Shown: one piece after another, positions 1 through 43,389 of the stretch
Position numbering within the stretch: the stretch's first letter is position 1
How the letters are laid out: each line of letters begins with the position of its first letter
NCBI GenBank assembly: GCA_020073005.1
Contig: JAIQFX010000041.1
Span: 1-43,389, forward strand
DNA from: Terriglobia bacterium
GTDB lineage: Bacteria; Acidobacteriota; Vicinamibacteria; Vicinamibacterales; CAVVIG01
Length of the DNA stretch: 43,389 bases
Direction of reading: 5' to 3'
Position numbers and translations under genes: made by a program
The notes under the pieces: generated by a model
What the model was told of the DNA's origin: nothing
Seen by the model: the letters and a program-made list of their open reading frames with translations, nothing else
Databases searched by the model: none

Positions 1-749
1 GTCCACGTCTTGCCGCCGTCAGTGCTGCGATGAATCGCGGCCTCTGGGCCGCCGTCGATCAGCGTGGCGAAGGTCCTCCGGCGCTGGTACGCGCTCGCGA
101 CGATGATGTCCGGGTTCCGCGGATCGAGTACGACGTCGGTGACGCCGGTGTTCTCCGAGATCTTCAGCACCTGATTCCACGTCTTGCCGCCGTCGGTCGT
201 CTTGTAGAGCCCGCGATCGCCGCCGGTGCTCCATAGTGGCCCCTGCGCGGCGACGTACACGGTGTCGCTGTCTTTCGGGCTGACGACGATGCGGCCGATG
301 TGCTCGGAGTTCTTCAGACCGGCGTTGGTCCACGACCGTCCGCCGTCCACGCTCTTGTAAACACCGTCGCCGTACGCGACCGAGCGCTGCGAGTTGCGCT
401 CGCCAGTCCCGGCCCAGACGACGTTCGAGTGATGCGGATCGATCGTCACCCAGCCGATCGAGAACGAACCCTGCGTGTCGAAGACCGGCTGCCACGACGC
501 GCCGCCGTTCACGGTCTTCCAGACGCCGCTCGACGCAGCGCCGATGTAGATGACGGCTTTGTTCGCCGGATCGACCGCGATCGTCATAACGCGGCCGGAC
601 GTGACGGCCGGTCCGATCGATCGCGCCTTCAGGCCGGTGAATGTGTCGGCGGCAAAGGGCGACGCCCCACGCAGCGCCTGTGCCGACCCGGTGTATTCGC
701 GTGCGGCAACCGCGAACACGATGACGGCAAGAAAAGCACGAATTCTCAT
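1..749 (-). CDS. Secreted BNR/Asp-box beta-propeller protein (VPS10/sialidase-like), 3' end outside window
   Basis: The frame is open from ATG at 749 to the window edge, so about 249 N-terminal residues are visible and the C-terminus is missing. Residues 1-20 look like a signal peptide (MRIRAFLAVIVFAVAA). After it come repeated Asp-box motifs, such as KSVDGGRSW, KTTDGGKTW and STDGGKTW, each ending a propeller blade. Conserved stretches such as GTGERNSQRS, SEHIGRI and ENTGVTDV match the large 'glycosyl hydrolase / VPS10 domain' exported proteins common in Acidobacteriota and Bacteroidetes, usually about 1000 residues. Enzymatic activity has not been shown for most of that family, so I call only the fold. 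A purine-rich GAGGCGA lies just before the ATG. The gene diverges from the DUF5674 gene. Confidence 0.85.
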   Translation of the reverse strand, partial: MRIRAFLAVIVFAVAAREYTGSAQALRGASPFAADTFTGLKARSIGPAVTSGRVMTIAVDPANKAVIYIGAASSGVWKTVNGGASWQPVFDTQGSFSIGWVTIDPHHSNVVWAGTGERNSQRSVAYGDGVYKSVDGGRSWTNAGLKNSEHIGRIVVSPKDSDTVYVAAQGPLWSTGGDRGLYKTTDGGKTWNQVLKISENTGVTDVVLDPRNPDIIVASAYQRRRTFATLIDGGPEAAIHRSTDGGKTW

Positions 750-799
750 GAAATCGCCTCGTGAAGAAGGCTAGCAGAGATGACGCCTCGCGCGCCGGG

Positions 800-805
800 T
801 AGAAT
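800..805 (+). promoter_or_regulatory. Putative -10 hexamer TAGAAT upstream of DUF5674 gene
   Basis: TAGAAT ends 13 nt before the ATG at 819. No Shine-Dalgarno lies between them and no clear -35 is visible. If used, the 5' leader would be only about 5-8 nt. The same hexamer precedes thyX. Confidence 0.35.
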
Positions 806-818
806 GCTGCACTGCCCC

Positions 819-1166
819 ATGAGACGAGTGACCGAGTCGCAACCTATCTCCCTGGACGAGATCCGCTCGCTGGCCCGCGGACGATTCGGTGACATGATTA
901 AGGGCGTCGTCGATCTCGCGCGCGGCATCCTGCTGCTCGATGCCGACCTGCATGCCGATCAGGAGGCAGAACTGCTGGCCGACGGGTCGAGACAGGCGGA
1001 CCTCTGGGGAATCAACCTCTATCCTGATGTGGCCGGCGACGACTGGCTGGAATTCGATTCCATGATCAATCTCCGTCCGTCATTCGGCAATCGGTCTCGT
1101 GGCGTCGACGATGCCGCAACGCGGGCGGCGATCGCCGGGCTCGTGGCGCGCGTGGTACGCCGATGA
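819..1166 (+). CDS. DUF5674 family protein
   Basis: A 115-residue protein of unknown function. The family signature is clear: DLHADQEAELLADGSRQ, then DLWGINLYP, then EFDSMINLRP and NRSRGVDD, rich in Asp/Glu and Asn as a metal or nucleic-acid binding surface might be. No signal peptide or membrane segment is visible. I chose the ATG at 819 (MRRVTESQ) over the upstream ATG at 780, because homologues as I remember them begin with a short strand just before the 'T/S-x-D-E-I' helix and the extra residues look random. The stop overlaps the next start as ATGA, so translation is probably coupled. Function is not known. Confidence 0.8.
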   Translation: MRRVTESQPISLDEIRSLARGRFGDMIKGVVDLARGILLLDADLHADQEAELLADGSRQADLWGINLYPDVAGDDWLEFDSMINLRPSFGNRSRGVDDAATRAAIAGLVARVVRR

Positions 1167-1513
1167 CCGAGTGGCAGCACCGCGACATCGCAAGCGGGCA
1201 CTGGTGGAGCCTGTCGATCGCCGAGCAATTCGGCAACATCGGCAGTGAAATCAGCCGGGCCGTGCGCTGGTCGACGAAGAACCCGGACACCGCCGAGGCC
1301 GCACTCCATCGAGCGCTCGAGTTGATCGACCTGACGCTGGATGATCCCCGGCACCGGCAATCACTGCCGCGCCTGCGTGAAATCGCCCGCGCCCGCGAGG
1401 TGGTGATCGATTTCCTGGCGGGGCCGAACGAGTACGGCTCAACCGGCGCGTCGTTGCAGAAATACTTCGACCAATTCGCCTGCGCGGCGCGGCTGGCCCA
1501 CGTCGCACGCTGA
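1163..1513 (+). CDS. Conserved small helical protein paired with DUF5674
   Basis: A 116-residue all-helical protein. It carries the stretch SIAEQFGNIGSEISRA near residues 18-33, then a helix with ALHRALELIDLTL, then LREIARAREVV and a C-terminal YFDQFACAAR. I recall similar short proteins (EQMGNIGSEVSRA...ALELLDLT) as conserved hypotheticals in diverse bacteria and methanogens, but cannot name a family. It starts inside the ATGA of the DUF5674 gene, so the two are very likely co-translated and may act as a pair. It ends 16 nt before the kinase start. No catalytic motif is evident. Confidence 0.7.
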   Translation: MTEWQHRDIASGHWWSLSIAEQFGNIGSEISRAVRWSTKNPDTAEAALHRALELIDLTLDDPRHRQSLPRLREIARAREVVIDFLAGPNEYGSTGASLQKYFDQFACAARLAHVAR

Positions 1514-1529
1514 TCGAGGAATTGCCCTT

Positions 1530-4379
1530 ATGTCCCTTTCCGCCGGCACGCGCCTCGGCCCGTACGAAATCCTCGGCGCCATCGGCGCCGGGGGGATGGG
1601 CGAGGTCTACAAGGCCAAAGACACTCGCCTCGATCGCGTCGTCGCCGTCAAGACGCTGCCGCCCCACATCGCCGCCGCGCCTGACCTGCGCGAGCGCTTC
1701 GAGCGCGAAGCGCGCGCCATCTCGCAGCTGAGCCACAGCAACATCTGCACGCTGTTCGACGTCGGCGAGCAGGACCAGACGGCGTTTCTCGTCATGGAGT
1801 ACCTCGAGGGCGAGACGCTGGCGGCCCGCATCGCCAAGGGACCGATTCCGGTCGAGCAGGCGCTGCCGTGGGCCATTCAGATCGCGAGCGCGCTGCACGC
1901 CGCGCACCGCCAGGGCATTCTCCACCGCGACCTGAAACCCGGCAACGTGATGCTGACGCCGGCAGGGGTCAAGCTCCTCGACTTCGGCCTCGCGAAGATC
2001 GTCGGCGGCACGATGCAAGGGGACGGGTCTCGGAGTGCGCCCGGCCGAGACCCGTCCCCGTTATCCATGCCGCCAACAATGACGACGCCGCTGACGATGC
2101 AGGGGACGATCCTTGGAACGTTTACGTACATGGCGCCGGAGATGGTCGAGGGCGAAGAAGCGGACGCACGCGCCGACATCTGGGCGTTCGGCTGCATCCT
2201 CTTCGAGATGCTCACCGGCCGGCGCGCGTTCGTCGGCAAGAGCCAGGCGAGCCTCTTCGGCGCGATTCTGAAGGAGGACGTGCCGTCGGTCTCGGTTGTG
2301 CAGCCGCTGGTGCACCCCGCGCTCGATCGCATCGTCCGCACGTGCCTCGCGAAGGATCCCAACCAGCGAGTCCAGAGCGCGCACGATCTGCTGCTGAATC
2401 TCCAGTGGATCGTGGAAGGCGGATCCGCGGCCGGGGCGCCGGCGCCGGTGCTCGCGCGCCGGCGATCACGAGAGCGAGCCATGTGGATGGGCGTCGCGCT
2501 TGCGGTGGGCGCGATCGGCGCCGTGGCGGCCTGGTTCGCCAAGCCCGCGCCCCCACAGACCGCCGTCGTCACACGCTTCGTCCACACGCTCGGTGCGGGT
2601 CAGCAGTTCACGAGGACGGGGCGACACACCGTCGCCATGTCTCCGGACGGCTCGTTCTTCGTGTTCGTCGCGAACAGCCAGCTGTTCATGCGGCGGATGA
2701 ACGAGGTCGAGGCGCAGCCGATCAAGGGGAGCGAGGAAGATCCGATCGATCCCGTCGTCTCGCCGGACGGACAGTGGATTGCGTACTTCGTTCCCGTGGA
2801 TGGAGGGAACACGCCGGCGGCCGGCGGCGGACGCGGTCGCGGGGCTCGGGGCGGGCAACCCGGCGCCGATGCAGGGCCAAAGGCGCCGGTACTGACGCCG
2901 GCCACCCTCAAGAAGATTCCGGTGACGGGTGGAGCATCGATGGTGCTGGCCTCGCTCGGCTTCCCGTTCGGCGTCAGCTGGCAGAACGACGTCATCGCAA
3001 TCGGGCAGGGACCCGGAGGCGTGGTCTCGGTTCCCCCGGGCGGAGGCACACCCCGGCAACTGGTCACGCTGCAGGCCGAGGAGACGAATGCAGCCGCGCC
3101 ACAGCTGATCGACGGCGGACGCACATTGCTGTTCAGCCTGACGAAGAAGAGCGCCAAGAACTGGAACCAGGCCGACATCGTCGTCCAGCCCGTGGCTGGC
3201 GGCGCGCGGCGCGTCGTCATTCCGGGCGGCCACGACGGCCGCGTGCTGCCCAGCGGCCATCTCGTGTATGCGCGCGACGGGACGATCTTCGGCGCACGCT
3301 TCGACGTGCGCCGGGCGGAGCGGACTGGCGATCCGGTACCGCTCATCGTCGGCGTGACCGAAGCCAGCGCCATCAACCAGGGCGGCGCGGGGCAGTTCAG
3401 CGTTTCCAGCGACGGTCGAATCGCGTACCTTCCGGCGGCCGCGCAGTCCAACGTCGTGCGCCGAACGCTCGTGTGGGTGGACAGACAGGGGCGCGAGCAG
3501 CCGATACCGGCCGAGCCGCGCGAATACATCTACCCGCGCATCTCGCCCAGTGGCAAGAAGGTCGCGCTCGACGCGCAGGACGACCACCGCGACATCTGGA
3601 CCTGGGATCTCGAGCACGACATCTTGAGCCGCCTGACGCTGGAAGGAGACACGACCGAGAAGCGAGGGCCGACGTGGGCGCCGGACGGCCGTTCGCTCTT
3701 CTACACGTCGACCGAAGCGGCGCACGCGGTACTACTGCAGCGCGCCGCGGACGGCACCGGGACCTCGGAAAAGCTGGGCGAAGAGCCTACGACGAACATG
3801 ATGCCGACGTCGGTGTCTCCGGACGGGCACTTCGTCGTCTACAGCGCCCAGGAACCAGACTACAACGTGAAGGCCATGCCGCTCACCGGCGATCACACAC
3901 CGACGCAGCTCGTGGCGACGCCGAAGCTGGAAACCAACGGCGAGGTCTCGCCGAACGGCAAATGGCTCGCGTACGAGTCCGACGAATCCGGCCGGCCCCA
4001 AATCTACGTGCGGCCGTTTCCCTCGGTGGACGCCGGTCGCTGGCAGATCTCGACCGCCGGCGGCACGCGGGCCGTGTGGGCCCGCAGCGGGCGCGAGTTG
4101 TTCTACGTCTCGGCCGACGACCTGATGATGGCGGTGCCGGTGTCAGGCGACGCGGGCAAGGAATTCACGTACGGCCGGCCGACGCAGTTGTTCAGCATCA
4201 AGCCCTATTACTTCGGCCGGGAGAGCGGCCGGTCGCAGCTGATCGGCCGCACGTACGACGTCGCCGCCGACGGCCGCTTCTTCCTGATCAAAGAGCCCGT
4301 CGGCGCCACCGGGGACGCACAGACGGTCGTCGTCATCGAGCACTGGCTCGACGAGGTGAAGAAGCGGATGGGCCAGTAG
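1530..4379 (+). CDS. Membrane Ser/Thr protein kinase with C-terminal PD40/TolB-like beta-propeller
   Basis: A 949-residue PknB-type receptor kinase. The kinase domain covers about residues 10-295: Gly loop GAGGMGEVYKAKD (19-31), ATP lysine K41, catalytic HRDLKPGNV (132-140), DFG 151-153, APE 202-204 and DIWAFG 216-221. A single membrane segment (MWMGVALAVGAIGAVAAWFA, 318-337) separates it from a large domain, presumed periplasmic, of PD40-type blades with SPDG/SPSG motifs (SPDGSFF, SPDGQWIAYF, SPSGKKVAL, APDGRSLFY, SPNGKWLAY). This architecture is typical of Acidobacteriota. GAGGAA precedes the ATG by 7 nt. Oddly, residues about 163-178 of the activation segment are encoded by a dispersed palindromic repeat (2019-2059). 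The catalytic residues are all present. The ligand and targets are unknown. Confidence 0.95.
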   Translation: MSLSAGTRLGPYEILGAIGAGGMGEVYKAKDTRLDRVVAVKTLPPHIAAAPDLRERFEREARAISQLSHSNICTLFDVGEQDQTAFLVMEYLEGETLAARIAKGPIPVEQALPWAIQIASALHAAHRQGILHRDLKPGNVMLTPAGVKLLDFGLAKIVGGTMQGDGSRSAPGRDPSPLSMPPTMTTPLTMQGTILGTFTYMAPEMVEGEEADARADIWAFGCILFEMLTGRRAFVGKSQASLFGAILKEDVPSVSVVQPLVHPALDRIVRTCLAKDPNQRVQSAHDLLLNLQWIVEGGSAAGAPAPVLARRRSRERAMWMGVALAVGAIGAVAAWFAKPAPPQTAVVTRFVHTLGAGQQFTRTGRHTVAMSPDGSFFVFVANSQLFMRRMNEVEAQPIKGSEEDPIDPVVSPDGQWIAYFVPVDGGNTPAAGGGRGRGARGGQPGADAGPKAPVLTPATLKKIPVTGGASMVLASLGFPFGVSWQNDVIAIGQGPGGVVSVPPGGGTPRQLVTLQAEETNAAAPQLIDGGRTLLFSLTKKSAKNWNQADIVVQPVAGGARRVVIPGGHDGRVLPSGHLVYARDGTIFGARFDVRRAERTGDPVPLIVGVTEASAINQGGAGQFSVSSDGRIAYLPAAAQSNVVRRTLVWVDRQGREQPIPAEPREYIYPRISPSGKKVALDAQDDHRDIWTWDLEHDILSRLTLEGDTTEKRGPTWAPDGRSLFYTSTEAAHAVLLQRAADGTGTSEKLGEEPTTNMMPTSVSPDGHFVVYSAQEPDYNVKAMPLTGDHTPTQLVATPKLETNGEVSPNGKWLAYESDESGRPQIYVRPFPSVDAGRWQISTAGGTRAVWARSGRELFYVSADDLMMAVPVSGDAGKEFTYGRPTQLFSIKPYYFGRESGRSQLIGRTYDVAADGRFFLIKEPVGATGDAQTVVVIEHWLDEVKKRMGQ
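2019..2059. repeat. Palindromic repeat GGGGACGGGTCTC family, copy 1, inside the kinase gene
   Basis: Arms GGGGACGGGTCTCGG (2019-2033) and CCGAGACCCGTCCCC (2045-2059) are perfect 15-nt inverted repeats around an 11-nt loop. The copy is read in frame in the kinase activation segment (GDGSRS...GRDPSP). Related copies lie at 26275-26316 and 26987-27044. The sequence just after the right arm (about GTTATCCATGCCGC) also resembles that after copy 2. Confidence 0.9.
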
Positions 4380-4401
4380 GCCGGGTCCTTTTGGACCCGG
4401 C
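4380..4401. terminator. Hairpin between convergent kinase and NHL genes (GGGTCC-TTTT-GGACCC family)
   Basis: GCCGGGTCC and GGACCCGGC form a perfect 9-bp stem with a TTTT loop. It starts right after the kinase TAG and ends 6 nt before the stop codon of the opposing gene. There is no clear T tract beyond the stem. The core CGGGTCCTTTTGGACCCG recurs at 8653-8672, so it is also a dispersed repeat. It could serve both strands as a terminator. Confidence 0.6.
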
Positions 4402-4407
4402 TTCCCG

Positions 4408-5559
4408 TTACCGCTTCGAGTACTTCGTAAACGCGCCGCCCGCCTGCTGGATCGAGTTTGGCCCTTCGGCAGCGAACACGTTCCCATCGGCGTCGACCGC
4501 CACGCCCTCGCCCATCGTGCCCTGATACACGCGGTCCTCACGATCGAACGGCGGAATGAATCCGGTGACGCGGTCTTCATCGAGCGGGCCGATCCGGACG
4601 CCGTCATGCCAGTTCGGGTGCGTGAACGGGCTCGACTCCGAGTCGATCACGTAGACCGTCTCGCCTTTGATGAAGATGCCGCTCGGGCGGCTGAAACTGT
4701 AGCGCGACTCGAGGTAGGTTCCGTTCTGGTCGAAGATTTCGATGCGGTGGTTGCCGCGATCGGCGACCCACAGACGGCCCTTCGAGTCGAACTTCAGCGC
4801 GTGCGGTGTGCGGAACTCGCCGTGGCGCACGCCGATCTTGCCCCACGACTTGATGAACTTCCCGTCGGGCGCGAACTTGCTGATTCGTGAGGTGGCGCCG
4901 CGCTTGAGACCCTCCGCAACGGCGTTGGCGGTCGTCATGCCCTGCGCGTCGTGACCGTCCGCGACGTAGATGCTGCCATCGGGCCCGACGACGACGGCGT
5001 TCGGCTGGTTGAACTGGCCGTCGGCGCTGCCGGGCTTGCCGGCGGTGCCGAGGCTCATCAACTTCTCGCCTTTCGGACTGAACTTGTGCACCTGATGGCC
5101 CTTGGTGCCGTCTTTGTTGCCCGCGAAATCGGCGACCCACACGTTGCCCTGCTTGTCCACGGCGATGCCGTGTGGCGTGACCATCACACCCTTGCCGAAG
5201 TTCGCGAGCACGGCGCCGGTCTTCCGATCGAACTTGAAGATGGGATCGAGCGGCGTGTTGTCGCAGTCGACGGGACCGCCGCCGGCCGTGCCCGCGCCGC
5301 AGCGCTCGTAGGCCCAGACGTTGCCGTCGATCGGATCGATGTCGATGCCGGCCGTCGTGCCCCACTTGCGGCCTGCCGGGAGCTGCCCCCAGTTCCGCGT
5401 CACGACCGGGTTCGGATTCGGCAGTCCCTCGCCGGTGATCGGATTGGCCACGGCGGCGCGCCGGGACTGCGCGGTGACGCGTGTGTCGAGGTGGTGCGTC
5501 GCGAGGAGAACCGCAGCGCCAACGCCGAGAACGGACAACGCAATTCGTCGCAGTGCCAT
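4408..5559 (-). CDS. Secreted NHL-repeat (six-bladed propeller) protein, PAL-like
   Basis: A 383-residue protein with an N-terminal signal or anchor (IALSVLGVGAAVLLATHHL, about 6-24). NHL-type blades follow, each with a hydrophobic strand and G-x-(I/V)-x-V-(A/S)-D motifs: VTPHGIAVDKQGNVWVADF, PNAVVVGPDGSIYVADG, PHALKFDSKGRLWVADRG, VAVDADGNVFAAE. The layout resembles peptidyl-alpha-hydroxyglycine lyase-like propellers, but lyase activity is only a guess. A clear Shine-Dalgarno (AAGGAG, 6 nt spacing) supports the ATG at 5559. It converges on the kinase gene, with a hairpin between them. It probably acts outside the cytoplasmic membrane. Confidence 0.85.
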   Translation of the reverse strand: MALRRIALSVLGVGAAVLLATHHLDTRVTAQSRRAAVANPITGEGLPNPNPVVTRNWGQLPAGRKWGTTAGIDIDPIDGNVWAYERCGAGTAGGGPVDCDNTPLDPIFKFDRKTGAVLANFGKGVMVTPHGIAVDKQGNVWVADFAGNKDGTKGHQVHKFSPKGEKLMSLGTAGKPGSADGQFNQPNAVVVGPDGSIYVADGHDAQGMTTANAVAEGLKRGATSRISKFAPDGKFIKSWGKIGVRHGEFRTPHALKFDSKGRLWVADRGNHRIEIFDQNGTYLESRYSFSRPSGIFIKGETVYVIDSESSPFTHPNWHDGVRIGPLDEDRVTGFIPPFDREDRVYQGTMGEGVAVDADGNVFAAEGPNSIQQAGGAFTKYSKR

Positions 5560-5602
5560 GGCAGGCTCCTTCGTTGATCGTGTGCGTGTATCTTAACCCT
5601 AC

Positions 5603-5637
5603 GATTCCTCCGTGCCCTCCGTGTCCTCTGTGGTTAT
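5603..5637. repeat. CACGGAGG-type repeat (half element)
   Basis: CCTCCGTGCCCTCCGTGTCC plus CTCTGTGGTTATC is one arm of the repeat seen with both arms at 38226-38279. It reaches into the stop codon (TTA, 5634-5636) of the M20 peptidase gene. Confidence 0.75.
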
Positions 5638-7004
5638 CTTGTCTTCGCGATCTCGTCGTAGAGAATCGCCGAGGCGATGATGCCGCCGTGGAAGTTCGCG
5701 ACATCGAGCTTCTCGTTCGGCGCGTGCGCGTTCTCGTCCGGCAGTCCGACGCCGAACAGGACCGACGGCAGTCCGAGCACTTCCTGGAATGTCGAGACCA
5801 CCGGAATCGATCCGCCTTCGCGCGTGTAGACGGGCTTCTGGCCGAAGCCTTTCTCGATGGCGCGGCTCGCCGCCTGCACGAACGGATTGTCGTACGACGT
5901 CATCCACGGCTTCCCGCCCTGCATCCGCGTGACCTTCAGCTCGACGGTCTTCGGCGCGATGTGTTTCAGATGCGCCTCGAAGAGATTCGCGATCTTGTCC
6001 GGATCCTGATTCGCGACGAGCCGCATGCTGACCTTCGCCATCGCGACGGCGGGCAGCACGGTCTTCGCGCCTTCGCCCGTGAAGCCTGACAGCAGGCCGT
6101 TCACCTCGAACGTCGGCCGCGCCCACGTGCGCTCGAGCGTCGAATACCCGGACTCACCGAATACCTTCGGGATCCCGAAGTCCTTCTTGTACTGCCGCTC
6201 GTTGAACGGCAGCGTCGCCCACGCGGCGCGCTCTTCCTCGGTGAGCGGCACCACATCGTCGTAGAAGCCGGGGATCTTGACCCGGCCGCCGCGATCCTTC
6301 ATCGACGCCAGCATCTGCGCCAGCACGATCGCGGGATTCGCCACCGCGCCGCCGAACGATCCCGAGTGCAGATCGGTGTTGCTGCCGCGCAGATCGATCT
6401 GGAAGTACACGAGCCCGCGCAGGCCGTAGCAGATCGACGGCACGCTTCGCGCGAACATCGGCGAGTCGGAGATCACGACGACGTCCGCCTTCAGTTCGTC
6501 CTTGTGCGCCTTGACGAAGTTGTCGAGGTTGACGCTGCCGACTTCCTCTTCGCCTTCGAGGATGAACTTGATGTTCACCGGCAGCCGGCCGTTCTGCTTC
6601 ATGTGCGCTTCGACGGCCTTGAAGTGCATGAAGACCTGGCCCTTGTCGTCGGCCGCGCCGCGCGCGTAGATCTCGCCGTCGCGAATCGTCGCCTCGAACG
6701 GCGGCGTCTGCCACAGGTTCAGCGGATCGACGGGCTGCACGTCGTAGTGGCCATAGAAGAGAATCGCCGGCGCGCCGGGCGCGCCCATCCAGTCGCCGTA
6801 CACGACCGGATTGCCCGGCGTGTCGATCAGCCGGACGTTCTGCAGGCCGATGCGGCGCATTTCGTCCGCGCACCATTCCGCGCAGCGCTTCACGTCGCCC
6901 GCGTGCTCGGGCAGCGCGCTGATGCTCGGAATGGCGAGAAACGCCTTGAGCTCTTCGAGATACTTTTCCCGGTTGACGTTGATGAAATCGATGACTTTGT
7001 CCAT
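5634..7004 (-). CDS. M20 family dipeptidase (metallopeptidase)
   Basis: A 456-residue cytosolic zinc peptidase of the M20 family (CNDP2/PepV-like dipeptidases). Metal-site motifs are intact: FYGHYDVQP with the first His, then ARGAADDKGQ with the bridging Asp, then EGEEEVGS with the catalytic and metal Glu, and a late NAHAPNEK His. There is no signal peptide. The dimerisation domain lies between them (about 200-330). It follows the degenerate histidine kinase gene by 9 nt and the MBL gene before that, so the three form a likely operon. Its last codons run into a CACGGAGG repeat. The substrate is unknown; small dipeptides are the family norm. Confidence 0.92.
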   Translation of the reverse strand: MDKVIDFINVNREKYLEELKAFLAIPSISALPEHAGDVKRCAEWCADEMRRIGLQNVRLIDTPGNPVVYGDWMGAPGAPAILFYGHYDVQPVDPLNLWQTPPFEATIRDGEIYARGAADDKGQVFMHFKAVEAHMKQNGRLPVNIKFILEGEEEVGSVNLDNFVKAHKDELKADVVVISDSPMFARSVPSICYGLRGLVYFQIDLRGSNTDLHSGSFGGAVANPAIVLAQMLASMKDRGGRVKIPGFYDDVVPLTEEERAAWATLPFNERQYKKDFGIPKVFGESGYSTLERTWARPTFEVNGLLSGFTGEGAKTVLPAVAMAKVSMRLVANQDPDKIANLFEAHLKHIAPKTVELKVTRMQGGKPWMTSYDNPFVQAASRAIEKGFGQKPVYTREGGSIPVVSTFQEVLGLPSVLFGVGLPDENAHAPNEKLDVANFHGGIIASAILYDEIAKTR

Positions 7005-7013
7005 GGGCGTCCC

Positions 7014-7838
7014 TTATGGGTGGCTGGTGACTCGTGGCTGGTGGCTGGCGCCTGGCTCGCGGCTGTCCACGCCGGCCGCGGTCACTGGCAACTCGAAATG
7101 GAACCGGAATCCAGCGCCCGCCGAATGCTCGACCTCGAGCGTGCCGCCGTGCGCTTCGACGACGCGCCGGCACGCGGCGAGATCGCCGGACCAGGCGGCC
7201 TCGTCTTCCACGTCGGCGGCCATGCGATCGTCGAGTTCGATCACGAGCCGATCGTCATGCTCGCCGCCGCGCCTCGTCGTCAGCATGATCGTCGCGGGCA
7301 CGGGCCGCTCCGCGGATTCGGGCGTCGATCGCGAGAGCAGCATCACCACGACTCTCTCCAGCTGCCGGCCGTCGACGTAGACGAGCGGCAGCCGATCGGC
7401 GCACTTGAGCTGCACGCGCGTGCCGGATCTCTCCAAGTCGCCGCGGACGGCTTCGGCCGCGTGCGTGACGATGTCGTTGACGTCCTGCCAGCGGCGGCTG
7501 AGCTTGCCCGTCTCGGTAAACGCCAGCAGGTTCCGGACGATGCCCGCGGCCCGAGCGGCGTTCTCCTGGAGCTCTTTCAGATCGTCCGTGGACGCCGGGC
7601 CCGCCGACGCCAGCATCACCTCGGTGTTGCCGAGCATCCCCTGCAGCGGGCTCTTCAGCTCCTGCGCGAGTCCCGACACGAGCTGCCCGACGTGGGCGAG
7701 CTCCTCGCCTTCGCGCATGCGCGCCCGCACGGTGTCCAGCCGCCGGCGGAGGTCGTCGACGGCGCGGCTCCAATGGATTTCGCGCGCGACGAGCACCACC
7801 GCCAGCACTATGGCGATCAGGACCGCTACAGTCGCCAT
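7014..7838 (-). CDS. Membrane-anchored degenerate (pseudo) sensor histidine kinase
   Basis: 274 residues: one N-terminal membrane helix (about 2-18), a short coiled linker, then a HisKA-like helix pair and an HATPase-like domain. The region aligns by eye with the usual VGQLVSGVAHELNNPL, but here it reads VGQLVSGLAQELKSPL. The phospho-accepting His is Gln59 (codon CAG). The N-box Asn is absent (ERVVVMLLSRST) and the G1 box D-x-G-x-G is replaced by DDRMAADVED, while a G2-like AGAGFRF remains. It therefore probably cannot autophosphorylate and may act as a scaffold or binding partner. Its start overlaps the MBL gene by 13 nt. Its last residues (SHQPRVTSHP) come from a CCAGCCAC-type simple repeat. 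Confidence 0.8.
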   Translation of the reverse strand: MATVAVLIAIVLAVVLVAREIHWSRAVDDLRRRLDTVRARMREGEELAHVGQLVSGLAQELKSPLQGMLGNTEVMLASAGPASTDDLKELQENAARAAGIVRNLLAFTETGKLSRRWQDVNDIVTHAAEAVRGDLERSGTRVQLKCADRLPLVYVDGRQLERVVVMLLSRSTPESAERPVPATIMLTTRRGGEHDDRLVIELDDRMAADVEDEAAWSGDLAACRRVVEAHGGTLEVEHSAGAGFRFHFELPVTAAGVDSREPGASHQPRVTSHP

Positions 7839-8647
7839 CGATCGGCCTCACCAGTGACGCGAGTCGCGAGGCCTTCCGCCTTGAGTTTCTCGAGGTGCGC
7901 GCGCACGTTTTCCCGCGCCGCCGCCATCAGCGCCGGCGCGAGACCATGATAGATGGATTCGGCGATCGCCTGCACGCTCGTATGGCCCGCGCGCAGCGCG
8001 TCGATCACCTGGCGCTCGCGCGCGCGGCGATGCTCGAGGTAGCCGGAGAGCACGCGCGCCGGGTGGTCGATCCTGGGGCCGTGCGCCGGCAGGAGCACGC
8101 GCGGCTCGAGCGCCAGCAGCCGTTCGAGCGACGCCATGTACTGCACGAGGTCGCCGCCGGCGCTCGTGTGGATCATCACGCTGCTGCCGTAGACGACCAG
8201 GTCGCCCGTGAACATCGTCCGGCTCGCCTGGTGCCAGAACGCGAGGTGATCGGGAGAGTGACCGGGCGTGTGCAGGACGACGAGCGGCCCGCCGCCAGCG
8301 TCGAGCGTCGCGCCCTCGTCGAGCGCCCGCCACTCCATGGCGTACTGCGCGTCTTCCTGCGGCCAGGGCCGCTTCGCGAACGTCGCGGCGGGATGCGCGC
8401 GCGCGATCGCGGGCGCGCCGCTCGCGTGATCGCGATGCCCGTGCGTGACCAGTACTGACTCGAGACGCGCGTGGCGCGTCTCGAGGGCCGACGCGAGATC
8501 GGCGAGATGCCGCGCGTCACCGACGCCCGCGTCGATGAGCACGGCCGATCCGTCCTCCGCGACGAGCAGGTACGTGTTGTTGCCCGCGCCGGTCATCGGG
8601 CTCGGGTTGTGCGCGGAAAGCAGAAGAGGGTTGAAAGCGCTCGACAT
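7826..8647 (-). CDS. MBL-fold metallo-hydrolase (LACTB2-like)
   Basis: A 273-residue metallo-beta-lactamase fold enzyme. The zinc motif THGHRDHASG is at about residues 68-77, followed by HTPGHSPDHL, a bridging FTGDLVV Asp and a late AHGP His, so all ligands of a dinuclear site are present. A C-terminal winged-helix-like region (about 205-273, with the IAESIYHG and REN-x-RAHLEKL helices) is typical of LACTB2-type proteins, some of which are endoribonucleases while others hydrolyse thioesters. The substrate cannot be told. It is first in a three-gene minus-strand operon. A hairpin at 8653-8672 separates it from the barrel gene upstream. Confidence 0.88.
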   Translation of the reverse strand: MSSAFNPLLLSAHNPSPMTGAGNNTYLLVAEDGSAVLIDAGVGDARHLADLASALETRHARLESVLVTHGHRDHASGAPAIARAHPAATFAKRPWPQEDAQYAMEWRALDEGATLDAGGGPLVVLHTPGHSPDHLAFWHQASRTMFTGDLVVYGSSVMIHTSAGGDLVQYMASLERLLALEPRVLLPAHGPRIDHPARVLSGYLEHRRARERQVIDALRAGHTSVQAIAESIYHGLAPALMAAARENVRAHLEKLKAEGLATRVTGEADRWRL

Positions 8648-8652
8648 GTAGC

Positions 8653-8672
8653 GCGGGTCCTTTTGGACCCGC
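8653..8672. terminator. Hairpin GCGGGTCC-TTTT-GGACCCGC after the outer-membrane barrel gene
   Basis: A perfect 8-bp stem with a TTTT loop, 4 nt past the TAA of the barrel gene. It is the second copy of the repeat at 4380-4401. It likely ends or attenuates the envelope operon before the MBL gene. Confidence 0.55.
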
Positions 8673-8676
8673 CGGA

Positions 8677-10008
8677 TTAGAAACTATACCGAAGCGCGAC
8701 CGTCGCGTGAGAATTCCGGCGGTACTGCCCGAGGAAGTCGTCGCTGGCGCCGGCGATGGCGACGCCCGCGATCGTCGCGCGCCAATGCTGCCCGCGCGTC
8801 TGCGAATACTCGCCCTTGGCGTACACGCCGTCGCCGGACTGGCGGACGGCGCTTTCGAACGCGACGCTGCGCGTGGCGTCGATCGTGTACGAGGCACGCG
8901 CCACGATCGACCGCGTCAGGCCGCGATCGGGCGCGAACGTGAGCGCCGCGCGCCGCGCCGTCACGGCTTCGCCGGCGTAGCCCGCGACGAAGACCCACTC
9001 CCCTGTCTGCCGCTCGAGTTGCACGACGTAGAGCACGTACTCGTCTGTCAGCGGTGTCGTCGACGTGAAGTACGCCGTCTCGGCCTTGATCGTCACCCAG
9101 CGTGTCGGCGCGGCGAGATCCGCGCCGTACGCGCGAATGGCGGGATAGAGCCGCGTCACCTCGATCCGCGCGCCAATCGGGCTCGGCGCCGCGGGCAGAA
9201 CGACGGCCGACTCGATGTTCGGCAGATGGTTGAAGCCGTCGAAGTACGACAGCGCGAATTCCATCCCGGCGCCCACGTGGCTCCAGCGCACGCCGGTCTC
9301 CGATCCTTCGGGCCCCTCTGGAAACGTCGCGCCCGCGTCGACAATCGGAATCGCGGCGGCCTCGGGCGGCACGGCGGTCCAGCGTTGATCGAGCAGCGGC
9401 AGGCGGCTCGGCGTGAAGCGCGGCACCCAGACGACCTCGAACGTGTCGTGATCCTCGGATCCGGTCTGCACGGCGGCGCGCACGCCGGTGACGGGGAGGA
9501 ACTCGGTATCGACGACGTTCATGAAGTCGCGGGGCGCGAAGCGATCGGTCGGCGTGACGATGTCCGTCTTCCCCCAGCGGATGAACTGTTTGCCCGCGTC
9601 GACGGTCAATGCTTTGTGCGTGACGGTGGCGCTCAGGCGGCGGACGGCGATGGACGGCCGCAGCACGCCGCGATCGCTGAAGTCGACGCGCCACGCGCGG
9701 TCCGTTTGATCGTGCGAGTTGAGACGAAGGTCGAGCCCGCCGGCGAACTGAATCCACGGCGCCGGCGTGACGAACACCTCGTCACGGACAAGAAGATCGC
9801 CGACGATGCGCGTGGCGTCGTTGGGCGCGTCCTGCGGAAACAGGAAAGCGCTGCCCTCGACGAACCCGCGCTGCGCGACTGTCTGCGCTGACGGATATCG
9901 CGAAGACACGAAGAACACGAAGAGCACGAAGAGAGATTGGCACACGACCCGCTTCGTGAACCTTCGTGTCCTTCGTGCCTTCGTGATAACCCGCCGCGCT
10001 TCCGTCAT
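8677..10008 (-). CDS. Outer-membrane beta-barrel protein of the envelope ABC operon
   Basis: A 443-residue protein ending in a terminal aromatic motif (VALRYSF), as outer-membrane barrels do, with many alternating-hydrophobicity strands (WVTIKAETAYF, SIVARASYTI, WRATIAGVAI). The N-terminus (n-region of Arg/Lys, h-region LFVLFVFFV, then SSRYPSAQT) reads as a signal peptide, and it is encoded almost wholly by a CACGAAG/CTTCGTG inverted repeat at 9899-9990. The ATG at 10008 overlaps the stop of the LolA-like gene as ATGA, indicating coupling; a GTG just before CQSLFVLF is an alternative start. It resembles the barrel partners found next to LolA-like proteins in exporter clusters, but its cargo is unknown. 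Confidence 0.8.
   Translation of the reverse strand: MTEARRVITKARRTRRFTKRVVCQSLFVLFVFFVSSRYPSAQTVAQRGFVEGSAFLFPQDAPNDATRIVGDLLVRDEVFVTPAPWIQFAGGLDLRLNSHDQTDRAWRVDFSDRGVLRPSIAVRRLSATVTHKALTVDAGKQFIRWGKTDIVTPTDRFAPRDFMNVVDTEFLPVTGVRAAVQTGSEDHDTFEVVWVPRFTPSRLPLLDQRWTAVPPEAAAIPIVDAGATFPEGPEGSETGVRWSHVGAGMEFALSYFDGFNHLPNIESAVVLPAAPSPIGARIEVTRLYPAIRAYGADLAAPTRWVTIKAETAYFTSTTPLTDEYVLYVVQLERQTGEWVFVAGYAGEAVTARRAALTFAPDRGLTRSIVARASYTIDATRSVAFESAVRQSGDGVYAKGEYSQTRGQHWRATIAGVAIAGASDDFLGQYRRNSHATVALRYSF
9899..9990. repeat. CACGAAG/CTTCGTG inverted repeat, copy A, coding for a signal peptide
   Basis: Left arm 9899-9934 (CGAAGACACGAAG... units) and right arm 9952-9990 (CTTCGTGAACCTTCGTG... units) are imperfect inverted repeats of a 7-10 nt unit. 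Read on the minus strand they give the basic and then hydrophobic parts of the barrel protein's leader. Confidence 0.85.
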
Positions 10009-10856
10009 TGACGACGAATGGCCTGAAGCGTGAAGTCTTCGTCCTTGAGCGGCACGTTGTACTCGAGCTTCTCGAGCGTCAGTCGCGTGCGGCTGCCGCG
10101 GCGCAGGTCGGCCATCTCCAGCTGCCGCGCGGTCCAGATGCCCTGCACGTTCTGGATGTCGCTGTAGGCCATGCGGCGGACGACCTGATCCTTGACGTAG
10201 TTCTCGATTCTCGCGAACGCGTAGTCGTCCTTGCGCACCCACACGATCGATTTCGTGTACTGCGACGACTTGCTTTCCTTTGGCGTCGACTGGATCTTCC
10301 AGCAGGCGGCGCCGTCGACGGTGGCGTCGTCCCCGGCGGCGAGCGTGTAGTCGTACTGGTTGACGTCGCGCTCCTCGAGGTCCTCGAAGCTGAAGTCGGT
10401 CCCGAAGAAGCGCGTCGAGCGATCCTGCAGCGCGATCCGGCGGTCGCGCTCGATGGCGGGCGTCCACATCCACTGATCCGACGCGCGGTCGGGGTGATTG
10501 ACGATGAGCATCGCGACGCCCTTCACTTCCGCCGGCGCCGTGAACCGCAGGACGACCTTGCTCTGCCCGTGCGATCCGAGCCGCTCGAAGGTCCACCGCT
10601 TGTCGGCGATCTTCCCTTTCGAGTCGAAGACCTGAAGCACGCCTTCGTAACGCTGCGACTTCGCGTCGGTCCGCTTCTGAGCTTCCTCAACGATCTGCCT
10701 GGCGTTATCAGCGGCGATGAGGCTGGATTGGAGGCCTGTAGGCCACGAAGGCGCGAAGCACACGAAGAAAAAGAAAATGAAATGGAAAGGAAGAACGTGC
10801 ACTCCATTCTTCTTCGTGTTTTCGTGTCTTCGTGGCCACAAGCGTTGCTTACTCAT
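10005..10856 (-). CDS. LolA-like outer-membrane lipoprotein-sorting protein
   Basis: About 283 residues, with the LolA/LppX-like fold expected of the 'outer membrane lipoprotein-sorting protein' family. After the leader comes DNARQIVEEAQKRTDAKSQRYEGVLQV, then strand-rich sequence with WMWTPAIERDRRI, GTDFSFEDLEERD and a C-terminal RLTLEKLEYNVPL...DFTLQAI. Such proteins carry hydrophobic ligands across the periplasm. The leader (RRHENTKK, then FHFIFFFFVCFA) is encoded by a second CACGAAG inverted repeat. ATG 10856 sits 5 nt before the permease stop; a TTG at 10862 is an alternative start. Its own stop overlaps the barrel gene's ATG, so it forms a tight operon with barrel, permease and ATPase. 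Confidence 0.85.
   Translation of the reverse strand: MSKQRLWPRRHENTKKNGVHVLPFHFIFFFFVCFAPSWPTGLQSSLIAADNARQIVEEAQKRTDAKSQRYEGVLQVFDSKGKIADKRWTFERLGSHGQSKVVLRFTAPAEVKGVAMLIVNHPDRASDQWMWTPAIERDRRIALQDRSTRFFGTDFSFEDLEERDVNQYDYTLAAGDDATVDGAACWKIQSTPKESKSSQYTKSIVWVRKDDYAFARIENYVKDQVVRRMAYSDIQNVQGIWTARQLEMADLRRGSRTRLTLEKLEYNVPLKDEDFTLQAIRRQ
10740..10838. repeat. CACGAAG/CTTCGTG inverted repeat, copy B, coding for a signal peptide
   Basis: GGCCACGAAG (10741-10750) and CTTCGTGGCC (about 10828-10837) close the element; degenerate CACGAAG and TTCTTCGTG units lie between. It encodes the n- and h-regions of the LolA-like protein's leader. Confidence 0.85.
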
Positions 10857-13443
10857 ACTCAAGCGCCTCGACGAGCGATCCGCGCACCGCCGACTCCGCC
10901 GGCCAGATCGCCGCGACGAATGCCGCCGCGAGCATCACCGGCACGAGCGCGAGCATCGTCGGGTACGGGAACTCGTAGTCCAGCCGCATGCCGCCGATGT
11001 CGTACTGCACGATTTGCAGAATGTAATAGAGGTTGATCGCGCCCAGCACGAACCCGAGCGTCAACCCGATGACCGCGATGCTCAGCGCCTCCAGCCAGAT
11101 CGTCCGCCGAATCTGGCCCTGCAATCCGCCGACGGCCTGCAGCACGCCGAGTTCGCGGCGCCGGTCGGTGATCGAGACGGTCAGCGTGTTCACGATCCCG
11201 AGGATCGCGACGAGCACGGCGACGGCGATCTGAATCGACGTCAGCCCGAACCACTGGTCGGTGACCCTGAGGATGTACGCCTTCAGCTCGGCGTTGGTCA
11301 GCACGAACACCTGCCGCTGTCCGGCGAACCGCTCGAGAATCCGCTGGCGCACGTCCGGCATCTGGACGCCGGGCTTCAGGTACACGCGCACGACGTTCAC
11401 CGAATCGTCGCCCCAGTACTTCAGAAACTGCCGGCGGTCCACGAAGATCGTGCCCTGTTGATCGGAGAAGTCGACGATGATGCCGACGATCGGCAGGCGG
11501 ACGAGGCCGTTCGGCGCCGGGATCTCGAGCATCTCGCCGAGCGACAGGTGCTGCAGCAGCGCGAGATTGTCGGACACGATCAATCCTTCGCCCGCGCCGG
11601 CGCGGCGGTACATCTGGTCGGCGTTGCCGGCGACCGGCACGCGCTGCGCGGTCTGCGCCATGCTGGCGACCTCGATCGCCACGAGCATGATCGGCGTCTT
11701 GCGGAACACGATGCGCGCGTCGCGCACCGTCTGCACGCGCTCGACGCCGGGAATCGCCGCGATGTCCGGCCCCACGGACGGAGGGAACCGGATCGTGCGC
11801 ACGACGATGCTCTGCGACGGCATGACGAACAGGTCGGGATTGAGCGCCGTCTGCATCCAGTTGATGATCGAGTCGTAACTCGCGCGCGCCATGCCGGCAA
11901 AGGCCACGACGAGCGTCAGCGACAGCATGAGCGCGGCGACGCTCGCGGACGTGCGCCGCGGCGCCTGGATGAGGCTGTCCGCCGCCAGCACGCCTTCGAC
12001 GGGCCGCAGGCGCGTGAGCAGCGGCCGAAGCGCCTTGGCGAGCCCGAGCGAGAGCAGCGGGCTGAGCAGAAGCGCGACGACGATGACGAGCGAGAAGCCG
12101 AGATAGAACAACGCGCGCGCGCCGCCGGCCTGGCGTGACGCCGACGTCAACGGCGGCGCGACGAGGCAGACGAGCGCGATCGCGCCGAGCACGGCGGCGA
12201 GCATTGCGCGCAGGCGGCTCTCGCCCGCCGAGAGCACCTGGTACTTGCCCTTCTGCAGCGCCTGCACCGGATCGACGCGCGCCGCGTTGCGCGCCGGAAT
12301 CGCCGCGGCGACGAGGCTCGTCAGAATCCCGATGACGAGCGCGACGCCGAGCAGCCGGGGATCGGTCGCCAGCGCCTCGGTCGTGCTCTGCGTCTGCCCG
12401 TAGACGTCGCTGATCAGCGTGCCGATCGACGCCGCGATGCCTCTCGCGATCACTACGCCGAACACCACGCCGCCGATCGAGCCGATGAGGCCGGTGACGG
12501 CGCTCTCGCCGAGAAACAGCCAGCGGATCTGCCGCCGCGTCGCGCCGAGCGCGCGCAGGATGCCGATCTCGGATCGCCGCTGCGTCACGGCGATCGCGAA
12601 CGAGTTGTAGATGATGAACATCCCGATGAAGAGCGCGAAGGCGCTCGAGATGTTGACCATCATCGAGTACGCGGCGAGCATCGCCTCGAACTGCTGGCCG
12701 CGGCCCGACGGCGGCTCCACCTGGAATCCCGGTCCGAGCATCGTCTGCAGTTCGCGCTCACATTCAGCAATGGTCCGGCCCGGTCTTACCGCGAGATCGA
12801 TGCGGTCGAACGTGCGGCCGCGTCCGAACATCTTCTGCGCCGCGTAGATGTCCATCACCGCGAGGTTGCCGCCGAACGCGCTCGTGAGAGCTGAGGATTT
12901 CATCACGCCGCGCACGGTGAACGGCTTCTCGCCCTCGGCCGTGCCGAGCGGCAGGCGGCTGCCGACGGTGATGTGATTCTTGTCCGCGAATTCCTTCGAG
13001 AGCATCAGCGAGTCGGGCTGCGCGAGGAAGACGAGCGGATCGTCGATGACGGCGTCCTCGCCGCTCTCGAGGTCGTAGTCGCGGAGGCTGCGGTCGCCCG
13101 TCATGTCGATGCCGAGGATCAGCAGGTTGCCCTGGCCCCCGTGATCGATGGCGTTCGTATCGACGACCGCTTCGATCACCGGGACCGCGACTCTCACGGT
13201 CGACGCCGACTGGACCTTGTCGAGGATCTCCTCGTCGAAGCCGGTCTCGCCCGCGGTCACCTGGATTTCAGTCTTGCCGGCGATGCGATCGACCGTCCGC
13301 GAGAAGCCGTCGAGCACGGTGTGATTCGCCGTGTGCATGCCGACGAAGACGGCGACGCCGAGCACGATGCCCGCGACGGTCAGCAGCGTCCGCAGGACGT
13401 GGCGGCGGAAGTAGGGCCAGCTGATGAGGCGCAGCAGGGTCAT
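10849..13443 (-). CDS. FtsX/MacB-type ABC transporter permease (duplicated)
   Basis: 864 residues with two FtsX-type modules. The N-terminal helix (TLLTVAGIVLGVAVFVGM, about 20-37) and a MacB-like periplasmic domain (about 45-240) are followed by helices around 275-390. A second helix pair and periplasmic domain come next, and a final FtsX block (ILGIVNTLTVSITDRRRELGVLQAVG) ends with VRGSLVEALEYE. The coupling-helix motif appears twice (RRSEIGILRALGATRRQI; RRRELGVLQAVGG). Permeases of this class with LolD-type ATPases drive extrusion or mechanotransmission of lipids, lipoproteins or peptides. It starts 3 nt after the ATPase stop and overlaps the LolA-like start, so lipid or lipoprotein traffic is the best inference. 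Confidence 0.9.
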   Translation of the reverse strand: MTLLRLISWPYFRRHVLRTLLTVAGIVLGVAVFVGMHTANHTVLDGFSRTVDRIAGKTEIQVTAGETGFDEEILDKVQSASTVRVAVPVIEAVVDTNAIDHGGQGNLLILGIDMTGDRSLRDYDLESGEDAVIDDPLVFLAQPDSLMLSKEFADKNHITVGSRLPLGTAEGEKPFTVRGVMKSSALTSAFGGNLAVMDIYAAQKMFGRGRTFDRIDLAVRPGRTIAECERELQTMLGPGFQVEPPSGRGQQFEAMLAAYSMMVNISSAFALFIGMFIIYNSFAIAVTQRRSEIGILRALGATRRQIRWLFLGESAVTGLIGSIGGVVFGVVIARGIAASIGTLISDVYGQTQSTTEALATDPRLLGVALVIGILTSLVAAAIPARNAARVDPVQALQKGKYQVLSAGESRLRAMLAAVLGAIALVCLVAPPLTSASRQAGGARALFYLGFSLVIVVALLLSPLLSLGLAKALRPLLTRLRPVEGVLAADSLIQAPRRTSASVAALMLSLTLVVAFAGMARASYDSIINWMQTALNPDLFVMPSQSIVVRTIRFPPSVGPDIAAIPGVERVQTVRDARIVFRKTPIMLVAIEVASMAQTAQRVPVAGNADQMYRRAGAGEGLIVSDNLALLQHLSLGEMLEIPAPNGLVRLPIVGIIVDFSDQQGTIFVDRRQFLKYWGDDSVNVVRVYLKPGVQMPDVRQRILERFAGQRQVFVLTNAELKAYILRVTDQWFGLTSIQIAVAVLVAILGIVNTLTVSITDRRRELGVLQAVGGLQGQIRRTIWLEALSIAVIGLTLGFVLGAINLYYILQIVQYDIGGMRLDYEFPYPTMLALVPVMLAAAFVAAIWPAESAVRGSLVEALEYE

Positions 13444-13446
13444 TGA

Positions 13447-14196
13447 TTACTCCGGGGCCCCCACCCCGGTGTGCTTCCGCCGCACGTCTTCCCCCGGCGA
13501 CGCCGCGCGTCGCCGGACATCCTCGACGATCGCGCCGTCGCGCAGCGCGATCGTGCGCTCGCAGCTCTGCGCGACATTCATGTCGTGCGTGACGATCACG
13601 ACGGTCGACTTCAGACGCGCGTGCAGATCGCGAATCAGCGTCAGGATTTCCGCGCCGGTGTGCGTGTCGAGGTTGCCCGTCGGCTCATCGGCGAGCAGGA
13701 TCGGCGGATAGATCGAGAGCGCGCGAGCGATCGCGACGCGCTGGCGCTCGCCGCCGGAGAGCTCGTCGGGCAGATGCTGCATGCGCGCGCCGAGCTGGAC
13801 GAGGTCGAGCAGCTCGCGGGCGCGCTCGTCGACTTTCTTGCGCGTCCAGCCGCGCAGGTGCAGCGGCAGGCCGACGTTCTCGAGGCACGACAGCGTCGGG
13901 AGCAGGTTGAAGAACTGGAAGATGAAGCCGATCTTGTCCCGACGGACCTTCGTCAATCCATCGTCGGACAGGTTGGAGAGTTCCTCGCCGTCGACGCGCA
14001 CGTGTCCGGCGCTCGGGCGGTCGAGACCGCCGATCAGATTCAACAGCGTCGACTTGCCCGAGCCCGAGGGCCCGATGATCGCCACCATCTCGCCGCGCGG
14101 AATGGCGAGCGACACGGAGTCGAGGGCCATAACGTTACGTTTGCCTTCGAATTGTTTCGTAACGCGATCGAGCTCGATCGCCGTGGCGGTGGACAT
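13447..14196 (-). CDS. ABC transporter ATP-binding protein (LolD/MacB class)
   Basis: A 249-residue nucleotide-binding subunit: Walker A GPSGSGKST (about 40-48), Q-loop FQFFNLLP, signature LSGGERQRVAIARAL, Walker B ILLADEPTGNLD and H-loop VTHD are all intact. TGNLD after Walker B and the Q-loop FNLLPTLS are typical of the LolD/MacB/FtsE class that pairs with FtsX-type permeases, consistent with the permease gene 3 nt downstream. The tail after about residue 225 (VRRRAASPGEDV...) is probably disordered. The ATG at 14196 lies 54 nt after the stop of the selenoprotein gene, with a stem-loop between them. Confidence 0.95.
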   Translation of the reverse strand: MSTATAIELDRVTKQFEGKRNVMALDSVSLAIPRGEMVAIIGPSGSGKSTLLNLIGGLDRPSAGHVRVDGEELSNLSDDGLTKVRRDKIGFIFQFFNLLPTLSCLENVGLPLHLRGWTRKKVDERARELLDLVQLGARMQHLPDELSGGERQRVAIARALSIYPPILLADEPTGNLDTHTGAEILTLIRDLHARLKSTVVIVTHDMNVAQSCERTIALRDGAIVEDVRRRAASPGEDVRRKHTGVGAPE

Positions 14197-14221
14197 GCGT
14201 CGGCTTGTGGAATGTGTGCGT

Positions 14222-14240
14222 GGCGCTCGAACCGAGCGCC
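14222..14240. terminator. Stem-loop between selenoprotein and ABC ATPase genes
   Basis: GGCGCTC and GAGCGCC form a 7-bp perfect stem with a GAACC loop. There is no T tract, so it may be a weak terminator, an attenuator or an mRNA-end stabiliser. Confidence 0.4.
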
Positions 14241-14250
14241 CTCAGACGCC

Positions 14251-14460
14251 TCAGGTGCCGCCGAATCCAATCGTGACCGTGCCATCGTCGGCCAGGATGA
14301 CCGGCACGGCGCGGCGTCCCTGGCTCAGGCCGAGCATCCGCTCGAGCTCGGCCGGGTTTTTCTTGACGTTGATGTACTCGAACGCGACGTGCCGCCGACC
14401 GAAGTCCTCACGGGCGGCCTGCGTGTAGGGTCACGTGTCCTTGCCGAAAATGATCGTCAT
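14251..14460 (-). CDS. Glutaredoxin-like UXX-star selenoprotein, UGA (Sec) at codon 10
   Basis: From ATG 14460 the frame reads MTIIFGKDT, then TGA (14433-14431), then PYTQAAREDF and on through YINVKKNP, RMLGLSQGRRAVPVI to TIGFGGT and TGA at 14253-14251, 69 residues in all. The UGA sits exactly where the first Cys of a CPYT glutaredoxin site belongs, giving U-P-Y-T. This matches my recollection of the small UXX-star selenoproteins (GKDTUPYT...AARE...INVKKNP...GRR-VPVI...GFGGT). Both sides of the UGA are conserved, so it is not a random stop. A hairpin 12 nt downstream could be the SECIS. The likely role is thiol/selenol redox chemistry in the cytoplasm. An ORF caller would miss it or start it late. 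Confidence 0.88.
14391..14418 (-). promoter_or_regulatory. Candidate bacterial SECIS hairpin
   Basis: Twelve nt after the UGA, GCCGCC pairs with GGCGGC. Inside, GAC-TTCG-GTC forms a second helix, with CGTGAG unpaired on the 5' side. Position and size fit bacterial SECIS elements, which lie in the coding sequence just after the UGA. The apical loop would need checking against SelB preferences. Confidence 0.5.
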
Positions 14461-14474
14461 TTCGTCATTGTACC

Positions 14475-14546
14475 GGGTCCGACCCCGGTCCGACCCGGGT
14501 CCGATAAGGGTCGGACCGGGGTCGGACCCTGTTGCGGTTCTTGCAG
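14475..14546. repeat. REP palindrome left of RAYT gene
   Basis: Arms 14475-14494 and 14510-14529 (GGGTCCGACCCCGGTCCGAC and its complement) are perfect 20-nt inverted repeats. They are followed by a tail TGTTGCGGTTCTTGCAG. The right-hand copy at 15272-15332 has the same order and orientation. Confidence 0.9.
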
Positions 14547-14658
14547 TGTTCGGCAGGTCTGGGGCTGGCTAAATCTGCGGTGGTCTCTTGACGATCAATC
14601 ACGGGTCAATCACTTACACGGTGTTTCGCTGAGATCGAATCTTGCACCGCCGATCGCT

Positions 14659-15255
14659 ATGGCGCGAAAGCTGCGAGTACTTGTCCCTGGTCTCAGTCTG
14701 CACGTCATTCATCGCGGAAACAATCGCGGGTCGACGTTTCAGGACGACCGTGACTACGAATGGTTCATGGCCATCCTTCGAAAGACCGTGGCGCGCTACG
14801 AGGTGTCGCTCCACGCCTATGCGCTGATGCCGAATCACTACCATCTCTTGGTGACGCCGACTGATGGTTCCGCGCTTCCACATGCGATGAAGGCGCTCGG
14901 GGTTCGCTATGTCGGGTACTACAACCGCAAGTACGGCCGGAGCGGGACGCTTTGGGGTGGGCGGTATCGTGCGTTTCACATCGAAGACGAGCAGTACTGG
15001 CTGACCTGTCTGCGGTACATCGAGCAGAATCCGGTGCGGGCTGGTATGGTCCGGTCACCGGAGGAGTACCCCTGGTCGAGCTATCGCGCTCACGCTCTTG
15101 GTAAGGCACCGTCATGGCTCACGGCGCACTCGGTCTACCTGGCGCTCGGTGCGGACGCACAACAGCGCCAATCGGCCTATCGAGCGATCTGCGATCCGTT
15201 CTTGAGCGAGACCGACCTGGCCGACCAAAGGCTCGACGCCGCAGGCACACCGTGA
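14659..15255 (+). CDS. REP-associated tyrosine transposase (Y1_Tnp/IS200-like HUH)
   Basis: 198 residues of the Y1 transposase superfamily, REP-associated branch. Residues 5-20 give the family start (LRVLVPGLSLHVIHRG). The HUH motif is NHYHLLV, with H60 and H62. The catalytic Tyr lies in the helix RYVGYYNRKYGR (about 83-94), followed by SGTLWGGRYR and the family signature CLRYIEQNPVRAGMV, then EYPWSSYRAH. RAYTs nick and mobilise REP hairpins and are usually domesticated single-copy genes. The ATG at 14659 is chosen because family similarity begins there; the frame is open far upstream with no similarity. All motifs are intact, so it may be active. Confidence 0.92.
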   Translation: MARKLRVLVPGLSLHVIHRGNNRGSTFQDDRDYEWFMAILRKTVARYEVSLHAYALMPNHYHLLVTPTDGSALPHAMKALGVRYVGYYNRKYGRSGTLWGGRYRAFHIEDEQYWLTCLRYIEQNPVRAGMVRSPEEYPWSSYRAHALGKAPSWLTAHSVYLALGADAQQRQSAYRAICDPFLSETDLADQRLDAAGTP

Positions 15256-15271
15256 GCGACCTCGAGCTGGA

Positions 15272-15332
15272 GGGTCCGACCCCGGTCCGATCGGGGTCGG
15301 ACCGGGGTCGGACCCTGTTGCAGTTATTGCAG
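15272..15332. repeat. REP palindrome right of RAYT gene
   Basis: GGGTCCGACCCCGGTCCGA (15272-15290) and its complement (15297-15315), with a 6-nt loop, then TGTTGCAGTTATTGCAG. The tail contains the stop codon (TTA, 15324-15326) of the opposing thioesterase gene. Confidence 0.9.
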
Positions 15333-15731
15333 CCCTTCCAGCAGCGCCTTCGCCGTATCGGAGAGTGGCACGGCTTTGCCCGCTTCGTAGTCGTAGCCGA
15401 CCATGACGGTCTTCCCTGTGGCGACGAGCGTCGAGCTTCCGAGGTGGACGATCTCGTATGCCAGCGCGAAGCTGGACCGCCCGATGTCGCCGACCGTCAG
15501 CCGGACCTCGACCTCGTCGCCGAAATGTACCGGTGCGCGGTAGTCGCATTCCGCGCGCGCGAGGATCACGCGGCCGTACGGCGACGCGGCGCCCGTCTGC
15601 TCCTTCCAGAACGTCAGCCGGCACTGCTCGAAGTACGTGAAGTAGACGGCGTGATTCGCGTGGCCCATCGCGTCGCAATCGCGGAAGCGGACGCTGAGCC
15701 GGTGTCGATAGACGAAACGATCGGTGGCCAT
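15324..15731 (-). CDS. Acyl-CoA thioesterase, 4HBT (YbgC/FadM-like) family
   Basis: 135 residues, a full-length single hot-dog domain. The active-site stretch RFRDCDAMGHANHAVYFTYFEQ (in part) carries the family Asp (D-A-M-G-H-x-N-N/H) that defines 4-hydroxybenzoyl-CoA-type thioesterases; RAECDYRAPVHFGDEVEV and GRSSFALAYEI are also typical. It should hydrolyse an acyl-CoA in the cytoplasm, chain length unknown. It diverges from thyX with only 23 nt between the two starts. The C-terminal GLQ and stop lie in the tail of the REP element, so the original end may have been altered by that insertion. Confidence 0.9.
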   Translation of the reverse strand: MATDRFVYRHRLSVRFRDCDAMGHANHAVYFTYFEQCRLTFWKEQTGAASPYGRVILARAECDYRAPVHFGDEVEVRLTVGDIGRSSFALAYEIVHLGSSTLVATGKTVMVGYDYEAGKAVPLSDTAKALLEGLQ

Positions 15732-15737
15732 GCGCGG

Positions 15738-15743
15738 TAGAAT
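15738..15743 (+). promoter_or_regulatory. Putative -10 hexamer TAGAAT upstream of thyX
   Basis: TAGAAT ends 11 nt before the GTG start of thyX, with no Shine-Dalgarno in between. It is the same hexamer as before the DUF5674 gene. Confidence 0.35.
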
Positions 15744-15754
15744 ACTCGACCACC

Positions 15755-17380
15755 GTGGGCTTCCCGACCGTCGCTGCTGAAACCTTCACACCCGAAGAAA
15801 CGCGCGCGCTCGAACCTTACTTCACCAACACCGACCGGCCGGTCTTCGCGCTGACGAATCTGCCGGAGACCGTCAAAGGCGCGCTCTTCGCGCGCTACTC
15901 GCGATCCGCGAAGTCGGTCCGGCGCCTGTTCCTCGACGAGTTCCTCGGCGAGATGCGATCGGCGGCGGCGACTCGCGCAACCGCCGTGGGAACGGAACGC
16001 GCCGATAAGCTCTACGCGCGCGTCCTCAGCGAATACGGAGACGACTCGGTCGCGCAGCTCGGCGGCGCGCACATCGCCTGCGAGGGCGTGTCGAACGTGC
16101 TGACGAAAGTGCTCGAGTGGGGACGCCTGATGGCGTACCTCGAGCAGTCGACGCGCTACGTCCCGTACACCGACAAGCCGGGCGGCCGCTGGAAGTATCA
16201 CGTGCCCGCCGAGCTCGAGCGGTCGCCGCTGAAGGAACAGTTCGTCCGCACGATGGACGCGGCCTTCGAGGCCTACGCGCGCTGGATCCCGGCGATGGAG
16301 GATCACTTCCGCGCGAAGTACCCGAAGTCGCCGGAGGATTCGGACTTCGTCTACAAGTCCGTCATTCGCGCCAAGGCGCTCGACACGCTGCGCGGCATGC
16401 TGCCGGCCGCGACGATGTCCAACGTGGGACTCTTCGGCACGGGCCAGGCATTCGAGGCGCTGCTGCTCCGGATGTTCGCGCACCCGCTCGAGGAAGTGCG
16501 CGGCTGCGCCCAGCAGATGCTGACCGAGCTGCGTCACGTGATTCCCGCGTTTGTCGCGCGGCTCGATCAACCGAATCGCGGCGGACGCTGGATCGAGTAC
16601 TTCGCGCGCACGCGCGACGATTTCCAGGCCGCCGCCCGGCCGTTCGTCGAGCACCTTGAGAATGTCGCGACCGACGCGCGCGGCCCTGGCAAAGACGTCA
16701 CGCTCACCGGCTTCGATCCCGACGGCGAGACGAAAGTCGTGGCCTCCGCGCTCTACTCGGCCTCCGCGCTCCCCGACGACGAGCTCCTCGCGATCGCGCG
16801 GCGCCTGTCACCGGACGATCGCGTCGCGCTGCTCCGCGCGTACATCGGCGACCGCGCCAACCGCCGGCACAAGCCCGGCCGCGCGTTCGAGCGCACCAGC
16901 TATCGCTTCGACATCCTCGCCGACTACGGCGCGTTCCGCGATCTGCAGCGCCACCGCCTGCTGACGCTGGACTGGCAGCCGCTCAGCACGCGTCACGGGT
17001 ACGTGGAGCCGGCGGCGATCGAAGAAGCCGGCGCGCTCGCGGACTGGCGCGCGGTGATGGATCGATCCGCGGATCTCTACGAGCGCATCAGCTCGGCCGG
17101 CCTCACCCTCGTCGCGTCCTACGCCGTCGTCATGGCGTACCGCGTGCGGTTCTACATGGACATGAATGCGCGCGAGGCGATGCACGTGATCGAGCTGCGC
17201 ACCTCGCCGCAGGGCCATCCGTCGTACCGCCGCATCTGCCAGCTGATGCACACGGCGATCGGGGAGGTCGCGGGCCATCGCGCCATCGCAGCCGCGATGC
17301 GGTTCACCGATCATTCAGAAGTGGAGCTGGAACGCCTGCAGTCGGAAAGGAATATGGAGAAAAAACGGAATAGTCGTTAG
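15755..17380 (+). CDS. thyX: Tandem-domain FAD-dependent thymidylate synthase (ThyX), long form
   Basis: 541 residues, about twice a normal ThyX, with two ThyX-like halves. The first (about 85-260) has the GGAHIACEGVSNV helix and EQSTRY (130-135) but reads LEWGRLMAY where the RHR of the motif RHRxxSxxxxSxR should be. The second (about 380-510) has RHRLLTLDWQPLSTR (399-413) and MNAREAMHVIELR. The RHR triad for FAD/dUMP is thus only in the second half, so sites may be asymmetric. ThyX makes dTMP from dUMP using methylene-THF and NAD(P)H. The start is GTG, as no ATG is near. Long ThyX-like proteins are known in several phyla; catalysis here is not assured. The last three residues are read from a simple repeat. 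Confidence 0.85.
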   Translation: MGFPTVAAETFTPEETRALEPYFTNTDRPVFALTNLPETVKGALFARYSRSAKSVRRLFLDEFLGEMRSAAATRATAVGTERADKLYARVLSEYGDDSVAQLGGAHIACEGVSNVLTKVLEWGRLMAYLEQSTRYVPYTDKPGGRWKYHVPAELERSPLKEQFVRTMDAAFEAYARWIPAMEDHFRAKYPKSPEDSDFVYKSVIRAKALDTLRGMLPAATMSNVGLFGTGQAFEALLLRMFAHPLEEVRGCAQQMLTELRHVIPAFVARLDQPNRGGRWIEYFARTRDDFQAAARPFVEHLENVATDARGPGKDVTLTGFDPDGETKVVASALYSASALPDDELLAIARRLSPDDRVALLRAYIGDRANRRHKPGRAFERTSYRFDILADYGAFRDLQRHRLLTLDWQPLSTRHGYVEPAAIEEAGALADWRAVMDRSADLYERISSAGLTLVASYAVVMAYRVRFYMDMNAREAMHVIELRTSPQGHPSYRRICQLMHTAIGEVAGHRAIAAAMRFTDHSEVELERLQSERNMEKKRNSR

Positions 17381-17423
17381 TCGTTGGTCGTTAGTCGTTG
17401 GTCGTTGGTCACCAGCCACTAGC
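17372..17423. repeat. Simple repeat (TCGTTGG/TCGTTAG units, then CACCAGCCACTAGC)
   Basis: Tandem 7-9 nt units TCGTTAG and TCGTTGG follow and include the thyX stop codon. The IS481 element inserted at the end of this tract; the sequence resumes at 18452. Confidence 0.75.
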
Positions 17424-18451
17424 TGTGAATGTCAAAGAGGTTGTTCATTACGCAGCCTCTTGGAAACGCGTCCACGGCGAGCGCCGGCCGAGGCTCGTAT
17501 GGGGACGCCGGTGGTTGTAGAAACGCAGGTACGGGACCAACGCGGCCGTGCGACGCGCGGAGCTGGGGAAGGCGTGGCGATAGGCCCATTCGCGCAGCAG
17601 CGTCTGAATGAAGCGCTCGGCCTTCCCGTTCGTGCGCGGGGTGTAGGGCCGCGTGAAGCGATGGCGGAGTTGCCAGGTGCGACAGACCCCCTCGAAGCGG
17701 CGCGACCGGTACCCGCCGCCGTTGTCGGTCAGCACACGACGGATCGTGACGCCACGGCGCCGAAACCAGCCGAGCGCATTCCGCAGGAACGCCGCGCAGG
17801 CGCGGCGGCGTTGCGATCGCCGGACTTCGACATAGGCCACGCGGGTCGCATCGTCGATCGCCACGTGGACGTACTCATACCCGACGCCGCGGGCTTGACG
17901 GGTCCGATCCCCATGGATCCGATGGCCGACGCCGCGAATGCGACTCAGCGGCTTGATATCCAGATGCAGCATGTCGCCCGCGTGCGGCCACTCGTACCGC
18001 TGAATGACGGGCGGCACGTCGAGCCGGCTGACGCGATTCAGCCCGGCCCGCTGCAACACGCGCGTCACCGTCGATCGCGGCACGCCGACGCGGGCACTGA
18101 TTTCCCACGCCGTCGCGCGCTGATGCCGGTACGCGAGAATCGCGGTCGTCCGCGCCACGTCGAGCGTCCGGGGCTGCCGATGCGGGCGCGACGAACGATC
18201 TTCCAGCGCCGCGTCACCGCGGGCCAGCCACTTGGCGACGGTGCGCACGCTCACGCCCGCGGCCTCGGCCGCCTGCCGCTGCGTCCAGCCCTGCCGGCGC
18301 ACGCGGCAGATGAGCATTTGTCGCTGATACACATTCGTCTTCGCATTACGATGGGACGTCATTCGGGAGGCCCTCCAGAGGCAACGGGTTGGTGTGAGAA
18401 CCCCCATTGTTTCCAGAGTCTCCCGAATGAACAACGTGTTTAGCATTCACA
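17424..18451 (-). mobile_element. Complete IS481-family insertion sequence, 1028 bp
   Basis: Terminal inverted repeats TGTGAATGTCAAAGAGGTTG (left) and TGTGAATGCTAAACACGTTG (right, complement) continue through TTCATT with 4 mismatches over 26 nt. A perfect 6-bp target duplication ACTAGC flanks it at 17418-17423 and 18452-18457. Only one gene is inside, and it is intact. The perfect duplication points to a recent insertion. Confidence 0.95.
17448..18362 (-). CDS. IS481-family transposase
   Basis: 304 residues. The N-terminal helix-turn-helix region reads RQMLICRVRRQGWTQRQAAE and VSVRTVAKWLARG (about 13-52), followed by a second DNA-binding helix set with STVTRVLQRAGL. The DDE catalytic core has HLDIKPL, LTDNGGGYRS and NGKAERFIQTLLREW, giving the D-D-E triad, and RPYTPRTNGKAERF is characteristic of IS481. 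The ATG at 18362 starts right before the conserved region; the open frame runs on to 18446 through the terminal repeat. TAA lies in the left inverted repeat. The gene appears intact. Confidence 0.95.
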   Translation of the reverse strand: MTSHRNAKTNVYQRQMLICRVRRQGWTQRQAAEAAGVSVRTVAKWLARGDAALEDRSSRPHRQPRTLDVARTTAILAYRHQRATAWEISARVGVPRSTVTRVLQRAGLNRVSRLDVPPVIQRYEWPHAGDMLHLDIKPLSRIRGVGHRIHGDRTRQARGVGYEYVHVAIDDATRVAYVEVRRSQRRRACAAFLRNALGWFRRRGVTIRRVLTDNGGGYRSRRFEGVCRTWQLRHRFTRPYTPRTNGKAERFIQTLLREWAYRHAFPSSARRTAALVPYLRFYNHRRPHTSLGRRSPWTRFQEAA

Positions 18452-18466
18452 ACTAGCCACCGACTT

Positions 18467-19015
18467 CTAATCCTCTTCCTTCCTCCAATACCGCGAGTAC
18501 TCTTCCAAGAACGTCAGCGTGTCGAACGTCCGCATCCGATCGAAGAACAGCATGCCGTCGAGGTGATCGGTTTCGTGCTGAATCACGCGGGCCGGAAAGC
18601 CGTGCGCGCTCAGCTCGATGCGCTCGCCGAACCGATCGAACGCGCGCACCTTGATTTCCTTCGCGCGCGGCACCTTCCCGCGCACGTCGGGAATGCTCAG
18701 GCAGCCCTCCCAATCCTCGACGATCTCCTGGCCCACGACCGTGATCTCCGGATTGATGATGGCGAAGGGCTCGTCTTTCGACTCATTTTCTTTGCCCTTG
18801 TCGTCTTCGCCCGAATCGAGCATCGCGACGAACAGCCGCAGGCCCTCGTGCACCTGCGGCGCGGCGAGGCCGACGCCGTGATACTCGCTCATCGTGTCGA
18901 GCATGTCGTCGATCAGCCTCTGCACCGGCGCGGTCCGGATTTCTGATCGCTCGAGCGGTCTCGCCTTCGAGCGCAGCACGGGATGGCCCATGCGCGCGAC
19001 TTTCAGAATGGACAT
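18467..19015 (-). CDS. def: Peptide deformylase
   Basis: 182 residues. All three deformylase motifs are present: GVGLAAPQ (about 48-55), EGCLSIP (with the metal Cys) and QHETDHLDG (HExxH with the catalytic Glu). It removes the N-formyl group from nascent proteins with an Fe or Zn ion. An Asp/Glu/Lys-rich insert (DSGEDDKGKENESKDEP) sits between motifs I and II, longer than in E. coli Def. The ATG at 19015 matches the family start (MSILKVARMGHPVLR); the frame is open further upstream without similarity. It diverges from the Nudix gene across about 20 nt. Confidence 0.96.
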   Translation of the reverse strand: MSILKVARMGHPVLRSKARPLERSEIRTAPVQRLIDDMLDTMSEYHGVGLAAPQVHEGLRLFVAMLDSGEDDKGKENESKDEPFAIINPEITVVGQEIVEDWEGCLSIPDVRGKVPRAKEIKVRAFDRFGERIELSAHGFPARVIQHETDHLDGMLFFDRMRTFDTLTFLEEYSRYWRKEED

Positions 19016-19026
19016 CTCACTGAAAT

Positions 19027-19032
19027 TATACT
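19027..19032 (+). promoter_or_regulatory. Putative -10 hexamer TATACT upstream of the Nudix gene
   Basis: TATACT ends 6 nt before GTG 19039. That is the spacing expected if transcription begins at the start codon. No Shine-Dalgarno is present. Confidence 0.4.
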
Positions 19033-19038
19033 GTGCGC

Positions 19039-19611
19039 GTGATTGAAGATCCGCATGGGTTCCGCTTCTGTCCACGCTGCGGAGGTCCGCTCGAGCGCCG
19101 GCTGCTGAAATCGACCGAGCCGGAGCGTCCCGTCTGCGCGCGCTGCGGCTTCATCTACTACATCGACCCCAAGATCGCCGTCGGCACGATCATCGCCATC
19201 GATGAAGGGCTCGTGCTCGTGCGGCGCGCGATCGAGCCGGGCTACGGCAAGTGGGTGTTTCCGGGCGGCTACGTCGATCGCGGCGAGCCGCTGACCTCGG
19301 CGGCGATTCGCGAGGCGCGCGAAGAATGCGGCCTCGAGATCCGTCTCGACGCGCTGGTGAATGTCTACTCGTACGCCGGCCGCGCGCCGGTGATCGTCGT
19401 GTACGCGGCGACGGCGGTCGGCGGCACGCTGACGATAGACGAGGAAAGTCTCGAGAGCGCCGCGTTCGCGCGCGACGCGCTGCCGTGGGACGACCTCGCG
19501 TTCCGCAGCACGCACGAGGGCCTCAGGAATTATCTGGACGGTCTTCGGCATCCAGTCCACGAGGCGAACGCCAATGCAACCACGAAAACACGAAGGCACG
19601 AAGAAGAGTGA
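19039..19611 (+). CDS. Nudix hydrolase with N-terminal zinc ribbon
   Basis: About 190 residues. A zinc ribbon comes first (FCPRCGGPL ... PVCARCGF, two CxxC knuckles, about 10-40), then a Nudix domain whose box is complete: GGYVDRGEPLTSAAIREARE then ECGL (G-x5-E-x7-REUxEExGU). The layout resembles NudC/ADP-ribose pyrophosphatase-type Nudix proteins, but the substrate is not evident. The start is GTG; 19033 (MRVIEDP) is also GTG. The C-terminal NATTKTRRHEEE is read from a CACGAAG repeat, so the original tail was probably replaced or extended. It diverges from def. Confidence 0.88.
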   Translation: MIEDPHGFRFCPRCGGPLERRLLKSTEPERPVCARCGFIYYIDPKIAVGTIIAIDEGLVLVRRAIEPGYGKWVFPGGYVDRGEPLTSAAIREAREECGLEIRLDALVNVYSYAGRAPVIVVYAATAVGGTLTIDEESLESAAFARDALPWDDLAFRSTHEGLRNYLDGLRHPVHEANANATTKTRRHEEE

Positions 19612-19660
19612 GGTTGTACATTCATCTCTCTTCTTCGCGTCTTCGTGTCTTCGTGGCCAA
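19577..19660. repeat. CACGAAG/CTTCGTG inverted repeat, copy C
   Basis: Left arm 19579-19608 (ACCACGAAAACACGAAGGCA then CGAAGAAGAG) and right arm 19629-19658 (TCTTCGTGTCTTCGTGGCC units). The left arm encodes the Nudix protein's last residues and stop. It lies between the convergent Nudix and aldolase genes. Confidence 0.85.
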
Positions 19661-19682
19661 CCGTCAGCCCGTCCGTCTTTCG

Positions 19683-20753
19683 TCAGGCGATCGTGACTTC
19701 CTTGCTGAGGTAGACGTCCTGAATCGCGTTCAGCAGGCCGACGCCTTCGGTCATCGGACGCTGGAACGCTTTGCGCCCGGAGATGAGGCCCATGCCGCCG
19801 GCGCGCTTGTTGATCACGGCCGTCTTCACGGCCTCCTTGAGATCGCTGTCGCCGGACGAAGCGCCGCCTGAATTGATCAGCCCCGCGCGGCCCATGTAGC
19901 AGTTCGCCACCTGGTAGCGCGTCAGATCGATCGGATGGTTCGTCGTCAGATCCGAGTACACCTTCTTGCTCGTCTTCCCGAAGTTGAGCGCCGTGAACCC
20001 GCCGTTGTTCTCCGGCAGCTTCTGCTTGATGATGTCCGCCTCGATCGTGACGCCGAGGTGATTCGCCTGCCCGGTGAGATCCGCGGAGAGGTGATAGTCC
20101 GCGTCCTTCGTCTTGAACGCCGGGTTGCGCAGGTAGCACCACAGCACGGTGAACATCCCGAGCGAGTGCGCCTGATGGAACATCTCGGTGACTTCCTGCA
20201 GCTGGCGCTTCGACTCTTCCGATCCGAAATAGATCGTCGCGCCGACGCCCATCGCGCCCATCTCGAACGCCTGCTTGACGTTCGCGAAGCGAATCTGGTC
20301 GAAGCTGTTGGGATAGGAAATGAATTCGTTGTGGTTGACCTTCAGAATGAACGGAATCCTGTGCGCGTACCGGCGCGCGACCGAGCCGAGCACGCCGAGC
20401 GTCGACGCGACGCCGTTGCAGCCGCCTTCGATCGCCAGCTTGACGATGTTCTCGGGATCGAAGTACGCGGGATTCGGCGCGAACGACGCGCCGGCTGAAT
20501 GTTCTATGCCTTGATCGACGGGCAAGATCGACACGTAGCCGGTACCCGCGAGGCGTCCGTGACCGATCAGGGACTGGAGCGCGGTCATGACGCGCGGTGA
20601 TCGATCGGACCAGCCGAAGAGGCGTTCCACCGAATCCGGTCCGGGCAGATTCAGGCTCGCTTTCGGAATCGTCTTGCACTGATGCTGCAGCAATCCCGCG
20701 GCGTCCTCGCCGAGGATTTCGGTGATCTTGGAGGAGGTGGCAGTGGTTGGCAT
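19683..20753 (-). CDS. fbaB: Class I fructose-bisphosphate aldolase (FbaB/DhnA type)
   Basis: 356 residues, colinear with E. coli FbaB as I remember it: [86 protein letters not shown] and [12 protein letters not shown] are all present. It cleaves fructose-1,6-bisphosphate through a Schiff-base Lys, probably in the DIIKQK strand, with no metal. This type is common in archaea and in bacteria running gluconeogenesis. The ATG at 20753 is supported by the start of similarity. TATAAA lies 10 nt upstream as a possible -10. It follows thiI on the same strand. Confidence 0.95.
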
Positions 20754-20764
20754 AATCGGTGATT

Positions 20765-21928
20765 TTATATCGGAAATCTGAAGTCCTCTACCGTCATCGC
20801 GGCGACCGCCGCCGCGACCATTTCCTCTATGGGAAGCGCCTCTTCGGCTTTCGCCACGTCGGCGAGCCGCGCGCGCGTCGCGGGATGCTTCGGCGTGAAC
20901 AGCGTGCAGCAATCCTGGTCGGGAATGATCGAGATTGGAAACGTCCCGATGCGCTCCGCTTCGGCGGCGATCTCGTCCTTGTCCATGCCGACCAGCGGGC
21001 GCAGGATCTCGAGTCTCGTGGCGTCCGCGATCGTCGTCATGTTCTCGAGCGTCTGCGATGCGACCTGCCCGATCACTTCGCCGGTGACGAGCGCGCGCGC
21101 GTGCCATTTCCGCGCGAGCCGCGATGCGATGCGCAGCATCAGGCGGCGATAGATCACGACGCGCAGCTCCGGCGCCACGGCGAGGACGACCTGCTGCTGC
21201 AATGCACCGAACGGCACGAGCGCCAGCCGCGACCGCAGCTGGTACTTCGTCAGCAGGCCGGCAATCTCGCGGACTTTCTCCTGAGAGGCGCGCGACAGAA
21301 TCGGATAGCTGTGGAAATGAATGAAGACGACCGTGCAGCCGCGCCGCATCATGCGATACGCGGCGACCGGTGAGTCGATCCCGCCCGACAGCAGGCACGC
21401 GACGCGGCCGGACGTGCCGGTCGGCAGTCCGCCGGCGCCCTGGTCCTTTCCAAAGAAGTAGAACGCGCCGTCCGGCAGCATCTCGAGATGAATCGTCAGC
21501 GCCGGACGGCTCAGGTCGACGCGCCAGCCCGTCACTTCCTTGATGCGGCCGCCGACCTCGCGCTCCACGACCGGTGACGTGAACGGCAGCCGCTTGTCCG
21601 CTCGCGTCGCGGACACGCGAAACGACGCGGCCTCGCGATCGCCGAGATCCTTGAGAATGGCCGCCGCGAGCGCGTCGAAGTCGTGAGGTCCGCGATTGGC
21701 CGGCGAGAAGTTCGCGATGCCGAACACGCGCGCGATCCGCGTGCGCACTTCCTCCCACTCCGTCTCCGGCCCCATCTCGATCTCGATGCGGCCCATGACC
21801 GAGCGGAACGCCTGCATGTGCAGCCCGGCCAGCGCCGCCTTGAGATTGCGCACGAGCATCTGAATGAACCAGGGACGGTTCCTGCCCTTGAGGGCGAGCT
21901 CCTTGTAATGGACGACGATGCTGTTCAT
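20765..21928 (-). CDS. thiI: tRNA uracil 4-sulfurtransferase ThiI (without rhodanese domain)
   Basis: 387 residues. An N-terminal ferredoxin-like domain ([17 protein letters not shown]) leads to a THUMP domain (about 60-165) and a PP-loop ATPase ([19 protein letters not shown], with SGGxDS), then the conserved [10 protein letters not shown] and a late DCCTLF. It makes 4-thiouridine at tRNA position 8 and can feed thiamine thiazole synthesis. There is no C-terminal rhodanese domain, as in many non-enterobacterial ThiI, so the sulfur relay Cys must be the DCC pair or a separate protein. The ATG at 21928 matches the family start. Confidence 0.95.
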
Positions 21929-21930
21929 CA

Positions 21931-21964
21931 ATTGGGTAGTTGGGTAATTGGGTAACCGGGTAAT
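21931..21964. repeat. Short tandem repeat TTGGGTAG/TTGGGTAA
   Basis: Four 8-9 nt units (TTGGGTAG, TTGGGTAA, TTGGGTAA, CCGGGTAA) fill the gap between the thiI start and the hpnE stop. Confidence 0.75.
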
Positions 21965-21968
21965 GGCA

Positions 21969-23393
21969 TCACGAGCTCGCTGCCGCCGCTGCACGGTGTC
22001 CCGAACGGACCGCACTTTCGATCGTCGCGGGAAGCCCAGTGTCCACCCAATCCCCAGCGAGAACGAATCCTCTGACATTCGTCTCGGTCGCGGGTCGCAC
22101 CGGCTGGCCCGGCGCGAGGGAGAACGTCGCGCGCGGTTCGCGGACGACGGTCGCGCGGACGAGCGCGGCGGCGCGTGATTCCGGCACGGCTTCGAACATC
22201 TCCTGACGCGCGAGGGCGACGAGCTCGTGATTGGCCATGCCGACGATGGACGCCGCGCCACTCGAGACGAGGGACAGGTGCGAGGCCTCGCCCCCAAACA
22301 CCAGCCCCTTGTCGAACACCCACTGCAGCGTCCGGCCCGGCAGTCCGATGAACGGCTCGTCGATGATCCGGCGGTTGAACCAGAGATTGACCGTCACGAT
22401 CGGCGACGCGGTCATCCGTTGCGCGCGATCGATCACGTCAGCCAGCGCGGACGGCGGTTCTTCGAACAGACCTGCGAGCGCGAACCACGGCACGCCGGAG
22501 ATGACGCGGTCGCATCGCCATGTCTCGCCTCCGGCGCTGACGCTCGCGACCGCGTCGCCCTCGACGCGAACCGTCGCCGTCACGCCCGTGCGAACCGCGC
22601 CGCCGTGGCGTTCGATGTAGTCGCGCGCGGGCTCGGCGTACATGAGATGCAGGGGCTTCGTCGGCAGCGCGATCGCCGCGGCTGTCGGATCGTCGCCGAA
22701 CATCTCGGCCAGCACGCGCGCGAACGCCGGTGCGGCGGCTTGATCCGGCGGCTGATTCAGCGCCGCGAGCGCCAGCGGATCCCACAGCATCTCGCACATC
22801 CGCGGCGTCTGGCCGTTGCGCCCGAGCCAGTCCTTGACGGTCTCTCCCGGCGACGCCGCCTTCAGCGTCCCGCCTCGCAGCTCGCGCCGCGCGATCTTGA
22901 GCGGCCCGGCCATCCCGATGACCGACAGCCGATCGCGCCACGACAGCGCGTCCCAGTCGAGGATGCCGGCAATCAAATGAAACGGCGCGGGCAGGGATGG
23001 ACACGAGAGCCGCGATCGCTGCCCCATCCGATCGATCATCGTCACGGCGAGCTGCGGCTCGACCCGGACGTTCTCCATCGCGCCGATCTCGCGCAGGAAC
23101 GCGAACGTCTCGTGATAGCAGCCGAGCAATACGTGCTGGCCGTTGTCGACGAGCTCGCCGGTCTCGCGATCGTGAAACGCCGTCGCGCGCCCGCCGAGCC
23201 GGCCGCGCGCTTCGAGCACGAGGACGCGGGCGCCGTCGCGCGCGAGCCGGACCGCCGCGCTCAACCCCGCGCAGCCGGCGCCGATGACGATGGCGTCGTA
23301 CGTCGCAGCGCCGTGCTGATCGGTCCGGCTGAAGCCGGACGCCACAGGTCTTCGCTCCGGACTCTCGTGGAGTCCGGCTTCAGCCGGACTCAT
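21969..23393 (-). CDS. hpnE: Hydroxysqualene dehydroxylase HpnE (FAD-dependent)
   Basis: 474 residues. An FAD-binding Rossmann motif VIGAGCAGLSAAVRLA begins at about residue 36, followed by GRLGGRATAF, NGQHVLLGCY and a C-terminal GFVLAGDWVDTGLPATIESA typical of phytoene desaturase-like HpnE. It reduces hydroxysqualene to squalene, the third step after HpnD and HpnC. The start at 23393 overlaps the hpnD stop as ATGA; ATG 23408 is an alternative. The first about 25 residues (SPAEAGLHESPERRPVASGF then SRT) are encoded by GTCCGGCT-AAGCCGGAC repeats and are not part of the enzyme fold. Confidence 0.93.
   Translation of the reverse strand: MSPAEAGLHESPERRPVASGFSRTDQHGAATYDAIVIGAGCAGLSAAVRLARDGARVLVLEARGRLGGRATAFHDRETGELVDNGQHVLLGCYHETFAFLREIGAMENVRVEPQLAVTMIDRMGQRSRLSCPSLPAPFHLIAGILDWDALSWRDRLSVIGMAGPLKIARRELRGGTLKAASPGETVKDWLGRNGQTPRMCEMLWDPLALAALNQPPDQAAAPAFARVLAEMFGDDPTAAAIALPTKPLHLMYAEPARDYIERHGGAVRTGVTATVRVEGDAVASVSAGGETWRCDRVISGVPWFALAGLFEEPPSALADVIDRAQRMTASPIVTVNLWFNRRIIDEPFIGLPGRTLQWVFDKGLVFGGEASHLSLVSSGAASIVGMANHELVALARQEMFEAVPESRAAALVRATVVREPRATFSLAPGQPVRPATETNVRGFVLAGDWVDTGLPATIESAVRSGHRAAAAASS
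23322..23391. repeat. GTCCGGCTGAAGCCGGAC palindromic repeats, locus 1 (coding)
   Basis: GTCCGGCTGAAGCCGGAC at 23323-23340 and AGTCCGGCTTCAGCCGGACT at 23371-23390, with a CTCCGGACTCTCGTGGAGTC palindrome between. They are translated as the N-terminus of HpnE. The same unit lies at the other end of the hpn cluster (25118-25216). Confidence 0.9.
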
Positions 23394-24208
23394 GACGGAA
23401 ACAGCCATTGTCTCAGCGCGATAAGGGCCTGGCGCGGACGCGGCACCCGCACGCGCGCCGTGAACACGTCGTACTGATTGCGCTCGATCCGGCGCAGCGT
23501 TTCGAAGTACACCGCGCGCATGATTTCCGCGGCGACGAGGCGCCGCCGGTCCTCCGGCGGACGCGCGTCCACGGCGCGCTGATAGAAATCGCGCGCGCGC
23601 GCGCACTCGAACGCCAGCAGCGCCCGCACGCGATCGTTCACGATGCCGGCCTTCAGGTCGTCGACGGTGCAGCCGTGCTCGTCCAGATCTTCGAGCGGCA
23701 GATACACGCGGCCCATCTCGAGGTCGCCCTTGACGTCGCGCAGGATGTTGGTGAGCTGCAGCGCGACGCCGAGGTTCAGCGCGTAGTCCGACGACCGCGG
23801 GTTGGTGCATCCGAAGATGCGGATGCAGATCATGCCGACCGCCGACGCGACGCGGCGGCAGTACTGGAAGAGATCGTCGAACGTCCGGTAGCGCGTCGTG
23901 TCCAGATCCATCGCGACGCCGTCGATCACATCCTCGAACGCCTGGCGCGGCAGATCGAAGGGCGTGATGAACGGCTGCAGCCGCTGGCACTGCGGCGTCC
24001 GCGGCGAGCCGCCCTCGAACGCGCGCCCGAGCTCCGCGCGCCAGAACGCCACCGCGTCGCTGCCCGTCGGCAATCCGTCCGCGACCGCCGGCTCCTCATC
24101 GACCGCATCGTCGACGGCCCGGCAGAAATCCCACACCGCGATGATGGCGCGGCGCTGCTCCGCGGGGAGCACGAGGAACGAATAGTAGAAGCTGGTCTTG
24201 CGCGCCAT
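23390..24208 (-). CDS. hpnD: Presqualene diphosphate synthase HpnD
   Basis: 272 residues of the squalene/phytoene synthase family. Start FYYSFLVLPAEQRRAIIAVW, first Asp-rich motif DFCRAVDDAVDE and second LQLTNILRDVKGDLEMGRVY (trans-IPPS signatures) are intact. It condenses two farnesyl diphosphates to presqualene diphosphate. The ATG at 24208 overlaps the hpnC stop by one base (TAATG), and its stop overlaps the hpnE start, so the three enzymes are co-translated. An open frame continues upstream to 24454 but only inside hpnC. Confidence 0.95.
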   Translation of the reverse strand: MARKTSFYYSFLVLPAEQRRAIIAVWDFCRAVDDAVDEEPAVADGLPTGSDAVAFWRAELGRAFEGGSPRTPQCQRLQPFITPFDLPRQAFEDVIDGVAMDLDTTRYRTFDDLFQYCRRVASAVGMICIRIFGCTNPRSSDYALNLGVALQLTNILRDVKGDLEMGRVYLPLEDLDEHGCTVDDLKAGIVNDRVRALLAFECARARDFYQRAVDARPPEDRRRLVAAEIMRAVYFETLRRIERNQYDVFTARVRVPRPRQALIALRQWLFPS

Positions 24209-25107
24209 TACGACGGTGACGTCCAGCGCGCGGCGCGCCACACGAGCGACGGAAGGTCGCGGACACCAAGCGCCGGACGGTGATACAGCAGATCGGGACC
24301 GGTCTGCTCGACGCGATCCAGGATCCGTGTGCCGCCCAGCCACGTGAAACGCAATTCGAACCGCAGGCGGCCCGTGACGCCGTCGCACACCGCGCGGCCC
24401 GCGGCGAATTGCCGGCGTGTCACGTCGATGCATTGCGACATCGCGATCATCCACGAGTCGGTGAGGTACGGGCCGGACAACTCCATCTCCCGCGCGCGGG
24501 ACGAGACGACGACGTCGCGGGGGACATACAGGCGGCCGATGCGAACGTCGCGGCCGAAGTCCTGCCAGAAGTTCGTCAGCTGCAGCGCGGTGCAGAGCGC
24601 GTCCGACGATCGATCGAGCGCCTCATCCGTGTAGCCGGCGATGCGCAGCACGAGCCGTCCGACGGGATTCGCCGAGCGGCGGCAGTAGTCGAAGACCTCG
24701 TCCCACGAGTCGTAGCGCGACGTCGTGATATCCTGCGCGAACGCGCTCACGAGATCGTCGAACAGCGCGATCGGCAGATCGAACGTCCGAATTGAATGCG
24801 CGAGCGCCACCAGCATCAACCCCTTGTCATCACCGAACGCAGCGGGGATACCCTCGGTCGAGGAGGAAATCGCGGCGTGAAGCCGATCCTGCCACGCGCG
24901 GAGCTGCGACTCGCGTTGGGCGGCCGGCGCCTCGCCTTCGTCGGCGATGTCGTCCGCGATGCGCGCGAACGCGTAGACCGCGGCGATGTGCGGCCGCATC
25001 GCCCTTGGCAGCAGCCAGGACGCGACCGGAAAATTTTCATAATGCGATCGGGCCAGCGCCTCGCACGCCGCGTACGCGCGCGCGAGCGGGCCGGGCGAGC
25101 TCGGCAC
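24208..25107 (-). CDS. hpnC: Hydroxysqualene synthase HpnC
   Basis: 299 residues of the squalene/phytoene synthase family. HYENFPVASWLLPRAMRPHI and AVYAFARIADDIADEGE give the HpnC start and first Asp motif; ALQLTNFWQDFGRDVRIGRLYVP gives the second (split here). It converts presqualene diphosphate to hydroxysqualene, which HpnE reduces. The start is GTG at 25107; the nearby ATG is out of frame. TAAAAT lies 6 nt upstream, just inside the boundary of a 27-bp repeat array. Squalene is the precursor of hopanoids; no cyclase gene is in the window. Confidence 0.94.
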   Translation of the reverse strand: MPSSPGPLARAYAACEALARSHYENFPVASWLLPRAMRPHIAAVYAFARIADDIADEGEAPAAQRESQLRAWQDRLHAAISSSTEGIPAAFGDDKGLMLVALAHSIRTFDLPIALFDDLVSAFAQDITTSRYDSWDEVFDYCRRSANPVGRLVLRIAGYTDEALDRSSDALCTALQLTNFWQDFGRDVRIGRLYVPRDVVVSSRAREMELSGPYLTDSWMIAMSQCIDVTRRQFAAGRAVCDGVTGRLRFELRFTWLGGTRILDRVEQTGPDLLYHRPALGVRDLPSLVWRAARWTSPS

Positions 25108-25113
25108 CGGGGC

Positions 25114-25119
25114 ATTTTA
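25114..25119 (-). promoter_or_regulatory. Putative -10 hexamer TAAAAT upstream of hpnC
   Basis: TAAAAT (one mismatch to TATAAT) ends 6 nt before the GTG of hpnC, so the transcript could be leaderless. The upstream region that would hold a -35 is the 27-bp repeat array. Confidence 0.45.
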
Positions 25120-25216
25120 GTCCGGCTGAAGCCGGACACCACTCCGGTCCGGCTAAAGCCGGACGCCACTCCGGTCCGGCTAAAGCCGGACGCCACGTGG
25201 ATGCGTGGTCCGGCTC
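25118..25216. repeat. 27-bp tandem repeat array of GTCCGGCTAAAGCCGGAC, locus 2
   Basis: Three units start at 25120, 25147 and 25174 (period exactly 27): an 18-nt palindrome plus a GCCACTCCG-type 9-nt linker. A fourth, degenerate unit (GGTCCGGCTCATGCG) follows and overlaps the start of the next plus-strand gene. The array separates hpnC from that gene. Confidence 0.92.
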
Positions 25217-25711
25217 ATGCGTGACGTCCTTGCGGGCGTGGCCGCGATCGTGCTGCTGCTGGCCGCGGCGAGCCTCGCCACGACGCTGCAGACGTTCCGC
25301 CGCCGCCGGCTGCGCGCCCGGACGGCCGAGCAGGATCAGGGCCGGACGGTCATCGCCGAGATTCCCGGCGACGAGGATCTGGTCCTGTTCACGGCCGACG
25401 CGACGCATTTTCATTTCCGCGACCACGCGATCGACAAGAAGGCGATCGTCGCCGTGCGCGTGCTGATCAACGGCGCGCCGATCGCGTCGTACGTCTCGCG
25501 TCGCCACGCGGGCGAAGCCGCGCGTCAGGCGACGCGCTTCGAAGATCGGCCGGAAGGCATCGCGCGCGACCGGTGGGATGTCGCGATCGAAACGGCCGGC
25601 GGGACGACGTTGGTCGAATGCGGCGCGATTCGTGAGCGCGTGTCGCAGGAGCTCGCGCGGACGGTGTTCGACGCGGTCAAGCGCGATCTCGAGCAGCGTG
25701 ATGTGATGTAG
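25217..25711 (+). CDS. Unknown single-pass membrane protein
   Basis: 164 residues. One N-terminal membrane helix (VLAGVAAIVLLLAAASLATTL, about 4-24) is followed by a basic RRRRLRAR patch (cytoplasmic by positive-inside) and a soluble alpha/beta domain of about 125 residues with EIPGDEDLVLFTADATHFHF and ETAGGTTLVECGAIRERVS. I do not recognise the family. The ATG at 25217 starts just before the helix; a GTG at 25205 lies in the repeat array. The stop codon lies in the repeat at 25707-25733. It diverges from hpnC. Confidence 0.65.
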   Translation: MRDVLAGVAAIVLLLAAASLATTLQTFRRRRLRARTAEQDQGRTVIAEIPGDEDLVLFTADATHFHFRDHAIDKKAIVAVRVLINGAPIASYVSRRHAGEAARQATRFEDRPEGIARDRWDVAIETAGGTTLVECGAIRERVSQELARTVFDAVKRDLEQRDVM

Positions 25712-25733
25712 CGCGAGCCTTTCAGGCGAGCGT
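25707..25733. repeat. CGCTCGCCTGAAAGGCTCGCGCTACA repeat, copy 1 (reverse)
   Basis: TGTAGCGCGAGCCTTTCAGG then CGAGCGT. It sits between two convergent genes and contains the TAG of one and abuts the TGA of the other. Other copies: 27411-27436, 34433-34460, 42258-42286. Confidence 0.85.
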
Positions 25734-26269
25734 CACCATTCGGTCTCCGGCACGCCGCCGCGCGTGTTGACGACACGCGCGAGGACGAACAGCAGATCGG
25801 ACAGGCGATTCACGTAGCGAATGAGCACGGGATCGACCGGCGGGCTGAGCGCGACCATGCGGCGTTCGGCGCGGCGGCAGACCGTCCGCGCGACGTGAAT
25901 CGCGGCGCCCGTCGGCGTGCCGCCGGCGAGGATGAAGCGGCGCAGCGGCGGCAGTTCTTCTTCGAGCCGATCGATCAGCTCCTCGAGCCGCGTGACGTCG
26001 GCGTCGGCGATCACGGCCTTCGTCACACGCGGCGCGATCTTGCCGGCGGGATCGGCGAGTTGCGCGCCCAGCGCGAAGAGGTCGCGCTGGAGGTGGACCA
26101 CTTCGGCGTCGAGCGCGGCGTCGAGGCCTGACGCGCGGACGAGGCCGAGCCAGGCGTTGAGCTCGTCGACTTCGCCGTAGGCGTCGACGCGCGGATCGTC
26201 TTTCGTCGTGCGCGTGCCGCCGAAGAGCGCCGTCTCGCCGGTGTCGCCGGTTCGCGTGTAGATTTTCAT
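25733..26269 (-). CDS. PduO-type cob(I)alamin adenosyltransferase
   Basis: 178 residues. Family motifs are present in order: MKIYTRTGDTGETALFGGTR (ATP-binding N-terminus), DPRVDAYGEVDELNAWLG, FILAGGTPTGAAIHVARTVCRRAERR and a late YVNRLSDLLFVLAR. It adenosylates cobalamin or cobinamide to give coenzyme B12. It is not of the CobA/CobO fold, so I give no symbol. It diverges from mutY across a palindromic repeat (26275-26316) and converges on the unknown membrane protein gene. Confidence 0.93.
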   Translation of the reverse strand: MKIYTRTGDTGETALFGGTRTTKDDPRVDAYGEVDELNAWLGLVRASGLDAALDAEVVHLQRDLFALGAQLADPAGKIAPRVTKAVIADADVTRLEELIDRLEEELPPLRRFILAGGTPTGAAIHVARTVCRRAERRMVALSPPVDPVLIRYVNRLSDLLFVLARVVNTRGGVPETEW

Positions 26270-26274
26270 GCGTC

Positions 26275-26316
26275 GGGGACGGGTCTCCCCGTCCTCACAA
26301 TGGGAGACCCGTCCCC
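26275..26316. repeat. GGGGACGGGTCTC palindrome, copy 2
   Basis: Perfect 15-nt arms GGGGACGGGTCTCCC (26275-26289) and GGGAGACCCGTCCCC (26302-26316). It lies between divergent genes. The sequence after it, TTATTCTATGCCGC, includes the mutY start and resembles that after copy 1. Confidence 0.9.
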
Positions 26317-26323
26317 TTATTCT

Positions 26324-27034
26324 ATGCCGCGACACCTGCCGATCCCGGCGCCGCCAGCCCGCCGCCGGTTCCGCCAGCGCCTGCTGACGTGGTACCGCCG
26401 GCACGGCCGCGACCTGCCGTGGCGCAAGACCGGCGACCCGTACCACATCCTCGTCTCGGAGATCATGCTGCAGCAGACGCAGGTCGATCGCGTGCTGCCG
26501 AAATACGCCGAGTGGCTCGAGAAGTACCCGTCGATGCACGTGCTCGCGTCGGCGCCGGAGCACGAGGTGACGGAGACCTGGCGTCCGCTCGGCTACAACA
26601 TCCGCCCGCGACGGCTGCAGAGCATCGCGCGCGAAGCGGTCGCGCGGTACGGCGGCGAGCTGCCGTCGGACGAAGAGACCCTGCTGTCGTTCAAAGGGAT
26701 CGGCTTGTACACCGCGGGCGCGATTCGGAGCTTCGCGTTCGGCGAGCGCGCCGCGATCCTCGACACGAACGTCGCGCGCGTGCTCTTTCGCGTGTTCGTC
26801 GGAAAGGGCGAGCTCAAGAGCCACGCGATGACGAAGCATCTCTGGACGCTGTCGGCGACGCTGATTCCGTCGCGCCACGTGTTCGACTTCAATCAGGCGC
26901 TGATGGATTTCGGCGCGATGATCTGCGTCGCGAGAAATCCGAAGTGTCTCGTGTGTCCGATGAAGAAAGATTGCCGCTGGATCACAGGGGACGGGTCTCG
27001 CAACACACGACGGGCGAGACCCGTTCCCAAATGA
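26324..27034 (+). CDS. mutY: Adenine DNA glycosylase MutY, short form lacking the C-terminal domain
   Basis: 236 residues instead of about 350. The HhH-GPD core is intact: SEIMLQQTQV (catalytic Glu), GYNIRPRRL, FKGIGLYTAGAI (hairpin) and LDTNVARVL (catalytic Asp). The 4Fe-4S loop CVARNPKCLVCPMKKDC (C-x6-C-x2-C-x5-C) is complete. After residue about 219 the protein is read from a GGGGACGGGTCTC repeat (GDGSRNTRRARPVPK) and stops, so the MutT-like domain that senses 8-oxoG is absent. The next gene, overlapping as ATGA, is a stand-alone MutT. The family removes A opposite 8-oxoG; specificity may be reduced here. The MutY/MutI-type short glycosylases are an alternative. Confidence 0.88.
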   Translation: MPRHLPIPAPPARRRFRQRLLTWYRRHGRDLPWRKTGDPYHILVSEIMLQQTQVDRVLPKYAEWLEKYPSMHVLASAPEHEVTETWRPLGYNIRPRRLQSIAREAVARYGGELPSDEETLLSFKGIGLYTAGAIRSFAFGERAAILDTNVARVLFRVFVGKGELKSHAMTKHLWTLSATLIPSRHVFDFNQALMDFGAMICVARNPKCLVCPMKKDCRWITGDGSRNTRRARPVPK

Positions 27035-27044
27035 CCCGTCCCCT
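26987..27044. repeat. GGGGACGGGTCTC palindrome, copy 3 (coding)
   Basis: Arms GGGGACGGGTCTCG (26987-27000) and CGAGACCCGTTCCC (27015-27028, one mismatch), plus a second partial right arm GACCCGTCCCCTT (27033-27044). It spans the end of mutY and the start of the MutT gene. Confidence 0.88.
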
Positions 27045-27420
27045 TCTCATCGTCACGGCCGCCGTCATCGAGCGCGACGGGCGGTTTCTCGTCACGCGGC
27101 GGCAGCAGGGCGTCCACCTCGAGGGTTGCTGGGAATTTCCCGGCGGCAAATGCGATCCGGGCGAGGCGCTCGCGGCGTGCCTCGCGCGCGAGCTGCGCGA
27201 GGAGCTCGACGTCGACGCGCGCATCGGCGGCGAGATCTTCACGGCCGCGCACGCGTACCCGGAGCGGCGCGTCGAGCTGCACTTCTTCGCGTGCGAACTC
27301 CTGGGAGAGCCGCGGCCGCAGCAGGGTCAGGCGATGCAGTGGGTCCGGCGCGAGGATCTCGCCGCACTGGAGTTTCCGCCGGCGGACAAGGAATTGATCG
27401 AGAAGCTCTCGCTCGCGTGA
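27031..27420 (+). CDS. MutT-type Nudix hydrolase (8-oxo-dGTP diphosphatase-like)
   Basis: 129 residues, full-length MutT. LIVTAAVIERDGRFLVTRR starts the fold; the Nudix box GGKCDPGEALAACLARELRE then ELDV is complete. The WEFPGGK and late FPPADKELIEKL are typical of MutT, which removes 8-oxo-dGTP from the nucleotide pool. The ATG overlaps the mutY stop as ATGA. With mutY it gives both branches of 8-oxoG defence. The first codons (MTRPLL) lie in the repeat, and the stop lies in another repeat (27411-27436). Another CTP/dNTP pyrophosphatase role is possible. Confidence 0.88.
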   Translation: MTRPLLIVTAAVIERDGRFLVTRRQQGVHLEGCWEFPGGKCDPGEALAACLARELREELDVDARIGGEIFTAAHAYPERRVELHFFACELLGEPRPQQGQAMQWVRREDLAALEFPPADKELIEKLSLA

Positions 27421-27436
27421 AAGGCTCGCGCTACAA
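27411..27436. repeat. CGCTCGCCTGAAAGGCTCGCGCTACAA repeat, copy 2
   Basis: GCTCGCGTGAAAGGCTCGCG then CTACAA. It supplies the TGA of the MutT gene on the plus strand and the TAG (CTA) of ygfZ on the minus strand. Confidence 0.88.
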
Positions 27437-28402
27437 GGCCGGGCGCGGCACGAATGGCAGCGCAGTGACGACCGCTGTCGCGCCTTCGACCGTCACCGTC
27501 GTTCCCGGGTCGACGAAATCGCGGTGCACGTACCCGAGCGCGATCGGTCGCTTCAGCGCGGGCGACAGCGCGCTGCTCGTCACGTAGCCGACTTCGCGAT
27601 CGCCTGCGCGAATGGCGGCGCCCGGCGCCGGCACGCGATCGCCTTCCACCGTCAACCCGACGAGCGTGCGCGCCACGCGTCCGTGCCCGCGGTCTCTGAC
27701 GCGGATGATCACTTCCTGCCCGACGTAGCAGCCCTTGTTGAAACTGATCGCGCGCGACTCGATGCCGGCTTCGAGCGGAATCGTCTCTTCGTCCATGTCG
27801 CGGCCGAACCGCGGCACGCCCGCTTCGATCCGAATCGCCTCCGCCGCGGCCTCGTTCATCGGCACCGCGCCCGCCGACGCAACGGCTGACGACAGTGCCT
27901 CCACGTGCGCGCGATCGACGAACACGTCGAAGCCGGGCTCGCCGGTGTCCGTCACCCGCGCGACGATCGCGGGACGGCCGGCGAACTGGACGCGCGCGTT
28001 GCCGTGCTCGGGCAGCGCGCGCAGCGCATCGACGGTCGCGCCCGAAACGATCGTCGAGACGAGGCGCGCGGCATCGGGACCGACGATTGCGAGCTGAAAG
28101 AACGTCTCGGTCACGTCGCCGAGCTGCACGTCTTCAGAAAAGATGAACTGATCGAACTTCGCGAGCACCGTGTCCTTCACCTCGCGCGCCATCGTGAGCA
28201 GCATGACGTCGCCGAGCTCGTAGACGTGAAGGTCCGCGATCATGCGGCCCTGCGCCGTGAGGTACGCCGCATAGCAGCCCTGCCCCGCTTTCAGCGCCAC
28301 GACGTCGTTCGTCAGCAGACCCTGGAGGTACGATGCGCGGTCCGCGCCAGACACGACGATGCGGCCGAGGTGATTCCGGGGGAGGGAGGCTGCGGGAACC
28401 AT
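27431..28402 (-). CDS. ygfZ: Folate-binding protein YgfZ (GcvT-like)
   Basis: 323 residues with the GcvT/YgfZ fold. LQGLLTNDVVALKAGQGCYAA begins the folate-binding domain, and the YgfZ signature K-G-C-Y-x-G-Q-E appears as FNKGCYVGQEVI. The family uses tetrahydrofolate to help repair or assemble Fe-S clusters, which fits the nearby Fe-S enzyme MutY, though that link is only contextual. The ATG at 28402 (MVPAASLPRN) overlaps, on the opposite strand, the first ATG in front of the hydrolase gene. AAGAAT lies 6 nt upstream. The frame is open further upstream without similarity. Confidence 0.92.
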   Translation of the reverse strand: MVPAASLPRNHLGRIVVSGADRASYLQGLLTNDVVALKAGQGCYAAYLTAQGRMIADLHVYELGDVMLLTMAREVKDTVLAKFDQFIFSEDVQLGDVTETFFQLAIVGPDAARLVSTIVSGATVDALRALPEHGNARVQFAGRPAIVARVTDTGEPGFDVFVDRAHVEALSSAVASAGAVPMNEAAAEAIRIEAGVPRFGRDMDEETIPLEAGIESRAISFNKGCYVGQEVIIRVRDRGHGRVARTLVGLTVEGDRVPAPGAAIRAGDREVGYVTSSALSPALKRPIALGYVHRDFVDPGTTVTVEGATAVVTALPFVPRPAL

Positions 28403-28407
28403 GATGG

Positions 28408-28414
28408 TATTCTT
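28408..28414. promoter_or_regulatory. Putative shared -10 for divergent ygfZ and hydrolase genes
   Basis: TATTCTT (plus) read backward is AAGAATA. On the plus strand TATTCT ends 5 nt before ATG 28419; on the minus strand AAGAAT ends 6 nt before ATG 28402. One symmetric element could therefore serve as -10 both ways, giving leaderless mRNAs. Confidence 0.4.
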
Positions 28415-28418
28415 ACGT

Positions 28419-30122
28419 ATGCGCCTCGCCCATTCTATCCGCGCGTTGCTGGCGACGCTGGCGCTCGCCGCGCCGCACGCCGCGCCCGCGCAACCGCCGG
28501 CGCAAGGCGCACCAGGACCGTTACAGATTGTCCCGGGCGAGGCGACGTTCACGATCTTCGTCCGCTCGATCCCGATCGGCTCTGAGACCGTCACCGTCGC
28601 GCGCAGCGCCGACGGCTGGAGCATCACCAGCAGCGGCCGGCTCGCTCCGCCCGTCGACCTCGTCGCACGGCGCCTGCAGGTGCGCTACAACGCCGAGGGA
28701 CGTGCGTTCGAATTCACGTACGACGGGACCGCCCGCGGTCAGGCGCAGAGCATCCACACGATCATCGACGGCGCGAAAGCGACGAACGACATCGTCGCGA
28801 ACAGTCAGACGACGCAGAAGATCGACACGATCGATCCGAACGCGCTCGTCATCATGGCCAGCAATTTCTTCGGACCGTACGAAGCCGTGGCCGCGCGACT
28901 GAAGACGGCCGCCGTCGGAACCGACATTCCCGTCTACGGCCCGGCGCAACTGTCGTTCGCGATCCGCGTCGGCGAATCGTCGGCGGCGCCGATACAGACG
29001 ACCGATCGTTTGATCAACGCGCGGCGGACGCAGATCACGTTGATCCTGCCCGGCGCGCCGCTCGACGGCGAGCTGTGGACCGACGAGAGCGGCCGGATGG
29101 TGCGTTTCACGATGGCGACGCAGGGACTCGACGTCGTCCGGCAGGACGTCGCGGCCGTGTCTTCGCGCAGCGTGACGATTTCGCGGCCGAACGACGAGCC
29201 GGTGAAGATTCCGGCAAACGGTTTTGTTCTCGCCGGCACGCTGTCCAGACCGGTGCAGACGTCGACGACGGCGAAGGTGCTGCCGGCGGTCGTGCTCGTG
29301 GGCGGGAGCGGCGCGATGGATCGCGACGGCGTGGTGTTCGGCGTCCCGGTGCTCGGGCAGCTCGCGGACGCGCTCGCGAGCGCCGGCTTCATCGTCGTGC
29401 GCTACGACAAGCGCGGCCTCGGCCAGAGCGGCGGACGCGCGGAGTCGGCCGGGCTCGCGGATTACGCGGAGGACGCGCGCGCGACGGTCCAGTGGCTGTC
29501 GAAGCGCAAGGACGTCGACAAGAAGAAGATCGTCGTCATCGGCCACAGCGAAGGCGGCGCCGTCGCGCTGATGGCGGCGTCGAAGGACAAGGCGATCGCG
29601 GCCGTCGGTCTGCTCGCGGCCAACGGCGTCACGGGCGCGGAGCTCATCCTCGCGCAGCAGGCGCACGCGCTCGATCGGTTGAAGCTGTCGGCGGAAGAGC
29701 GTCAGGCGAAGGTCGATCTGCAGAAGAAGATTCACGAGGCCGTGCTCACCGGCAAAGGATGGGACGCACTGCCGAAGGAAGTCGTCCGCCGTCAGGTGGA
29801 CAATCCGGAGTTCCAGAGCATTCTCGCGAACGATCCCGCGAAGGTCGTTCCCGAAGTGCGGCAGCCGATCCTGATCGTGCAGGGCGAGCTCGACACGCAG
29901 GTCGAGCCGTCGAACGCCGACAAGCTCGAGGCGCTGGCGAAGAGACGCAAGAACGCGCCGCCAGTCGAGATGATCAAGCTGCCGGGCATCAATCACCTGC
30001 TCGTGCCCGCGACGACGGGCGAAGTCGACGAGTACGGCTCGCTGAAAGACAAGACCGTCAGTCCGGCGGTGACCCAGGCGATCGCAACGTGGCTGACGAA
30101 GACGCTCTCGACCGCGCGCTAG
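28419..30122 (+). CDS. Exported alpha/beta hydrolase
   Basis: 567 residues. A signal peptide (SIRALLATLALAAPHAAPAQ, about 5-24) precedes a beta-rich domain (about 30-260) of unknown role and a C-terminal alpha/beta hydrolase domain. Its elements are visible: oxyanion region VLVGGSGAMDRDG, YDKRGLGQSGG, nucleophile elbow GHSEGG (Ser), acidic residue after IVQGELDTQV (Asp), and His in GINHLLV. Family members are esterases or peptidases; the substrate is unknown. I prefer ATG 28419 over 28401 because the signal peptide begins there and a -10-like hexamer lies between. The decarboxylase gene starts inside its last 34 nt. Confidence 0.88.
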   Translation: MRLAHSIRALLATLALAAPHAAPAQPPAQGAPGPLQIVPGEATFTIFVRSIPIGSETVTVARSADGWSITSSGRLAPPVDLVARRLQVRYNAEGRAFEFTYDGTARGQAQSIHTIIDGAKATNDIVANSQTTQKIDTIDPNALVIMASNFFGPYEAVAARLKTAAVGTDIPVYGPAQLSFAIRVGESSAAPIQTTDRLINARRTQITLILPGAPLDGELWTDESGRMVRFTMATQGLDVVRQDVAAVSSRSVTISRPNDEPVKIPANGFVLAGTLSRPVQTSTTAKVLPAVVLVGGSGAMDRDGVVFGVPVLGQLADALASAGFIVVRYDKRGLGQSGGRAESAGLADYAEDARATVQWLSKRKDVDKKKIVVIGHSEGGAVALMAASKDKAIAAVGLLAANGVTGAELILAQQAHALDRLKLSAEERQAKVDLQKKIHEAVLTGKGWDALPKEVVRRQVDNPEFQSILANDPAKVVPEVRQPILIVQGELDTQVEPSNADKLEALAKRRKNAPPVEMIKLPGINHLLVPATTGEVDEYGSLKDKTVSPAVTQAIATWLTKTLSTAR

Positions 30123-31501
30123 CGATCGCGCGCGCGTACATCGCGTCGCGCGGCGATCGTCCGGTCTGGCCGACGACGACGCTCGACCAGCTGCGGGCCG
30201 CGCTCGGCGGTCCGCTTCCCGCAAGTCCGATCGATTCAACCACAGTGATCGACGCGCTCGCCCGCGCGGCGGAGCCGGGCCTCGTCGAGACCAGCGGCCC
30301 GCGCTATTTCGGATTCGTCACGGGCGGCGCGCTGCCCGCCGCGGTCGCGGCCGAGTGGCTCACGGCGGCGTGGGATCAGAACGCCGGTCTGTTCGTCATG
30401 TCGCCGGCCGGCGCGGTCGTCGAAGAAGTGGCCGGCGTGTGGCTTCGCGATCTGCTCGGCGTGCCGGCGTCCAGCAGCGTCGGCTTCGTGACCGGCTGTC
30501 ACATGGCGAACTTCACGGCGCTCGCGGCCGCGCGTCACGAGATGCTGCGGCGCGCGGGCTGGGACGTCGAGGCTGACGGTCTGCAAGGCGCGCCGTCTCT
30601 TCGGGTCATCGTCGGCGACGAGGTTCACGTGTCGGTCATGGCCGCGCTGCGGTATCTGGGGATCGGCATGAGTCAGGTCGAGCGGGTCGACGTGGATGGG
30701 CAAGGGCGCATGCAGCCCGAGGCGCTCGCGACAGCCCTCTCCAGTGGGCTCGCGTCCGGCGGGCCGACGATTGTGTGCGCGCAGGCGGGCAACGTGAACA
30801 CCGGCGCATTCGATCCGTTCGAGACGATCGTGGATCTCGCGCACGTGCACGAGGCGTGGGTGCACGTCGACGGCGCGTTCGGTCTGTGGGCGGCCGCGAG
30901 TCCGACACTGAAGCATCACCTCGCCGGCGCCGAGCGCGCGGATTCGTGGGCGACCGATGCGCACAAGTGGCTGAACGTGCCGTACGACTCTGGGCTGGTG
31001 TTCGTCGCGCACCCGGCGGCGCATCGCGCCGCGATGAGTTTCAGCGCGGCGTATCTCATGCGATCGGGCGACCAGCCGCGCGAGGCCATGGATTGGACTC
31101 CAGAGAGTTCCCGCCGCGCCCGCGGATTCGCGATCTACGCGGCGCTGCGATCGCTCGGCCGCAGCGGCGTCGCCGAGATGATCGAGCGCTGCTGCCGTCT
31201 CGCGCGGCGATTCGCCGATCGCCTGCGCGCGGAGCCGTCGATCCGGATCCTCAACGACGTCGTGATCAATCAGGTGCTGGTCCGCGTCGAGCCTCCGGGT
31301 AGTGATGCCGGCGCTGCCGACGCGGCGACGCGCGATGCGCTGAAGCGCGTCCAGGACGAACGCGTCTGCTGGCTCGGCGGCACGCGCTGGCACGGGATGG
31401 ACGCGATGCGGATCTCGGTGTCCAACTGGTCGACGACCGACGAAGACGTCGATCGATCCGCCGACTCACTCATCCGCGCTGTCCGAGAGAGTGTGCTGTA
31501 G
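30089..31501 (+). CDS. PLP-dependent group II amino acid decarboxylase family protein
   Basis: 470 residues, a normal length for the family. TSGPRYFGFVTGGALPAAVAAEWL, NAGLFVMSPAGAVVEE, VGFVTGCHMANFTALAAAR, HVDGAFGLWA (Asp for the PLP nitrogen) and DAHKWLNVPYDSG (Schiff-base Lys in HKWLN) are all present. It should decarboxylate an aromatic or acidic amino acid, or act as a related lyase; the substrate cannot be told. The start is GTG 30089 (VADEDALDRALAIA), overlapping the hydrolase by 34 nt, as the conserved helix begins there and no ATG is near. A stem-loop follows the stop. Confidence 0.9.
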   Translation: MADEDALDRALAIARAYIASRGDRPVWPTTTLDQLRAALGGPLPASPIDSTTVIDALARAAEPGLVETSGPRYFGFVTGGALPAAVAAEWLTAAWDQNAGLFVMSPAGAVVEEVAGVWLRDLLGVPASSSVGFVTGCHMANFTALAAARHEMLRRAGWDVEADGLQGAPSLRVIVGDEVHVSVMAALRYLGIGMSQVERVDVDGQGRMQPEALATALSSGLASGGPTIVCAQAGNVNTGAFDPFETIVDLAHVHEAWVHVDGAFGLWAAASPTLKHHLAGAERADSWATDAHKWLNVPYDSGLVFVAHPAAHRAAMSFSAAYLMRSGDQPREAMDWTPESSRRARGFAIYAALRSLGRSGVAEMIERCCRLARRFADRLRAEPSIRILNDVVINQVLVRVEPPGSDAGAADAATRDALKRVQDERVCWLGGTRWHGMDAMRISVSNWSTTDEDVDRSADSLIRAVRESVL

Positions 31502-31506
31502 CGCCA

Positions 31507-31523
31507 ATCGGACTCGCTCCGAT
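31507..31523. terminator. Stem-loop after the decarboxylase gene
   Basis: ATCGGA and TCCGAT form a 6-bp stem with a CTCGC loop, 6 nt past the stop. There is no T tract directly after; TTTTT occurs about 40 nt downstream. Confidence 0.35.
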
Positions 31524-31594
31524 CGAGTTGTGATTGGCTGCGAGGGATTCGCCGCGGTCTTTTTACGGAGAGTTAGACGGGCGGAGATTGATCC

Positions 31595-31690
31595 ATGGCG
31601 CAAGAATGTCCGGCGTGTCGCCTCGTGAATCCGGACGGAGCGCGGTTCTGCGATTGCGGCTACGACTACGGAGCTTTTCACGGTGATCAT
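31595..31690 (+). pseudogene. Zinc-ribbon protein remnant
   Basis: ATG 31595 begins MAQECPACRLVNPDGARFCD then CGYDYGAFHG, the N-terminal zinc ribbon (CPxC ... CDCGYD) that usually precedes a membrane or WD domain. After about 30 residues similarity to anything recognisable ends and the frame continues with Arg/His-rich, shadow-like sequence to 31855. I read this as a truncated gene. The rest of the interval 31524-31851 shows no other convincing gene; a lipobox-like stretch at 31689 is listed under rejected items. Confidence 0.55.
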
Positions 31691-31851
31691 GGTTCGTGTC
31701 GAGAACACGTCGACCTCCTTGCGTGGCTTCGGATCGCTGTGCATCGTACTCGCCTTGAACGTCGCCGGGTGCCGGTTCACGGTGGGCGCCACTCACAACT
31801 ACACTTCGAGACGCAGCTCGTCGCGACTCAACCGCGCGTTCGGCATCAACG

Positions 31852-32349
31852 ATGAGTGTGCTGCGCGATGTTCTGGCCCCGGGCCTTCAGATCGTGTTCT
31901 GCGGCACGGCCGCAGGCGATGCATCAGCCCGTCGTCAGGCGTACTACGCCGGACCTGGCAACGCGTTCTGGCGGACGCTGTTCGAGGTTGGACTCACTCC
32001 GCGCCTGCTGCAGCCAGAAGAGTACGAAAGCATCACGCAGTACGGTCTGGGCCTCACCGATCTGGCACAAACCATCTCCGGATCGGATCATGTGCTTCGC
32101 GATGAACATTTCGATCGCGACGGACTGCGAGCCAGGATCGAACGGTATGTTCCCCGAGTGCTGGCGTTCACGAGCAAGCGTGCGGCTGAGGAATTCGTCG
32201 GTCACTCGGTCGCCTACGGCCTGCGTGATGAGAAGATCGGACCAACGTTGATTCATGTTCTTCCGTCACCTTCCGGGGCGGCACGGAAATACTGGTCAAC
32301 CCAGCCATGGCGTGAGCTCGGGCGGGGCTACGCGAGACGAGGAGAATGA
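31852..32349 (+). CDS. mug: Mismatch-specific (G:U/T) DNA glycosylase, Mug family
   Basis: 165 residues of the uracil-DNA glycosylase superfamily, Mug/TDG branch. The first motif FCGTAAGDASA (usual GINPG/GTAAG) and YAGPGNAFWRTL are followed by YGLGLTDLAQTISG and the last motif LPSPSGAARKYW (intercalation loop). The enzyme excises U or ethenocytosine opposite G. The ATG at 31852 matches the family start. Its stop overlaps, as ATGA, the start of a DUF1330 remnant. With MutY and MutT nearby, the stretch has several base-repair genes, though they are not in one operon. Confidence 0.9.
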   Translation: MSVLRDVLAPGLQIVFCGTAAGDASARRQAYYAGPGNAFWRTLFEVGLTPRLLQPEEYESITQYGLGLTDLAQTISGSDHVLRDEHFDRDGLRARIERYVPRVLAFTSKRAAEEFVGHSVAYGLRDEKIGPTLIHVLPSPSGAARKYWSTQPWRELGRGYARRGE

Positions 32350-32534
32350 AAACGAGAACGTTGGCTATCGCCGCAGTGTTGGCGGGGCTCGCCGTTGGGA
32401 GCGCGTGGGCGGTGTAGCAAACGACGAAGAAGGCGTACGCCCAGGAGTTCTACACGTCGCCGGAATATCAGGCGGCGCGGAAGCTGCGCGAAGGCGCCGC
32501 GAGCGCGCAGTTCGTTCTGGTCGAGGGTCAGTAG
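32346..32534 (+). pseudogene. DUF1330 protein remnant with internal deletion and in-frame TAG
   Basis: ATG 32346 reads MKTRTLAIAAVLAGLAVGSA then WAV, a good signal peptide, then TAG, QTTKKAYAQ, and the typical DUF1330 C-terminus EFYTSPEYQAARKLREGAAS then AQFVLVEGQ and TAG at 32532. The about 50-residue core expected between is missing. Both ends are family-like, so this is a gene inactivated by an internal deletion plus a nonsense codon. It may still be transcribed with mug. Confidence 0.72.
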
Positions 32535-32546
32535 CGGTGATCAGGC

Positions 32547-32552
32547 TACATT
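32547..32552 (+). promoter_or_regulatory. Putative -10 hexamer TACATT upstream of the MFS gene
   Basis: TACATT ends 6 nt before ATG 32559; no Shine-Dalgarno is seen. The spacing is the same as for hpnC and the Nudix gene. Confidence 0.4.
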
Positions 32553-32558
32553 AGCGGC

Positions 32559-33887
32559 ATGCTCGGCACTGACGCGATCGCCTCGACCGCGACGCGCGAT
32601 CGCATCACCGGCGCCGGATGGCGCATCGTGCTGCTCGCCAGCCTCGGCGGCACGCTCGAGTTCTACGACTTCGTCGTCTTCGGCATCTTCGCGCGCGACA
32701 TCGCCGACGCCATCTTCCCGAGCAGCTCGCCGCTCGTGTCGCTGATGGCATCGTTCGCGGCGTTTGCCGCCGGCTACCTGGCGCGGCCGCTCGGCGGCAT
32801 CGTCCTCAGCCACTACGGCGACCGCTACGGCCGGCGGACGGTGTTCCTGTGGTCGGTGTTCGTGATGTCCGGGGCGACGCTCGGTATGGGGCTCGTCCCG
32901 TCGTACGCGCGGTGGGGCGCGGCCGCCAGCGCATTGATGGTCGCGCTGCGCATCGTGCAGGGCTTCTGTCTCGGTGGGGAGCTGCCCGGCGCGCTCACGT
33001 ACGTCGTCGAGACCGCTCCGAGAATCGCGCCGTTCGTGTGCGGGGTCGTGTTCGCCTGCGTGACGATGGGCGTCGCCGCGGCGACCGGCATCAGCCTCTC
33101 GCTGCGCACGCTGCTGACGCCGGCGGCCGTGCCAGTTTATGCGTGGCGCATCGCGTTCGTCATCGGCGGTCTCGGCGGCATCCTGAGCTTCGTGCTGCGC
33201 CGATCGCTCGAGGAGTCGCCGGAATTCGCGCGCATGCGCAGCCTCGCGTCGCGCCAGCCGTTCCGCGAACTGCTGCGGACGCATACGCCGCCCGTCCTCG
33301 TCGGCTGCGCGCTGCTCGCCGGCACGGCCGGCTTCAACGGGCTCTTCTTCTCGTACATGCCGGCTCATCTCGCGGGCGTGCTCCATTACGATCCGCGCCA
33401 GGCCGTCTACTCGCAGACGGTCGGGGTGATCGCCTCCGCGCTCGGGATTCTCGCGACCGGCTGGCTGGGCGATCGCATCCCGCCTCGCTATCTGCTGCGG
33501 CTGGGCGTAACGCTGCTGACTGTTTTCGCGTTTCCGTTCTATTCAGCGCTCGGCGCGCACACGGTGAATCTGACCGTGCTCCTGACGCTCGCCGGACTCG
33601 CCGCTGGACTGACCAACGGATCGTTCGCGTGCCTGCTGACGGATCTGTTTCCGACCCGCATCCGCTTCTCCGGCGTCGCGCTCGTGTTCAACGTCAGCTT
33701 CACGCTCTTCAGTGGTACCGCGCCGCTCGTGGCCACGACGATGATCCGCGAGATGGGCACGGCGACGGCGCCGGCGCTGCTGATGATGGGGTGCGGCGCG
33801 CTCGCGCTCGCTGGAAGCTTCCGGACGAGGCGCTACGGCGGCCACGTGCTCGCCGAGAACGGAGACGCGGGACACCACATGGCATAG
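32559..33887 (+). CDS. MFS transporter, metabolite:H+ symporter (MHS) type
   Basis: 442 residues with about 12 membrane helices. LLASLGGTLEFYDFVVFGIF at helix 1 and the loop 2-3 motif HYGDRYGRRTVF (G-D-R-x-G-R-R) mark the MHS/ProP-like branch, as does RIVQGFCLGGELPGALTYV in helix 4. The homologous second-half loop is GWLGDRIPPRYLLR. Such proteins import organic acids or osmolytes with protons; the substrate is unknown. The C-terminal tail (RTRRYGGHVLAENGDAGHHM) is hydrophilic. It follows the DUF1330 remnant by 24 nt. Confidence 0.9.
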   Translation: MLGTDAIASTATRDRITGAGWRIVLLASLGGTLEFYDFVVFGIFARDIADAIFPSSSPLVSLMASFAAFAAGYLARPLGGIVLSHYGDRYGRRTVFLWSVFVMSGATLGMGLVPSYARWGAAASALMVALRIVQGFCLGGELPGALTYVVETAPRIAPFVCGVVFACVTMGVAAATGISLSLRTLLTPAAVPVYAWRIAFVIGGLGGILSFVLRRSLEESPEFARMRSLASRQPFRELLRTHTPPVLVGCALLAGTAGFNGLFFSYMPAHLAGVLHYDPRQAVYSQTVGVIASALGILATGWLGDRIPPRYLLRLGVTLLTVFAFPFYSALGAHTVNLTVLLTLAGLAAGLTNGSFACLLTDLFPTRIRFSGVALVFNVSFTLFSGTAPLVATTMIREMGTATAPALLMMGCGALALAGSFRTRRYGGHVLAENGDAGHHMA

Positions 33888-33936
33888 CCGACCAACCGCA
33901 CATTTTCGGGGTCTAACGGATCGCGACGGAGGGTCT

Positions 33937-34434
33937 ATGAAGATTGCGATTGCGGTCCTCGTGGGCGGTGTGGTGGCAGCGTCGGCGTCGGCACAAACAG
34001 GGCTGGCCGGGCGCGTGCCAGGCGGGAGCATCGGCGAAGCGTTTCATCTGGTGGCCGGAACGCAGGTGACCCAGCACACGGTCACGCTGCGTTTCGGCCC
34101 CGACGACAACCGGCCGGACTTCACTGTCGAGTTCGTCACGCGCGTCGCGGATCATCAGCCCGCGTCGCCAGGCGTCGTGGACGTCATCATTACTGAAGTG
34201 CACCCGGCCGACGAGTCGCCGGCGATGGCGGTGCAGATCGACGGCGAGACGCAATCGGTTTCCGCCCGGCTGAAGGCGCGGCGTTCGATTGCGACGACGA
34301 TGGCGTTCGATGCCTTCGCGAAGATGATCGCGGCGAACACGATCATCTATCGCGCGTTCGGCAGCGAATTGGAGTTCTCACCAGGACAGATGCGGATGCT
34401 GCGCGCGACGGTCGAGCGATGGATGGGACCCTGA
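33937..34434 (+). CDS. Small exported protein of unknown function
   Basis: 165 residues. A clear signal peptide (MKIAIAVLVGGVVAASASAQ, cleavage likely after ASA) precedes a mixed alpha/beta domain with VTLRFGPDDNRPDFTVEFVT and VDVIITEVHPADESPAMAVQ. No Cys and no catalytic motif are evident. GAGGGTCT lies just upstream of the ATG. I do not recognise the family. Its TGA is followed at once by the CGCTCGCCTGAAAGG repeat. It converges on the ADOP permease gene. Confidence 0.7.
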   Translation: MKIAIAVLVGGVVAASASAQTGLAGRVPGGSIGEAFHLVAGTQVTQHTVTLRFGPDDNRPDFTVEFVTRVADHQPASPGVVDVIITEVHPADESPAMAVQIDGETQSVSARLKARRSIATTMAFDAFAKMIAANTIIYRAFGSELEFSPGQMRMLRATVERWMGP

Positions 34435-34460
34435 CGCTCGCCTGAAAGGCTCGCGCGACG
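34433..34460. repeat. CGCTCGCCTGAAAGGCTCGCG repeat, copy 3
   Basis: TGACGCTCGCCTGAAAGGCT then CGCGCGACG. It begins at the stop of the exported-protein gene and precedes the convergent ADOP gene's stop. Confidence 0.85.
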
Positions 34461-34467
34461 AGGGCCC

Positions 34468-36912
34468 CTATTCCTCGCGAAGCGCGGCGGCGGGATTGAG
34501 CGACAGGTTCGCGCGCGCGGCGAGCAGGCACGCGAGGATCCCCACGCCGCCGACGACCGCGACGACGGTCGCGATCACAAGCGGATCGCGCGCGCGCACG
34601 TCGAAGAGCAGGCTCGCGACGATCCCGCCGATCGCGAGCGCGCCGCCGGCGCCGCCGACGACCCCGGCGAGAATCGGCGCGCTGCCCTGCCGCACGATCA
34701 TCGACAACACCTGCGACGCCTGCGCGCCGAGCGCGACGCGGATGTTCATCTCGCGCCGCCGCCGCGACACGCCGTACGCCGTGACGGCGTAGACGCCGAT
34801 CATCGCGATCAGCAGCGCGGCCACGCCGAAGGCGACGAACAGGCGCACCTGATACCGTCGCGCCGCGAACGCAGCGTCGACGATCTGATCGAGCGGCCGC
34901 GCCTGGCCGAGCGCGATTTCCGGATCAATCTCGCGCACGACACGACGCAGGCCCGGCATCAGCGCCAGCGGATCGCCCATCGTCCGCACGAGCAGCGTGA
35001 GCGTCGGCCGGCTGCGCCACCAGTAGGGCACGTACACCATCAGCGGCGGCGCCGCCTCGAGCGACGTCGTCCGCGCGTCGGCCACGACGCCGACGACCTC
35101 GAAGTTCTGTTCGTCGCGCTCACCGCGGCTGAAACGCTTCCCCATCGCGTCCTGGCCGGGCCAGAGCCGCGCCGCGACGCTCGCCGAGATGAGCGTCGGC
35201 GCCGGACGATTCGGATCGCGCTCCGCCGCCGTAAACGCACGGCCGCGCAGCACGGCGACACCCATCGTCCGGAAGTATTCAGGCGCGATGAAACGGAAGT
35301 TCGCCGACGGCATCTGGGAGCGCGGCCGCTCGTCTCCGTCAGCGACAATGAAGTTCACCTGGCCCTCGCCGGCGAGCGGCACCATCGACGAAGTCGTCGC
35401 GCCCGTGACGCCGGGCAGCGCGTGGACGTCGGCGAGCAGTCGCTCGTACGCCGCAAGCCGCGTGCGCTCGTCGGCGTACCGCGTCGCCGGCATCGACACG
35501 CCGACGGCGAGGACGCGGTCGGCGTCGAACCCGCGATCGACGTTCATCAGCCGGATGAAGCTCACGCTCAGGAGCGCGGTCACGACGAGCAGCGTCACCG
35601 AGAGACCGACTTGCAGCGCGAGCAGTCCGCTGCGCGTGCGCGTCGCCGCGTGGTCGCTCGTCACCGCCGTGCCGCTCGCCCGAAGCGTGTTCTGCAGCGC
35701 GCCCCGCGCGATCGTCCATGCGGGCAGCATCGCGACCAGCAGCCCGGCGGCGATCGACACCGCGGCGGCGAACGCCATCACGCGGCCGTCGAGCGTGACG
35801 TCGCTGACGCGCGGCAGATCGATCGGCGCGGTCCGGACGAACACGGCGAGCGCCGCCCATGCGACCCAGAGCCCGAGCGCGCCGCCCGCGCCAGCCAGCA
35901 CGATCTGCTCGATCAGCGCCTGACCGACCAGGCGCGGTTGACTCGCGCCGAGCGCCGCGCGGATCGCCGCCTCGCGCTGGCGCGCAATCGTCCGGGTCAA
36001 CGACAGGTTCGCGAGGTTCGAACACGCAATCAGCAGCACGGCCGCGATTGCGCCCAGCAGCAGCAGCAAACCGTTGCGAGATCGCCCGACGATGCGCTCG
36101 GTCAGCGGCAGCACGACGCTGCCGAGCGTGACCGGCTCGTGCGCCTGCGCGGTCGCCCGCACGCTGACCTGCGCCTGCAGCACGTTCAATTCCGCTTGCG
36201 CGCGGTCCGCCTCGATGCCGTTCTTCAGCCTTCCGATCGCCGCGTTGTTATGATCGCCGACCCAGCCGACGTGCTCGTCGTCCATTCGAATCGCGACGAA
36301 CGCGTCGAGCGTGTCGCTCAGCCTGGCACCGACAGGCAGACGGAATCCCGCGGGCAGCACGCCCACGACGACGTGCGGCTTGCCGTCGAGCGCAATCGAT
36401 CGACCGAGAATCGCGGGATCGCCGCCGAATCGCTGGCGCCAGAGCGTGTCGGTGAGGACCGTGACCGCGGGCCGATCCGATCGCTCGTCGTCGGCGGTCA
36501 GCGTCCGGCCGATCGCCGCCGGGACTCGGAGCACGTCGAACAGCGTGCCGCTCGTGTGCACGAGCGTAATCTGCGCGGCGTCACGGCCGCCGGTCAGATT
36601 CGCCGGGAGCGGGATGTACTGCGCGAGTGAATCGAACGACTGCGCATGCGCGCGCCAGTACTCGAAGTGCTGCTCGTTGAGCTCGAGCGACGACGCGAGC
36701 TTCGACACCTCGCGCCATGTTTCCCTGAGGAACACCAGCCGGTGCGACTCGCTGTAGCTCAGCGGCTTCAGCAGGACGCCGTTGACGATCGAGAACACGG
36801 CCGTCGTCGCGCCGATCGTGAGCGCGAGCGTCAGGATGACCGTTGCCGCGTAGCCGGGTGATCGTCGAAGGGATTTGAGGGTGTCGCGCAGATCGAACAC
36901 GAACGCACCCAT
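34468..36912 (-). CDS. ADOP-family ABC permease (acidobacterial duplicated orphan permease)
   Basis: 814 residues with two MacB-PCD/FtsX modules. The start DLRDTLKSLRRSPGYAATVI and TLALTIGATTAVFSIVNGVL is the ADOP hallmark. Periplasmic domains occupy about 50-280 and 480-640, each followed by three FtsX helices; coupling motifs are ARQREAAIRAALGASQPRLV and SRRRREMNIRVALGA. It ends NLSLNPAAALREE. ADOP permeases are named for being duplicated and lacking an adjacent ATPase gene, as here. The cargo is unknown. Upstream on the same strand are two smaller MacB-like permeases and a MacA adaptor. The family is strongly associated with Acidobacteriota. Confidence 0.94.
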   Translation of the reverse strand: MGAFVFDLRDTLKSLRRSPGYAATVILTLALTIGATTAVFSIVNGVLLKPLSYSESHRLVFLRETWREVSKLASSLELNEQHFEYWRAHAQSFDSLAQYIPLPANLTGGRDAAQITLVHTSGTLFDVLRVPAAIGRTLTADDERSDRPAVTVLTDTLWRQRFGGDPAILGRSIALDGKPHVVVGVLPAGFRLPVGARLSDTLDAFVAIRMDDEHVGWVGDHNNAAIGRLKNGIEADRAQAELNVLQAQVSVRATAQAHEPVTLGSVVLPLTERIVGRSRNGLLLLLGAIAAVLLIACSNLANLSLTRTIARQREAAIRAALGASQPRLVGQALIEQIVLAGAGGALGLWVAWAALAVFVRTAPIDLPRVSDVTLDGRVMAFAAAVSIAAGLLVAMLPAWTIARGALQNTLRASGTAVTSDHAATRTRSGLLALQVGLSVTLLVVTALLSVSFIRLMNVDRGFDADRVLAVGVSMPATRYADERTRLAAYERLLADVHALPGVTGATTSSMVPLAGEGQVNFIVADGDERPRSQMPSANFRFIAPEYFRTMGVAVLRGRAFTAAERDPNRPAPTLISASVAARLWPGQDAMGKRFSRGERDEQNFEVVGVVADARTTSLEAAPPLMVYVPYWWRSRPTLTLLVRTMGDPLALMPGLRRVVREIDPEIALGQARPLDQIVDAAFAARRYQVRLFVAFGVAALLIAMIGVYAVTAYGVSRRRREMNIRVALGAQASQVLSMIVRQGSAPILAGVVGGAGGALAIGGIVASLLFDVRARDPLVIATVVAVVGGVGILACLLAARANLSLNPAAALREE

Positions 36913-36956
36913 GCTCCAACTTTAGACGGAGCGGGCCGGCGGATGGTTACTCTGTG

Positions 36957-38243
36957 TTATTCGTAGCGAAGCGCCTCAATCGGGTCCAGATTGGAGGCTT
37001 TGATCGCTGGCAGCAATCCGCTGACGAGGCCGACGACCATCAGGATCGTCGTCGTCACCGCGACCAGCTGGACGGACATGACGAGGTGGATGTCGGTCAC
37101 GCGGCTCGCGTCGTCGAGAAGCTCGGCGAGAAACGGACGCGGACTGAGCAGCCAGACGAGGCCCGCCGACAGCGAGATGCCGATCACGCCGCCGGCGAAC
37201 GTCGTCGCCAGTCCTTCGAGCAGGAACTGGAGCAGGATCTCGCGGCGCTTCGCGCCCAGCGCCTTACGCACGCCGATCTCGCGCGTCCGCTCCTGCACGT
37301 TCACGAACATGATGTTCATGATGCCCACGCCGCCGATCATCAACGTCAACACGCCGATGAACGTCAGGACGATCTTCAGTCCGCCGACGATGCCGCTCGT
37401 GATCTCGTTCGTTTTTTCCGAGCCGAACATGTTGATCGCGCGCTCGTCGGCCGGGTTGTAGCGATAGCGCTTGGCGAGATACTCGCGCACCTGCAGCGTC
37501 GCCTTCGGCTCGAGCATCGGCGACATCGCCTGCCACACGAACGTTGCCACGTACCGCGTGTCCGACAGATTGCCCATCGTCGTCCACGGGATGAAGATGC
37601 AGTACTTGTCGGGGCGGTTGTAGTTCGACAGCTGGACTTTGTCTTCCATCACGCCGACGATCTCGAACGGCGCGTTCGCGATCCGAATCGTCTGGCCGAC
37701 GGGCGGTATCGTTCCGAACAGCTTGCGCTGCACCTCGGTCCCGATGAACGCGACGCGGCGCCGGAGCCGGACGTCGTCTTCCTCGAGGAAACGGCCGCCC
37801 GCCTGCGGCTTCTCCGCGCGCATCACGCCGTAGGACGCGGCCACCCCGCGAGTCATGTAACTCGACTGCTTGTTCCCGTAGATGGTCGGGAACTCCTGCA
37901 TGAACTCGGGGCTGACGCTCTTGATGAGCGGCAGCTCGCCGATGGCCAGAACGTCGTCCGGGGTGACGCGCACGCGTTTGCCCGCGCGCTCGCCTCCGGC
38001 CTGCAGGCTCGTCTGACCCGGGAACGAGATCACCGTGCCGTCGGAGAACGCGCCGCGGAAGCCGGCGTCCAGCGCGCCGCGGAAGCCGTTGCCGTACGCG
38101 AGCAGGACGACGACGGAGATGATGCCCCACGAGATGCCGAGCATCGAGAGCGCCGCGCGGAAGCGATGGTGGTAAAGACTGTAGAAGGCTTCGCGGAAGA
38201 TCTCGTTGATCAGGGACAGACGTTGAACCACGGAGGACGCCAT
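36957..38243 (-). CDS. MacB-like ABC permease, second of a paralogous pair
   Basis: 428 residues, a single MacB-PCD plus FtsX module with no ATPase. The N-terminal helix MLGISWGIISVVVLLAYGNG is followed by a periplasmic domain beginning SFPGQTSLQAGGERAGKRVR and three C-terminal helices with GGVGIMNIMFVNVQERTREI and VRKALGAKRREI. It ends DPIEALRYE. It is clearly paralogous to the next upstream gene, so the two probably form a heterodimer. ATG 38243 is preceded by GGAGGAGAA from a CACGGAGG repeat; ATG 38297 just after the upstream stop would add a repeat-encoded NHGGHGGHGG stretch. Confidence 0.9.
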   Translation of the reverse strand: MASSVVQRLSLINEIFREAFYSLYHHRFRAALSMLGISWGIISVVVLLAYGNGFRGALDAGFRGAFSDGTVISFPGQTSLQAGGERAGKRVRVTPDDVLAIGELPLIKSVSPEFMQEFPTIYGNKQSSYMTRGVAASYGVMRAEKPQAGGRFLEEDDVRLRRRVAFIGTEVQRKLFGTIPPVGQTIRIANAPFEIVGVMEDKVQLSNYNRPDKYCIFIPWTTMGNLSDTRYVATFVWQAMSPMLEPKATLQVREYLAKRYRYNPADERAINMFGSEKTNEITSGIVGGLKIVLTFIGVLTLMIGGVGIMNIMFVNVQERTREIGVRKALGAKRREILLQFLLEGLATTFAGGVIGISLSAGLVWLLSPRPFLAELLDDASRVTDIHLVMSVQLVAVTTTILMVVGLVSGLLPAIKASNLDPIEALRYE

Positions 38244-38279
38244 TTCTCCTCCGTGCCCCCCGTGTCCTCCGTGGTTAAC
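38226..38279. repeat. CACGGAGG/CCTCCGTG inverted repeat
   Basis: AACCACGGAGGA (38227-38238) and TCCTCCGTGCCCCCCGTGTC then CTCCGTGGTTAAC (about 38247-38279). It lies between the two permease genes and provides a GGAGGA just before ATG 38243. Confidence 0.85.
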
Positions 38280-38299
38280 CGTAAGGGGAAATGCCATCG

Positions 38300-39595
38300 C
38301 TACATCTCGAACCGCAGCGCCTCGACCGGCGGGAGCTCCGCCGCGCGGCGCGCGGGATACGTGGAGGTGGCGACTCCAATCAGAATCAACGTTGCAAGCG
38401 ACAGCAGGCCGGCCTGCCACGACAGAATCATTCCGGAGAACCGCTCCGGCATCGGCGCGAGATTCACGAGCCGGCACAGACCCAGCGCGAGCAGCATGCC
38501 GGTGCCGCCGCTGAGAATCGTCAGGAAGAAACCCTCGAGAAAGAACTGCCGTTGAATCGTCGCGGTCGTCGCCCCGAGCGCCTTGCGCACGCCGATCTCG
38601 CGCGTCCGCTCCTTGACGGCGACCAGCATGATGTTCATCACGCCGATGCCGCCGAGCGCGAGCGTGACGATGCCGACGATCGTGAAGAACTGCTTCATGT
38701 GATCGATCATGCGGCCGAACATCAGCGTCTCGAGCGACGTGTCCCACATCGCGATCGCCTGCTTGTCCGCGGGATCGAACTGATGGCGCGCGGCCAGGAT
38801 GCCGCGGACGTGCTGTTCGAGCGGCCAGTCGACGTCCTCGATGCGGCCTGTCCGCTCGTCGAGCGCGCGCGGCAGATCGTCCACGACGAATGGTTTCGGC
38901 GACACGATGATGTCGGACAGGGTGCCGTCCGGCGCGCCGAGGCGCGGCATGTCGCGGCTCATCGCCGCGAACGGCACGAAGATCTTGTTGTTGTCCGGTC
39001 CGCTGTAGTTGCTGTCCTGATTCTTCTTCCGGATCTTCCCAATCACCACGTACGGCGTGCCATTCAGCGTGATCGTCTCGTTCAGGATGTTGCGCTTGCC
39101 GAAAAGCTGCTCGGCCATGTCGAAGCCGACAATCGCGACGCGCGCGACCTGTTCTTCATCGGGCCAGGCGAAGTTGCGCCCGTACTCGAGTTCGATCGTG
39201 CGGATGTCCTGATATTGCGGCTCGACGCCGCTCACGCGCGCCGTCGCGGCGTTGTAGGCGCTCTTCACCTTCACGGCGCCGCGCTCGAGCTCCGGGCTGA
39301 CGACGGCGATCATCGACGACTCGCTCGCGAGCGCGCGCGCATCGTCGAGCGTCAGGAAGATCTGACGGCCGGCCCGCTCGCCGCCGGCCTGCATGCTGGT
39401 CCGGCCGCCCCAGACGATGCCGATGTTCTTGCCGAGCTCGCGCAGCACCTTGTCGTTGCCCTGGCGGAAACCTTCGCCGGTCGCGGACAGCACGACGACC
39501 GAGATCATTCCCCAGAGGATGCCGAACATCGTCAGGAAACTGCGCAGTTTGTTCGCACGCAGGTTCTGCAGGGATTGTGTGATGGCTTCGCGCAT
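38300..39595 (-). CDS. MacB-like ABC permease, first of a paralogous pair
   Basis: 431 residues, a MacB-PCD plus FtsX module without an ATPase. SFLTMFGILWGMISVVVLSA is the first helix; the periplasmic domain begins VWGGRTSMQAGGERAGRQIF, close to its downstream paralogue. The C-terminal helices carry LGGIGVMNIMLVAVKERTRE and GVRKALGATTATIQ, and it ends PVEALRFEM. In MacB these domains use a mechanotransmission cycle to push substrates out through MacA and an outer-membrane channel. It follows the MacA gene by 31 nt. An ATPase must be encoded elsewhere. Confidence 0.92.
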   Translation of the reverse strand: MREAITQSLQNLRANKLRSFLTMFGILWGMISVVVLSATGEGFRQGNDKVLRELGKNIGIVWGGRTSMQAGGERAGRQIFLTLDDARALASESSMIAVVSPELERGAVKVKSAYNAATARVSGVEPQYQDIRTIELEYGRNFAWPDEEQVARVAIVGFDMAEQLFGKRNILNETITLNGTPYVVIGKIRKKNQDSNYSGPDNNKIFVPFAAMSRDMPRLGAPDGTLSDIIVSPKPFVVDDLPRALDERTGRIEDVDWPLEQHVRGILAARHQFDPADKQAIAMWDTSLETLMFGRMIDHMKQFFTIVGIVTLALGGIGVMNIMLVAVKERTREIGVRKALGATTATIQRQFFLEGFFLTILSGGTGMLLALGLCRLVNLAPMPERFSGMILSWQAGLLSLATLILIGVATSTYPARRAAELPPVEALRFEM

Positions 39596-39607
39596 GAGAA
39601 GGCTGTC

Positions 39608-39632
39608 AGCTGACGGCTATCAGCCGTCAGCT
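39608..39632. terminator. Hairpin AGCTGACGGCT-ATC-AGCCGTCAGCT
   Basis: A perfect 11-bp stem with a 3-nt loop. It contains the MacA stop codon (39627-39629) and lies before the first permease gene. It may attenuate the permeases relative to MacA, or be another dispersed repeat. Confidence 0.5.
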
Positions 39633-40835
39633 CGGGAGAATGACCTTGTCGCCCTGCTTGAGGCCTTCGAGGATCTGCATCTTCGTGCCGTTGCCGACGC
39701 CGATCTTCACCGGCACTTTCTTGCGCCCGTTCTTCGCGCCCGCCGCGACGATTTCGACGAACGCGTTCTTCTGCGCGTCGTAGGTGATCGCCGCTTCCGG
39801 CACGATGAGCGAATCAGGATGCTCTTCGAGCACGATCTCGGCGTTCGCGGTCATGTTGGCCTTGAGCGCCTTGCCCGGATTGTCGATCGACACGCGCACT
39901 TCGAAGTTCGTGACGTTGTCCTTCTCGACGCCCATCGGCGAAATCTGCGTGACGCGCCCGTCGAACGTCTTGTCCTTGAACGTTTCGACGCGGATGCGCG
40001 CGGACTGACCGAGACGTACGTGGCCGATATCCGCCTCGTCGACCTTGCCGCGCACGAAGACCTCATCGATGTCGCCGATCGTCATCACGAGCGTCGCGTT
40101 GGCGCCCAGGTTGAGAATGGACGACACCGCGCTGCCGATCTCGACGTCGCGCGAGAGCACGATCCCGCGAATCGGCGCGCGAATCGTCGCGTTTGCCAGG
40201 TCCTCCGCCGCGCGATCGGCCGCGGCCTTCGCCTGCGCCACCTGCGCCCGCGCTTCCGTCACCTTGGCTTCGCTGATCGCGAGCTGCGACTGGGCCGCGT
40301 GCTTCCGGTTCGCGGCCATCTCCATCGCGCCGTGCGCGTCGTCCAGCGCTGATTGCGCGATCAGGTTCTGCGCGAAGAGCGACGTCGCGCGCTCGTACGC
40401 GCGGCGCGCGAACTCGGCGTCCGGTCCTTCGGCCTCGACCACATTCTTCTTCAGCTGCGCCTGCGCCCCTTCGAGGGCCGCGCGCGCCGCGAGCAGGTTG
40501 GCTTCGGCGCCGCGCAGCGTCGCGGCGAGCAGCTCCTTGTCCAGCTCGACCAGCACGTCGCCCTCGCGCACCGCGCGATCGACGTCGACGTTGAGGACCT
40601 TGATAATCCCGTTCGCCTTCGATTTGATTTCGACTTTCGTGATCGGCTCGACCTTGCCCGTCGCGACGACCGACTTCACCATCGTCCCGCGCTCGACCGT
40701 CGCCAGCCTCGAGGCATCGACGTTCGCCGACGCCCCCTTGAGCGTGGCGAGGCCCGCCGCGCCGACGGCGATGGCCAAACCGATGGTGGCAGAGATGTAA
40801 AGCCGCTTGCGTGACTTCCGGACTCCTGAGCTCAT
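39627..40835 (-). CDS. MacA/HlyD-type periplasmic adaptor protein
   Basis: 402 residues. A membrane anchor (LYISATIGLAIAVGAAGLAT, about 12-31) leads to a lipoyl/barrel-sandwich half (VKSVVATGKVEPITKVEI, DVLVELDKELL), a long alpha-hairpin (about 105-215, with Ala/Gln/Glu-rich coiled coil), the second lipoyl half (ATIRAPIRGIVLSRDVEIGS) and beta-barrel and membrane-proximal domains (GQSARIRVETFKDKTFDGRV; LIVPEAAITYD). It should join the permeases downstream to an outer-membrane channel not present here. The ATG at 40835 gives an N-terminus with a basic cytoplasmic SRKRL stretch. It diverges from the FHA gene. Confidence 0.93.
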   Translation of the reverse strand: MSSGVRKSRKRLYISATIGLAIAVGAAGLATLKGASANVDASRLATVERGTMVKSVVATGKVEPITKVEIKSKANGIIKVLNVDVDRAVREGDVLVELDKELLAATLRGAEANLLAARAALEGAQAQLKKNVVEAEGPDAEFARRAYERATSLFAQNLIAQSALDDAHGAMEMAANRKHAAQSQLAISEAKVTEARAQVAQAKAAADRAAEDLANATIRAPIRGIVLSRDVEIGSAVSSILNLGANATLVMTIGDIDEVFVRGKVDEADIGHVRLGQSARIRVETFKDKTFDGRVTQISPMGVEKDNVTNFEVRVSIDNPGKALKANMTANAEIVLEEHPDSLIVPEAAITYDAQKNAFVEIVAAGAKNGRKKVPVKIGVGNGTKMQILEGLKQGDKVILPS

Positions 40836-40912
40836 GTGAACGTGTGACGAGATCGTGACAAGCGAAGTTTCAGATTTCCGGCCGCAAAACGCAGGGAAAC
40901 GGCCCCAGAGGT

Positions 40913-40918
40913 TAAGAT
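40913..40918 (+). promoter_or_regulatory. Putative -10 hexamer TAAGAT upstream of the FHA gene
   Basis: TAAGAT ends 8 nt before ATG 40927, with no Shine-Dalgarno between. AGAGG lies 16 nt upstream, too far to serve. Confidence 0.35.
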
Positions 40919-40926
40919 CACCGGCT

Positions 40927-41241
40927 ATGTGGATCCTGCAGAGCGCCGCGCTCGAAGCGGACGCCGAGGGCGCGGTTCCCGCGCTGACGTTCCGCCTGCG
41001 GCCCGGCGCGATCAAGACGATCGGCCGCGCCCCGGGCGCCGAGTTCATCGTGGACGCCGCGCTGGTGTCGCGCGTGCACTGCCGGCTGACCGCGGCCGAC
41101 GACAGCGTCGAAGTCGTCGACCTCTCGAGCACCAACGGGACGTACGTCAACGACCGGCGCGTCGAGCGCGCGCAGTTGAAGCACGGCGATCGGCTGAAAG
41201 TGGGACGCGTGGAGCTGAAGCTCGAGAGACTGACGAACTAG
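40927..41241 (+). CDS. FHA-domain protein
   Basis: 104 residues, nearly all one forkhead-associated domain. The phospho-threonine-binding residues are present: the Gly-Arg of TIGRAPGAEF, S-R-x-H in ALVSRVHCRL, and S-T-N-G-T-Y-V-N in DLSSTNGTYVN. Such domains read phosphothreonine, commonly on targets of Ser/Thr kinases like the one at 1530-4379, though no direct link is shown. It is a stand-alone reader with no output domain. It ends in a palindrome shared with the convergent MBL gene. Confidence 0.92.
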   Translation: MWILQSAALEADAEGAVPALTFRLRPGAIKTIGRAPGAEFIVDAALVSRVHCRLTAADDSVEVVDLSSTNGTYVNDRRVERAQLKHGDRLKVGRVELKLERLTN

Positions 41242-41260
41242 GGCGGAGCAAGCTCCGCCC
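41241..41260. terminator. Palindrome GGGCGGAGC-AA-GCTCCGCCC between convergent genes
   Basis: A perfect 9-bp stem with a 2-nt gap. The FHA stop TAG overlaps its first base and the MBL stop (CTA) begins at the next base, 41261. It is a likely bidirectional terminator and resembles a dispersed repeat type. Confidence 0.6.
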
Positions 41261-41902
41261 CTACGCATTCAGAAATGGATTCGTGCGGCGCTCGCGGCCG
41301 ATCGTCGTGTCCGGCCCGTGACCCGGATGCACGATCGCCTCGTCGCCGAACGCAAAGAGCACGTTTGTGATCGACGCGATCAGCGTCGCGTAATCCCCGC
41401 CAGGAAGATCGGTCCGGCCGATGCCGCCGGCGAACAGCGTATCGCCCACGAACAGCTCGCGGCCGGCATCGCCGTGCCTGCCGATTTGCAGGCACACGCC
41501 GCCCGGACAATGCCCCGGCGTGTGATGCGGGCGCGCCTCGTAGTCGCCGAACGCGATGACCTGTCCCGGCGTGTAGTACACGTCGATCGGCGGCTGCGGT
41601 TCGACTTTCAAGCCGAACATCGCGCCAGACTCCACCGCTCGCTCGTACCAGAACTGATCGTCGCGATGCAGATACACCGGCACACCGAGCGCGCGCTTCG
41701 CCGCGGCCACGCCCGTCACGTGATCGACGTGCGCGTGCGTGAGCAGGATGTGGCGGATCGTGAGTTTCTCCCGCTCCGCGAACGCCAGGAGGCTCGCGAC
41801 CTCGTCGCCGGGATCGATGAGCACCGCGTCGCGCGTCCGCTCGCATCCGACGACGAACCCGTTCTTGAAGAAGGGGCCGACGGCCTGACTCTCAACTATC
41901 AT
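41261..41902 (-). CDS. MBL-fold hydrolase (glyoxalase II-like)
   Basis: 213 residues. LLTHAHVDHVTG (HxHxDH), HHTPGHCPGGVC, LFVGDTLFAGGIGRTDLPGG and a late HPGHGPDTT give all metal ligands. The VGDTLF-x-x-x-x-GR-x-D pattern and length match the glyoxalase II/YcbL-type subgroup, which hydrolyses thioesters such as S-lactoylglutathione; without the C-terminal substrate domain of true GloB the natural substrate is uncertain. ATG 41902 lies 8 nt from the divergent receiver gene. Confidence 0.9.
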   Translation of the reverse strand: MIVESQAVGPFFKNGFVVGCERTRDAVLIDPGDEVASLLAFAEREKLTIRHILLTHAHVDHVTGVAAAKRALGVPVYLHRDDQFWYERAVESGAMFGLKVEPQPPIDVYYTPGQVIAFGDYEARPHHTPGHCPGGVCLQIGRHGDAGRELFVGDTLFAGGIGRTDLPGGDYATLIASITNVLFAFGDEAIVHPGHGPDTTIGRERRTNPFLNA

Positions 41903-41910
41903 GGGGTCCC

Positions 41911-42270
41911 ATGATCCTAGCAGTCCTTGACGACCTGATGTTCACGTCCAAGATCAAAACCGCCGCGAACCAGCTCGGCGTGACCGTGACGTTCGCGCGG
42001 TCGGCCGACGCCGCGCTCGGCGAGATGCGAAAGGCCGCGCCCGCGCTGGTGATTCTCGACCTGAACAACGCGCGCACCGCTCCGCTCGAGATCGTATCGA
42101 CGATGAAACAGGATCCCGCGCTCGCGTCCATTCCGACAATCGGGTACGCGTCGCACGTGCAGACGGACGTGATCGCCGCCGCGCGCCACGCGGGCGTGGG
42201 CGAAGTGCTCCCGCGCTCGGCGTTCACGATGCAGCTGGGAGAGATCCTGAAACGGGACACGCTCGCCTGA
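41911..42270 (+). CDS. Atypical response-regulator receiver-like protein
   Basis: 119 residues with a receiver-like beta/alpha pattern. The acidic pair is D7-D8 (AVLDDLM), the phospho-acceptor would be D50 (LVILDLNN) and the Thr/Ser position is in IGYASH. The conserved Lys of K-P-F is replaced: VLPRSAF has Arg. There is no output domain. It may be phosphorylated poorly or not at all and act as a protein-interaction module. The stop lies in the CGCTCGCCTGAAAGG repeat. It diverges from the MBL gene. Confidence 0.7.
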   Translation: MILAVLDDLMFTSKIKTAANQLGVTVTFARSADAALGEMRKAAPALVILDLNNARTAPLEIVSTMKQDPALASIPTIGYASHVQTDVIAAARHAGVGEVLPRSAFTMQLGEILKRDTLA

Positions 42271-42312
42271 AAGGCTCGCGCTACAACCGAGGAGAGGCTC
42301 GCGCAACGAATC
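42258..42312. repeat. CGCTCGCCTGAAAGGCTCGCGCTACAA repeat, copy 4
   Basis: CACGCTCGCCTGAAAGGCTC then GCGCTACAA, followed by a second, shorter GAGGAGAGGCTCGCGCAACG. It supplies the TGA of the receiver gene and, with GAGGAGAGG 13 or more nt upstream, leads to the dehydratase ATG. Confidence 0.88.
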
Positions 42313-43275
42313 ATGCAACTGATCGACGTGTTTCGCGCGCGGAAGCGCATCGCGCCGTACGTGCGGCGCACGCCGCTCGTTCAGTCTTCCTGGCTGTCGG
42401 CCCTCGCCGGCGGGCGCGTGTCGCTGAAGCTGGAATCGCTCCAGCGCTCGAGCTCGTTCAAGGTGCGCGGCGCATTCAACGCCGTCATCGCGCGGCTCGA
42501 GCGTCCGGGGCGTGCGCCGGTCCAACTGGTGACGGCCTCGGCCGGCAATCATGGACGCGCGCTGGCCGCCGCCGCCGAGACGTTCCATCTGCCGCTCATC
42601 GTCTACACGCCGATCGACGCACCGCAGACCAAGCTGGCCGCGATCCGCGCGCACGGCGCGGAACTGCGCGCGGTCGGGCGCGATTACGACGACGCGGAGC
42701 GGATCGCCAAGACGTTCGCAGCGGAGAGCGGGGCTGAATTCATCTCACCGTACAACGACGCCGACGTCATCGCCGGCGCGGCGACCGTCGGTCTCGAGAT
42801 CGTCGAGGAAGCCGCCGACACGGACATGCTGATCGTCCCGGTCGGTGGCGGCGGGTTGATCAGCGGCGTCGCCACGGCGGCCACATCGATCGAGCCGCGC
42901 TGCGAGATTGTCGGTGTTGAAGTGGAAGCGTCGTGCGCGTTTCAGACCAGCCTGCGTGCCGGACGACTCGTCGAGATCGTGCCAGGCGCGACGCTCGCGG
43001 ACGGACTCGGCGGCAATCCGGATCCCGAGACGATCACGTGGCCGATGATCCAACGCCTCGTCGATCGCATCGTCACCGTGAGCGAACCGGATCTGGCGGC
43101 GGCCATCGTCGGACTGATCGATGCCGAGCACGTCATCACCGAAGCGTCGGGCGCGGCGGGCGTGGCGGCAGCGATGGCGAAGCGCGTGGACGTCGCGGGC
43201 CGGAACGCGGCAATCGTGGTCACCGGCGCGAACATCGATCGCGCGAGGCTGGCCGCGTTGTTGTCAGCGAAGTAG
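42313..43275 (+). CDS. Threonine/serine dehydratase-like PLP enzyme
   Basis: 320 residues of the fold-type II PLP family. The Schiff-base Lys is in SSSFKVRGAF, the phosphate-binding SAGNHGRALA and the later VPVGGGGLISG loop are intact, and the C-terminal ITEASGAAGVAA and IVVTGANID match. Length and lack of an ACT domain fit catabolic threonine dehydratase or serine racemase/dehydratase, making 2-oxobutyrate or pyruvate plus ammonia. I give no symbol as TdcB, serine racemase and hydroxyaspartate dehydratase cannot be told apart here. Its last 12 nt overlap the end of a convergent gene. Confidence 0.9.
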   Translation: MQLIDVFRARKRIAPYVRRTPLVQSSWLSALAGGRVSLKLESLQRSSSFKVRGAFNAVIARLERPGRAPVQLVTASAGNHGRALAAAAETFHLPLIVYTPIDAPQTKLAAIRAHGAELRAVGRDYDDAERIAKTFAAESGAEFISPYNDADVIAGAATVGLEIVEEAADTDMLIVPVGGGGLISGVATAATSIEPRCEIVGVEVEASCAFQTSLRAGRLVEIVPGATLADGLGGNPDPETITWPMIQRLVDRIVTVSEPDLAAAIVGLIDAEHVITEASGAAGVAAAMAKRVDVAGRNAAIVVTGANIDRARLAALLSAK

Positions 43276-43389
43276 GCGCAGGATCATCTCGCGCTCGAAC
43301 CACGCGGCGGCCGCGAGCCCCGCCAGCGCCAGCAGCAGCACCAGTATCCAGCTCTTCGACGCGCGCCGCGGCGGACCGGGCGCGACCAC
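43264..43389 (-). CDS. C-terminal end of a membrane protein gene, 5' part outside window
   Basis: The minus-strand frame is open from the window edge to TGA at 43266-43264, 41 residues. It reads Pro/Arg-rich, then a membrane helix SWILVLLLALAGLAAAAWF, then EREMILRLLR. This looks like a C-terminal tail-anchor or last helix, with the basic end as expected on the cytoplasmic side. The family cannot be identified from this piece. It overlaps the dehydratase gene tail-to-tail. Confidence 0.5.
   Translation of the reverse strand: MVAPGPPRRASKSWILVLLLALAGLAAAAWFEREMILRLLR

Follow-up and report, generated by a model that had tools for sequence, protein, structure and literature searches.

A double-selenocysteine gene of UXX-star family 1 predicted in a Terriglobia bacterium, with a candidate SECIS hairpin past its stop codon

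The stretch of DNA analysed here (the window) comprises 43,389 nucleotides from a Terriglobia bacterium (GenBank assembly GCA_020073005.1, contig JAIQFX010000041.1). Its minus strand carries a UXX-star selenoprotein family 1 gene (14242..14460), which consists of 72 codons and a TGA stop. From the ATG at 14460, the frame reads MTIIFGKDT-U-PYTQAAREDFGRRHVAFEYINVKKNPAELERMLGLSQGRRAVPVILADDGTVTIGFGGT-U-GV, where U is predicted selenocysteine (Sec), and terminates with the TGA at 14244-14242. Within the frame there are two further TGA codons on the minus strand: codon 10 (14431..14433), the first Sec, at the glutaredoxin active-site position (U-P-Y-T); and codon 70 (14251..14253), the second, C-terminal Sec. 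The codons after codon 70 are GGC GTC TGA, i.e., Gly-Val and then the true stop (14242..14244), three codons past Sec70. The initial annotation had described an ATG frame of 69 codons at 14251-14460, interrupted only at codon 10 in the context GKDT-U-PYT; the start and the codon-10 TGA hold, but the end at 14251 was wrong, as this TGA is codon 70 and the gene ends at 14242. The peptide segments singled out there (INVKKNP, GRRAVPVI, and GFGGT) are all present in the minus-strand frame. A plus-strand reading of 14251-14460 was rejected: it yields a different peptide without any TGA, and the minus strand is the coding one. UXX-star genes are readily missed by ORF callers, because the first UGA occurs as early as codon 10.

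The next gene downstream encodes an ABC transporter ATPase (13447..14196, minus strand; PF00005), followed on the same strand by genes for an FtsX/MacB-type permease (10849..13443; PF02687, PF12704) and a LolA-like outer-membrane lipoprotein-sorting protein (10005..10862; PF17131). Upstream, a 4HBT thioesterase gene is separated from the selenoprotein gene by a Y1 transposase gene of the RAYT (REP) type (14659-15255, plus strand; PF01797), which has a 60-nt REP palindrome on each flank (14487-14546 and 15273-15332; direct repeat, 92% alike). One arm of a REP palindrome starts within 12 bases of the selenoprotein ATG (region 14472-15332). This transposase was found in none of the 52 other loci compared. 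Farther away, the minus strand has an integrase/transposase-like frame of 332 amino acids (17448-18446), judged by eye from the ORF listing.

The selenoprotein gene had been proposed to head or neighbour an envelope ABC operon. For the window this stands, with the ATPase, permease and LolA-like genes lying downstream; as a general arrangement it does not, as the ATPase adjoins the gene in just five of the 52 other loci (L064, L069, L076, L090 and, as a remnant, L066). A conserved neighbour was sought in 42 loci of up to 8.2 kb (other than the window, some clipped by contig ends, with ORFs taken longest first, which may drop real genes), and no cluster occurred in more than five of them, apart from antisense frames over the gene itself in eight. 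With such low counts in both sets of loci, the ABC operon is no guide to the function of the selenoprotein. In L066 (413-2358), the interval from the selenoprotein gene to the hydrolase gene holds only remnants of the ABC ATPase (60 amino acids aligned) and the permease (122 amino acids aligned), and in L065 (6001-7210) no ABC ATPase or permease match was found in the corresponding interval. The neighbourhood relatives recognised in the 52 other loci were peptide deformylase (11 loci), ThyX (9), 4HBT thioesterase (8), and a metallo-beta-lactamase-fold hydrolase (7), the thioesterase directly adjoining the selenoprotein gene in, e.g., L065, L069 and L076. Judged from these comparisons, the part of the window from 7826 to 19075 reads as an old syntenic block of near relatives, and the ABC operon seems to be present beside the selenoprotein gene only intermittently.

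Upstream of the ATG, a -10-like hexamer, TACAAT (14467..14472, minus strand), ends 6 nt before the start codon and is kept in four relatives: in L034, L064, L065 and L066, TACAAT or TAGAAT ends at exactly the same distance from the ATG as in the window, which is not the case in the other relatives compared. A consensus promoter scan returned no -35/-10 pair. The fixed position of the hexamer suggests a leaderless, or nearly leaderless, mRNA in the subgroup to which the window belongs. The stretch just upstream of TACAAT is REP sequence in the window.

The frame, supplied up to codon 70, matches NCBIfam NF041114 (UXX-star selenoprotein family 1) over positions 2-68 of the 70 in the profile, with 108.5 bits (cut-off 72; E 1.5e-31), and a search of the genome with the same profile gave 97.7 bits, again over the cut-off, at profile positions 2-70. 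The Pfam glutaredoxin family PF00462 is also matched (40.9 bits; cut-off 22.9). What the window protein shares with NF041114, also called ‘distant Grx-like protein 1’, is a match along the protein with a score over the cut-off, Sec at the glutaredoxin active site (UPYT), the C-terminal Sec-x-x-stop, and two Sec in all; nothing was found that excludes membership, and what is particular to this genome is the REP-flanked transposase-like gene just upstream. The name UXX-star appears, in our reading, to describe the C-terminal U-x-x-stop. The layout recognised earlier, that of a small UXX-star selenoprotein with Sec in place of the first Cys of CPYT, is confirmed as family 1 by the NF041114 score; the assumption of a single Sec fails, as the C-terminal one, the more constant of the two, had been missed. 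The profiles of UXX-star families 2 and 3 (NF041211, NF047338) and of the HUGP/GUXX-star fusion (NF045501) recognise the related domain with 58.3, 48 and 56.1 bits, respectively, all under their curated cut-offs (100, 97 and 325).

A table in a 2026 review lists a ‘Distant Grx-like protein 1 (UXX-star selenoprotein family 1)’, NF041114, with the motif UxxT and two Sec (PMC13188914); since a family with two Sec is already in that table, the window gene is not of a new kind. In the portion considered here of the source that the review cites, Zhang and Gladyshev 2008 (PMC2398784), no second Sec of this family is mentioned; for related UXX-star families, the review cites Haft and Tolstoy 2025. No experimental study of UXX-star family 1 was found in the open-access literature.

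When a sample of 396 genomes from the phylum was searched with the profile, NF041114 scored over the cut-off in 44. The counts that follow refer to 43 full-length genes, the window gene included, in which 43 of those 44 genomes are represented; contig-edge fragments were left out (L061 and L062 of genome G131; L063 of G295, under the cut-off). Codon 10 is TGA in 39 of these genes and encodes Cys in the other four, so that the homologue alignment called for by the initial annotation places Sec at position 10 in 39/43 and Cys in 4/43; the homologues are also conserved upstream of this TGA. Codon 70 is TGA in all 43, a count to be read with the facts that the profile search itself favours genes with a Sec-x-x tail and that the layout pattern required Sec or Cys at 70 and, two residues on, Val or Ile (all loci except L061-L063 fitted it). 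The first residue after Sec70 varies (Gly in 37, Ser in 3, and Glu, His and Arg in one each), the second is Val in 42 and Ile in one, and the stop that follows is TGA in 36, TAG in 5 and TAA in 2. The 42 full-length homologues in other genomes have the layout of the window gene, the four with Cys at position 10 being among them. Ten more loci were found in named MAGs: six from Acidobacteria (64-84% identity), two from Planctomycetes, one from Deltaproteobacteria and one from a Candidatus Brocadiaceae. On the basis of these loci, the phylum of the window is taken to be Acidobacteriota. All ten, some of which may come from genomes already among the 43, have TGA at the place of codon 70; three have Cys at position 10 and seven a TAA or TAG stop. 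Outside the Acidobacteria, the comparison of codon 70 comprises four loci.

Because codon 70 is always TGA and precedes, by two residues, a stop that varies between TGA, TAG and TAA, it is best explained as an amino-acid codon; in this sample, the predicted Sec70 is more constant than Sec10. A simpler gene can be imagined, in which codon 10 encodes Sec and the TGA at 14253-14251, which is the next one in frame, is the true stop of a 69-residue protein; the predicted 69-residue product does still fold as a glutaredoxin. This is very improbable, given that x-V/I-stop follows codon 70 in 43/43 genes, seven of which end in TAA or TAG, that a covarying hairpin comes after codon 70, that the NF041114 profile runs through this codon, and that the model without the tail is the poorer one (pLDDT 87.3 vs 96.0). 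The double-Sec reading, in which the two UGA codons have been kept as sense codons and the product is a glutaredoxin-fold protein of 72 residues, is close to certain from the comparison of genes.

The host genome is a draft of 5.86 Mb in 179 contigs (rated 100% complete and 4.63% contaminated), and the TGA codons might in such an assembly be put down to a decayed gene or an assembly error; the chance of this is negligible, as dozens of other genomes have TGA at these positions, and the sequence surrounding them is conserved at the codon level. That the organism decodes UGA as Sec, as had been supposed, agrees with the same genome, in which selA, selB, selC and selD were all found. The tRNA-Sec gene selC scores 60.4 bits, over the gathering score, and ARAGORN gives its anticodon as tca; in the genome search, selB (347.6 bits), selA (541 bits) and selD (349.4 bits) are all above their curated or gathering cut-offs. 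SelD (L014, C133:33644-34573) itself appears to contain Sec: its gene has an in-frame TGA (CAGU), with a hairpin of -22.6 kcal/mol in the 48 nt just after it. Across the phylum, a selA match with E 6.9e-91 or better is present in 40 of the 44 genomes with the gene vs 210 of the 352 without (p 2e-5), as read by hand from tables in which 250 of the 396 genomes are over the selA cut-off, all of the 40 being counted among them. The four gene-bearing genomes without a convincing selA (G341, E 4.4e-5; G226, G276 and G104, no match) are all drafts.

Beginning one base after the stop codon is a hairpin, GGCGCTCG-GTT-CGAGCGCC (14222..14240, minus strand), with a stem of 8 bp and a loop that starts with G, which is a candidate SECIS for Sec70. 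This hairpin, far clearer than the one noted earlier after codon 10, was absent from the initial annotation. The rules given for bacterial SECIS elements in the review, beside one on free energy, are a loop of 3-9 nt, a stem of 4-16 bp, a G in the first two loop positions, and a loop 16-37 nt from the UGA (PMC13188914). The window hairpin agrees with these four (8 bp; loop GTT; 18 nt from UGA to loop), and in 39 of the 43 genes the hairpin conforms to the rules on stem, loop and spacing. A perfect stem of 6 bp or more follows codon 70 in 34/43 genes, vs 7/43 for a control region 60 nt farther downstream and 17% on average for shuffles (Fisher p 6e-9); of the nine shorter hairpins, six have 5 bp and three have fewer. 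Pairs were counted on hairpins anchored at the loop, since MAFFT left the loops of the 3′ hairpins out of register; because anchoring selects the best hairpin of each sequence, the shuffles and the downstream control were run with the same procedure. In the 35 distinct stems with 5 bp or more, each of the seven positions, numbered outward from the loop, shows compensatory pairs (G-C and C-G), with A-T or T-A at five of them. A terminator-like T-rich tail follows the hairpin in 2/43. It is highly probable, on this pattern of pairing, that the 3′ hairpin serves as a SECIS.

Bacterial SECIS elements are stated, in the same portion of the review, to lie in coding regions (PMC13188914). The candidate SECIS for Sec70 differs from that placement, as it lies past the stop. 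Covariation reveals the base pairs of a SECIS more freely where the sequence is non-coding than where it is coding. The terminal UGA comes nine bases after the Sec70 UGA, and the loop of the hairpin starts only 9 nt after it. Because the loop is 18 nt from one UGA and 9 nt from the other, the rule of 16-37 nt could by itself explain the choice of Sec at codon 70 vs termination at the last codon.

The hairpin reported earlier after the codon-10 TGA proved foldable, but no stronger than dinucleotide shuffles of the same sequence (z 0.58; 146/200 fold at least as well). Folding energy after codon 10 is not distinctive when compared with shuffles, with synonymous recodings, or between Sec and Cys genes (mean z -1.0 in the 39 Sec genes and -1.3 in the four Cys genes). 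What is distinctive at this site is sequence, GCC CGT GAG, not energy. The Ala codon is GCC in 39/39 Sec genes vs 71/161 Ala codons elsewhere in those genes, and the Arg codon is CGT in 32/39 vs 11/154 elsewhere; GCC CGT together is found in 32/39 Sec genes vs 0/4 Cys genes (p 0.003). The candidate SECIS for Sec10 would then be within the coding region (14393..14423, minus strand) around the conserved GCCCGTGAGG (14415-14406), which, its folding energy being undistinguished, speaks for an RNA signal after codon 10 through its sequence. An Rfam scan of the window gave no match at gathering thresholds. By all tests on the sequence except the folding energy at codon 10, the window gene is a genuine double selenoprotein gene, a new member of an already known family.

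The structure was modelled with AlphaFold2 from 11 sequences, with Cys in place of Sec. The best full-length model has a pLDDT of 96.0 (mean pLDDT of the five models 96.0-80.6, the others ranging from 93.8 to 80.6) and is a glutaredoxin fold without the last helix, with short bridge residues at 51-52 and at 70-71. In the model made minus the last three residues (best pLDDT 87.3), the bridge at 51-52 is absent. The simplest reading, deduced from the two secondary-structure strings, is that the tail (70-71) would pair with the strand 51-52, just before Pro53. The strand before this residue (the cis-proline) is where glutaredoxins hold glutathione. Compared with solved structures over model residues 1-68, i.e., without the tail, the nearest folds are NrdH and glutaredoxins (Z about 10; 4fiw 10.6).

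With classical glutaredoxin Grx3 (3grx; Z 9.6), the window protein shares the fold, PF00462, the cis-proline position and the GG turn. It differs from classical dithiol glutaredoxins in having U-P-Y-T for C-x-x-C (C-P-Y-C), and from the Grx3 system in the lack of a glutathione-synthesis match in the host genome. Classical glutaredoxins have a helix after the GG-x-D turn; in the model of the window protein there is none past residue 45 and the chain ends at residue 72, with Sec, when aligned by eye, where glutaredoxins show GG-x-D. NrdH-redoxins (4fiw, 1h75) share fold and size (Z 10.6 and 9.9), but the NrdH profile TIGR02194 gives the window protein only 33.1 bits against a cut-off of 85.75, and NrdH is not known to have a C-terminal Sec. 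In the crystal structure of a glutaredoxin, the two residues just after the GG kink (Gly, Asp) hold the place of the gamma-glutamyl group of glutathione (PMC8161271); when the sequences are aligned by eye, Thr-Sec occupies the corresponding place after the GG kink of the window protein.

In the host genome, there was no match to GshA (glutamate-cysteine ligase; TIGR01434, PF04107) or to GshB (glutathione synthetase; PF02955), whereas BshC, of bacillithiol synthesis, is present (429.6 bits) and hints that the host uses bacillithiol for its small thiol; BshA stayed under its cut-off. It is because the modelled tail appears to lie in the groove, GshA and GshB go unmatched and BshC is present that Sec70 is tentatively proposed as an internal stand-in for glutathione. 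The phylum-wide comparison (396 genomes) does not support an association between the gene and a lack of glutathione. With a threshold of our own choosing (above 100 bits), GshB matches occur in 1/44 genomes with the gene vs 19/352 without (p 0.71); at the Pfam cut-off, GshB is commoner with the gene (18/44 vs 72/352; p 0.004). The weaker of these matches are probably other ATP-grasp ligases, because Bacillus subtilis and archaea also match in the control.

A sequence of events can be proposed for how such a protein would be made and would work. SelB, at both hairpins, would deliver Sec-tRNA to codons 10 and 70, and the third UGA, nine bases after codon 70, would terminate, being too near the hairpin loop. 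Sec10 would attack the oxidised partner; the Sec70 tail would lie across the glutathione groove beside the cis-proline and would resolve the intermediate by forming a bond within the protein, Se-Se (or Se-S), which a bacillithiol- or thioredoxin-type system may then reduce. The protein would, in this way, bring its own glutathione substitute. As an overall explanation, a double-Sec UXX-star family 1 protein with SECIS-directed insertion and internal redox chemistry between Sec10 and Sec70 is likely. Two narrower readings were graded slightly lower because the GshB association is null, and is reversed at the Pfam cut-off. An intramolecular relay from Sec10 to Sec70, in which Sec70 is the built-in resolving selenol that replaces glutathione, is put forward tentatively. 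More tentative still is the full combination: a glutathione-independent glutaredoxin with Sec70 in the groove and an internal diselenide with Sec10, with insertion through a SECIS in the 3′-UTR while the UGA nine bases on is still a stop.

The position of the tail also bears on what else the second selenol might do. The protein could be a bacilliredoxin- or NrdH-like redoxin, in which Sec70 reaches a partner instead of bonding Sec10; NrdH is among the best structural neighbours (4fiw), BshC is in the genome, and the C-terminal Sec tail of animal thioredoxin reductase, which reaches out, is a precedent. The likeness to that enzyme is a Sec near the C-terminus on a short tail; it is a different enzyme, for which no homology is claimed, with a C-terminal Gly-Cys-Sec-Gly and a eukaryotic SECIS. 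An outward-reaching tail is rather unlikely here, the predicted tail being docked with high confidence in the protein's own groove and extending just three residues past GGT. The same predicted position in the groove would suit a two-ligand site, and the two selenols could form a soft-metal site, the protein being a metal or metalloid scavenger or chaperone and not an oxidoreductase. That is unlikely: the UPYT position is that of the catalytic glutaredoxin nucleophile, none of the nine neighbouring window genes run against Pfam is a metal-resistance gene, and, under strict clustering, no neighbour recurs in more than five of the 42 phylum loci.

The message of 73 codons has three UGA, of which two apparently encode Sec and one is a stop, the last two being only nine bases apart. 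A choice that a bacterium has to make, between Sec and stop, is thereby made testable in one short gene. The 3′ SECIS and the idea of the tail in the groove are the parts worth pursuing; if true, the gene would be a natural assay of how SelB separates UGAs by distance alone.
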